A DNA stretch of 64,000 nt from Ischnura elegans (taxonomy: Eukaryota; Arthropoda; Insecta; Odonata; Coenagrionidae). Every line of letters begins with the position of its first letter. Positions within the stretch are counted from its first letter, which is position 1. This document shows, piece after piece, positions 1 through 64,000 of the stretch. Under the pieces are notes generated by a model that saw only the letters and a list, made by a program, of their open reading frames with translations, did no database searches and had not been told where the DNA came from. The DNA lies in contig NC_060251.1 of NCBI RefSeq assembly GCF_921293095.1, forward strand, positions 63,133,585-63,197,584, read 5' to 3'. The translations under genes were made by a program, and so were the position numbers.

Positions 1-329
1 GGCATACTCTAAAATGTGCACGTTTTGCTCGCATTGGGGTCTTTAAATAAATATTTATATATAATTCAATTAGTAAAGCAAAGAACTGATATAAATACAG
101 GCCCAAAGAAAATGCCATATGAAAACATTAGAATGACGATATTCAACGGCGGAATTTACGAACTCTCTCATGTTCTGCCCCCAACCGTTGGCTTTATTTG
201 TTGCGGGCCACCGCCACTAACGACAGACAACATGGATTTACGATCTCTTAATAACTTCTATTGACAGAACACCAATGAGGCAATATTAATATAAAAGGGC
301 CATTCTACACATAATTGAAACAACAGTAT
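1..329. other. Non-coding stretch, no gene seen
   Basis: AT-rich sequence with no recognisable domain, RNA gene or repeat signature. One 82-codon open frame on the plus strand (16-264) has no family resemblance. The stretch lies beyond the most distal candidate poly(A) signal of the minus-strand YTHDF gene, so it is probably intergenic. Confidence 0.4.
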
Positions 330-346
330 AATTTTCTAATTGATGC

Positions 347-352
347 TTTATT
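347..352 (-). promoter_or_regulatory. Candidate distal poly(A) signal for YTHDF
   Basis: AATAAA on the minus strand, followed downstream on that strand by a GU-rich stretch (TGTTGTTT and TGTGTAG). It is the farthest AATAAA candidate below the YTHDF stop in the window. Others, such as the AT-rich block near 2340, are possible. Confidence 0.3.
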
Positions 353-3300
353 CAGCTATCAACAGTTTCCCACTAGTCGGATCTGCTGAACTTGGTCCAT
401 TTTTCTACATCCTTGAAAATTTGATACACACAGGTTTCCATCTAGTAACATACCCATGTAGGGAACTCTGGTTTAACAATATCATACAGTAACATAAAAA
501 AGCATAACAAGCCATACTCATTTGCCACTGAGAAAACCCTCCTGAAATAAAACAATAAGTAACATTTTAAACAAGAAAAAATTCTGAATAGATGAATAAC
601 ATTGGGTCATTGATCACCTCTTAACTGAGGAGTACAAAATTTAAGCGGACATCACTTTCAAAATTGATATTATCATCAATATGCACACCAACTAATATTT
701 CAAAAAAAAAATCAAAATTTAGGCTCACTTGAACACACACAGGCTCTCTTTCTCATCACATTATCAAAACAGTAAAAATCAGCTGTTAGCATAGTCAGAT
801 TAATATACACTATGACCAGTGGTCATTGAACACCAAGAAATCATACAGTTTAGAAATTTTGATTCTAATAATGTTCTGCAACACCAAACAGATATCTGGT
901 TGCATTGAATATTTTGTTATGACTTACACTGACATTACAACTGAAATATAATTCACAACTTTATGGATGTATGAAAAAATGGACCATATTTAGCACTCCC
1001 ACACACTCCAATCAGAATCATTTTTTTCACATTTACAAACCCCTGGCTTCCCAGTAAGGGCAGAGGAGTAATAATTGCATTCTACTACATTTAATATCCC
1101 TTGAACCCCACAACAGACAAGACTGAAACCATAATTGGTACCCAAACACTGTAACAAAAGAATATTAATTTGCCCCCAGTGAGATGTACGATCTAGTCGT
1201 ACTCTGCGTCTGCAAGTTTGCATTCCACCATTCAAATGCCAAAGCCAGCTACAAGCATTTCTTCTAACGAAGTCCTTACTGAAAGTCCCGCGTAGATATC
1301 GATGGCACACCCACAATCACTCACTCACAACTATGCACCTCCTCAATGAAAGATAATCCACTTGTTACTAAATCATTCTGTTCTTTCTCCAAACTTTGTC
1401 AAAAAAGAAGTGTGTATTGTGTATTCACAGTTTTTTACTCAATCCTTATGATGCTAAAATAATTTATTGCAGTCACTTTCATTTGTCCAAAAATGTTTTA
1501 TATGAACGGCATTGACTTTTTGCTTTTATATCAATAAATAGATTCATATTCAACTCTAAGGAAAAACAACAAAAGTAACAATTGCATCCAAAGTTCCTCT
1601 GCATTCCATAACAAGGGAAAAATTATAATTCTCAACACGGGGAGTCCTTCACTTGGGCTGCTTGGTATTGAAAAAAGTTTCTCTGTACAGATCAGCAACA
1701 AGTACTCAAAGCGTTATAAAGGAATATTTTCAAATGTTCATGTTTTTGCTACATCTTTTCAAATAAAAGTCTCACTTTCGAAAATTCTTGTTGGCTACAC
1801 CCAAGTGTAAGAGTACATAATGAGGGATGGAAGTGTAGAGAATAGGTCAGGGACAAGAGGGACGGATGGGGAAATCGAGAGGAAAACAAAGAGATAATTG
1901 TCACTGGGTTTAATTTCATTTTGACACCACATCACTTCTCACAATTGGCCCGAGCCAATGAATCCATCGACTATCGCATTTTTTTCAATGAATTTTACAC
2001 TGCGACCTAAGGACCCCCTCCAAGAAGTTCACTGCAGACCACTCATTCAAGAAGATATGCCCTACTTCACTTGAATAATCACAATCGCCACCTCCCATCC
2101 CCCATCTGAATCACGAACACTTGGCCACAAACACACACAAATAGACACCTCAGGGTCCTTGATTCCACACACTTTATATCTTTCATTGCCATGAATATTT
2201 GCAGCAAGGGACCTCCTGTTAACCTTTACACGACAACGGACCGGACAAGTGGGATGTATTTAGTTGGTAGTACTAGAACTCAAAGTAGTAAATGGGTGAA
2301 CTTTCACTTTCTCTCTAGGCATATTTTATTTGTATAGTTATATATTTATTTTATATATTTATTTATATATGTGTGTAGTCAAATACCATAACCATAGAAG
2401 AAGGTTCTTCAAAATTTCTCTACCTTTTTATTTTGAATATTTTCAATGGCATTTCTTTAAAATCCACGGTCAATGAAAAAGATGCATTACACACGATAGA
2501 GGGGAGAAATATGAAGCCTAAACAAGCATGCAACACACATGAAAATGGGGGAAGACAGTGTGATAAAAGAGGATCTTGTAAAGGTATATCTTAGTGGCTC
2601 AATGAATCCGACAGCCAAGGGGTTTGTGAATCAGGCACATAGGATGAGGAGTGAGTTTAGGCTAAGTATACTCATTCGGGGGTGCAACAGAGTTAAATTC
2701 ACCACCATTCCTCTACAATTAATATGGTCCGAAGTGGGCCTAGTGGGGCCAGGACAACATGACTGCCCAAATTAAAAACCGCAGTAGATCTCATGAGAGA
2801 ACCAAACATCACACATAGAAACAGAGGTGACAGTTCCTTGGGGCAGATTATAGTCACATACACTTGATATTATATATCCCTATGCAGTTATTTTTTTAAT
2901 CTATTAACACACGCACACACAGTCAATTTTTCCCCACTGATATTTTTAAACACCGATGGCCACCGATGATTAAAAAAAAGGCTGTTAGGATTTTACTATT
3001 TAAGGATAATTTGCTTTTTTTTCAATTATACATATATATATCTTCATGAAAGCAGCTACACTTTGAAATGCACACTTACACACACAAGTACGTATGCATG
3101 AGTGCACCCGAGCTGACACTTGGGCACCCATGTGTTCTCCCTCAAACTTTCCAAGAGTCCATTTGACCAGTGCAGCCAAGTCATCACCATCATCGCCACA
3201 TCCTGACACCACATGATGCACCAAACCTAGGGAAAAAGGGGGAAATGAGGCGAAAGAGGAGGTGGGGGAAACATGGGGCACTCTGGTGGGAGGACATTCC

Positions 3301-4610
3301 ATGGCTTCATGTTCGTGCAAGAGGGATTCCCAGGGGGAGACGGGGTGGTCAGTACTCTAGTTGCATGGTGACGTGTGGGGTAACAGAAGAAATTTACTCA
3401 CTGCACTGCAACTCCACTCAAGGTGAAAACTAGTCTGCATGTTTAGTCATCCACTCGTTTTTTTTTTTTAATGGCTTAACTCCTTGGCAAAAAAATTGCC
3501 TCCACCACACTCACAGCACAAAGAAAATCTATCTTTAGACCCCCAAGCACAAGAGGTCAAAAGTCACAAGGTGGGAGGAGAGGGTAAGGGGGAAGAAAGA
3601 GGAATGCAAGAGAATGATGATTAGTTCTTGTGATGCGTTAGGGATGAGCCTTCCTGCTTGAGTTTCATTTTGGAGGCCTCTTGTCACAGCCTCCCCCTCC
3701 CGAGGCAGAAGCTCAAACTTTGTCAACATGTGCCCCTACTACACAGCACCACTCTGCAAGCACAACACTTTAAAAAAATGAAAAGAATGCTACCTGTGCC
3801 CGAGTTCACATGGCCTTTTTTCATCAAGAAATGTTTTCCAGAGGGTGGGATAATTTTTTCCATGGAACTAGGAATTAAGTCTTTCATCACCATTCATTTC
3901 ATCTTTGGAAAGGAAAATAAAATTCTTTTGTGGATGAATAGCTGGAAAACGATCATAAGTTTAACTGAATCAGTCACTGGGAACCTATACCTTTAGCATT
4001 GTGCACTGTGATACACAATGCAAATTTTTTTTGATCGATCCATTATCGTCGGCTATTCTCACCAATTCCAGAGAACTAATGAAAGACAGGCAAAAGTGCC
4101 CAGGCATGACTGGATAGCCATAAGACTTTGGGGGAAATATCACGCTCCAGATCAATCACAACCACTAGAAGGCCCAAGAAAATCACCTAATTCCACAAGT
4201 CTGCACAAGTTTAAAGGGAGGGGGCGGAGTTTATAACTGCAGAGCAGGTCATCAGGAAGGGAATGGGTAAGGATAGGACGCTCTAAGGGATGTGGGAGGA
4301 GTAGGATTTTTGGAGTGACTAATTCACAACTCTTGATCCCTGCCGTTGATAATCACATGCTTGCTAGTTTTTAGGGACTCAACCGCATTCAAGGGCATGA
4401 CTAAAATACCATCACTGGCAATGACAATCTTGCACCATGGGAAATAGATCAGCACAAAACCTTAAACTTTCCAAGCTCTTCTAAGTCCTCATTCTTTGGA
4501 AATGAAATTTACCATACTGCCTTCAGGAGACGTAACTGAAGACGAGTAGAACGGACGATGATAGTGTGCACTGCACAACGAGCGAGAAGGGTCTCTGTGA
4601 GTGTGGTGTG

Positions 4611-4755
4611 TTCATACGTGTGTGTGATGCTCATTGCAGCACAAATAGTATGTGTATGTGTGTGGGTGTGTATTGTGTAAAGTCACAAAGTACTTTTTTT
4701 CCCTTAACATGATATATATATTCATATGTATTTATATATATTATGTATATGCAGC
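4611..4755. repeat. GT- and TA-rich simple-sequence tract
   Basis: Alternating GT runs (tgtgtatgtgtgtgggtgtg) followed by TA-rich sequence (atatatatattcatatg). It lies within the probable YTHDF 3' UTR. Simple low-complexity repeat. Confidence 0.5.
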
Positions 4756-4923
4756 CACTAAAGAGAAGAGAAACGAAAAAAATATATTTATGCATATATG
4801 TAAACTATATGGGGACAGACAAGGGGGTGATTAAAAAAATGTAAAGAGAGAAAAGTTTCTCAGATCCCCCCGGCGACTCTGCAACAATAGGGGATGAAGA
4901 CATTGCTCTCCTCCCCCTCCGCC

Positions 4924-7900
4924 TTAGTTCCTACTTCCCCGGCCACCGCGACCTCCACGGCCTCCACCTCCAGTTCCCCCACCACCAGCCTCTCGATCCT
5001 GAAACAGCCCCAAAGGAAATAATGTCAGCCAGTCTCTCACAAATGGGATCAAAAGAGCTTGGGAATGCATTAAATAGGACTGGCAAAAAAAATTGACAGA
5101 AAAGACTGCAATTTTAAAATATAAATACATGCTTACATACATTTAAATGTTGTCACAACATCATTACATTGACTGAAGCATGGGTAGCCAATTAAAATCA
5201 TTTTAGAGAGGAAAATTTGATTCACTTACATATGTTCTAATTCAATATGACATGAAGTAACATGTGGCTAGAAACACAAGCTCACACACACAGACATTTT
5301 AAGAATAATATGATGATAAGAAAGTTATACAAACATGTAATCATCAAGTAAGAACATTAGACACTATACATACGAAAATAGCAAAATGAGTTTCCAAGGG
5401 ATATTATATCCCTCAGAAATAACAACGTTTTTCAGGAATTGAGGTAAGTTTTGTGCATCAATGCTTGCTTTAGGCAGCCGTTGCATAGCTGCTTCAAGCA
5501 AGGTTAGTTTTACTGCACTTTGAAATAATCAACTGTCTGCAAAGTTCAGAGCCCTGTGCAAAACCAGAAATAGTCTTTTTCACCATTAATCTCCTATTTT
5601 AATTTGGTAGTTGCACAACCAGCATAAGCAAATTCTATACTAACTAAATTAATCAGAGCCTCCTAATTTTCTTCACCATACAGTCTTCATAGAAATTAAC
5701 AGTAAGATTTCAAACAGGCTAAACAATCGCCACAATATATTACATCATCAGTGTTGAAGTTAATAGTAATTCAACGTCTATGAGGGGTTTTAAAGTGTCT
5801 GAGCTCCATATTTACTGTTCCTAGAGGGTGACAGTATGGGTTCCTTTAAACATCTTTACGTTGTCTTCTTATGTCTCTTCATGATAACATCATCTGTAAT
5901 ATACCACTGAAGCTAGTTAACTTATCGTAGCTATAAATACAACAGGATATAACACAAACTTGTTTAAAAAATGTTTAGTGACTATGCTATGAGTACATAT
6001 ATTTTGTAGATAGAGAGTGATTATTTACATAGAAAAAATACAACTAACATAGAAAAAATACAACTAACCCAATACTTTTACTTGATCACAACTTCATGAC
6101 CTATTCTTATTGCCAACAGGAATTATGAAATAAAATCATTCCATCATTCTTACACTCAGTTAAATCTAGTATGACAATTCACTTTTCAATAGTTTCCACT
6201 GAAGGAATAACGCAAACTTAGGTAGAAAGGTCGGGTATAAAACAGATAATGCTTCTTCAAATGAAAATTCAAACAGCATTGTCATATCACAAACCTAACG
6301 ACCACCTTCTAGGGGAAGCTTCACACAAATCCAGGTAATCAAGAATGAATTTTAATATATAATATCATGTTTCTATGCTACTTAATGTGATAGTTCCTAA
6401 CTTTCAAGGTCACATTACATGTGGCATGTGCTTGCACAATCTAATGTAGGTGGGAGAGCACAAATTGGGTTGTGTAAAGTGGTGAATTGTAAGAGCGCAT
6501 GCATGAATGTATAAATGCAAGATGGCAAAATAGCCTGTGTTTTATTATCTTAGTTGTGGGGGTTAGAAGCCATGGGGTACAAGTGATTTTATTTCGAAAC
6601 AGAGTTAGCCACACAAATTGATAAAATAAATATGCAAAGACTTGGTTGCCAAGGGAAATGAGGGATTCTCTGATCTGAGCTGACATTGAGTGGAAAATCA
6701 AATGCTCTACTAAATATGTATCTAGTTAACCTCATTTGTTTTCTTTACCTAATTTCTATGCCTAACTCTGTTAAAAAAATCCCTTGTACCCCTTTACTTC
6801 TTACCTTCTCGCATTTATTGATACATTCACACAATTGCCAACCAGATTGAGGAAAAATTCAGTTGTGAGTTGTGCAATTATATGCCCAGAGTAAAATAGC
6901 CTTTACATAGACTAAGCATTTTCATTGATAAAACTCTTGCAAAAACAGTAAATCAAGGCAATAATTTTTGGTTGTATCAACAGAAAATTTGACGGCATTT
7001 CGAATATTTGGTCTGCTATTTAGTTATCCTTCATCTCTATCACCTGGTTAAAATCTTTATATCATACCAGAAGTGACCATGATTAAAAATTAACAAGGTT
7101 TTTTGCATATAAGGGTTTAATATACTGAGGTTTCCACAAAATATATCTGTCATTGGACCACTGAATCGAAATAGAGACACAGCAGCAGATAAATCAAGGG
7201 TAAAGACCTTCAAAATCTGGTGCTACAGAAGAATGATAAGGATCAAATGGATCGACCAAAATTAGTAATGAGGAAGTTCTGAGACAAGTAGGAGAGAAGA
7301 GAAGCTTCATGAAAACCTTAATAGGAAGATGGAACAACCTGATTGGCCATATCTTGAGACATGATGGCCTGATGAAGACAATCGTAACGGGACAAGTGGA
7401 TGGCAAGAACGGAAAATGAAGACCCATAAAAAATATATGGAACAAAAGAAGGATGTGAAAGAGAAGGAAGATTTAGGTGTGAAAAGATTAGCTGATAGGA
7501 GAATGGGATGCTCTCTAAAAATTAAAAAAGTAATTTTTTTACATGTCTAGATAAGTAAGTTAAAGTTATTAATGTAAGCAAAATATGACATAATTCTCAA
7601 TATTCTTGTAGTTACAGAGCTTCAAAGCTCACGAAAATTACTAAATTCTTTCGCGCTACAAGAATGCCCTGTGATGTCTGAATGCCAGTAATAAATGACA
7701 TTAACATGACAATAACAAAAAAGTAACAATGAAAACAAACATCATAACCTGAAGGGTGTGTCAACACAGTTATGAATGGTTTAAAAGTTATTACGGTGTG
7801 TGTATTGCACAACTTTTTGTACAACACAACTCAGACTTCGTACATATGCATTCTTGGAACATTCTGAAGGTGAATTAATGCAAGGCCCCTTATTTCTTCT

Positions 7901-10900
7901 CCAATAATGAATATATCTCAGCGTGGAGTTGATAAGCCACAAAATTGACATGCAACATAAATTAAATCCAATATCTCGTTACCTAGTAATCTAAAGCTTG
8001 GTTTGTATCTCATTTAACAACTGTCATTTACTCATTGCTTATTAAAAACTGGGACAAACAGTTAGCTGGCACCAAGTTAACATATCCACGGGCGATGGTT
8101 CATTTGGAGCGCAGGATTACTACGCAATTCTCAAAGAGGAATTTTACGAATAAGGCACAGGTTAGAGAAAAACTGCTTTCTCTGTAATTTTCAAAATGAA
8201 GCATATTCTTTCATCGTGTAACCATCCATTTTCAGTGAAAATCCCATTGAGTTAAGACCTGTGTCAAAGCAATCTTAGGAATGCTGACCCATGGTGATGA
8301 TATTCTATCTTCTTTTAAATCATCATTTTCCGTGCATAAACAATAACAAAACTGATTATTTTTTAAAATGAAACATACCATCACACAAATTTTTTTGAGT
8401 AAAACACAAATTATCAGACCCATCAGAATTAACACATCCAATTGCACTATCTCTACCCACACCAAACAAACCTTTGGGTTAAAGAGAGTGAATGAGAAGA
8501 CTAATAGAATAGCATTCAAAGCTCCTTCCTCAAAAATCACAAATAGGGTAGTTTTCTTAATCAAAGAAAATGAAAGGCATTGATTGCGATTCGTTACCCA
8601 CCATTAGTGTATTCATAATGAAGACATTATTTGGTTTTTGAAATCCTTGTTTAGACGAATGTTAATGGCCAATTTTAACCTCCTTTGAAAAAGGCCAGAT
8701 TGGCACCCGTGTGGTGCCACTCCACGTGACGTCACAGGGACCTAGATGCTATACGAGTAGTCAGGAGTTTTACATCGTCTGAGATTACCAATGCACACAT
8801 GAGGCACAGAGCTCAGGGAAACATCTCTTAATAATCACCTATTAAAATGGCCTATGGTCGGAAAGTTTCCTTCGTTTGATAGGGTATTAGTAATCCTAAT
8901 CTAAGCCAAGCACTACCTGCTAGCACTCTGCATCGTATTGGCACTCATAGCCTCGCACCAAGGTGGCCTCACACAGTGGCAGCCAGAACCAGAATGATGT
9001 CACACGGACTTTTCCCAGCATTCATACTAAGCCGTCGCGTCTCGCCAGGTTGAAAATTTTCACTTTTCATCTAATCGCGAAAAGTAGATAGCGTGATTTA
9101 AAAATCTAAAAGCGTGAAATACATACTCGAGGAGTTATATCTTTCGATTTAGGCAATTAAAATAAATAAGAAACCAACCTATTCTCCACTCCAATTAACA
9201 GGAACTCATTAAGGGATGCCCAACAACGTTCATAATGACTACTCATTTAAGTATACCAGAACTAACCACAGTGAAAACTTTACATATGTCACCCGCAATG
9301 CACAAATAGTGCGAAATTTCCTCAGAGAAAAAAATCATTCACCTTGATAGGGATTCAATTCTCCCAATTTTCAGTCGAGTGCTTTAGCCAGCAAAGCTAC
9401 CAATGCATCTCTCCACACTGTGGAAATAGATTATCATTAATTTACGCAGAGGGGAAAGATGTCTTGGTAGCTTAACTGGCTAAAGCACTTGACTGGAAAT
9501 TGGGAGATCCAGGTACAAATCCCATTCGAGGCAAATAATATTTCTATGGAATTTTGCACTACTCTTTTACACTTCTTTCTACAGTAGTCAACTGATTACA
9601 GCTAGTTAAGTCCATCTTCTGTAAAAACTATCTTACTCAGATTAAAACCACTTTCATTTTCAAATGAGACAATATTTTAAAATGGAAATAGAAAAAATTA
9701 ATATTACTTAATAAATGATTATTAAGATCATATAACTGTAAATAGATATTTTAAATTGTTGGATGCGAATGTGAGAATCGGATCAGAACCATGATATATT
9801 TTGCTAGTGAATGATTTAGCTTCACTGATTCCATTTTTCAGTGTTAAGAAAAGATGAAAAGCAAATATTTATTACTCACATGAGCAGTAGCATTCCCAAG
9901 GGAAATGAGAAAACCAATGCAAGAGTAAGGTGAAAATTAAGTGCCTAATAGCCTAGAGGTTTACTTCCAGCATGAAATGTGGATATTTTTATATGTAAGA
10001 GCTCTTACTAATAAACCTTAGGAACTACAAAAAAATTTTGCTGCTCAGAAGCTTCTGCTGTATTCCTAACATACGAAAAAGCAATCTAGCAAATTATTGA
10101 CAGATATAAAACAATTTTGCTGAAGTTGCCTCAGATAGAATGCTTATTCTCGGCAAATAACTATAATTTTGTCAAATTAAATAAAATAATTTTAATATTG
10201 CATTTATAGGAATAACGCGGTCGTAAAATCAATAACTATCATGACATGATACAATGAGAAGACATTACTGTACATGTTCCATTAATATTCAACAAAAAAC
10301 ATAACTTTCTAATTACATTATAAAATACCATTGGTGAACATGAAAATAAATATGCATTCAGGTAACATGAACATTTAAGAGAATATAAATGTACAGCGGA
10401 ATCTTAATTTATGGTTTTAAGGGAACAAAATTTTAAACAATAAATGTTAAACAAAACCAAGGGAATCCTTGTCTTTTTTTAGGTTTTAGGGTCTGTGTTG
10501 ATTAGAACAGTTTCCAATTCATAAAATAATATAACTTTTAGTATCTAAAAGGCATCATGTGACACAATAAAATTTTTTATTACTTTATTGTGCTCTTCTC
10601 AAACGTCAGAAAACAGATAAAAAATGGAAGATAAAATTAATTGTGAAAAGCCATTTTTGTGGATGATATTTTCAAGACAATTAAAACATTAATGACATTA
10701 AAAACATTCCCACTTGGAATGTTATAGTGCATAGTTGTCAATATCAATAATTCTATTTTTTTAATTTCTCAAAGTAATATCTGTTTCATTCTAATAACAG
10801 AGGGAGGTTTTCTAGAATTTTACCGGCTTGAGGTTTTTTTGTCTCCCCAGCAATTGCTGAACAAATGAGCCATTAAAAAGCCTCCTGTAAGCAGATTTTG

Positions 10901-13900
10901 GCATCCAAGATCATCACATTAAGAGAATCTCATAGAATCTTATATCTAGTATTCATGTAAATTGATGACGATTCAACAAGATATAAACTCCACCATTTCC
11001 ACGGGCTAGCCCCAATTCTGCAGGACAATGGGCCTGGGAGAAAGTGCTCACACAGCACACTGATCAAAACTAACTTCCTTTATTCCACTGTGGATTTTAA
11101 TGAAATATGGTTGGACCTTGAATAATTACTAGATTAACTCTGATAGTGAAAAGGTTTTACCTTCGAGAGAACTGGATTAAATTTGAAAATTTGTAAGTGC
11201 CTTCAGAGTTTGGCAATTACCTCAGTGTTTTGTTGTCGAAGTCAAACACAAAGTAATTCCTGCCATATTTTTGTAATTTTCCACACCCATCTATTTAACT
11301 GTGAGTATGTAATGATTTTTCCTTTAATGAGCGATTACCATATTTTCTGGTAAATAACATGCACCTACTAGATAACACGCATTTCAAAAACTTCTTTGTG
11401 ATATATGTATTGATAATGTGCATTTCAAATTTGTACTATTTTTCATATTATTATTATAATTACAGTAGTGCTTTAAATATCGTTATGTTGCTGTTTAAGC
11501 CGCAGCGAAATCATCATAGCTACCTACCTTTCTATAGACAAATGAACTAGAAAATAAACAATTTTGAAAGTAGTATCGAAGGTATTTCAATAGTACCTAA
11601 TTATATTTATTATTGTATGGCCATGGAAGAAAGGAAAGCAACAACACGCAAATCGTACACGGCTCATTTAAGGTGGAAGTTATTCAGTTTGCAAAAGTTA
11701 ATGGAAATCGTGTAGCAGGCAGAAAATTCAATGTAAATGAAGCTAGTGTGAGAGAGTGGCGAAAGAATGAGAAGGTTTTTAAACCTTAACCTGCTCCCAT
11801 CGTCTATTGACGATTTGAACTATGCTTCTACTCTCCTGCGTCCATAGGTGCTTAGAAGTTCTTTCTTTGACAAGTAGATGTCATGCGGACATCTTTTACT
11901 CCTCTTTTTATTTTCACTGCCCTTCAGTAGCCGCCAGGAACACTCAGTAGCCTATTTCAGCTTATTTGCACAGTCAAAGGGTTAAGATACTGCATAATTG
12001 AAAACGAGCCATACGCTACAGAAAGTGTTTCTGGCCAACACTCGAAAAAGAACTTTAGGACTGGATTATTCTTGAACGATCAAGAGGAATAAGACTCTCA
12101 ATAACTAGAATTTTACTTCAAGCAAAGCAAATTGCACAAGAGAAAAACATCATTGACTTCAAAGCAAATCCCTCTTGGAGATTCCAGTTCATGATGAGGA
12201 ATAATTTAAGTGTTCGTGCCTCGACAAGCATTGTTCAGAAAGAAGGGGCAGCCTTGATTTGGGACGAGGGTTTTTCCTGTGAGGATAGGTATCTGACCAG
12301 CCAGGGGAGGGCGGGGTTAAAGTGGGTGAGGAGACGAGAGCTAAAGAAGGTGGCGGTGTTGTTCTTTAGCTCTCGTCTCCTCATCCACTTTAACCCCACC
12401 CTCCCCTGGCTGGTCAGATACCTATCCTCACAGGAAAAACCCTCGTCCCAAATCAAGGCTGCCCCTTCTCCCTTCTTCCCCCCCCTCTCCCTCTTTCAGT
12501 CCGTGCTTAACCCTCACCCCCGCCTTCCCACTAGTCCTTTTCCTTTCCGACAGATGTCCTCACAGTCACTGGTGCACTTTGTGTATAAATGTATGATGCA
12601 TGCAGGTTCAGTCACCTGACGATGTAACTAAGTTACGAAACCCGGGTCGTGCCCTTAATTAAACAACAGTGAACCTTACAAAGTTTTATTTCCTTAATTC
12701 CAATAATGTCAGATGGTTCCAAGATATCTCCTATGGTGATATTTAAAGAGGAAAACCATTCCATAGGGGCATTTTTCAAAAGACCTTATTGTTACCGCAG
12801 ATGGATAAATGAAGAATTGATGAAGATCTGGTTGGATAATGTTTGGAAAAAAAGTAAACATGCTTTCTTCAGCCCCAAATCTGTTTTAATTACGGATGCA
12901 TGTCGAGCCCATTTAGGGCCCAAAGTAAAGAAATTGGTCAACAAATATTCCAAGGTAGCAATTATACCTGGTGGTCTGACGAAGAAACTTCAACCCCTTG
13001 ATTTCACGGTGAATAAATCCTTGACATCATAACTTCGAGCTAAGTGGGAGGAATGGATGATTGCAGGTGTCTATGAACATACAAACTCTGGGAAGATCCA
13101 GATCGTCCATCTTATGAGGAAATATGCAAATGGATTTTGGAAAGCTGGAATTCTGTGACAGCAAATTGCGTCCAAAGAGGTTTTCATAAATCATTTGGGG
13201 ATTTGCAGGTTACAGAAGCAACAGACTCGGCAAACGATGAAGCTACTGAGGAAAGCAATGTTGCTGATCTTCCAGTGGAAATACTTTGAACTATGGATTC
13301 GTTCCAGTGCGACTCGGGAGATGAGTTAGATAGAAGATTTATGTTTGCAAATTAGATAGAAGATTTATGTTTGCAAGTTATAATGTAATTCTTGTATTAA
13401 TTACTTGTAAAATTGCCCTAGTAAGTGAGTATACACTCTGTATTGTCTGTGGTATATAACTAGAATTGTTAAGTCATTTGCTTCAGAGTTCAATATTCAA
13501 TTAAACTAAATTTTCCGTTGTATATCATGCACTATTATTTTTATAATTTTTCTATATTTTGTATAGATAACACGTGGGTTATCTACCAGAAAATACAGTA
13601 ATTTGAAGTCATGGACGGTGACTCAGTCATCAAAACTTTAATTGTCATTCTCTAGTGACAACAATAGCAGCAGATAAATATCCTTTGATCAAAACCAACT
13701 CCAATATATATCCTCGTGACTTTAAATGCAATCTGCAGTGCCTACTTTACGATGTTGCATGATATTGTTCTGTTGAAAAGAATACTCTCGCTCACCATCA
13801 AAGACATGCCAGAAGAAACACTTCTTCGGTTCTTTCATGGGTCCCCCGTGAAAACTGATCATGGAGGGGATTAAAGGAAGGACTTTTGAGTGAACTGCCC

Positions 13901-16900
13901 AAAAAAAATTGAGCCTCCTCTTTTAAAAATGGAAATTAGAAGACTAAATAAATATTTGGTTAACAATGGACTGGTCAACAAGGGTAGAGTTGAAACGTAC
14001 ACAGTCACTCATAAAAAACATTCTCAGAAAACCATCATAGTAACTACCCTCGGAAAATAACTTATGTCATTATTCATCACGCAATATTCAAAATCAAATT
14101 CAAGAAGGGTAAGGTAGTCTCCTAGTATTTAGCACGAATAAATCAAATTTACTACAAGAAAAGCCCAGAGTGATGATAGGGTAGTGAAATATAACATGAA
14201 AACAATTCACCAAGCTCGCTAGTCTAAGGTCCTGGGCCTCTATTCACAGCAGTATTACATGGTAATTCGATAAACTCAGACGAAAATATCATGCCAATAT
14301 CCTTATTAATGGGAAGAAATTCAAATATTTGGATAATTACTTGTGTGAACATATCCAGTTTTTTTAAATCTAGGCTTTGAGAGGACAATAAAATTAATAT
14401 GCCCATAAACGATGTAAGCTTCTACAGACTTCTGCAAGCATTACTACCTACTTCTTTTGCAAATCACATCACTGATGAAGAGGATCAAAATGCGACTATA
14501 TACTTCCTTATTTCATTCTAAAGAGCTAGAAAATCCACTCCAAGGGTAAAGAAATTATTGCGTCCATCAGAATTCTTTGAGGTAAAGAGGTTTGTTCTAC
14601 TGAGGATGAAAATGTATTGTTCTTATGAGAGGAAAATCAGAACATTTATTTTTTGTAAGAAGGAAATTCGTTCTATAGAGGTTTGTCCTGAAAAGGTTTG
14701 ACTGTTCAGTGCCTTTCAGCTACGTGGGCAACTGTATATTTCCCACACTTCCACTATGTGGACTGACTGAAGAATGTTGCAAATTTCATAATGCTGCAAG
14801 CTCAGGTAGTTTTTACATCATTATACTGGTGAATCCCTGTTTGATGCAAGTTTCACAGTGCACAATGAAGGACTTAGATAATGGTATGCCATCCAATATT
14901 ACACAATCCTCAAAAATAAAATTTGTTCACACAATTCAAATTAAAGGAGCTAATGGGTACTCAGCCCTTTCATGTCCTCAAGCTTCAAGAGAGCAGATGA
15001 CATTTAAAAATGACTGGGAAAAGATAGCCCATGATGACCACTCTGAAAGACCTTCATCAACCAAAAGTGAGGAAAATATCACCAATGGGCAAAATTTGGT
15101 GTAAACAGATTGGTGAGTGGCAAATGCAAGATCGCAGATATTTGAAAACCTCCGTGCAAACAAAATAATTGAGAAGATTGAGGAGGGGGTTCATCCCTAA
15201 AAGAAGGGATATTTCTAACACCTGGATGCCCCACCAATGCGATGCTCTCACCTACACTGCTTTCCATGTTCAAAAGTTTCTACTGCCAGATACTTCTGAT
15301 TTAAAAGTAATTTCTGATTTTGGCGAGAAAGCACGCACTCTGACAAATTAGTTGCTTTCCAGACAAATTGGGCACCATTGAGAGCTCATAGAAGATTTTA
15401 AAATATGTTTTAGGAGCCCCCATACCAATGATCACTCGAAGGATTCCTTTCTCTGGCGAGAAAAATACCAGAGTTATGAAATTAAGAGGATCATTAACAA
15501 CTATTGTTCCGCAATACCTGTGTATAGTCAATACATATTGAGCTTGAGCAATTAATTAACTACCAAATTCTCTGCTGATGTAATACAGCCATTTATTGTG
15601 CTACAGAAACTATAATCACCAATGTACTTCGTAACTAATCCTTATAATTGCCTTAATATTACCTAAAAGAAAGAAACAGGTATAACAAACTAACAGTGGT
15701 GCAATATCTACCCAGAATTCATTAGCCTCAACTAGGAGACTCTGAGTTTTGTTCTCCTCCAAATGAATAACACTCATGAAATTTATTCTAAACTTAGATT
15801 ATAGGTATGCTGTGTGAGAGAAGTTGGTGAACAAGACTCAGATGAGTATTACACAAGAATGGAGACCAATTAAGATTTGTTTCATGAAAACCATGATGAG
15901 TTACACAAAATTCAGTTAGAATTGTACTTTTGGCCCTTCACCATTGCTACACACTCAAATATGATCTAGTATTCATAGCCTAACACAAAATTGCCTAACA
16001 AAGTTTTTGCTTTAACAGAAATGGGTCTCAAGATTGCTCCATACTTCAAGCAATCTTCCTGCAATATCTCCAAAAAGGAACTAGCCATAACTCTCTGGTT
16101 GCCTCATCATAAGCATGGGAAAAGCATAGAAGGACACGATTTGTCATAATTTATTCATGAAATAATAGATTCTACAAAAGATAATTATTTAATATCTTGG
16201 ATTTTCGATCATTGTCCCAAATCAACTGTATTGATGCTCACATACGTAAAATAGCTCCAAGAAAAGTAAGCCTTTGACGCACAAAGCGTAAAATTTACTG
16301 CCTGACATACATCTCTCACTTAAAATGAAATTCTTTTAACACGAAACTTTTTAGGAGCATATATAGCATAAAGCGAGGGATACTTTTACATACTATTTTG
16401 CGATATACAATAATATAAAGCAATGAAAATTTTTGAAATAAGGAGTAACTAGCAAATCTAGAATCTTGATCTAGGATTCTGGGAAACTACCATCAACTCA
16501 GAGCTTTAACTTATCTTATACTCCCAATGGAATTCTTCTACACTTTAAAATACTCAAGGATGCAGATCCATTGCTGGCTAGCCAGTGTTTTCTTCCTAAA
16601 TATTGTTCAACACAAACTACTTAAATTTCAGTATTTGTAAAGGTCTTTATGTAACCAGAACCTGGTCATCTAGCTACTTTCAAGCTGTATTGAAGAAATG
16701 AACATTGTCTTTATCATGATCAATCACACACATTTCGCCACATCAAATTCCAAATCAAACAATCATGTAAATTCTACAATCTAGTAGTTATAAGTTTTAC
16801 AAATTAAATTGCAAGCAAAAAATGTAACAGGTAACTTTTATAGAATTAATTTTATTAAAAAAATAATAAATTCAAGGCAAATTTGGTCACAATTATACAC

Positions 16901-19900
16901 AAAGTCATGTCACCAGAATATGGGTGCTTTTTAGGCTTGCAACTAACACAGTTATTCTTTCTAATCTACTTATCAGTAGTTATTAAGATTCAAGTGCCAT
17001 AATATGCTAAATCTGTAATTGGAACATATCCATACCTAAAATTGATTCACCACCATGAATTTTATCACTCTCCCTTCACATGCTTACAACACGAGGTAAT
17101 TTTAGACGTGATTGTAGAACACACTCAGAGAAGACCGAGTCCCACTGACATGTGAAGTTCATGCATTCAGGGAAGGAGTGCATGTTACTTTCCTCCAGCC
17201 ACCCAGCACCACAAGTATAGTGGTTTCAGGTTTCATAAGCTTCACTCAAGATTTCAATTCGAGGCTCTGCAGTCAACAGACAAAAGCTTCACCAAGCTCC
17301 CTATTAATTTTGATGGAGCGTAAAATTGTAACATTAAACCACTTACCTTAACAGTAGGTTACATAACATTATAGATACATATAAACAAGCGGCACATATG
17401 GAGTGAAATTACTCAACCAACAAAATGTAAAACATGTCTGGTTCCCATACAAACACAATCAGCTGCAAAAGAGTTGAATTATTTATACTGCAGTGATGAA
17501 CATAGCATATAATTATCAGTCAATTCATCAAGGACTAACGTTAACTGTGATGCTGCAGTAATAACCATTTAAAACAAATGAAATCCTTAGTAAATTTACA
17601 TTAAAATTGAAATTGAGAGGATTCAGCAACCGCAGTTTATTGCATTGTACGGTAAACCATAAAACTTGAGTAAACTACACCAAACTGAAATGTCATTACA
17701 ATCATCAGTCATGACGTTCTTCACATAAAGACAACCATTAAGTATAAGACACTGATGGAAATTGGAATACCACCACATGTAGCCTCAAACAGAATAGCCA
17801 ACGGGGACACTCAAAGAAATTCATAGAAAAACTATGCAGAAGTTGATACATAAGTAATGGAGGGATTGTAAAATTCTAGATTCAAAAAACCAAATCAAAC
17901 TAAGCCACAGGAAGAGAATATAAAAACAGCTTAAGGAAAATAATTCATAACAAATAATTTTCATCGGAGTGATTGAAAAGTTTTGCTTTCATAGACGGTA
18001 CCTTTAAATTATAAACATCATATCAATTGAAAGGTACACATAAAAATTATATTTAATTCAAAGTAAAATTTTGCAAATCAAACCTTTTTTATTATTACAG
18101 CCAATAGGACCACTATCATTCTACTAATGCTTAATGATTCCAGCTACAACATTTATTTACTAATAACTAAAGATAGTATTTTCAATGTGCTCAAGTTAAT
18201 ACAAACCAAACATCAGTTTAAGGTCTAACATACATTTGTATTTTAGAAGGAAGTTTACTTTTATACATACATATATGTCAACATGGGAGCATGAAGAAAC
18301 ATGTTGATATTAAAAATTTCCCCGAAGTACAGAACAAAAATGGGACGAGGGCTTTTCATATGTATAGTAGAATCAGTGATAATGTGAAACGCATTTATAC
18401 ATGTTATTTTATCGCTTAACCAGGAACCTTCTCTAAAGATTTAAGAAGACTTGTTGAAGAGATGTCGAAAAGAAATAAAAGAGACAAAATTTCATAATGG
18501 ACCATCAAAAATGAAGAAGTTTTTCCCACATTTCTCAATGATAGTGAAATTGTTCAACAGAATTAGTGTATTGTATCACAAAGATACTCCCAATCACTTT
18601 TCAAGTCTAGAACACACATTCAACATATTTACTCAAAAACTTGTTGGATGACTTGAGCCAAATCGCTTTTTTCTGTGAAGTTGTACAATTTACTCCACCC
18701 CCCTAAATATAAAAACACAATTATTTTCCTTCAGAAAAAAAACAAAACATTGAAAATCATGCATTCACAAAAGATTGCTTTGACAAATGAAGTTTTATCG
18801 TTTTTGAGAAGTGTTAAAATTAGTTTAAAAAAACCCTCTACCTAATACCCTGTTTTTAAAATATTTTCCCCCACGAACAAAATTCCTGGCTACCCCACTG
18901 AAACATAAGCACATAGTATGTATTTTATCCAGTAATTTTACATCGATTTCTATATTCTCGCTTAAAATGGTGAGTATGCCAAGCACTGTGATCTATTGTC
19001 TAAGGAGACATATTATCTATATATATAGCAACTGAAGCCTGAATCACACGATCATTTTATTTCACCCCAAAAGTGATCACTAGTGCGATCGCTTTTCGCA
19101 ACGGAAAAAGTGATCGCTCTAGTGATCATTTTTCTTAATCACACGGTCCCTACCGTCGTCGGCTTTCGCATCACTTTCAACATCACAGCTCGTTGCCATG
19201 GGACACGCATAACAAAAATATACAGCGTGTTTGTTTATCTATGTCGTTCCCACGATTGCCAAATGTCGTGGTGCAATCGCTCCATACGGGCATGCATTCT
19301 GATTGGCTGATATGGGGTTTTAGTGATGGTTTTAGCAACGGAAAAAGCAACCGGACGAGTGATGAAAAATAGCGATGGGAATCCTCATCGCGATTGCAAA
19401 AAACAATTGCCAGCGATAATTATTTGCGAGCGATCACTCTAGTGATCGCAATAGTGATCACTTGGAAATTACGGATAAAATGATTGCGTGATTCAGGCTT
19501 CACACCATATTGTGAACAAAGAGTGTGTTCTGCATGGGTTAAATGCCGGGCCACTGTTAATCCAGCATTTCATTAGAGGCAGAAATGCCGTGTACAGGGA
19601 TCTCAGCAAATTTTATTTTCTTGCTGTTTTAATAGCACACTTGCACAAAGCTATCTGCATTTATTACAGGAGAACCCGACTTAAAAGCAACCCAGATCAG
19701 GTGTTTCTGCCTTTGCCACCAACTACATCAACACCACCCTTGCCATGATCAGGTACGTTCTCATTGCTGCTCTCTACTCTTCCTTTTTAATTCCTCGCAT
19801 TCACCGCTTTGTTTTTTTCCTCTCACAATGCTCGCCCTGTGACTCTGCTTCCATCTTTGCCATCTTCATCAATCCTGACATATGTTACAAGTAACAATTT

Positions 19901-22900
19901 CAGATCTCAACAATCATTCCGCTCCTATGCCCCACTTTCAAAATAAACATACCGAAGCGATGTGATAACAATGAAGGTGACGGTATTACGCGGCATGCCA
20001 AAGTCAACAATCGGCAAAAAATATATTACTCCGCTGTATAAACAAATAATTTACCAAGAACAATAAAACTGATGTAACATTATTACTCAAGGAACATATT
20101 ATTAGACCAATTTACTGTACCAGTCGGGGGCAATGAAGTGCACGCACCAAAATTTGAAACTTGATCAATACCAAAGGTTAAAATGTCAGTCAGTGACAGC
20201 GCTTGGGAACAAAAACAGTGAATACTAAGGGATTTTTTTATTCTGATCTTTCATCCTTGGGACAGACTTGATTTGGATACGGAACAATTTATCTTCTGCA
20301 TCCCTTGATTTTGGCCAGCGGAAAAGAATGTATGTCAATTATCACTGACTGACACCAAAACGAGGCACTGTTGCATTACATTCCTCTGCATTAACATGTG
20401 ACTTTCAAGTATTGATTAAATGGAGTGGTAAGTCACAGTCATGATTGGGAAGGATGGTTACCTGGAAATTTTCATGGAAAAATCGTTTCTTAGCTGCGAA
20501 ATCTTCAGTAATAGAATGGCTCTGTAAGCGGAATCATTTACTCCTATGAAACGACAACTCAATTCCGTGGCGTTTTCGTAAAAAATGGTTGGAGTATGGG
20601 GAGAAACAAGTACGGATTATTAAAATTTGGAATATTTACTCCATGTCAGGACTTTGAATGGTCCATTTATCTCAAATTGAATTTTTGAACCCTAGTATGA
20701 CGGTTACATAGAAACACTCGAAATTTTACAGATAGTAAGCACCCAAAGTATGATTTTAGATACATTCACTCCAATTGACAGAGCCAAGCATGTGACAGCA
20801 TAAAATATTGCATAAATGAAGGGAATAATAATTCGAGAGAATATGCAAGAATGACATAAACTAATATTTTTTGGCCCACAAATCAAATTAAATTAAATAA
20901 ATTTCCAGCGATTGAATATTTTTTGGCATTGCTTGAGTCTTGATATGACCAGGTGTTATGCCCTACAACCGGGTAGAATATTTGATCAAAATATTCTTAA
21001 TGGAATATATCACAATAGACATGTTGTGTACGCAATTCTCAAACACCTATGCCTATATGTACCTGGTAAGACCTGGGCTTGAAATTACAGTTACATGAGA
21101 TAGCGCAGTACATCAAAATTATGAGAAAAGAATTCAAAACCAAGTATGTTAACTTTTTGTGAGTACATAAAGCCAACCACTCCAGTCAAAATCTTTTGCA
21201 TATTTTTTATGCTTTAAAAAAATCATTGAGGAAACTAACAATTTGCTATACATAGCAAATCCATACGGAGGATATATCTAAAACTTCAAAAACAAAGGCA
21301 CAATATGAGACCTCGCTGGTACATAATTGGAGGGAAGAGGTAGGTAATATTTAAATCCTAAGGTGAATAAAGGTAAGAGTAGGTAGGTCATGAGAATGAC
21401 CTTCTTTTGAATAGGGAGGATAAATTTAAAGGAGAGACTGTATTACAAGATGGTCACGACAGAAATTTGCCACCTTCGTGTACGGCTCATGGCTTGGGAC
21501 ACATTCATCATCACTATCAACATCTCTTTACTTGAAGAGATGCCAATTGTTATGATTTCCATACGATCTCTAAATATATGCTAAAACTATCAGTAATCAC
21601 TTTTGGAACATAAAGCAATATGAATTTCAAGCCTTGAAGCATTTTTCTGAGCATAGAATTTCAAGAACAGATTTCTGTATCGAACATATTCAAAATTAAC
21701 AATTTTTTAGGCTTCAGTGTGAGAATTATTACCTTTTTTGAATCATTAATACATCAGTAATGGGATAATATTTGCATGAGTAGTGAATTTACAGCAAATT
21801 TGGCTTCCAAAAGGTAAAATTTTGGGTATCATGCAGGTGGTTCACCTTTGAAATTCGTTGACCATTCTCATTCATCAAAAAACCACAAAATTCTTTAGTT
21901 AAACATTTAAATTCATAAATACAGGGCTGAAAGTTAGAACTGCCATTGGTTATTGCCGAAATGTGCTTAAAAATTCAGGCTCAGCCAATAAGAATTGCCA
22001 AGGTTAAGCATGAGTGCCAGAAGACTAAAAGACACAATGAATCCAAAAGGGAGCTCTTTGAAAGATACATGACGAAGCAAGGTGCACAATTCTACAGGGA
22101 TTGGAATCGAAGATGAGACATGGATCAGTGGAAGGACATGTTAAGGAATACCATTATTTATTCTAATGACAAAGATGGGCCGTGCAAATCTCGTAAAGCC
22201 ACATTACCCGAGGCTGACAAAAGGGTATGGGACGCCTTCTTGAAAGGCCTCACGGGAGAGGTAGAGCATCAGTGCCACCACGAAGCACTACGGACCCTTG
22301 ACTGAATGGTGCACAACACTTTTCATGCGGAAGCTGTGGTGACGAAGATGATGTTACAATCATCACCCCCAGTATTTTGAGCACCGACAGAGATGAAATG
22401 TTTCAATTATGGCCAGGTTGGACACTTGCACACACTGAGTGCATGATTGCAAGAGGAGAGATTGCCAAAAGGTCAATTTTGCCTTCTAATGTAGCTGATG
22501 ACGACGATGACATGGATGCCAGATGCCTTCTAACTTCACGATCCCAAGGACTGTATGTGATGTAGCAGAAGAAGATGGTCAGTGGGATATGCAGGCTTAA
22601 GGGTCGCCTACTAAAAGATAGAGGAGCTGTAGGGTCATTGCTACTGAGGAGCATTGGTGGATGTGATAGACTCAGATGGTCCGGCCCAGATAACATCAAA
22701 GGGGGATTTCAGGGAAATTTTTGTGGATACATGGACACAAAGAGGACCCACTGCAGAGAGATAATTAATTATGAGTACCCTTTGTAGGTACAGGTAGTGG
22801 AAATGGTAGCAAGGTTCCCACTCTAACTAAATTATAGAATTATAGAAACAGCCCTGCGTAGAGGGGAGGATGGTATCACTGGGTTAGACTTTCTCAATAA

Positions 22901-25900
22901 ATACAGTGGTGTTTTTGATGTTGGGAATCATATATTGTACCTAATAAAAATTGCAATCTGATTGATGAACATTGGAAGTTTACAGAACAAGGGAAATGTG
23001 AATCTGCCTCTGGATACACAACCATCCGTAAAAGGAGGAAAGGGAGAAGCCATTGCCAATGAGGGTCCAGCATTCCAGGCTTCCTTTCCATGACACTTTG
23101 ATACCACCATAGTCTAGTAGAATCCTATGGGTAGCCCAAGAATGCAGTTAAAGCAAAGGAACTTCCCAGGTAGAGCCTACATTGGATATTGGAAAAACTA
23201 TTATGTGGCAAGGTGTCCATGCACCGTTGGTGAAGAACGAAGTGTCACAGTACAAGTACACAACAATCTTTGGAAACAAATAAATAGTGCCGCACAAGGG
23301 AACCAACCTGGGAAAGTCCTGCATGATTAATTTCAGCAAGGATGAAGAAATCAAAAAAAAAGAAGAGGGAAATCAGAGCCATAACATGTGATGACAGTGG
23401 GGATCCAAAATAGTTGCAAAAAAATCAGCAACTTTGAGCACAAGAGAAATGGAAGTAACATTACCACTTTTCGAAGAATAGAATGAGTTTTTAACGAGGA
23501 CCAACAGATTTTGACAGGTGGGCATTAAGAATAGAGGAACTAGGACAATGCGAATCACCAACAGTTAATGCAATGCATTTCAGCCCCATGATCGTAGGTG
23601 TTATAATTGCTGGAATGTGTTTTAATGGAAAAATGGAATGGGTCAAAACTAAATCTCAGGTGTGAAATAGGGCACCATAGAACAAAATTATCAACACTAG
23701 AAATGTGCTCACCCCCTTGTATGAAAATAACTAAGACATAGGACAGGATTAAATAATATAAAACGGATAAATAGTAAGTGAGGGATAGAATAATCAAAAA
23801 CTAAGCAGAAAAAGAATGATTGGTAAACATAAGTGCAGTTGATAAGTATTCTCGTAAATACCAGTTCAAACCTCTGAGACTGAACTTGGGTAACCTACAA
23901 TCAAGATGGTGAAAATTATTTTTTGTTGCTTCTGTTTTGTCTTTGATTTATTATACTCTTAAACAAAATGTTGCACACACCTAATGGACTCAAGACATGA
24001 AAGAGAGACAGAAAGATGATTATCTATCATTTCTGGAAACTGAAGCATTACCTCATTTCTTAGAAAATTCCTTACACTATCTTACGTTTCGAAGAAAATT
24101 ACTTTGCTTTTCTTCCAACCATATAATGGAATTCTACAAAGTTAAGGCCTCAACAATTCAGTGCATCATATATTTCCATGATTGGGCATCTATATAGCAG
24201 GCAATAATCCATGCTCTCTTATATTTAAAAATTATAAAGTAAATATTTTCCGAGATATGGAAAACATACACAAAGCAATCAGTCAAGTAATACAATTTAA
24301 ATAATAAATAATGCATCATCATTAAGGTTACTTATTCAATACGCACAACCTGATGGTTGTGTATGTGTAACATATAATTCATGAACTTAAGCACTTCACA
24401 TGTTACTATCTGAAACAATAAATCACAACTAAAAAGGAAAAATATCACTAACTACATTACTATCACACATACTTTGCTCTCAGAACCTATAAATGGCAAA
24501 CTGTCAACTGACACGACACACAATTGAACTACATGTATCAATCTATAACTTATATTCATCCGAGTCATTTAACAATGGCAGTAGATCAAATGTCAGCAAT
24601 CCCCAGGCCACTAAATCATTGGATAAAACAATTACGATAACGAATATATATTCCACTAAGACTTAGAATCCTTGACACTAAGGATGATCTGCAATTGGGA
24701 TATTTACCCTGAATGCTGTGCCTAATGATAACATCCTGAGGATAGCCAGAATGAATTTCTATCTTGTTTCCTGTATTTTTTTTTAAGGTGACACTTCATT
24801 GCAGTAAAAGATGGATTAAGCTATACCACAAAATCAGTAGAATGAAGTCATACAGTGAAATTCTCAATCTCCGGAATATCCTGCTTCAAACTTCTGAAAT
24901 ATCCACCCAGTACACAAACCATGAAAGCCCCTTCAAAGAAATACCTCATTTAAACAATTTGAACAGTATGTAAATGGAAAATAAGTTACTAAAACAAAGT
25001 AAATTAATCAAGAGTCAAATTATTCAAGCTGGGTAACAAAGGAATAAGCAATCCACAATGATGACAATTATTCAGACATCAAAAAGCAAGACTGATGCCT
25101 TTTGCAGCCATCGAATTCCAATAAAGCTGACATGAGAGCAAACATGCACAATTGCAACCACAGCTGATAGCACACAACCAATTTTGACACTGCAATGAAT
25201 TAAATTATGGACACAAAAGAAAATGAAACCCATTGACTAGATCTGGATCATCTGACCAAGAATTTTGGTTCTTGTGAGAACCACTCAATGACTCAGAAGT
25301 CAGAAATTACACATTATCATGGCACATCCTGTCAGGGGAGGATTCTCGGGAGGAGGGGGGATGAGTAGGAGGGATATGAAGCATCACAGGTTCGTCAACC
25401 CCCCCGGCCAAATTTTATGAAAATTTTGTAATAGGGTAGTTTCCTTCATCAAAGAAAACGAAAGGCATCGATTGCGATTCGTTACCCACCATTAGTGCAT
25501 TCATAATATACAAATTATTTCGTTTTAGAAATACTGGTTTAGACGAATGGCAATGGTCCATTTTTATCCTCATTTGAAAAGGGCCAGATTGGCACCCATG
25601 CGATGCCACTCCATGTGACGTCACAGGGACCTTGTTTCTATACGAGTAGTCCGGAGTTTTACATCGTCTGAGGTTACCAATGCATGCATGAGGCACAGAG
25701 CTCAGGGAAACATGTCTTAATACAGGCATCCCCCGAGTTACGTATGTCTCGACTTACGTAAATCCGTACTTACGTAAGCGATAACCGTATTTCAAATGAT
25801 TACGTTAATTTTCGAATGTGAGCACGAAGAAGTAGATATTCGCTCGTACAACCTATGGTAGAAAAAATATCGAATAGTTATAGAGTTTTCCAAGTGCTAA

Positions 25901-28900
25901 AAATAACAAAGTGACCCATTTTTGTCATTCCTCGAAGGAAATTTCATTAATTTCTGTAGAAAAATCGCTTATAAATCCCAAGTCAGCAATCAACGTGAAA
26001 ATTTGCAGTTCTAGCGATGGATGTGGTGGCGTATGTGGTTGCACTCATTCCTGTACGATACAACTTGATATACAGCAATCTCTGAAGCGCCAACGCAAAG
26101 GTTCGACTTACGTAAATTTTGACTTACGCATAGTCTGCCGGAACGCATCTCTTACGTAACTCGGGGGATGCCTGTAATCACTTATTAAAACTGGCTAAGG
26201 TCCGAAAGTTTTCCTCGTTTGATAAGGTATAAATAATCCTTATTTAAGCCAAGCACTACCAGCCAGCAGGGTACTCAGCTACCCGCTAGCACCCTGCGTC
26301 GTATCAGCGCTAAGCCTTGCTTCAAGGTCACCTCACAGGGCGGCAGCGGGAGCCAGACGGAGAGATTTCCCGGCAATCATACTTACGCGTCGCGTTTTCG
26401 CACGCTTGAAATTTTTCACTTTTCATTTAATCGCGAAAAATAGATATCTTAATTTAAAAATCTAAAAGTGTGAAATACGTACTCCAGGAGTAATAATCTT
26501 TCGAGTTAGGCAATAAAAAAATAATAGGAACCACCCTATTGGTTTAATAGTTTTCGCATCCTTGTAAATGAGTAAAGGGAGAGTATATGCAGATGCATGG
26601 TTACAAGTCCTAAATCTGAGAGTAGTTTGAGCTGTACTTAGCATAGAGCATAGCACTATGTAATGTAAAAAATGCCCCTCTCTTCCAGGCAGTATCCCAT
26701 ACTCTCTGAACCAAGGTCACGGCCCCTCCCCCAAATTTGATGCAGAGTCTGCCCCCACCCAGTATAGTCTTAGATTTCACTACTACACAATCAATAGCAA
26801 TTCTTTCAAAGGATATTAACAATTCGTTGCAGTCGTGGTTACACTAGTTCATGCTTGCCCACAGACTTCTAATAACAATTTAACTAACTATTGATTGCAC
26901 ACACCTTAAAAATTAAATATTCTAAGCATTTTTCCATAAGCATAACTGAATTAGCAGCAGATACAGAATACTTTAAGAGAGGACAAAAGCAAGTGGGGGA
27001 TGGACCAACAAACTGGGAATCACACAAAATCTGATGTCATCAGAGTGGGAGAATGCAGGAGACAACAAAAAATACAACAAAACGAAAACTAAGTTTTCTT
27101 GAAAACACTCACTAACACATTAATAAAATGTATCACCTATTACTATTTTCTGAGGGTCATTTCGTATATCCCATTTTTTCATTACAATATTTGTGAATTT
27201 TCAGTGCAAAATTTTATCGGGTATAAATTCTTTTCCTCAGGGGACACAGGCATTTTCAAGAGGGACCCATGGGGAGGGGGAAAGTCAGAATTTCAATCAG
27301 AAAAAATAGGACTGACAGTAGGAGAGGGGGAAAGTCCCCTATACTATCTCAGTGAATCAACTCCTACTCATCACTATGACATCACCAATAAAGTAACTAC
27401 ATAATTATGCATGGCAGCCAAAGTTATTTTATTGACTGACAGCAAATTTCAAGTAGCAACAACAAATGTGGTGAAGTGAGGAAAGACCACAGGGGTAGTG
27501 TACCCACAGCTACACATTTAGTATTAAACGTCAAATTTGTTTTTCATTTTCATGTTTTTAGAGCTTAAATACTACAAATTTTTAACATAGAATTGATCTT
27601 ATATTAAATGAATCCCAAGGATCCACCCAATTCCTTACACTACCAAACTGAAAACGGAAAGATTAGCACACTTGTGTTGAATTGAGAATTATTCTAATGA
27701 GCTACACAAAAGGAGAGCAAGGAAAATCAATTACTAATAGTAACAAGATCAAAAGAAAACAACAAACAGAGGAAAAGACGTGAGAACACATAAGTACACA
27801 CATTAATGTATATGGGGGTCATTAACCCAGCACCTTTCCTACCTTGGGCATGCCGCCACCCACGTGGTTGGCTTGCTGCATGGCCTTCCTCTGATCCTCC
27901 TCCTCCTGCCGCTTCTCGTAGTGAACAAAGTCATCAAAGATGGAGGTAGAGTGGCGATACTGGTGAATAATTCGCAGGACTTGTTTCCCTTTTTCAGGAG
28001 GCACTTCCTGGGTGTCTCGGCTGTTGGTCACTGGTTTGTTCTCGTTGTTCTCGAGGCGGACATGCCGCAGCTGGGCATTGGGCACATCTTTCACGTAAAG
28101 CCACCTAACGCGGAACTGACCCTTCCACTTATCCTGAGACCACACTGAGGCCGAAGCACGATAGTCCACGGGAGAAGCCATCTCGGCCACTCCGCAGAAG
28201 TGCCCGGAGCCATTGACCGAAAATAGTAGGTACACGGGACCCTTCCCTTCCCTCTCCCTGAAAGCCACGTCCAGCCGCTTGTTACCGTGTTCCGTACTGC
28301 ACCAAATCTCGTACTTTATAGATCGATGGATGTCGTCCTCGGAGTAAGACTTGATGACGAAGAATCGGGCCCCTTTGGCCGACAGGTCAAAGTCCGTCGG
28401 GTTGTAGTTGTTCTTGACGCGCAACTCATCCAGCACTGGGTGTGAAGGCAGGGGCGCGGGGGCCGAAGACGGCACAACGGGCCCGGGGGCCGCGGTCGCC
28501 CCCGGCGCGGGCACCACTGCGCCGGCCGCCGCGATGCCCGGATTGTGGTGGTGCATCTGCTGAGCGTGGTGCTGGGCGTGGGAAGGCTGGTGGTGCTGCG
28601 GCGGCTGCTGGGGGTAGTGATGGTGCGGGCCGTGATGGGCCATGCCGTGCGGCCCCTGCGCCTGCTGCCCCGGATGGCCGGGGGCTGGAGGGGCCATCTG
28701 TGGGGGCATGTTCTGCTGCCCCTGGCCGGGGTGGTGGTGAGGGGCTCCAGGGTACGAAGGCGCGGGCCCCGGTGCCGAGGGCGGGGCCGGTCCACCGGCC
28801 CTGTTGCTGCCACCTCCTCTCATAGGTCCACCCCAAGGGGGCCTAGGGCCACCGCCGCCGCCTCCCTGGCCCGACATCACTCCGCCACCGACCGAGGGCC

Positions 28901-31900
28901 CGGGGGCAGACACCGCCTGCGGAGGCTGCACTGGAGGAGCCACCGGCTTGGGTCCCGCGCCGTTCTTGCTCTCCCACGTCCCAATGTCCATGCCATGCTT
29001 GCCGGGGAGCATCGGGGGCGGCGGCATACCCGCTTTCTTCTTCACCACCGTCGTCGGCTGCTGCGGCTTGGCGGGCTGGCTCGCGATGCTCGCCCACGTC
29101 ATCTTCTTTTGGGTGGGCTGCTGTCCACCAGCGCCTTGCTGACCGCCCTGTCCGGGCATGCCCTGGGCCACCATGCCCCCCTGACCCATCCCCACAACGT
29201 CCCCCACCTTGGAACCGTCCTTGCCATCGTTCACCTTGCCCAAGTCTGCCTTGCCGGCGTCACCCCCGAGCCCCAGGGCCTGCATGCCGTGCTCCATCGC
29301 CTTGACACCAGCGGCCACCGCGGCCCGCTCGTCTGGGACCGCGGCCGAGCCGTAGACGCCTGCAGCCGCCACTGCCGCGGCGCCGTCCCGGTAGTAGTCC
29401 TCATAATGTGGTTTGCGTGACATTGAGCTCCCCGCCGCGCCCCATGTGGAGTAGTCGCCCCCGTTGCCTCCAGCTCCGCCACCCCCGCCCCCACCGCCCC
29501 CGTGGAAGTAGTTGTATGCCGGCTGCGCCCCGAATGTGCCGAAAGCCCCGCCCCCTCCCCCGAACATGCCGTCCATTCCGTAAGAATCATGGCTGATCTG
29601 CCCTCCGTAGCCGCCAAGAAATGTCATGGGGTCACCACCATTGGACCAAGTGCCATCACCCACCCCGAATGCTTGATAGGGAAACGAAGTGCCGTAGTAG
29701 TTTGAAATGTATGGGTCCGAGGCCATGGAAGTTGATATGGGCGTGCTGTAGCCCTGAAGACAAAAGAGAAGACGACGGACAGGGAGGTTACAATGGTTGC
29801 GTTGCACTTATCAAACAGGAGTACTTTCAGTTTCAACTGCACAGCATGCCTTAGCTCTAAATATAAATAAGAATGTTGGCCGTAAATATCTCCAACGAAT
29901 TCAATACTTGGCACCTACCTTTCGTTCGATTGGATGAAGGCTCAAAATCGGGAATGAAAATAGTGAAAAATTATACTTAATTGTTGGAAAGTTTTTAGAT
30001 TTGTAGAACTATTACTAATAACATAGAATAACTTCTTCCTAAATATCATGGAATCAAAACAGGAGTTTAACAATAAAGGTAATGAACAACCTTACGATTA
30101 ATAGTTCACGGAGATCCAAAACAGCCAATGACTGACGAAAATAAGTGCAACGCGACATACGGCGGCTATTAAACATGAAAATAATAAATGCGTGATAAAA
30201 CTAACGATAAATATTTTACAAATGTGGCCCTAAATGTACCATAAGGTAAAAAGTGAACACTTTACGTGGCGATTTATTAACATAAAAAAGTGTTTGGGTT
30301 TTGTGGACAAATTATTTACACTGAACAGTTACGAGAATTAATGATGAAAATGACTGCGAGGAATTTAAGACTCCCAATCGATAGAGGCATTCTCTCACCA
30401 ATTCTTAAGAATAGTTTAATGAACGAAAGAGTTCTGACTTAATTCGAATTTCTTTTGGCTGATACGACAAGTCGCATACTTTTTCAAACTCAACACAGAT
30501 TAGAGGTTTCGAAAATTGAGGTTACCTATTATCGTCCGGAGCCCTATGACAGGCATTAGGAAATATCCCTAAGTTTTTGGCTTAAGCAACGATTTTTACA
30601 CCCATTAGTCATACTAATGGTTAAAATGGGAAGGAAAAATTCCAGCTTCCATTGAATTAAGTGAAAGAAAATTCGTAGTGGCAGTGCTATCCATACTATC
30701 CTTCTGAAATACACGAACCAGCCTAATTCACTTCACAGGCTTAAGGTGACCTAACGCGAAAGGTTTACATCTGAGATATAAAGTACAAAGATTTACTGCA
30801 GTCGAGAATAGGTCTCACAATATGGTTTATAAGGACTGATTCAACGGCACATATTGGAGATAAACAAATCAAAACAAGACACAAGAGAGCTAAACTTGGG
30901 CGAAAAATGAGATTCCACAGTTATGTCACGTGATTTAAATATTACTCAGCACCAAAATGAAATTTCATCGAAAATGGGTGGCTCCTAAAATCATTCTAAC
31001 TTTATCGAGATGGCAATAGAAAGGGATTAGTTAACTCTGACCAAGGCCAAATTGTTATCTAGAACGATTCAGTCACGAAAGACAGGAAACCAAAGACAGT
31101 AAACAAAACTATTAACTAATAAATACACTGTAAACGTTCATTAAATTTTCTGGCCAGAAAGGTTATGAGCACTTTCGCTGCATAAATCAGGCCGGAAATC
31201 GAGCACAAATGAGGCAAAAGATGAATCAGACACATCAAAGATCTTAATCAGATTTAAACATTACCTGGTGATGTTGCGTTCTCCATGAATCAAAGTCTTC
31301 ATGTTCATTCACGTGGTCCTTAGGGCCATTTGAAACTGAAATACGTAAATGCCACAGGTAAGATTCAGATGTGAGAAACAGAACCGGTTGCCTAACACAG
31401 CCACTTATAAAGATTTTGCTAATTACAACGACAACACACTCAAGCGTTGCGAGCAGCTCATTAATATCAGAGTTCAAGAATAAGATCTAGATATATTATT
31501 GATAACAGTACATTCAAAACTTACGCCATGCTTTATTAATTGCACTAAGGCCTTTACGCACGACTTTCTAATGATAATCTTACCAAATAAACAAAAGTAA
31601 ACAATACCGACGGTGAAACAATTTCAATCGATTAATCACAATATCAATGCAATGAGAGGCTACGACAACTTTAAAACTCATTAAAAGATATATAAAAACA
31701 CATTTTCGATAACTTTCTCCATCAGCCATTTAACTTAAACACAACGCGAACTTTCTGGAGGAAAAATTATGTTATCGCAATAACTTTTCGATGACTAATA
31801 ATACATATGACAGCGTGGACAAAGAATAACAACGCCATACCTTGATTCCCTTGTCCTTTCATCCGCTAAATTGATTGAAGAACAATCACATGAAAAGGAT

Positions 31901-32022
31901 TAAATGAAGTTAGTACACTCCAGACGATAATCTCACTGTTTAAAAAACTCCAAAATACACTTCTGCTACTACGCCCCAGATATAAATTCCTGTTTTACCT
32001 GGTCTGACACGCCTGCTGACAT
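4924..32022 (-). CDS. Ythdf: YTHDF-family m6A mRNA reader, five coding exons
   Basis: Cytoplasmic reader that binds N6-methyladenosine in mRNA and affects its translation and decay. Coding exons, in transcript order: 31999-32022 (MSAGVSDQ), 31841-31865 (25-nt microexon), 31265-31335, 27843-29753 (637 codons) and 4924-4998 (DREAGGGG to a Gly/Arg tail ending GRGSRN and TAA). All junctions are GT-AG and phases agree, giving about 701 residues. The N-terminal MKGQGNQVSNG matches the vertebrate YTHDF start (KGQGNKVQNG). The middle is low-complexity, rich in Gly, Pro, Gln and His, as expected of the disordered half. The YTH domain spans roughly residues 504-650. Its m6A cage tryptophans are W524 ([13 protein letters not shown]), W578 and W583 (VWSQDKWKG). 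The donor after MPK (GTAGGA) is preferred; another in-frame donor lies 9 nt downstream. The last intron is 22.8 kb. The large exon is strongly GC-rich against an AT-rich background. Confidence 0.95.
7196..7520 (+). mobile_element. RTE-like LINE reverse transcriptase C-terminal fragment
   Basis: The plus-strand frames read, with interruptions, [29 protein letters not shown] and [17 protein letters not shown]. This pattern ([22 protein letters not shown]) is typical of the C-terminal region after the RT domain in many arthropod endonuclease/reverse transcriptase LINEs. The fragment is 5' truncated and has lost a continuous frame. No TSD or tail was identified. Confidence 0.65.
8546..9179 (+). 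mobile_element. TIR element family A, copy 1
   Basis: About 634 bp, bounded by GGGTAGTTTTC on the left and GAAACCAACC on the right, which are degenerate inverted repeats, with TA on both outer sides (8544-8545 and 9180-9181). It is near-colinear with three other copies in this window at 25434, 38830 and 55530. It has no coding capacity, so it is a non-autonomous DNA transposon of unknown superfamily. The TA target suggests Tc1/mariner-like or a related group. The ends are more diverged than in copy 4, so this copy is probably older. Confidence 0.75.
9229..9406 (-). mobile_element. tRNA-derived SINE (family S1), minus copy with body
   Basis: The minus-strand head at 9406-9340 has a tRNA-like layout (GCATTGGTAGCTTTGCTGGCTAAAGC, shown in part) related to the intact head at 49656. 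It is followed by GAATGATTTTTT-CTCTG and a body containing GCATTGCGGGTGACA and GGTATACTT. The same body sequence occurs at 49441-49520, which marks a family. The copy is diverged, with a broken B box. Confidence 0.7.
9461..9533 (+). mobile_element. tRNA-like head of SINE S1, plus copy
   Basis: A 73-nt head starts GTCTTGGTAGCTTAACTGG and ends TTCGAGGCA. It resembles the heads at 9340-9406 and 49656-49728, but its B box is decayed (GGTACAAATCC). It lies back-to-back with the minus copy, 54 bp away. The downstream body is short or unrecognisable. Confidence 0.65.
11790..11985. mobile_element. TTAA-flanked MITE, piggyBac-like
   Basis: This 196-bp insert (including one TTAA copy) sits inside the pogo-like element, between its HTH and CENP-B-type parts. 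TTAA flanks it at 11786-11789 and 11982-11985. The inner ends read TTAACC on the left and, from the right, TTAACCCTTTGAC. TTAA targets and a CCCTTT-type terminus are typical of piggyBac-related MITEs. It has no coding capacity. Confidence 0.6.
12242..12468. repeat. 107-bp inverted repeat (long hairpin)
   Basis: The left arm at 12242-12348 and the right arm at 12362-12468 are almost perfectly complementary, with a 13-nt spacer. The arms are GC-richer than the neighbourhood. The hairpin interrupts the pogo transposase and is followed by a pyrimidine-rich stretch and a hammerhead-like motif at 12613-12651. The whole block (about 12242-12700) is probably one insertion, possibly the end of a Penelope-like retroelement. 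That identity is inference. Confidence 0.8.
12613..12651 (+). ncRNA. Hammerhead-ribozyme-like motif 1
   Basis: The order is CAC (stem I), CTGACGA, a 5-bp stem II (GTAAC/GTTAC with TAA loop), GAAAC, a self-complementary CCCGGG region as a very short stem III, GTC (cleavage triplet) and GTG (stem I partner). All conserved hammerhead core blocks appear in order. One extra U after CTGACGA departs from the canonical core. Minimal hammerheads with tiny stem III are known from Penelope-like elements. Activity is not shown by sequence. Confidence 0.5.
15000..15345 (+). pseudogene. Mariner-like transposase remnant
   Basis: Plus-strand frames give [17 protein letters not shown], close to the mariner segment before the second HTH (EDDERSGRPSTSKTEENI-type). 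About 150 bp later comes [18 protein letters not shown], which resembles the second catalytic Asp block (HDNAPAHTAFSVQEFL-type). The region between is shorter than in an intact element, so it is internally deleted. The frame is interrupted and the catalytic Asp block is altered. No terminal repeats were found. Confidence 0.5.
19033..19502. mobile_element. Palindromic MITE with GATCACT-rich ends
   Basis: This 470-bp element starts TGAAGCCTGAATCAC and ends GTGATTCAGGCTTCA. The inverted ends extend about 29 bp imperfectly (to ATTTTAT). Its interior repeats GATCACTAGTGATCG-type palindromes near both ends. No convincing target duplication was found and it has no coding capacity. Superfamily not assigned. 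Confidence 0.75.
22040..23000 (+). mobile_element. Fossil of a Ty3-like LTR retroelement (gag to protease region)
   Basis: Traces of a gag region ending in a CCHC-type zinc knuckle (CFNYGQVGH-like) are followed by a protease-region segment like [15 protein letters not shown], which is typical of Ty3/mdg4-kin elements. The element is clearly broken, with multiple breaks, and looks old. No flanking LTRs were recognised, and the 3' limit may reach about 23.3 kb. Family assignment is by motif resemblance only. Confidence 0.5.
25434..26536 (+). mobile_element. TIR element family A, copy 2, interrupted
   Basis: Ends GGGTAGTTTCC and GGAACCACCC, with TA outside at 25432-25433 and 26537-26538. It has the same orientation as copy 1. 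It contains a second element at 25723-26174; without that insert it is about 650 bp, the same size as the other copies. No coding capacity. Confidence 0.8.
25723..26174. mobile_element. TA-inserted MITE (family B) nested in family A
   Basis: 452 bp with near-perfect inverted ends CAGGCATCCCCCGAGTTACG and, from the right, the same sequence, extending to about 23 bp. TA is duplicated at 25721-25722 and 26175-26176. Comparison with copies 1, 3 and 4 of family A shows the uninterrupted target (CTTAATAATCAC), which confirms insertion at TA. The interior carries repeated CTTACGTAA-like motifs. TA target and CAGG ends suggest a pogo/Tc1-type non-autonomous element. Confidence 0.85.
29754..31264 (-). 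other. YTHDF intron 3, no other feature seen
   Basis: A 1.5-kb intron between the 71-nt exon (donor CAG|GTAATG) and the main exon (acceptor TTCAG|GGC). AT-rich. No repeat family, RNA gene or coding exon was recognised. The 505-bp intron 2 (31336-31840) and 133-bp intron 1 (31866-31998) are likewise plain. Confidence 0.6.
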
Positions 32023-32440
32023 CACCTAATTTCTGCACTTTTATTCCGTCTTTGGCACAAAGTTCAACAACTAAAACTTCAACTATTTTCTCAGCTATAG
32101 TCTGTAGGTCTTTTACAAAGTATAAACACAAAAAACAACCTAAAATTAAACCACACAGTCCAAGCACAAATCACTTCACGAAAGGAGCAATGGCGGCTAC
32201 TTCAGGACCCATACTCAAGAAGGCATTCAAGAGCGCATGCGCAGAACGAAACTTGTTGAGAGAGTTTCCTTCGGTTCCGCTACGTCGATGAGTTCTTTAG
32301 CTTCCGGTACACTCGGAAAGTGGTAGCGGTTGTTGGTGCCTGTGGGATTTTACCGTGAGGAATAATCCACCTCTTCAAAGTTTGTTTAGTACAAACTATA
32401 TCATCGAATTCGTGTTCAAAGTAATCTCAGCGGAATCACA
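32023..32440. promoter_or_regulatory. Shared head-to-head promoter region YTHDF/RpL30
   Basis: Only 418 bp separate the YTHDF start codon (minus) from the RpL30 start codon (plus), so both 5' UTRs and core promoters must lie here unless a 5' non-coding exon extends elsewhere. The interval around 32190-32340 is locally GC-richer. No TATA box was seen. Transcription start sites cannot be placed from the sequence. Confidence 0.6.
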
Positions 32441-33262
<822 letters not shown>

Positions 33263-33279
33263 CTGTATCTTTATAGATG

Positions 33280-33285
33280 AATAAA
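33280..33285 (+). promoter_or_regulatory. Poly(A) signal of RpL30
   Basis: AATAAA 17 nt after the RpL30 stop codon, giving a very short 3' UTR as is usual for ribosomal protein genes. Confidence 0.75.
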
Positions 33286-33901
33286 TTTTAAATTGTAATT
33301 TATAGACTGCCTTATTTAATTGCTGACCTGGAGGTGGTTCAAGTTCTCACTTAAAGTAAATTCATGCTCTGTTCTTCGGACCTGGCCTGGTTAACATGTT
33401 ATTAACGCGTGCGAGTTGGTCATTACCCATGAATATGGAATAAACCTGTTAAGTATTGTTGACCTCATTTAAGGAAATTATCTTGTAGCCAGGTAACTAT
33501 ACAGTCGTCGGATCTTTTGGTTGTACTGCATGTGGTCCTCTGTTTCTCTATTCCGCTAGTAATGTTCATGATATTTCTGTTGGCCAGATAAGTCGAGAGT
33601 TAATCAACGACGCCCATGTAAGATGATGGGGTTGTTTTTTTCTCGTCAGTCAGAATGTCATTTCAGTTCTTCGTTAATAGTTTTTTTTGTTGAAGTGATG
33701 GGTGTTGACGGTCGTGGAACCAAATTGTAGAATTAGGCATTTGTAAGAAATGAATCATTGCACTTATATGGCGGGGGAACTATCTTTGATCGGTTGATGT
33801 TACGCGCTTCCTGATGCCAAGGGTTTTATGAGTTGTGATGCGTACTTGTGGTAAGTGATTTTTAGCTACAGATGTACAACCATGACATTGGGCCAAATTG
33901 T

Positions 33902-34181
33902 GATACGCAAACTGCATGATGAAGAGTAATTGCTTAGTCTCAATGGAGAGATGTCTCTTCACTCTCAAGTATTCTTACCATATTGTTCTAATAATGATCA
34001 TTTTGATGGTGTTTTAACTATACTGATGCGACTCCTTGGAAGTGATACATGATTATGCCACTTAATGTAATCCGGCTGCGTCTATTCAGTGGTCATTCAA
34101 TATGGTAAGAATACTTGAGAGTGAAGATACATCTCTCCATTGAGACTAAGCAATTACTCTTCATCATGCAGTTTGCGTATC
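33902..34181. repeat. 84-bp near-perfect inverted repeat
   Basis: The arms at 33902-33985 and 34098-34181 are complementary with one visible mismatch, separated by 112 bp. It lies about 0.6 kb downstream of RpL30. No TIR-type ends or target duplication were recognised. The near identity means a recent origin or maintenance by conversion. Confidence 0.85.
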
Positions 34182-35631
34182 ATTCACTATTTTTGTCTAC
34201 CACGTATTCATCCATCACAGAATGTACAAGAAAATTCTGTAGTGCTGCGATCAATTCCCATTTGCTGATGTAACAATGCATTCCATTCAATCGACGTTGG
34301 TTGGTGGCAATGGAGTCTTTGGAGACAAACTTTTTGTCTAAATCATATCTTGAGAAAATGGTAGTTTGCTGATTAAATGTGGTGACTGATAATACTAACT
34401 TTACTTGCTGATGGCTGTATATTTTGAAAGAATGATTTAAAAATTGTGGATATTAGGTATCGGGAGCCAATTTTATATGGTACAAGTAATTCTAATAATG
34501 TGAACATGGTATGTTGATTTTAATTGATATACCCACTGATTTCTCTTCATTCTTTAATTCTCTTTTTTTAATTCCAGCCATCCTCCTTAACTAGTTCTTT
34601 ATACCTATTTTCCTTTCTCAGCATCTCCTCTATTTCACTGCATCATATAATTGACATCACATTACAGAGAGCTTAACTGTGGTACACCATTCACTCTCAA
34701 TATAAGTTCCTTTTCTAAGTGTCACCCTGCATTTCTTCATTATTCCTACTTTGTTGAGTGCTTCATAATTTCTCTCTTTGCCTCCGTCTCATTCTTCATG
34801 TGGTGAGCATGGGTCCTTTTCCCCTTTCCTGCCTTGAGATTCACGTTTCTGTGCCAGACAATGTTTTCAGTCCCTTACCCTTTTTTTTTCATTTTAACAT
34901 GTTTTTATAATCAACTATCAGCCAAGTCTCCATCTTTATATGCATTCTATCCGTTTGTCCAGGTCCTCATTCCCGACATACTGATCATCACATTCCTCAC
35001 CAATTATGCTGAACAAATGGTTTCTTCTTATGGCATCCATCAACTTTCTGTCCTCCTTTATACTTGAATGCTCAAAACACTGCGCCATATAATAGTCTGG
35101 GGCAGGGGTGCACATAATTGAAAACTAGCCGGATACATGTTTTGGTTGAGAGAGAAAACTTCGGATTGACAAGTTGCTTCTTAAGATGAAAAAGATGTGG
35201 TGTGGTCACAATTTATAGCACATACAATAGGGGATAGTTATAACGACTCAAAGGAGGCAGCTAGGATGAGGATAATAGAAATTTGATTACCATAGTCTGA
35301 TTAAGTTTAATGAATCATGGGCAAAGCCAATCATGCGGTGTTCCGTGATATCTCGTCTTATTATTGAGATTTGTATGCATTTGAATAAAAATATCAAGGA
35401 TTAAATTACCTGATTAAAGTGAGTAAATGAGGTTTTTACAAATCTTATAAACCTGGAAATTTTTGAGGCACATGAAGTGTCAGGGAAATTCAGCATGAAA
35501 TTTGAAGAGCAAAATTTTGTACCTGTCCCTTCTTCACAAGAATTCATGCCCAAAGTGTTGTCTTAGTTTTTGGGATTGATTACTTGTGGTGCTTCCACAT
35601 CTGAGAAGTTAAGATTTTTTGTGAGCCTGGT

Positions 35632-35788
35632 CATGGGCGGATCCAGGATTTCTTTCTGGGAGGGGCACAAGGATACCTCGTTATACAAAACGAACTAAAT
35701 GAGAATGGGACCGTATTAAAAATCTTGCATATTTTCAAGGGTCTGGGGGGGGCACGTGCCCCCCCCCCCCCCCCTGGATCCGCCTATG
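35632..35788. mobile_element. hAT-type MITE with 8-bp target duplication
   Basis: 157 bp. Left end CATGGGCGGATCCAGG; right end CCTGGATCCGCCTATG, its inverted copy with one change. The flanks carry the direct repeat AGCCTGGT at 35624-35631 and 35789-35796. An 8-bp duplication and CA...TG termini fit hAT elements. The interior includes a long poly-C run beside GGGGGGG, so it is foldback-like. No coding capacity. Confidence 0.85.
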
Positions 35789-36353
35789 AGCCTGGTCACA
35801 ATGCCTTAAAAGCCCATATCATCTAAATGTAGGAGTGTTTTTGTCAAACGACTGCAGAGAAATGTGAGCCATGCAGGGTGCTTTGGCTAGTGGCTGTTCG
35901 TTTTGATTCATGTCCTGATGTCGGGTGTAAATAGTGGATGAGCATGATGGATTTTATGTCTAGCCAATAATTAGCTCTGTTCGAAATTTTTATATCTCAA
36001 AAAATTTGACTAGTAATTCAGGCTTACATCGCATGCTTATTAGACCTTAGACACAATATTGCTGAGAGGTATTTGCTTACCACCACGGACATTGATGAAT
36101 CTCCCCCCCCCCCCCCCAAAACAACCTTAACCCCTTCCACTTCAAATTATTTTCTGAATATCATGCTCCTATCCTCTCTTTATTTTTTCTGTGGTTCTTT
36201 TCAAATGGAACAGTAGGTATTGAAATGATAATTTTTAGTTTGTAAAAGACGTGGAATAGTGAAATAAAAAGTGGTTATTATTTCATATTGTTCACTTTAC
36301 CCCCTTCCCTTTAAAACATCGAGAAAATAGCTACCTCAACTCATATAAAATCA

Positions 36354-36486
36354 AATTAAATTAAAAAAGAAGAACTTTGTGCTTTCACATTAATATTTAT
36401 ACCTGATGATGACGTCTAACGTTGAAACCATGGTCGTGAATAAATATTAATGTGAAAGCACAAAGTTCTTCTTTTTTAATTTAATT
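36354..36486. repeat. 47-bp perfect inverted repeat around a ribozyme-like core
   Basis: The left arm at 36354-36400 and the right arm at 36440-36486 are perfect complements. The 39-nt loop between holds the hammerhead-like core. The arms would extend stem I of that motif. Long inverted repeats next to hammerhead motifs occur in the terminal repeats of Penelope-like retroelements. No coding part of such an element is present here. Confidence 0.85.
36401..36439 (+). ncRNA. Hammerhead-ribozyme-like motif 2
   Basis: The loop of the inverted repeat reads AC (stem I), CTGATGA, stem II (GACGT/ACGTT with CTA loop), GAAAC, a self-complementary ACCATGGT as tiny stem III, GTC and GTG. The block order matches motif 1 at 12613 although stem sequences differ, including compensatory stem II changes (GTAAC/GTTAC against GACGT/ACGTT). 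As in motif 1, an extra U follows the CTGATGA core. Activity is inferred only. Confidence 0.5.
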
Positions 36487-38829
36487 ATGAATCGCTTTCA
36501 CCAAGTTACGCCTCAAACAATCAATCATATAAAATCATTTTATTCCTTCCAATGCATCATATTTCTTGAGTTATGAGTTCTTTATGGATGTTATGAAATT
36601 CGTAAACTTTCAAAGTATTTTTATTGTTCCCCTAAATAGTACTAAAATTATGGAAATATGATTAGTAACCTCATCCAAATACCTACCTAACCTATACAGT
36701 ACTACTAGGTAAGAACTACTATCAAATAACAATTATATAGTTATTACGAGGGTAACCAATAGATACTTAGAGATTGAGCTATGGACTTTAATACTTAGGA
36801 TGATGATGAGCTAGGAATTTCTTATTTCTCAGACAAGTTTATTCATCGTTAGTCAACAATCCTAAGATTGGTTTGACGCACAAGTTTTTTTCCAGCCAAA
36901 TTAAATTACTGCTATTTCAAATGCAATAATTCACTTTTCAAGGTCAATGGCTGGCATTCCAAAACCCCCAACTAATTCTATCGAGGTGACTCGTTTGTTA
37001 TATTCTATTTACTTTGTATACATATTATGTTTGCAGGTGAGCTTTCGTGAGAGCCTAGAGTAATCAGCGGAACTGATAGGAATTTGTTTTATCCCCGAAC
37101 AATTAACAGCATTAATAAAAGCTAATTTGAACAAGATTGAATAAATACTCGTTCAAACCAAATTCAAGCAGCCAATTCACTCACAACTAGCAGCTAAATA
37201 TTTTTCCTTTTTTTTATTCCCATGCAGGTAATCAGCAAGAATCGCTAGATCTAAACATGTAGAATGCACTCGTAATCCTCACTCAGCAAAATAACGAAAA
37301 CTTATTGTTTTTTCTATTTAACTGTATCGACCAGAAACCAACTGTGGGCATATGTCAGTGGGGCTCTTGGAGTAATGAATGGGCAAGATTACTTTTTCTC
37401 TAAGATGAAGGAAGGGATCCTGTCTCTAAAAATGAGCCTTTATAATATACGGAACAATTAGAAGTCTGCTTCAAGAAAGCTTTGAAGCAGAGACATGAGT
37501 ACAAAAAAACATTGTTCACAGGAGAGGGAAAATTTAGTGTATTAAAAAACTGCTTGTGTAGAAAAATTATGCCATCTTTAACAATTCTATTAAAGCAAAA
37601 GTGTAATTGTCCTATTATTGGGGGCCATTGCAAGATGTGCCTTCAGGAATGGTGAAAAAATTGTCTCACTGATTTATTTCGCTGTCCTATTGAGTTGAGC
37701 TCCGTCATCACAGAACTGAAATGTTTTAAGGTCTATTCCCTCACGGACAAGTTATTTAGGATAAAATCTCTCTTGCGCAAAAACTTACATATTTTCAATC
37801 AATTTTGTGCTCTGCCTCAGAGAGAGCATGGTTAGCAGTGGTCTACATATCTCTCTGCCTTCCTAGTTAAAGAGAATATCTGTGCTCTATGAGATGGTGA
37901 ACTACTGACCGCCTGTAGTTCTAAATCTTTGAAGCAAAACAAAAACACCACTGCCATTGAAGCCAAAGAGGGAAGGAGTCCACTACCCCCTCAAAAGTAA
38001 GGCTAATAAAATGGACATTGACCTCTGCCCACCAATTTCAAAATAATGGTATGGTGTCAGGAATACAAACGTATCATTTTGACTTCCAAACTTTTTGCCA
38101 TTCCGGGAGATTCATCCTGCTATCACCACAAAAGCGCACACTACATCAGTACCCTAAAACCTCCAAAAAAAAGCCACCCTCTTCAAAAATCTGAGATCTT
38201 AAGTCAAAATATCCAATAAAATCTTAGATTAAGCATCAAGACTTTTTAATCATATTGCAATGACGTATGCAAACTCATAAGGATCTTTTCTCAATTCATT
38301 GAGCTGCACGCATAAAAAAAGCTTAATGAGTTCTACAAGGTTAATGTACGAAGGCAACAAAAACACAAAAAAGGTAACCAGAGACACAAACCTGTAGAGG
38401 GAATCACTTAATAAATAACACTGGGGAACAACCAATTAGTAGTATTACATCTGACACTTATTTTTGGCCTCTGGATATAAAAATGTCAGTTTTTATCAAC
38501 CACATCAACTTTTTAAGCTACAGGATATCCTCTTTTTGTATCATATGTCACAAAAAAAATTTGCAAATGAATGAATTTAAAGGGAAATATTACCTTATAT
38601 ACTACCTACACAGAATAACTACCAATGGTTAAAAGATGCGTGTGAATTGAATATCAGCATGCAACCCGCTCCACACTGAAGCTTCCCACAAAGTAAATTT
38701 TGGATTACAAGCCTACGTCTAACTCTAGTATCTCCATAACATCAGTATCTGCATCTACAACTATGCACCTGTCGCTGGCCTCTTAGGGTGTCAATTTCCT
38801 GGTAATAGTCGCATAAGGTTAATGTCAGC

Positions 38830-39453
38830 CAATTTTTCCTATTTTTTTATTGCCTAAATCGAAAGACTTACTCTTGGAGAATGTATTTCATGCTTTTAAA
38901 TTTTTACATGATGATATCTATTTTTCGCAATTAAATGAAAATCGAAAATTTTCAAGAGCACGAAAATGCGACGGCTATGTATGAATGCTGGGAAAAGTTT
39001 GTGTGACGTCATCCTGGTGCCGCCGTGTGAGGCCACCTTGGTGCGAGACTATGAGCGCTGCTACGACGCTGGCTGCTAGCAGGTAGCGTTTGGCTTAAAT
39101 AAGGATTATTAATACCCTATCGAACGAGGGAAACATTCTGACCATAGGCAATTTTAACAGGTGATTATTAAGAGACGTATCCGTGAGCTCTGTGCCTCAT
39201 GCATGCATTGGTAATCTCAGCCCATGTAAAACTCCTATCTACTTGCGCAGCATCTAAGTCCCTGTAACGTCACGTGGAGTGGCATCGCATGGGTGCTAAT
39301 CTGGTCTTTTTCAAATGAGGTTAAAATTTACCATTAACACTCGTCTAAACTGAGATTTCTAAAACCAAATAATTTGTATATTATGAATACACTAATCGTG
39401 GGTAACGAATCACAATCAATGCCTTTTGTTTTCTTTGATGAAGGAAACTACCC
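38830..39453 (-). mobile_element. TIR element family A, copy 3
   Basis: About 624 bp in the reverse orientation to copies 1 and 2. The right end GGAAACTACCC followed by TA is intact. The left end is eroded (TTTTTCCTATTTTTTTATTGCC aligns inside the expected terminus). Interior strongly similar to the other three copies. No coding capacity. Confidence 0.75.
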
Positions 39454-40760
39454 TATTGGAGAGCAATGATACCTCTTTTGATCGATGCAGAGTGGTCACA
39501 ATCACACAAGGTGTAGTGAAAAAACTAGGAGTTGTGAAAGAAAACTAAATAGTTTTGAAATAAGTATGCCTATTTTACCCTATAGCAGCTCAAAAATTGA
39601 AGCCAACAGAAAATGTGCTAAAAATTGTTTCCCAGTGTAATCTGTGAATCTATGAATCCTGCGCTATGCATCCTGTCACTGCCTTTATGCTACACGAGAT
39701 ATATCACGCTTTCAATACGAATGAAACCTCAACCGACTGAACAATTTCCTAAAAAACTATTAAAGTCCAAATTATGAAAAAAATATTGAATGTCATTTGG
39801 TTGTTCTCAAAATCTTTAAAAAAAAGTTTATTCACACTCACTTAAAGGTGTGAGAAGTAAGCCTCAAATTATGAAAAAAAAAAATATTTCTTCCTCGGAA
39901 TGACAAAAGAAAACATGCATTGGTTAATTTGAAAAACCTGATGATTAAGATGCAAAATGATGAATACCTATTCATAAAGCCCACTGAAATGGCAACTAAT
40001 GATCAAATAATGGCTATTAATGTTTTGGTGCAATTAAAAGTAAAATTTTAGCAATGACCAATTTACGATTGATTTCAGCCGCTCGTTAGAATGGGTAAAA
40101 AAAACTCCATAACTGATGAACTAAAATTTTTCACAATGAATAAATTCACTTTCATTTCATTCAACATATCCCCAGCTTTAATTCCGATTTAGTGTAAAAC
40201 AAGCCACCAAAACTTACAACCTGAGTCCAAAATGATAATAAAAAGGGTAACATACAAACAAGTACAACAATAACAGATTAAAAATTATTTAACATCAAGA
40301 AAACAGTGATCTTCCATAATTAAGAATCAGCGCCTGAATGTACAGCTTTCATTTACATCCAGAATTAGGGAGCACCACTGCAAGTTCAAAGCTCCAATAA
40401 ATCTTCTCATGGTCACTCCATGGTACTCAAGATGAGTGCATACTTGATTAAAATGGCTTTCTTTGTAACATTATCCTTGTGTCTTGAGCTATATTGGCAG
40501 TACAACATTCCAATTTTTGTGTTTCTATCTGCGAGGAATGACTTTGACTCAGTCTATACACAGGAGACTTCAGAGAGAGATGGTGAAATAAAATCACCGA
40601 CAACTGAAGCTCAGACAAGAATACAGTTTGTGACTTGGAATGCAATAATTACAATGCTATATACGTAATAATATTATGGGATAACAGCCATGGTTCCAAA
40701 TGTATCAAAGGTGTAAAAGGTAATTTGATCTATGCTCCAATGCATTGATATTTCAAAACA

Positions 40761-43700
40761 TTACTTTGTTTTGGCTTTTTTACTTGGTTCTCCTCCAATA
40801 ATTTTCCTTCTCTGAGAAAACATATGTAGGTACATCTGAGGAAACACTGAAACAATAGAAAGAAAAATGTCATTATACGAACTAATATCAAGTATTACTG
40901 AAAATTAATCACTATTTACATTTAACAAAATACATTTTGATAAAACTAGAGAAAAATAGGCTGCGAAAACTCAGTATTGTTTCTTCCTCACTCTGATGAA
41001 CCCATAAACAGAGCCTTGATGACGGTTCAGAAACAGACTAAAAATACACACTATCTTTCAAATGAATTCAACCAGTAATATTACACATCAAACTGTATAA
41101 AACCAACTGCTCCCATGCTTCTATACACCACCTCTTCCAGTTATATTCTAAAGAAAGGCATTCATTGAGAGTAACTGTTAAGAACGCATTTTCAAATTAT
41201 AATTTAAAACAACAGCCAATTCATCAAATTAGAATGGATCACAAGAGTGTTAAATAACCTAAAACACCAGGAGCATACCTTTCATTTGGATTAAAACATA
41301 GCCTTGTACTAATTTTTAAATATTTAAAGACATTCATTGTAAGTTATTCTCATTAATTATACATCTACACATAACATAAGAACAAAGACCACATTAGAAA
41401 AAACTTACATGGGAGGTAGAGGAACATTGTAAACAGAAGGAAATACCGATAACTGAAAGTTACATTCAGGTAATTTGGCATTTCCACAGTCCACAACTTG
41501 CTATGCGCAACACTCTCTTGCGCATAGTATAATGATATCAGTTCACCAGTCACTCCTATGGGATATAGGACAATAAAGAATGTGTACCTGCAAAGGAATT
41601 AATTCAAAGAATGAAAAAAGTTATGATAAGGTTGATTTAATACTCAAAATATAAATTATCAAGAGGAAGAAAGTTGAAAGTACACTGCCTTTCACAGAAA
41701 AATTGCTTCTATAAAATCAGAAGCTATTTTAATAATAATCTCAACTTTTCATTTAGCGTCACCAAGCTATCCCAGTACATTTTATCCCAATAAAAAAATG
41801 CACAAATTTCATATAAGTGCATCAATATTTCCATGCCTTGATGAGATCTTCCCTTTTAGAGAATTACTTAAATTGTCCATTGACATACATAACATTGAAC
41901 AAAATACAATGGTTGCTTCATTATCAAACTAAAACTATATAATCTTGTGAGGCTTAATTGTAATTTCCTCCAGTGGCAGAAATGAATTAGAGGTAGTAAT
42001 GGATGGTTTTTACAGGTTCACTCTAACATCCATGAATTAATTATCAAGAATTATAAAAGGCTTGTCTGAAAAAACAATGTCACTGAAATTATGAAACCAT
42101 GAGAAACGTTCTAATTCAAGGTTTTCATGAAGCTTTGCATCAGAAACACTATCATAAAGGTTAATTTCCAGCAATCAGAGTTATAAGCTATGCCTTGGTT
42201 TTGGAGCTGGTGGCAATTTAACTTCCACTCTCAGCTACTGCCAGGTGCAACCTACGTTCTATTATTAATTTTTTATCAACATTTTGTTATTCTATATTAT
42301 CTACCAGTAAAACTACTCCTACAGAAATTAATTGATAGTTATGAGAAGTGTAACAACATAAAAAAGGGAAAAAAATGGCACAAGGAGCTTAAGAGTGGGC
42401 TGACAGGCATTAATAGCAAACATTCCTTTGAACAACGTAAACAGTTCTTGGATTTCCATACGGGTTAGATGCTTCATCTCCATCCTAGCCAATGTTGCGA
42501 GGAATGACTAATTCATCGTCATCAGGGCCGTTATTGAATTGAGGATATTGAGTGGATAGCCGCGTCAAACCAATGTTAAGGCCTGTTTACACAATACCTT
42601 TACACGTACAAGTTAATGCCTGTTAGCACGAATGATTTTTGTGGACTGGAACGGAACATGTGCAAAAGCATGAACCAAATTCGATCAGGTTCTATTTTCT
42701 GTACATGCATTCGCACAAGTTGGTTGGTTATACGGTACATTTTCGTTTCTATTCACGTGTTCATACATTTAGACATTAACTCGTACAGGTTTATGTACCG
42801 TGTAAACAGGACTTTAGGATTATTGACCAGGGATAATGATGAGAAAAAATGTGCCACTTTCATCCATTCTTCGATAGTTAAGATTGCAAAAAAAAACAAA
42901 GTTTCCACCCATTTTTTATCAGGAGTAGAAGGCATCATTGGATTTCCAGTTCACCAACTCAATTGTGGAAAGCTGCACTTTGACAGAAGGACTCACAGTA
43001 GAGTAAAAAGAACTAAACTAGGTAATCATGCACGGAGGAGAGGATTAGCTAAGAAGCAGTAACCCAATAGGTTGGAGCTTATGAAATCATCAAATTATCT
43101 CTGAAAGATAAGACTATCAATTTTTCGCAGTGATTCATAGCTTGAGATGAAGGCAATGGTTCGAGAAACTGAAAAATATGAGCCTCTTTATTTCTCAAAC
43201 TCTATCAAAAGGAAGGAAAAACGGCATTGTTGAACAAGCCCCTTCTTAAATACTATGATGATAGGGAGAGGATCAGTTAAAATAAAGGAGGGAAAGGTTG
43301 AAATCTGCATTCTAATCAAATCAAGTTGGTACAATCAAAAAATGTACGATTGTTGATCGTGGCATGTATTAATTATTTCATATAAATGCAGTAGATCTGG
43401 AACTGTTGAGTACGTATCATGAAAACTGATACCTTATAAAATAAAAAGCTAGTTCTCAAGCCACCTACACAAAAAAAAAGTTGGTCAAGTATGATGTAAT
43501 TATGTACATTAAAAAATGGAATTTTAAAGGAGGATGGGCTTTGAGGAATTGGCAAGATGGGTAAGAATGAATGGCAGCAAGGCATTGGCATTCCTCTGTA
43601 AATTCTAGGTTACACAGAAATATGTATTGCATGAAAGAAGGTTGGGAGGGGTTTGTGGCAAAACAGCATGCAGGGAGGAGTATTTAATACACAAAAGCAA

Positions 43701-46700
43701 GCAGTGAGGGAATATTCCTTCTCCAAGGAGAATGGCTGTTGGTTAACACATGACCAGCTAAAAGCTATACCTTCCCCTAGTTCAAACTGTCCACAAACCA
43801 ACAGCCTTGAAATGAAATAGCAAATATAGGCAGTGGTTAGGAATAAAACTTAGGCATAAAATTATGTTGTGGCATAGCATTCGCTGCTTTAAAAAAAAAT
43901 TATGTTGACAAAGATTCCAAATAATGGTGAAATAAAATGAGTACATTTGATTATTAACATAGAAGGAATGCATTATTCATACTTTCAGGTTATAAATATG
44001 TAATTATTTTGAGATGATCATAATTGAGAAGAGCATATGCAGTCATCATTGAAAAAGAGAATGAAGATATACCATTCAACCTTGAAATCGATGTATTGTG
44101 CCTCCATTAAAGAAATTAATTGGATAAAAAGACCTGATGGGAAATTAACTGAAAATGCAGAACAGCATAAAAAATAACTAGAACCAGCAAGATACAAAAT
44201 ATTTACAAAGAATAGTTCGTCGCTGAATCCGCATAAATTACAGGAAATTCAGCTGGGGGTTTAAGGTAAAATAATAGTCCCTACATCATTTTTAGTTTTA
44301 ACTTAAAGTTGCGATACTCCATACCAACGTTGCTGCATAAACAAAAATATTGTGGAAAACTAGACACTTCACTTAACATCTACATTAACACTATTGGCCA
44401 CAATGACAAACATTCACAGGCATATCTATTATGTGTATGAGTGAACAAGTTGCACATCCCCCCTTTAACATAAAACATTTTATAACCTTATGGCCAAAAA
44501 TGAATGAGTTAATCCTTTCGAGACGGCGGAGTTTTCGTCTTAGTATGACTGCTGTACTGAGCCCTAGGAGACTCTTCTTTCTCGCTCATGGTACGGAGCA
44601 TTTTTGGAGGACATTCATAAAGAAGGGTCTCGCGGATAATTACATGCTTTCAGCTCCAACCTTTTTCGACCCCTCCCAGCAAGGACTCCGCATTATCGCA
44701 GACTCCAAGGGTAGTTGTGCTCCCTCCTTTCCGGGTTTATGGCCATACATGTGGCATTGGTTCGCGGTTAACTTATGGATCGCTTATTTGTATTTGGCAT
44801 ATGTATACTTGTTGCTTGCATGTAAATAGCAGACTTTGAATTGAATTCCTCATTTTTTTCTGAGCATCGTCAAATTTTAAACGAAGTTCTAAGGTCAATA
44901 TTAACGAATTTAATGTTGCAACAATTTCCATGTTGATGTTCATACAGAACTAAAGATATAAGTCAATATTTATCACAGAATTTCATTTAAAATTTGTAAA
45001 AGCTGCTAAAAAGGCAAAGAATTCAATTCTTAGTTTATATTACTTGAGAAATGAACAAATATTTATTTCAAAAACTGACTGGATAAACAATTGTATGACC
45101 GCTGTCCTTTACCGCTAATAGGGGTAATAAAAGACGAGGGGTCAGGGTATTTGCTCCCGGATTCCGAGGGTAAAACCTAAACCCCGAAGCGTTGGGTCCC
45201 AAAACAAAGACGGCGTAAACCTGCGACCGTCATAAAAGGGGGAGAGCTAGAAAACATATATATATATGGCTTTCGTTCACTTGCGTAGAAAAATCTCAGA
45301 CGAAAATATACGCTTTTGTCTCCCGGGTCAAGAAACGTCCACACGTACATTTACATATCTTTTGTAGGGAAAAGGTTAATATCACATCCACCTGAGTCAT
45401 TTCATTAGCTAGTATAAATGCGGAAAAAGGGGAAATAATTAAGGAAAAAAGGGCTATTTTTCCTCATCTCTTGATGCATTTTTCATCTGAATTCCGCCAT
45501 ATCACAATCCAGTAACAATCCCACTTAATCCTATAGGGAACTAATCCTTGGGAAATACATGGCATGCCTGCTAAAGAATGCCCATCTTCTACCAACAATA
45601 ACATTATCTTTGATATAATTGAATAACAACAATAAGGTCTGAAGTAGGCAATCATACCTTTTCAGCATCTCACAATTTCCTCATAGCCTTGGGACCAACC
45701 ATACGAGTCATTATCTCATAAAATTGGTGGCGGATCTATGGGGGGGATTTAGCCCCCCCTTGGGTATCCAATTTACACTAGATAGATTGGTAATTTTTTT
45801 CCGACCCCCAATACTACAGGAGTTTTTAACCCCACTTAGCCCCCCCTTTGTCCCTACGCTGAATTCGCCACTGCATAAAATCATTTTGTCTCACAAGAAT
45901 CTCAAAAATGGGAATAGGCTATCTGCAAATAGATTTTCCACTTTCTCGTGGATCTCCAGTGAATTCTATTTCAGGAATGATTAGAGAAGAAAAGGTCTCA
46001 TAAACATCATAAAATACTTATTTCACAAGCGAAGGAGGTACTACCCTTAGGAAAATCAACTGTTTAGACCCTTTTAAGTACCTTAAAATAACTATCCAAA
46101 ATTTTATTGATACTGTACCAGTTTTCACCTCACTTGCAATACCCACACAACAAGTAAAGGTTCTAACATCTAAACAGCCCTCTTAAGTATAGCATATATA
46201 AGTAATTATTAATAACTTTTCAACAAACTCGGATCCTTAAAATTCAGTTTACAGTCCTATTAAAGGGCCTCACAGTTTAAATTAAGTAATTCCACACATT
46301 ATCTTGAGGGCCATTCCACGTCTTATCACCACATTAGCCCCCATATACCCAACAACCTTGAAAACGAGTTCAAGTAATATCGGCTATCAAGCTATTAATA
46401 AAGCCAGTGATTGGAGTCCAGTTACCTGCACCAGATGATGAAATATGGAACGTTGCCCACAATATTCACGGCATAATAAGAATATCTTATAATTTCCGTG
46501 ATAGTCCATGCGAAAAGCAAGAGTAGAAGGCCGATGCTTTTCTGAGATTCTTCAAATGGAATGAGGACCCCACAAACTGCCATCACACGGGAGAGGACTT
46601 GAAATGTGGTGATCATTACATTTGATGGTACAAATCGAAGGGCAGCATGGATTATCTGTAAATAAATGACACTTCAATAATAAAATATGTCTCGTATGAT

Positions 46701-47047
46701 GGAATTGTAATTGAATAATTACATCGGACAATTACCTCTAACACAGCAGCGTTCTGAAATATTATCAGAGCAAATTTGACTGACTCCCACAAATTTTCAT
46801 GGCTTGTAGGTACGAAGTAATACTCCAAAATTAAATAAAAAATATAGCTCCATCTAAAATTGAAACAATAGTCACCATGAAATGTTTCATGTTTCTACAT
46901 GGAAATAAATAACCAACAGAATCTTCTTTAAATATTGAAATAGTACGCATCTTACCCTAGCACTTGCGCAAAATTGTACAGGAACAAATATCCTTTCAAG
47001 AGGATTCCAGGCCCCTTTTCTGCCTTCTTGGTAGTTTTACCAGCCAT
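40761..47047 (-). CDS. Hacd: Very-long-chain (3R)-3-hydroxyacyl-CoA dehydratase, five exons
   Basis: ER membrane enzyme of the PTPLA/Phs1 family that removes water from 3-hydroxyacyl-CoA in the third step of very-long-chain fatty acid elongation. Exons in transcript order are 46956-47047, 46736-46853, 46426-46655, 41409-41587 and 40761-40846, all GT-AG with matching phases, giving 234 residues, near the usual size. The start MAGKTTKKAEKGPG leads into a first membrane segment (YLFLYNFAQVLGWSY). Family motifs are FQNAAVLEIIHAALRFVPS, TTFQVLSRV, AWTITEIIRYSYY and LYPIGVTGE, which holds the catalytic pair Tyr155 and Glu162. The C-terminus FPQMYLHMFSQRRKI ends in a lysine-rich tail (SKKAKTK), a possible ER-retention signal. 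Intron 3 is 4.8 kb and carries three MITE-like elements. Closest to HACD1/2; the paralogue is not resolved. Confidence 0.95.
42579..42813. mobile_element. PIF/Harbinger-like MITE in HACD intron 3
   Basis: 235 bp. Left end AGGCCTGTTTACAC; right end GTGTAAACAGGACT. The inverted similarity continues inward to ACGTACAAGTTAATG. The direct repeat TTA flanks it (42576-42578 and 42814-42816). A 3-bp TWA target is characteristic of PIF/Harbinger. No coding capacity. Confidence 0.7.
44513..45379. mobile_element. Possible TTAA-flanked element in HACD intron 3
   Basis: About 870 bp between TTAA at 44509-44512 and TTAA at 45376-45379, with ends TTAATCCTTTCG and, from the right, TTAACCTTTTCC. This resembles the TTAACCCTTT termini of piggyBac-type MITEs but the inverted ends are weak. 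A 132-codon open frame (44431-44829) overlaps the left part but shows no family motif. Confidence 0.35.
45725..45873. mobile_element. hAT-type MITE in HACD intron 3
   Basis: 149 bp. Left end TGGTGGCGGATC; right end GAATTCGCCACTG (read inward CAGTGGCGAATTC), a typical hAT-like terminus with the first base changed on the left. The 8-bp direct repeat CATAAAAT flanks it at 45717-45724 and 45874-45881. Poly-G and poly-C tracts inside face each other. No coding capacity. Confidence 0.8.
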
Positions 47048-47545
47048 GTCTTCTCAGTGCACGATGAACTTGCAGTTTCACAGGTGTTGGAGCTTTCACT
47101 ATGGACGGGATTTGAACACAACGGTAAAATTACGGCTGGTTTGACTTGTTTTTCCACTTACAATTGAAGGGGTAAACGCGTTCACCCGCGGTTCGAAGAT
47201 TTTCAAAACGCACTTGTAACTTGACCGCTGGTAATAATCATAAATCAATTCTACATATGCAACCAATCTTTTTTTGCTGCAAACCTGCGTAACAGGCACC
47301 CGAAATTTGCTGCGAAAGTGGGGGACATAGTAGAAATTTCTGTGGAAAAAGGGTGCTGATTGGAAAATATTTTTTTTAAATTGTTCTCCTCTGAGGTGGC
47401 GAATCAAAATCAGTTGCTTTTAATTTCAGCAATGAATTTTTAATTTTTTCCGATATTTTAACGACAGATTATCATGAGCAAGTGATAATCTCACTATTAG
47501 TCATGGTAACCATTTTCTTATCAGCTGCATGGGGAGGTTTCCATG

Positions 47546-47584
47546 GTTGCCATGGCACAAAAAGAGGAAGGGTGCCTAGCAACC
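47546..47584. promoter_or_regulatory. X-box-like RFX sites, probable DRC9 promoter
   Basis: GTTGCCATGGCAC at 47546-47558 matches the RFX palindrome GTTGCCATGGCAAC over its first 12 bases. GGTGCCTAGCAACC at 47571-47584 matches the two half-sites (GTNRCC, spacer, RGYAAC) with one mismatch in the first. RFX factors drive ciliary genes in animals, and DRC9 is an axonemal gene on the right. The sites are about 0.5 kb from the HACD start, so HACD could also be affected. Confidence 0.5.
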
Positions 47585-49440
47585 AAAGATCAATGGAAAC
47601 ACTAGGCTATTGATGAAACAAAAATAGTTCACATACATTCACAGTAGGTGAGGAAATATTGAAGACTTGAATGTGTTGAGCCTGTCTTGAGCAAAACAAA
47701 GCCGGAAAATATACATTTAAATCGCCTAAATCTTATTACCTAATATAAGTAGCTGCAATATATATAATCCTTATGCTGACTTATGGGGATAGGGCTGTTT
47801 TATGATGCTTCTATCTATCAATTTCGATTTTATATGACCCCCAGTTCTTTATCCAACACATGCAGTCGTGGAAAATAATAAAACAGATAAAGCATACGAC
47901 AAAAATTGTATTTGATTTGACCATATGAATTTTCAGCCATCATTGGAAGATTAAGATTGCTTCCATTTGGCCTGAAGGTTGTCTTTGGAACTATTCCACA
48001 CCTCAAAGGATACCAAATATGGTAAGCCCACAAATTTAATTTAAATTCTAATTACAACAAGAAAATTGTGAAACAAGCTATATTTCATAATTTATGAACA
48101 TTCAGAAGAGTCAGAGATGGCAAGTGTCTCGTTACGGTTCTTTATAAGGTCAACTTTGAAAAAGTAAACATTAGATATGTAAATATTTGTAATTGAAATT
48201 ACTTTTCTGGAAAAGTAACAGATTGAAGTTGCAATTGAGAGATGTATTTATTACCTAATTGAATGAAGATAAACAACCTGTGTAAATTTTCACTGAATTT
48301 CATGGTATGATGTGCTTCAATGCTAAGGTGCCATTCTCGAATACAAAGATATTAAGCGGACAAACCTTAAATTATATTTGCTATAGAGACGAGAGGAGTG
48401 TGATGGCCGGAGGTGAGAGTGCTCGGTTTGGTTTGAGATAAATTTCGGAGGGATAGCGTGGTAGTGAGGAGTAGTGGGTGTTTTTGAAATACAATGTCAT
48501 TGAGTATGTGGCCCATACTTAAATACATCTTAATATCCAACTCTTCCAGAAGGTCCATCTTCTTCTCCTTCAATTGGCATGGCGTAGAACCTCTGCTATG
48601 AAGTCACTGTGTGTACGGCTTCTATGGTACATTCACATTCTCATTGCAAAAACACTTATGTTCTTTTGCTCTGGTCCAGATCACCCAATCTATCTGTCCC
48701 GCATACATAGCATCACAATTGTTACATCTTAATTTTTATACCCCACAGCATTCAAAATACTTCATATTATCTTTTGTCTAATTGACAAGATTTCTCAAGT
48801 TTGTGTGATTATGTGTGAGATAATAATAATGAGAATTTATATTCAACAACATTGTATTTCAAAAAGCACTCACGTCTCCTTACCACCTCACTATCCCACT
48901 GCAATTCCCCCCACTAACCGATGCGCTCCCAACCCCGGACAGCTAACCTTTCCAGCCTTTTTTTCCCTGAACGTCACACAACCCAACTGCACTATATACA
49001 TGTACACATTTACTTTATTTCTCCGACTATAGTCCCCTCCCCAAATTTTGAGGATTCTTTAGGAAAAATGAAGTTGCTTGTTCTCTAATATATTCCCTCA
49101 TTAACTTTCTTCAAGATATTTAGAGCTAACAGGGGAGGAAAAATAATCAGAGAAACCTATAGTGAACTCAGTTCTAATATTATTATTAACAAAGTTAAGG
49201 AAAAGCATAGTCAAGACACTAATGATTTTTTGAATTTGCCAACAAATTATTGGCAGTTTAATTTCCTTTAAAATATTCATTTATAAAGATTATTTAATAG
49301 AATAAAAAAACGCCAGGTAATAACAACACCATCATTTGAATAGTGCTTTAAGAAAATAGTAGCATAAGCTGATATTGATGCATACTTGCATATTGACACA
49401 TACTGTGATGGGTGCTCATTTGTCCAAAATGGACTAAAAA

Positions 49441-49520
49441 CATTGCGGGTGACACCCGTAAAAGTTATCACCGCGGCTAGTCCCGGTATACTTTAAACTA
49501 GTCTAGAGCGAACACCTCTT
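49441..49520 (+). mobile_element. SINE S1 body fragment
   Basis: CATTGCGGGTGACACCCG and CGGCTAGTCCCGGTATAC match the body of the SINE copy at 9229-9305 (CATTGCGGGTGACATATG and GGTTAGTTCTGGTATAC). No tRNA-like head is visible directly upstream, so this is probably a 5'-truncated copy, or a partner of the head at 49656. Confidence 0.6.
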
Positions 49521-49655
49521 TGTGTTCTATGTCCGGGCCTGCTCTCCGGCTGTGGCGCTGTGCGCACGATTTGGACTGCTTGTGGCATCATATGCTCAGC
49601 AGTGCAGTTAAATCTTGTCTGGTAGTGTCCAAAAATATCCACAGGGAAGAATAAC

Positions 49656-49728
49656 GCCTCGGTAGCTTAACTGGCTAAAGCACTCGACCGGAAATCGGGG
49701 GATCCGGGTTCGAATCCCGGTCAAGGCG
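49656..49728 (+). mobile_element. Intact tRNA-like head of SINE S1
   Basis: This 73-nt sequence folds as a cloverleaf: acceptor GCCTCGG with TCAAGGC, D stem GCTT/AAGC, anticodon stem CTCGA/TCGGG, T arm CCGGG-TTCGAAT-CCCGG and a final G. The A and B boxes (TAGCTTAACTGG and GGTTCGAATCC) are intact, so Pol III promotion is plausible. The loop CCGGAAA would give anticodon GGA but has C at position 33 and lacks the long variable arm of serine tRNA. The sequence is shared with the heads at 9340 and 9461 and is followed by the same GAATGATTTTTTCTCTG tail. I call it a young SINE head, not a working tRNA gene. Confidence 0.75.
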
Positions 49729-49855
49729 AATGATTTTTTCTCTGTGGATCTTTCGCAAGACATAGCATATTTCATATATATTTTATGTGGAGTTCCTTTG
49801 AGTAGAAACTAAGAACAAGTGAATTAAAAAATTCAATCTTTATGCTTTTTCCCAG

Positions 49856-52800
49856 GCTTACTCAGGAAAAGCTCTGTCTGATTTTGAACGCAAAGTGGTT
49901 GTATCCATTCTACAAAATGGAATTTCACAGTTGAATGTACTTGGAAATACACTCCCAGTGCCAATAGAAGAATGCAAATTAAAATATATACCTCCAGATA
50001 TTAGGTGACAACCAATGGAGCACATCCTAAGGAAAGATAAGTAGTTTTACCAGATAGGAATACTTAAAGGCATTCATTAATACCATTCACTTCCACACAG
50101 GTTTGGAGGCAAAGCAGAGAAGGAATCTGTTGTCACGAGAAAAAATCTTACCTCAACGGAAGAGCAAATTCTAAAGAGACTCCAAATGGAAAGGTAAAGG
50201 AAATATGAGGAGATTAAACACTTAAAATATTTCGACACAAGGAAGTATAGTTTCTAATCATAAAGTCCTACTTTGACGATGCATTTCTCTAGCTGATATC
50301 CTTACCATCATATCGATTATACTCAAATGTTCAACGAAAATTAGAAAACTAATCCACCTTCAATTTCAAGTTTGTCACCATCTACTTTTACATTAAGCTT
50401 TAAATCCTCGATCTTAAAACTTGATGATGCTGGTCTTTGTGTGGCTAATCTTCATGCTTCATTCATTAGATCATTATTAATAAAAGCATACACAAGTGCC
50501 TATAACCCTTTCCCAGACAGGATAATCAATGTTGGATCATCCACATATCAAACTGATTTATACATATATCCTCCTGGTAATCTATGGCATCTAAATCTTT
50601 GCAAGCCTCCCATAACATCTCCTCCAAATACAGAATCTGAGGATATCCACCACAATGCTACTCACATCAGTCCCTAACTGTGAGGACTACTCAGTTCAAG
50701 GGTGGCTTTTATTTTCTTATGCTCAATGCACCAAGACATCACGGAAGTAACCAAGCAAGTCGGAGGAGAGGAAAATCTTATTATTCTGGGTGATTTGAAT
50801 GCTACCCAACGATTTGATCTTTGTATTTTTCTCTTTCATAGAAAAATCTTGCAAAATCGTTGGCACAATAAATTATGGTTTCACTAGAAGCCCTGGTCAC
50901 TTTAATAGCAGCAAGGGTATATTCACTTCTGCCCTTCCATTCCTATCCCTACCCTGGATGTGTCGACGGGCTCCTATCATGACGGCGCCTCCATCCTTTT
51001 TTCCTTCCCATTCCACTCCCCTCCCCAGGTGCGTGGGCGTATTAGTTGAATTAATGGGTCCTGGCCCCGGTGCATTGTTACCTTCTTAGGACCCCTGTTG
51101 GGTCCTCATTTCATGATTGGAATGCTGTCAGTGGCAAAGATCAAGATGGGAAAAATGACTAGATAATATGGATTAAGTATAAAAGAGGAAAAAGGTTAAT
51201 AGAATTCAGCACAGAGCATAGGCAAGTGGTTGCCAGCAAATGCAAACTTGTGAAGAAGATGCATGTGGAAAATGCCAGGAGACCTAAGAAAATTTCAAAT
51301 CGACTACATACTTTCTAGTGAAACAAAGATTCAGGAACCAGAAGCCCTATCCAGTAACTTCGTCTCCTGGTTTCCGAGATTCCGGAATCAAACTTTCCTT
51401 TTCCGTCTCCAATTTCATTTCAGTCACTCGGAAGCGCTTTTATGCTATCCTCTATGCTAAATTCACTACATACATTGTTGAAAAGCATTAATGCCTTCAT
51501 ACTTTTTTAACTGGCTTAGCCTTCTGCTTTATTTAATTCCTGACTCCGTACATAATCATCCATTTCCCATAATTTTTAGTACTCACAATGTGCCAGTATT
51601 GCAAATTACTAGTGACTTCTTACCAGCTTCTGCAGCACCACTTTCACGTTAAAAATATTCCATAACTTACCAGCTTGTTTTTTTACTTTCCGACTCCGAG
51701 AAACCGAAAGTCATTTCCCAATACCCTCCGTTATTTCGGCCGCTCTCGGACGCGTTTCCGTGATGGAAAATTCGGATAGACCATAGTGGATAGCTCATTC
51801 CAAAATTATGACGTCTTTCCGAGAACCAACCACAAACTATCCAAGAGATTGGCTAAGTGGCTGGGGCCCCAGGTGAAGGATTGAAAAAGGTACCCCAGGG
51901 TAAATATGGACAGAGACCATAACTAAGCTAGGATAAAATGCCACCTAAAATAAAAAAAAACTGAAGGAATCAGTGAAAAATATTTGGTAGGCTGAAAAAT
52001 TGAAGGGGTCTAAACATCAACTGGCGTTTCAAGAAGCTGTAGAGAACAAAATAGGAGAGGATATGTGACCAGGAAATCAGAGGGGGAGAGCAGGAAAAAT
52101 ATTAGAAGAGAACTACAGGCTGCAGCTGAAGAAGCTCTTGACAGAAAAATAGTCATCAACAAAAACCCTAATCACACAGGAAGTCTTAGATCACATAGGA
52201 AAAGAATGCGGAAACGTAGGAGAGACAGAACAGTTACACAGAAATGAGATTTCTCATAAAACGAAAAAGACAAGAGAAATATGAACAAAAAAACATTTGT
52301 GAAAATGTACAGAATATTTCTTGCCCAAGGAAAAATAGAAGCTGCCAACAGAATAGTGAGGAACCACTTCAAAGAAAGGCGCGTGAGATGTACGGGGGAA
52401 CTACGGGGTAAGAATGGAGAACTGATGATTGAGATTGAAAATGAAGACAAAGTGAAGAGATGGAATGTATATCTTGAAGAGTTCGAGAGTGGCAACATTC
52501 TAAGAATGGAAGCTATCGAAAATGAAGGCAAGTGGATACAGATGAAATGGGTGCCCTAATTTTAAGATCAGAATACGACATAGCAGTAAGAGACCTGCGA
52601 ATGAATTAAGCATCTGGAATTGATGATATTCCAGCAGAAATAATCACAAATGAAGGAGAAAACACCTTGAACCAGCTGTACACAATCATAAGTGAAGAAA
52701 GATTTGATGCTTTCCCGGCGATAAAGGCTTCATAATGGCCATTAGGCCATTATGAAGCCTTTAACCCGGTGGGAAACCCAAGAGAAGTTTACTCACATCA

Positions 52801-55800
52801 TAAGTGAAGATTCACCATGGAAGTCGATGGTTTGGTGGTGTAATTTGTAGCATACCTGACCGCCAATTGTGAGATCCAGGTTCAAAGCCTGGCTAAGCCT
52901 AAAGTTTTTTTCATGGCGACTTTCATCCTTGGTGTATATAACATTGCACTAGTGTACGTGAATGGTTCAAAAGTTAATTGCACATGCAGTACTTTCAATA
53001 AAAACCATCGATGACTTTCAATTTCATCATTATCCCTATTTGAAATAATCTGCCAATTCAATTGAAAATTTCAGCTGAATGTGCCAATTGAAATTTGTTA
53101 CTCTTCAATTGAATGCAATTGAATATTTTCAATAAGGTATGCAGAAAGCAGTGGCACTGACTCCATGGGGCCCGGGTCCCCTCAAAAATTCATTATGGGT
53201 GTAAGGAAAAAATGTGTCAGGCTTGCCGATTTTCCCCGGAGTATCCAGATATCAAGGTTCAAGTTATCTGGGTTCTAATATTGATCATTTAACTCTCCTA
53301 GAATGCTTAAAAAACTTAAAACTTACTTCTTATAAAATTTCCTGGGGCAAGATTCCTGGCTTTAGCCCTCCTAATATGTTTTGTAAGTCGGCATCCCTGG
53401 CAAAGAGAACCCATAGTGGCAATTGGCAACAAATTATCAGCGTAGGCAACCCACATAACATCTAAGCCATCCCCAAAACAAATTTTCAGTTATGTATCAG
53501 GCCTAAATTTGAGCTCATGGTCATCAAGTTATTGAGTAACACTTCTTTGAAAAATGTGATGATTTCCCATTCATTTTCTCCTTCCTTAATAATAGCCATT
53601 CATGATTTCAGGACTCTCATTGAGGGCATACTCAGTGGCACACTTCAAGAAGTGGTCAAAGATGGATCATATTTTTTCCTACGTCGCGCAGTGAGTTACT
53701 TGCAAAATTTAACAGAGGACGACATCAATTTGGTACAGACAGAAAAGGCAAATCAAGAAATGGTAATTCACTCCATATCAGAAAAATTACTGTGTATAAC
53801 ATGCACTGTTGTTCTTTTTATAAATGATGCATGATTCATTGATGAATAATAAATTTAGGGGACAGTTGAGAGGTGATCATAGCCCATGCCCTATTAAAAC
53901 AAAATGCATGATTTTTCATTGTAGCATGCCCACAAAAAGTAGGTAAATTGCAGGTCTATCTTTGTAAACCTCATAAAATAGAGAGGACTATTTATTTAAA
54001 TGAGTGGAAATATAAAGCAACCTTTGTTAAAAAAGGAGATAATACATAGATATTTTATTGTAAATATGCCATCTGTGTTGTTCAGAACATATTCTCTTAC
54101 CTCTAGGATGCTAAATGTATTTTATTAACTCTCTTAGTGCTATCCTTCTTCCTGGGGTAGGTACTAGCGAGATATGCAGAGGGTATTTTAATAAAATTTA
54201 GCAACCACGAAAAAAAAAACAATACAAAGCTATTTTATTACACGTCCATAAGCGGTATTTTTTAAATTGATGAGGTTAATCTGGTTAATATTGACGGAAT
54301 AATTTTATGTTTACTGAAATGTTAATCTAAATGTAATAAATTATGGGAAATTAAATAATGGACCACCTATGAGCCGATATATTGGCCTGCCCCACTACAA
54401 GGGTAAGGGAAAATTCTAAAACTCTAGAGAATGAACTCCCTGCCCAAAATAATAAATTACTGTACCTATCATGGACCTTACTGAGCTTTCAACCACTACA
54501 TGCTATTATATTTATTTATTTCCCACTTCCCCGTAAACAGCACATTGCGGCCTTTATAATGCGCTACCTTGGTTTGACAAGGTTCTAACTGACCTTCAGC
54601 TGGTTTTGAGAAAAACCTTGTCAAAGTTTTAAACTGCTCTATTTCTATTATTAATAGGAATTTATTTTTGATTTTTGGCACATACACTAGTGATCCACTA
54701 GATACACTAGTAATTATTACTTTAAGAAAATATGTTATTTATTTTACTTTTTTACATGTTTATATGAGTAATAAAATAAGTAAAATGCAGTTAGAACCTT
54801 GTCACACCAAATATTAGTTTTTTCTCCTTGCAGTTGGAACTTTGTCACTGTTCTAAATCTGTTATTATTTTACATAGAGGAATAAAATATGGTGAACCGG
54901 TGAACATATAGAGAAACATAAACTTAGTTACCTTGAGTGAAAACACCAAATTTTTGCAAATATGTCGGTTAGAACCTTGTCAAACCAAGGTAGCGAATGG
55001 GTTATCAACATTAACAAAGCACAACACAAACATCCATACCCTGATTAGGGATCACCTACCCAGGCAGGATTCGAACCCACGACCTACGGTTAGGCAGGCG
55101 AGGACTTTACCCCTCTGCCACCGCCTTACCTTTCTCTAGACCTACATTCTTTTGCCACAGTCATGTTAGTAATTTCATTTGCTAAATTAGGAATATTTCT
55201 TTATTTCCAGCTCAAGAAAATACAGAGACTTATTGCTGAAGAGAAAGCTAACTCACAATTGACTCTTCAAGAGAAATCTGATCTAATAAGCAAAATGAAG
55301 GTAAGATCCTAAATTTTTAGAATCTATTGTGAGGCCATGGAAAATTAGATTGGAGTAGAAGTTATAAAAAAATTACACATCATAAAGTGCGAGGCTACTG
55401 ATCAAAGAGTTCCAGGTTCAAATCCCACGCATGGGCATATCCAGCGAGGGGCAGGGGTGGGGGCAGCCTTCCCCCCCCTAGAAGCAAAAATTGCAATAGT
55501 CTTTAAGCAAAATCAGTACCTACTGAATAGGGTAGTTTCCTTTTATTTTTTTATCGCCTAAACCGAAAGATTATTACTCCTGGAGTACGTATTTCACGCT
55601 TTTAGATTTTTAAATGACGATATCTATTTTTTGCGATTAAATGAAAAGTGAAAATTGTCAAGAACGTGAAAACGCGATGGCTAAGTATGAATGCCGGGAA
55701 AACTCCGTGTGATGTAGTTCTGGTTCCCGCTGCCGCAAGTGAGGTGACCTTGGGGCAAGGCTTTGAGCGCTGATACGACACAGGATGCTAGCAGGTAGCT

Positions 55801-58694
55801 GAGTACCTTGCTATCTGGTAGCGCTTGGCTTAAATAAGGATTATTAATACCTTATTAAACGAAGAAAACTTTCCGACCATAGCCAGTTTTAATAGGTGAT
55901 TATTAAGACTTTTCCCTGAGCTCTGTGCCTCATACATACATTGATAACCTCAGACGATGTAAAACTCCTATCTACTCGTGTATAAACTAGGTCCCTGTTA
56001 CGTCACATGGAGTGGCATCGCATGGGTGCCAATCTGGCCTTTTTCAAATGAGGATAAAATTGACCATTGCCATTCGTCTAAAATAGGATTTCTAAAACCA
56101 AATGATTTGTATATTATGAATACACCAATGGTGGGTAACGAATTGCAGTCAATGCCTTTCGTTTTCTTTGATGAAGGAAACTACCCTATTGAAATGAAAG
56201 CATTCAACAAATTTTCTTTATACCCACGAAAAATGATATTTATTAGTATAAGATATGTAACTAAAATAAAACTATTTTTTTAATAATCTCATAGACTAAT
56301 GTCACAACTTGGCTTGCCCCCCTCCCCCCTTAGACCATGGCTTGCCATACCCTAGTTATGATTCTGGGTACGCCCTTGATCCCACATGAAGCCTTTGGAA
56401 ACTCCCACACAATTCCTTAAATTGCAAGGAACTGACCTCTTAACCCTGAATGTGAGGAAGCCTGTGACTCAGTTTGTGGTAAGCTCTTCACTCACATTTT
56501 TTAACCAACCCAAATAAATGAGAAGGTAAAGCTACATGAGAAGGTCATTTGCCATTGTAATGGTGCTTGAATTCCTTGCAATAAGGATACATTGCAATTT
56601 TTTGCGGTAGACCTATAAGTACAGGTATGCCTAAGTTCTGTGCCCTATCTGTGAGTAAAATATAAATTCCAAGGAACTGATTTATTGTACATATGTTACT
56701 TAAACTAAAATGCCATTTTTAATTTCCAGCTTTCCTAGCACTTATAATGCTATTAAAAACTATGTAATTTCATTTCTACAGTAGTAATCATAACTATGGA
56801 CAGGGATACCTATAAAGTAATTTTATTAACTTACAAAATAAAATATCTAAATACCTTTTTAGGATGAGATAATACAGGAATTGGAGTGTGAAAAAGCCAT
56901 ACGGAATTTCGTCAAACATTGGGAAAAAGCATCTCAAGAGCAACAACTCATGCGCTTAGCGAATGAAGCCAATTCACACAATGAACATCTCAAACGGCTG
57001 GCAAAAGACTTGGAAGATGAAGAGAACACAAATGAGTCTGTAACTAAGTACCTCAACCTAGCATGTGAGGTGAGTTTGACATAAAATAACAAAAGAGTAC
57101 CTAGGTATCTAATATCAGCAGCTACCATCTGTCTTCAGCACATCAAGTACCACAGCATGATTACATGCAAACCCACCAAAAATGAGGCATTTCTACCACC
57201 AGAATGGTATTAAAGGTTTACTCTATATACCCTGAAAATTTCCAGATGATGATAACACATTTTTTAAGCGATCATAGCAAATAAAAACAAAATATGACCT
57301 GTCGAAAGGGAGTTATGTATCCGCTTTAACTGAAGGATACCACCTACCAATGCTAACAATAGCAGTATGTATTTCATATTTAGGAAAAAAGCAGTTAATT
57401 GTATGCCAAGGCCTTAACAAAAAACCTTTTCTTGGGAGTTCGCCTGGAGGAAGGATAATCTATTTATCTCACTTTCAAGAAATTCTGGGAGGGGGGAGTT
57501 TGAACCATTTGAGCCCTTACACACTGGCTACTACATAATAGAACTACAGAGTGGTGTAACACTAGACTTCAGTGGTAAAATGCCACCAGATATGAGGATG
57601 AACCACATCTCTACAGTGATCATAGGAATAGTTCAGCAAGTATTACAGTGCATATCACCAGTAACAAACTTTTTTAACTACACACGTATTGTGCGTGAAC
57701 ATCTAGGAGTACTTTATCCAAATGTAGCAACCATAAATGCTTTGAAATGTTTTCATTTTATGTGCTGAGGTAAAGACCATCACAAGCCCTTCCACAATGA
57801 ATCTATCGATATCCATCATTCTTATTCCACAGGAGCTTTCTGAGAAAATCAAACATTGGAATGAGCAGTACAAAAGAGATGTTGGAACCATTGAGTCAAC
57901 AATAGCAGACTTGAAGGCTTCAAAAGAAATACAGTCCAAAAAATATCATGACTTGGAGAGAGAGGTATTTCCATTTGAATTTTAAATTTTTGCTAGTTGT
58001 CGAAAATAGTCTGGAGTAATAACTTCAGACTTTAGTGAAGACATAAGATATAAACTATAAGTTGGATGCCAAAGTATTAGTGAAATGATAAAGTTGACAA
58101 GAACATACATTTATTTGGACGGTTTGCAGTCCAAAAAATACTCAAACATCTCTTTGAGATGCAGAGTGGCCCACAGTTGGATGAATGTGAGTGTTACCTA
58201 ATATGTATTTAAATCATATATAAGAGTCACGTAATTAGCTCAATTAGTTTTGAATTAGTATAATTCCAGCCTTTCATTTTAGTACTCCTTGCAATATGCC
58301 AAATCCATTTGACAAGCTAGATAGGTCAGTATTTTCTTGCCACACTTGAGTGATCTAGAATTAAGATCATAATAGAGGATTATTGTTAAAATTGAGAACT
58401 TTCATGAGTGGAACAAGGTTTAAGATTTTAATTGATATTTTTACTGTTTTTTACTGAACTCCCAACTAGTTCAATTCACGTCAGGCAGAAATGGATGAAT
58501 TTCTGGCAATCAGGGAGGAGCGTAGGAGAAAGGAGGCCCAGGAGAAGCTAGAGCATGAGTGTGCAGTGCGACTCCAGGCTTGGTGGCGTGGCCTGATGGT
58601 GCGTCGGTGCCTTGGGCAGTTTCGACGCCGCAAGAAGGGAACCGCTTCCAAGGAGAGCGCTAAGCAGAAGAAAAAGGGCAAGGCCAAGAAGTAG
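49856..58694 (+). CDS. Iqcg: Dynein regulatory complex subunit 9 (DRC9/IQCG), 5' partial
   Basis: Subunit of the nexin-dynein regulatory complex of motile cilia and sperm flagella. Visible exons are 49856-50004, 50101-50193, 53612-53762, 55211-55300, 56863-57069, 57833-57964 and 58470-58694, all GT-AG with consistent phases, giving 348 residues. It begins AYSGKALSDFERKVVVSILQ, aligned with the early part of human IQCG (LSLPDVLRISAVLEDTTDQL-like), so little N-terminus is missing. The centre is coiled coil (LKKIQRLIAEEKANSQ, NEHLKRLAKDLEDEENT, EELSEKIKHWNEQYKRD). The C-terminus has an IQ-type motif (VRLQAWWRGLMVRR), for calmodulin, and a Lys-rich tail as in IQCG. The last exon has two in-phase acceptors, 58470 and 58485. 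Introns contain LINE, SINE and MITE insertions. The start codon is not established. Confidence 0.9.
50928..51105 (+). repeat. Dispersed repeat C, uninterrupted copy
   Basis: A pyrimidine-rich sequence (CCATTCCTATCCCTACCCTG, GTCGACGGGCTC, CCCCTCCCCAGG, GGCGTATTAG, GGCCCCGGTG) recurs at 58841-58865 plus 59381-59505. Here it interrupts the RTE endonuclease region. Its nature is unknown. It gives the empty version of the site where a hAT MITE landed in the other copy. Confidence 0.65.
52699..52796. repeat. 98-bp palindromic insert with 14-bp direct repeats
   Basis: An 18-bp perfect inverted repeat (AAAGGCTTCATAATGGCC, arms 52723-52740 and 52745-52762, 4-nt loop) lies within a 98-bp block flanked by the 14-bp direct repeat ATCATAAGTGAAGA (52685-52698 and 52797-52810). 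It splits the RTE reverse transcriptase segment. A 14-bp duplication suggests insertion by LINE machinery, so it may be a retroposed small hairpin RNA (inference). Confidence 0.65.
52829..52960 (+). mobile_element. tRNA-derived SINE (family S2)
   Basis: The 71-nt head at 52829-52899 pairs as an acceptor stem (GGTTTGG with CTAAGCC) and carries a TGGTGTAATTTGTAGC-type A box and a B box GGTTCAAAGCC with paired T stem (CCAGG/CCTGG). A T-rich stretch and AT-rich body follow. It is distinct from S1. The 3' limit is uncertain. Confidence 0.55.
54562..54995. mobile_element. MITE with CGCTACC ends in DRC9 intron 3
   Basis: 434 bp. Left end CGCTACCTTGGTTTGACAAG; right end CTTGTCAAACCAAGGTAGCG, a perfect inverted copy continuing through GTTCTAAC. 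The 4-bp direct repeat AATG flanks it (54558-54561 and 54996-54999). Inside, variants of GAACCTTGTCA recur at least three times. No coding capacity; superfamily not assigned. Confidence 0.8.
55000..55132 (-). mobile_element. tRNA-derived SINE (family S3)
   Basis: On the minus strand a tRNA-like head from about 55130 has an A-box-like TGGCAGAGGGGTAAAGTCC and a perfect B box GGTTCGAATCC (55067-55077). The body runs toward 55000, where it abuts the MITE at 54995. The head differs from S1 and S2. Confidence 0.6.
55387..55429 (+). mobile_element. tRNA-like SINE piece split by a hAT MITE
   Basis: The 3' half of a tRNA-like head, with B box GGTTCAAATCC, stops at CCCACG where the hAT-type element begins. 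The flank resumes at 56379 with ATCCCACATGAAG. The 5' half is not clear, so the family is uncertain. Confidence 0.45.
55430..56378. mobile_element. hAT-type MITE carrying a nested TIR element
   Basis: Ends CATGGGCATATCCAG and CTGGGTACGCCCTTG are degenerate inverted repeats. The 8-bp flanks ATCCCACG (55422-55429) and ATCCCACA (56379-56386) differ at one base. Removing the family A element at 55530-56186 leaves about 290 bp. The interior has G-rich and C-rich tracts near the ends, as in the other hAT-like MITEs here. Confidence 0.7.
55530..56186 (-). mobile_element. TIR element family A, copy 4
   Basis: 657 bp with ends GGGTAGTTTCCTT and AAGGAAACTACCC, a perfect 13-bp inverted repeat, with TA outside on both sides. 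Same orientation as copy 3. It sits within a hAT MITE in DRC9 intron 4, so it is the later insertion. It is the best-preserved copy in the window. Confidence 0.85.
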
Positions 58695-58865
58695 TAGGGG
58701 TACCAACAATATGATACACTTATACCCTTTTTCATGACTCTCGGTGGCTGGATGGGAAAGAGCTAGTATCCAATCAGAGGCGCTGTCCCCACCACAGTAA
58801 GTGGGCTCTTTCCGCTTCTATAGCGGTAAGGTGTTTACACCGTCCCTTCCAACCCTATCCCTACC

Positions 58866-59372
58866 CAAGGCCGTATCCAGAAAATATTTCCGGGGGGGGG
58901 GGGGGGGGGGGGGTTATGGAACAGTAGACAAACATAAAATTATTTTTATAGGATAAATAAAATAGCGTATACGGTTAAATATATATATATATTTAGTAAA
59001 AAGCCTTAAAGTAAAATATAAAAAAAATGATTATAAAATTGAATTTAGCCTTCTAGCTTTCTTTGCAGCGAACAAAGGAAATAAATCCTTGGTGTCGATG
59101 TCAACTCTGCGGTCCCTCAGAGGTTCATAAGTCACTCACCTCTCCACTAATTCACAGCACTATTATTTCACACGCTGCACTACAACTACACACACTGCAC
59201 CTACAAATTCGCTTAGATAATTATTGACTTGAGTGGCATTGGACTACTAGATATCCCTGCGCCGCTATATAAGATCGTCGTGTGAGCACCAAGCGAGCAT
59301 AAAATATCTATTCTTTTTTTTCATTTCGGGGGCGGATCAATCCCCCTTGATCCCCCCCTGGCTACGGCCTTG
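58866..59372. mobile_element. hAT-type MITE with 8-bp target duplication after DRC9
   Basis: 507 bp. Ends CAAGGCCGTATCCAG and CTGGCTACGGCCTTG, a 15-bp inverted repeat with one mismatch. The 8-bp direct repeat TCCCTACC flanks it at 58858-58865 and 59373-59380. A G run of more than 20 lies at about 58892-58913. The paralogous repeat at 50928 shows the empty site. No coding capacity. Confidence 0.9.
58956..58961 (+). promoter_or_regulatory. Candidate DRC9 poly(A) signal inside the MITE
   Basis: The first plus-strand AATAAA after the DRC9 stop codon (58694) lies within the hAT MITE. I saw no AATAAA or ATTAAA in the 171 bp before the MITE. A second AATAAA is near 59080, also within the MITE. Use is inferred. 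Confidence 0.35.
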
Positions 59373-59505
59373 TCCCTACCCCTGAGGCGTCGACGGGCTA
59401 TCGCGGCGGCACCTCTTTCCTTGTTCCTTCCCGTCCAAACCCCTCCCCAGGAGCGCAGGCGTATTGACTTGGTTTCCGGCCCCGGTGTGTTGTATCCCTC
59501 AGAGC

Positions 59506-62500
59506 ACCCACCCAAGAGTCTTGATCTCTTTGTCCCCACCACCTCACTATTCACCTCCATCCCCCTTCTATGCAGCCAACCTGCGTTTACATAAATGAAT
59601 GACCGCTCAAAAGCAAACTACAAAAACGAACACTGCGGGATCTCCACCGATTACGTTTGGCAACACTGTGGGCTGGAGAGCAATGTTTACTGCACGTAAG
59701 TTAGAGAGGAACTGACTGACTTTTGAGTCCCCCTCCACATTTTAACATGCCACCTTTCTGTGATTGGAGAGAAGAGTGAAATGGACACAAGTAGATTCAC
59801 AGGGTGTCCAGCCTCGCAAAGCAGAAAAATCCATGCATGATTCCCAGTTTTCCAAGGAAATTTTACAAAATTCCAGGTTAATCTTACGTGATTACTGCAA
59901 TGGATAGGATTTTTTAAACACACAAAATTACTTGAAATACTTTTAAATAATATTATATTTATGTAAGCAGGTGCTGATGTCATCTGGAATTCTAGTCTTC
60001 GTGTTTTTGAATCTTACTTGAGTCAAGATGAGGAGTAAGCCATAATGAAGGTGAATTAATTCACTGTAATACATATTGGCATTATTCTGAAGTAAAAAAT
60101 ATTTCCTGACCAACACTACATAAATGACACTTTTTACTGTTAAAAAAATTAATTGATTGACATGCTATAGATACATAAACTATTAAAATCTCTCTGAAAT
60201 TTTGTTGCCTATTAAAATTATAAATATTTCCCTCAGTCTCCAAAAAAATTTGATGTTTCAATACATGTATTATGTCCTATGGAACAAAATCCATCAATTA
60301 ATATAGAATACTAGATGATTAGATAAACATGATGGCCCCAGTAACCTTAATCTACTGTAAATTGGATCTACCAGTTAAGATATCTAAACTATTATTATTT
60401 TTCACCTCCACCTATGATATATTCCCAGAATCAAACTTTTTATTTTCTACAAATCCATGAAAAAAGTTAAGTTAAAAAACTAGTAATTAAGTTAAAATAA
60501 AAAAGTAATATTAATCTTCGTAAAGACAGTTAATTCTTCAATAATATGCTAAGGATATAAAATTAGGCATTAAGGATTATTAATTCACTAAAATAAAATA
60601 TGAATTTCTTTATTTTTAACAAAAAGTACAAATAGAAATAATCAGCATAAACTACATGTAATGGTAAAATTTCTCACCATATATGTCTGCAAAGTGAATT
60701 ACTAAGTTTATTAACAACCTACACAAATCATTAAAAACAATTTATGTACACAAAGACAGAGCAACAATAACCAGCTAAAGATTAACAAATTTGATGTACA
60801 GATGAGGTTCAAGTTCAACAGATTTTCCACCGATTATGAGGTATGCATAAAAACATAATGGCTGCCAACATAACTATATTTACACAAAGTTATTAACATT
60901 AGCTTAGACTACCTAGAAACAGAACAACATGACTCAGCCAGCATTCAGACTTCATTTAACTTCAAAACATAACAGCATTCAGACTTTCACCTCTAGATGG
61001 TACATTAGAAGCATGACAATGATACTGACTTGACATGCTTACTCTTTGGGTCAAAATATTCCTTTGTTTGGCAAGTAACTCATGGTGATGACTAAAAGAA
61101 ACTCAACATCAAAGTGGAGTAACAAAATGATTTCCCTCTAAATAAAATAATATCCTACACAAAACTAAGAATGCCTTTCACTGAAATGCAACAGCAATTG
61201 TTGTCACTGAGATTCCACCTAAGCAACACTCTCTTTGCCCTATGCAAAGAAACAGCGGAGATGGCTTTTGTCCTGGTAACTCCCTCACAGTATTCATCTT
61301 CAGACTTTTAAGTGTTTCTGATGGCACTTGAAAAAAATACAGGATCTTGTTAATGACACAATGCTGTGACATATATGGCACAACTTAAAGGACTTGCATG
61401 CAAAAAATGCAATGTACACATGCTTCATGCCCTTTACTGCGGTGGTGCTCAATCACTTCTCTGAATTCTCTTCTGAGCCCACCATATAATTTATGACAGA
61501 TTTGTTCTTCACTTTTAACTTTCACGCTAGAATGTAGCTCTTCATTTGACTCATCAGCATGAATTCCATTGACTGATGTTTAAGTTTTTTATTAAACAAC
61601 GCCCATTAGTTTCCAACCAAATTATGATATGTGACCACTTAAAATAATGTTTCTTAAAGAAATGTACCACTGAAGTGCATCAGGGTGACAAAACAACTTT
61701 GTATCTGTCTGAATACAGATAAGGAAGACATAAGACACCAAACTTAAATCCAGAAAAAAAATCCCTACTCTCACCATACTTGTCACTGAAGTATCGGAGC
61801 CATTACCAACCCTAGACTAAATAAAGAGCAACTCAGAGGATGATGATTCACAGATGTATCAGTGTCCCAAAAGAGCAATCCACTACCAGTGACCATGCAA
61901 ACCTCTCAACATGTGTTAAAACTCAAAGGTAATGCCTGACTTTTACAAATTTTGCATGTGAAATTCTTACACTCTTTTCTCACAGTGGTGGAGTGGAACT
62001 CAGTTAAAGCAAAGAACAGTGTGTTTAATCCTTACAGGCCACACTTCAGCATGGCCACATTCCAGCCACACAGGGTAACTTGTTACCCCACACCGAAGAG
62101 GACTCGATATACAAAAAATACGGCCATTATAGGACTTCAAACCTAGTACTTCATACTTGTTGTTCTTTAACAATCCTAATAATTTTCACTCGTCAATTTA
62201 AAGATGGTGCTCTAAGAACTGGTCATACATGTGAGAACTCTGGAAAAAAAGGCTTTTTCCAAAAGAATAATAACTCCGCTATTTTTCAATATTAGGGGCT
62301 AAAATTTCAGGGTTGTGTGTGCAAGATATACAAGTACCACTAAAATAACATTAACCACTCATCTTGCAAAAAGTATATTTATTTTGAAAAATTACTACCG
62401 GGTAAAGTGGAAAAAATAACACACCATAAAATTTGCTTTTTCAGGCTGCTATTGACTTCTAACTAGGCATTTACTTGAAGAAAAGCGAAAAAAGATTATT

Positions 62501-64000
62501 TTCATTACATTTGAACAAAACAAATTAATTGACCAGCCTTTGTCATGCTCAGAGGCAACCTATGTTCCTCGCAAGGCGGCCTTCCACAGAACGAACATTC
62601 AAACTGGATTTTTCTATCCTTCTTTCGTTTGCACAGTAAACCACCTCCACCTTCGATCAAACTTAATTTTCTCCCGATTATTATAGTATACAACACAGTT
62701 CACTTTTATAGTGTACATGTATACACTCTTACAAGGCACTTATACAAGGCAGAGAAGTATCAAACACAAGGCACAAACCTAGTAGGCACATTAGGATTCT
62801 AACGTGGGAAAAGATGACAAAACGACCCACACACAGTATCATAACCTAACCTGCGTTACCCAAAAATAAACATACACTAGATTTATTCAACAAACAATAT
62901 CATGGAAAAATGAAACTGAATTATTTCTCAAGGACAGACGAGATTTCATAGCGACTAGGATATAGAATTTTATTTTTTTAATAGAATATTAAAAACACCT
63001 TTATTTTGTCTATTGACACCACAGACAAGTTGTAAAAACTCTTCTCGGGATACCGTGCAGGTAAGATTTTGTAAAAATTAATAGATTTTGATATATATTT
63101 TAATTTTGATAGGTATTCCCTTTTTATAAGTAAACCGCTGGTGTTCTAACACTTTTACTACAAGTATTTTTAGGTGACTTGCAGGGTAGTATTTAGATGT
63201 AGATTACATAGGAACCTGAACAAATGAGTGGAGGCACTTTGAGCGTTCCATTTATCGGCGTGTAGTAACTAGTTACCCCCAGTGTGGCCGTAACCGTTGC
63301 TCGAGTCAGATCCTAATTTTTTTTCAAAACAACTAGTCAGTGATGTAAGAATTTAAACTTTCCCAGCAAACAATATGAACAAACTCTTCAAATTTATCAC
63401 TTCTGTAGGACCTGGAAATATAGTGGAGCTCAATGGGATCACAAGCCACACCTGTCTACTACCGATGGATGTAGTTATTTGAATCGATTTCAAACATTTT
63501 AGAACTCCAATTTCACATTTTCTGAGCCTGGGCTAATGAGCCACCGCAGTGGTCGTTAAGGGTTAAAAATATTAATGATGAACGAAAAAGAGATCACTCC
63601 CCTTTGTAATATACTGTAGAAAGGACACAAACCAAGGCGTCAACAGTACTTACATTTCATATGACTGAAACCTCTGAAGTGCTGAGTTACATTCCCATAA
63701 TTCCGAACCCTCTCACATTCCTGAGAAAACTCAACTGTCTCATCATGGATATGCAGTCAACCGAGAATACACAACTTTTCAACTGTACTCTGCTTGTGCC
63801 ACTCAAACCCTAAAACTATTAATGGACATCGGTTTCAAAATTATAGTTTTCCTTCATTCAAGAACCCTAAATTCCCAAATATAATGCACACGCATAAAAC
63901 CCACATTAACCTTTGGCTGTTGTCAAACTCTTCAAAAACAACCAACAGTAATGAATACGTTATACTAAAAAATTTTGGGTAGTAGCACATTAATGATGTA
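59506..64000. other. Distal region without recognisable gene
   Basis: AT-rich sequence with only short open frames lacking family motifs. Minus-strand AATAAA-like hexamers near 60608 raise the possibility that 60.6-64 kb is the 3' UTR of a minus-strand gene lying to the right of the window, but no coding exon supports it. No tRNA, no SINE head and no TIR element were recognised here. Confidence 0.4.

Follow-up and report, generated by a model that had tools for sequence, protein, structure and literature searches.

A stretch of 64,000 nt from the Ischnura elegans genome (hereafter the window) contains a hammerhead-like motif in the loop of a long, perfect hairpin. This arrangement raises the question of what kind of element carries the motif, and whether the long stem is part of the ribozyme. 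The features of the locus are collected in Table 1, together with a second hammerhead core of the window. Positions in copies are given relative to the predicted cut, with c0 as the first base 3' of the cut (window 36436) and c-1 as the C of GTC.

Table 1. Features of the insertion, its hammerhead ribozyme (HHR) and the second HHR core
Feature	Position in window	Strand	Basis or remark
Target-site duplication, left copy, TCATATAAAATCA	36341-36353	.	13-bp direct repeat
Left arm: inverted pseudo-LTR 5'UTR piece of a Penelope-like element (PLE), c4..c50, tail absent	36354-36400	-	Perfect reverse complement of 36440-36486
Right arm: HHR, 5'UTR and 38 nt of ORF start	36401-36524	+	124-bp unit, many copies
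Hammerhead core	36403-36435	+	626 exact genomic copies (one open position); stem II covariation with 12616 core
CTGATGA	36403-36409	+	HHR core
Extra T (U)	36410	+	After CTGATGA
Stem-loop II	36411-36423 (stem 36411-36415/36419-36423)	+	HHR core
GAA	36424-36426	+	HHR core
Stem III palindrome ACCATGGT	36427-36434	+	HHR core
C before predicted cut	36435	+	Predicted cut between 36435 and 36436
5'UTR, HHR cut to ATG	36436-36486	+	L079 alignment: ORF begins 51 nt past cut
Tail: first 38 nt of PLE ORF, ATGAATCGC...	36487-36524	+	Matches ORF start of relatives
Target-site duplication, right copy	36525-36537	.	13-bp direct repeat
Second PLE-type HHR core, other family	12616-12648	+	Extra U; stem II GUAAC/GUUAC; stem III ACCCGGGU

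The 47-bp inverted repeat described in an earlier, sequence-only reading of this DNA is indeed perfect, and the hairpin fold has z = -17.6, with none of 200 shuffles equally good. The interval proposed there for the feature, 36354-36486, is real but too short: direct repeats of 13 bp lie at both flanks of 36354-36524, so this longer unit is an insertion. In the right arm an AC is followed by the HHR core, then by 51 nt, and then by the 38 nt that begin with ATGAATCGC; the outer end of the left arm is the base preceding the ATG of the ORF carried by related copies. The window copy itself is without a coding part and has a single HHR.

The arms had been expected to prolong stem I, but they are not a simple continuation of it. 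Stem I of the window copy consists of 2 bp (AC/GT), after which a 2-nt bulge (GA, 36438-36439) precedes the 47-bp arm. Longer copies (L009 and L017) present a TATA box and then ...GTAGAGTTCAC ahead of the HHR, from which the native stem I can be read as TTCAC/GTGAA with an additional G-U. Only the AC of the native 5' strand is kept in the window copy, the rest being replaced by the left arm. The long hairpin stem is a by-product of the insertion and lies outside the ribozyme.

Other features of the window include a MITE-like unit of 183 bp at 35619-35801, with 29-nt inverted ends (83%) that contain the 12-bp direct repeat TGAGCCTGGTCA, and a YTH-domain gene (PF04146, E 1e-52) on the minus strand at 27822-29807, about 6.5 kb from the insertion, which we take to resemble a YTHDF m6A reader. 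Rfam tRNA models matched at 49656-49728, 52829-52900 and 9461-9533; of these, ARAGORN calls the first (tRNA-Ser GGA) and neither of the others, which may therefore represent pseudogenes or SINE heads.

The hammerhead consensus comprises CUGANGA, GAA and NUH at the cut site. All three are present in the window core in the order that had been noticed from the letters alone, plus one U after CUGANGA. A generic HHR pattern matched the window four times, against 0.24 matches expected; those at 36403 and 12616 were judged convincing HHR-like cores, and those at 40836 and 52126 were judged to be chance. A covariance-model search, which had been proposed as a check on the motif, gave no support: in the window no hammerhead family matched at the Rfam gathering thresholds, and at E <= 10 none was among the 37 matches in loci L001, L009, L011, L017 and L018, which were mostly miRNA and snoRNA models far under their gathering scores.

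Folded without constraints, the core reaches its energy minimum in a structure other than the HHR, and this minimum is little better than that of shuffles. As a monomer, the RNA favours a non-HHR fold by 6.7 kcal/mol for the native sequence and by 10.1 kcal/mol for the window copy. Stem III is a perfect palindrome, ACCAUGGU, whose 8-bp duplex amounts to -11.2 kcal/mol, and the available parts of two papers report PLE and other short-stem-III hammerheads to be active as dimers via palindromic stem III loops (PMC6466107, PMC7761336). By analogy, folding of the present HHR may need a dimer formed through its palindromic stem III.

The extra U had been regarded as a departure that could weaken activity. 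It occurs, however, in 186 of 188 aligned segments of the family (picked by similarity to the core, the two arms of one copy being counted separately) and is common to the 12616 core, which shows that it is not a lesion of the window copy. As the segments were chosen by core similarity, the conservation of the core over its flanks was not taken to indicate selection. De la Pena and Flores reportedly described, in 2001, a viroid hammerhead with an additional nucleotide in its catalytic core, which is said to lie at the same place. The extra-U design CTGANGAT-N12..14-GAAACCNNGGTC, with CCNNGG in stem III, has 6046 exact matches in the genome and 1 in the control, a count that covers the extra-U form only, two families having been examined. 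PLE-like hammerheads may be very abundant in this genome.

The core at 12616 differs from that at 36403 in stem II, which reads GUAAC-UAA-GUUAC in the former and GACGU-CUA-ACGUU in the latter. In four of the five pairs both bases are changed, and all 20 cells are paired, whereas slid controls reach at most 45%; 30 of 500 shuffles equal the observed value, the comparison being of two sequences. The counted pairs of stems I and III are invariant between the two cores. Compensatory changes of the kind asked for in the earlier reading are suggested in stem II, as far as two sequences can display them. The 12616 core has 1548 genome matches at up to 2 mismatches, some of them in divergent pairs, and its family is presumably also a PLE. 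An inverted repeat of 108 nt (98%; 12241-12348/12362-12469) adjoins this core in the region 12241-12690, and a TATA-like TATAAATG is located about 32 nt upstream of it.

Copies of the insertion were searched for in the whole genome (1.72 Gb, 110 contigs). Of the 1485 candidates that a 251-bp query gave at first look, 40 were scored and yielded at least 113 matches. Exact matches to the 33-nt core, one position being left open, number 626 (317 + 309), with none in the reversed control; among the 100 matches listed, many core sites form divergent pairs whose members are separated by tens to hundreds of bases. Tandem monomers are absent among the fetched copies, which are dispersed and either one-armed or head to head. 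In a subfamily (L053, L136 and L173; also L042, L046, L047 and L051), the cut site is separated from a GTGAAT-like sequence by about 8 additional bases, GTAAATTT or ATAAATTT, which weaken or shift stem I.

An RT ORF of the Penelope type is attached to some of the copies. In locus L037 a frame of 524 aa encodes an RT domain and, at the C-terminal side, the stretch GVY...YVGQTG; the same pseudo-LTR comes after this frame, and on the left side of the locus the ORF end and the pseudo-LTR appear as an inverted copy. The L037 protein, used as query, gave at least 83 matches from 82 scored candidates. Loci L079-L083 present open frames of 855-856 aa. In L079, the ORF counted from its ATG has 843 aa and begins at 547, 51 nt past the HHR cut. 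The RVT_1 domain (PF00078) exceeds its cut-off in both L037 and L079. The GVY...YVGQTG stretch, spotted by eye, is presumably a GIY-YIG-like motif; the Pfam GIY-YIG model had no match in L037 at E <= 0.001 or in the 843-aa ORF of L079 at E <= 1, and a PDB search returned no GIY-YIG chain among its four matches. Two direct HHR copies flank the ORF in four of ten ORF-bearing loci (L079, L080, L081 and L083); the others comprise one inverted pair (L077), four loci with one HHR, and L089, with none in the stretch examined.

The RT ORF of these relatives begins with the sequence that forms the tail of the window copy. Since the relatives have both this ORF and HHRs in direct pseudo-LTRs, the unit 36354-36524 is, to judge by its sequence, part of a Penelope-like element, and the proposal of a minimal hammerhead from a PLE terminal repeat, left as a non-coding remnant, is borne out, as is the expectation that a genome search would reveal further copies joined to the RT ORF. 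Instead of a simple solo terminal repeat, one of the options raised earlier, the unit consists of two 5'-truncated pseudo-LTR arms, head to head. The copy itself is ordinary and the element is of a known kind.

How such copies arose can be read from their ends. A 32-nt pattern across the tail start has 462 exact copies in the genome; 93 of the first 100 matches listed formed the sample, which was reduced to 90 after the removal of 3 duplicates. Inner ends of right arms were placed with affine gaps and four references, and left arms, located by a simpler method, were found in 58 of 91 copies. The outer end of the left arm falls at c48-51 in 51 of the 58. Direct repeats of at least 8 bp flank 50 of 59 two-armed copies (the 58 plus the window copy), 42 of them being of 11-14 bp, against a mean of 2.4 with re-paired flanks; among one-armed copies with ends above -60, the figure is 12 of 24 (null 1.15). 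The window copy and the 58 sampled two-armed copies thus present the same combination of head-to-head inverted pseudo-LTR, tail and target duplication.

We therefore hold it to be highly probable that 36354-36524 is a strongly 5'-truncated, two-armed insertion of the Penelope/Poseidon type, in which two cDNAs were joined head to head. The transcript would start at or beside the 5' strand of HHR stem I and would comprise, in this order, the HHR, the 5'UTR, the ORF (RT and GIY-YIG-like motif) and a second pseudo-LTR. Both strands of the target DNA would be cut, and each would prime reverse transcription at one of two adjacent internal sites: 38 nt within the ORF for the right arm, which would therefore bear the tail, and just 5' of the ATG for the left arm, which would lack it. 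The two cDNAs would then be joined head to head, and repair would leave the 13-bp target duplication. In the window copy, the right cDNA would have reached c-35, near the presumed transcript start, and retained the HHR core, while the left cDNA would have halted 4 nt before the HHR cut site, which would explain the position of the HHR in the loop of a perfect hairpin. According to the available parts of the sources, both target strands are cut and extended in vitro by a purified PLE from an anole, whose tail is delimited by two neighbouring RT start sites (PMC11167929), and rotifer Penelope insertions have an inverted pseudo-LTR and a 31-bp tail (PMC3846280). Double-strand priming, taken over from another species, would by analogy apply here.

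Inner ends of the right arms (n = 90) are distributed upstream of the cut as 19 below -39, 14 at -39..-33, 11 at -32..-18 and 4 at -17..-1, and downstream as 18 at 0..10, 9 at 11..21 and 15 at 22..60. For the left arms (n = 58) the corresponding counts are 12, 14, 7 and 1 upstream, and 14 at 0..10, 7 at 11..21 and 3 at 22..44 downstream. The sampled ends peak at -37 (6) and -35 (5).

This distribution bears on a different history, according to which the original head-to-head PLE insertion was longer and was reduced to a short hairpin by later loss of the unstable middle of its palindrome. Long palindromes are unstable, and longer two-armed copies with the same ends do exist (L009, L017 and L037). 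Short two-armed copies are common, however, and many of their arms (14 of 90 right and 14 of 58 left) end near c-39..-33, a clustering that random deletion of the centre does not predict; we consider this history unlikely.

Considerably less probable is a retrozyme-like unit, as also suggested from the sequence alone, which would be non-autonomous and spread as a small circular RNA. The unit is small and non-coding, with a type I-like HHR and many copies, and metazoan retrozymes coexist with PLEs, as stated in the available part of PMC7229834. The window copy has a single HHR, nevertheless, and the fetched copies lack the tandem, HHR-bearing monomers (about 150-450 bp) by which metazoan retrozymes are recognized; the copies have variable 5' ends and fixed 3' ends, as expected of truncated PLE reverse transcripts, and the ORF-bearing copies have the same ends, so this reading was rejected. 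That the palindrome and its HHR-like loop both arose by chance, or that the unit is a MITE with terminal inverted repeats, which its inverted ends and direct repeat resemble at first sight, has a negligible probability given the hairpin fold score, the 626 exact cores against none in the control and ends that are asymmetric by 38 nt, these being the RT ORF start, and is already refuted by the genomic copies joined to that ORF.

For the preferred reading, two truncated cDNAs joined head to head, the ends also bear on the RNA templates. Genome counts of 20-mers along the element are 2401 (c16..35), 2083 (c0..19), 2198 (c-20..-1), 1874 (c-33..-14) and 939 (c-53..-34), obtained with up to 2 mismatches and after subtraction of the reversed control; they pool both arms, the pseudo-LTRs of ORF-bearing copies and perhaps related families, and decay rates may differ between the 20-mers. 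The count halves from the 20-mer that starts at the first core base of the HHR to the preceding one, and the TATA box begins at c-68. Taken together, the TATA box, the drop in counts and the pile-up of ends suggest a transcript whose 5' end is the HHR and which serves as template mainly in its uncleaved form. For the anole PLE, the accessible text of PMC11167929 reports that HHR mutants still insert in vitro and that the cut site coincides with neither the beginning nor the end of any RNA-seq read; our end data agree with this in pointing to uncleaved RNA as the main template.

Sampled ends are scarce at -17..-1, the 3' half of the HHR, and are more frequent just past the cut. Under a uniform null over -32..21, 4 of 42 right-arm ends fall in -17..-1 (P = 0.0008), with 3 of 29 in two-armed copies (P = 0.008) and 1 of 13 in one-armed copies (P = 0.05). 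The genome-wide count presents no drop from c0..19 to c-20..-1. Many of the junctions at 0..10 lie at palindromic AATATT/ATTAAT or TTCAC/GTGAA micro-repeats, and micro-homology can explain part of that cluster. Against the pattern run the left ends of L002-L008, chosen by similarity to the window copy, four of seven of which (L002, L004, L007 and L008) are in -17..-1; L008 also belongs to the larger sample. With a simple extension method, a sharp edge was seen at the cut site, 25 of 91 right-arm ends falling at c0..10 and none at -11..-1. It was not fully upheld; affine gaps and four references gave 18 at 0..10 versus 4 at -17..-1. Five of the 25 edge copies (L053, L136, L173, L119 and L157) are affected by insertions beside the cut site, either the subfamily GTC-GTAAATTT-GTGAAT or single diverged copies.

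The weaker end cluster past the cut hints at some cleavage in vivo and makes a class of cleaved templates possible. Two template populations, one uncleaved, from HHR stem I (c-39..-33, main), and one self-cleaved, from the GUG (c0..+10, minor), with a scarcity of ends between the two classes, can be put forward tentatively, as a possibility that we think rather less probable than its absence. If it holds, the ends of PLE copies would preserve a trace of ribozyme activity in the animal, the window copy would combine one cDNA of each class, and the extra-U hammerhead with a palindromic stem III would itself be an active PLE design. The many short two-armed copies make RNA 5' ends readable from DNA and supply a specific sign, open to testing, that a minor class of cleaved RNA may exist. 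In a literature search of titles and abstracts, with most subscription papers outside its scope, the use of PLE copy ends for testing HHR cleavage was not found.

Among known systems, the minimal type I hammerheads of PLEs, said to have been described by Cervera and de la Pena in 2014 and by Lunse et al. in 2017, share with the present HHR the conserved core, the very short stem III and a palindromic stem III loop suited to dimers; compared with them through the available parts of reviews, the two families studied here carry an extra U between CUGANGA and stem II. Metazoan non-LTR retrozymes, as described in the available part of PMC7229834, also have a type I HHR within a small non-coding repeat, but in our case tandem monomers are absent and the ends are common with an ORF-bearing PLE.

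The element PAc of Anolis carolinensis, as far as the accessible text describes it (PMC11167929), shares the RT ORF, the HHR-bearing pseudo-LTRs, the tail bounded by two RT start sites and the AT-rich targets; its GIY-YIG-type motif may have a counterpart in the stretch recognized here by eye. In PAc, reverse transcription starts at an AC-rich stem-loop 111-118 bp into the ORF and the cut site is 26 bp within the ORF, whereas here the start sites would lie immediately 5' of the ATG and at nucleotide 38 of the ORF, and the HHR is entirely upstream of it; unlike in PAc, the HHR has a palindromic stem III of 8 nt and the extra U in its core. The Penelope insertions of Adineta vaga, to the extent of the text available (PMC3846280), share the head-to-head inverted pseudo-LTR, the tail at one end and the target duplications, with a tail of 31 bp and duplications of 8-10 bp instead of the 38 nt and mostly 11-14 bp observed here, and, in contrast to the rotifer, short ORF-less copies are very numerous in I. 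elegans.
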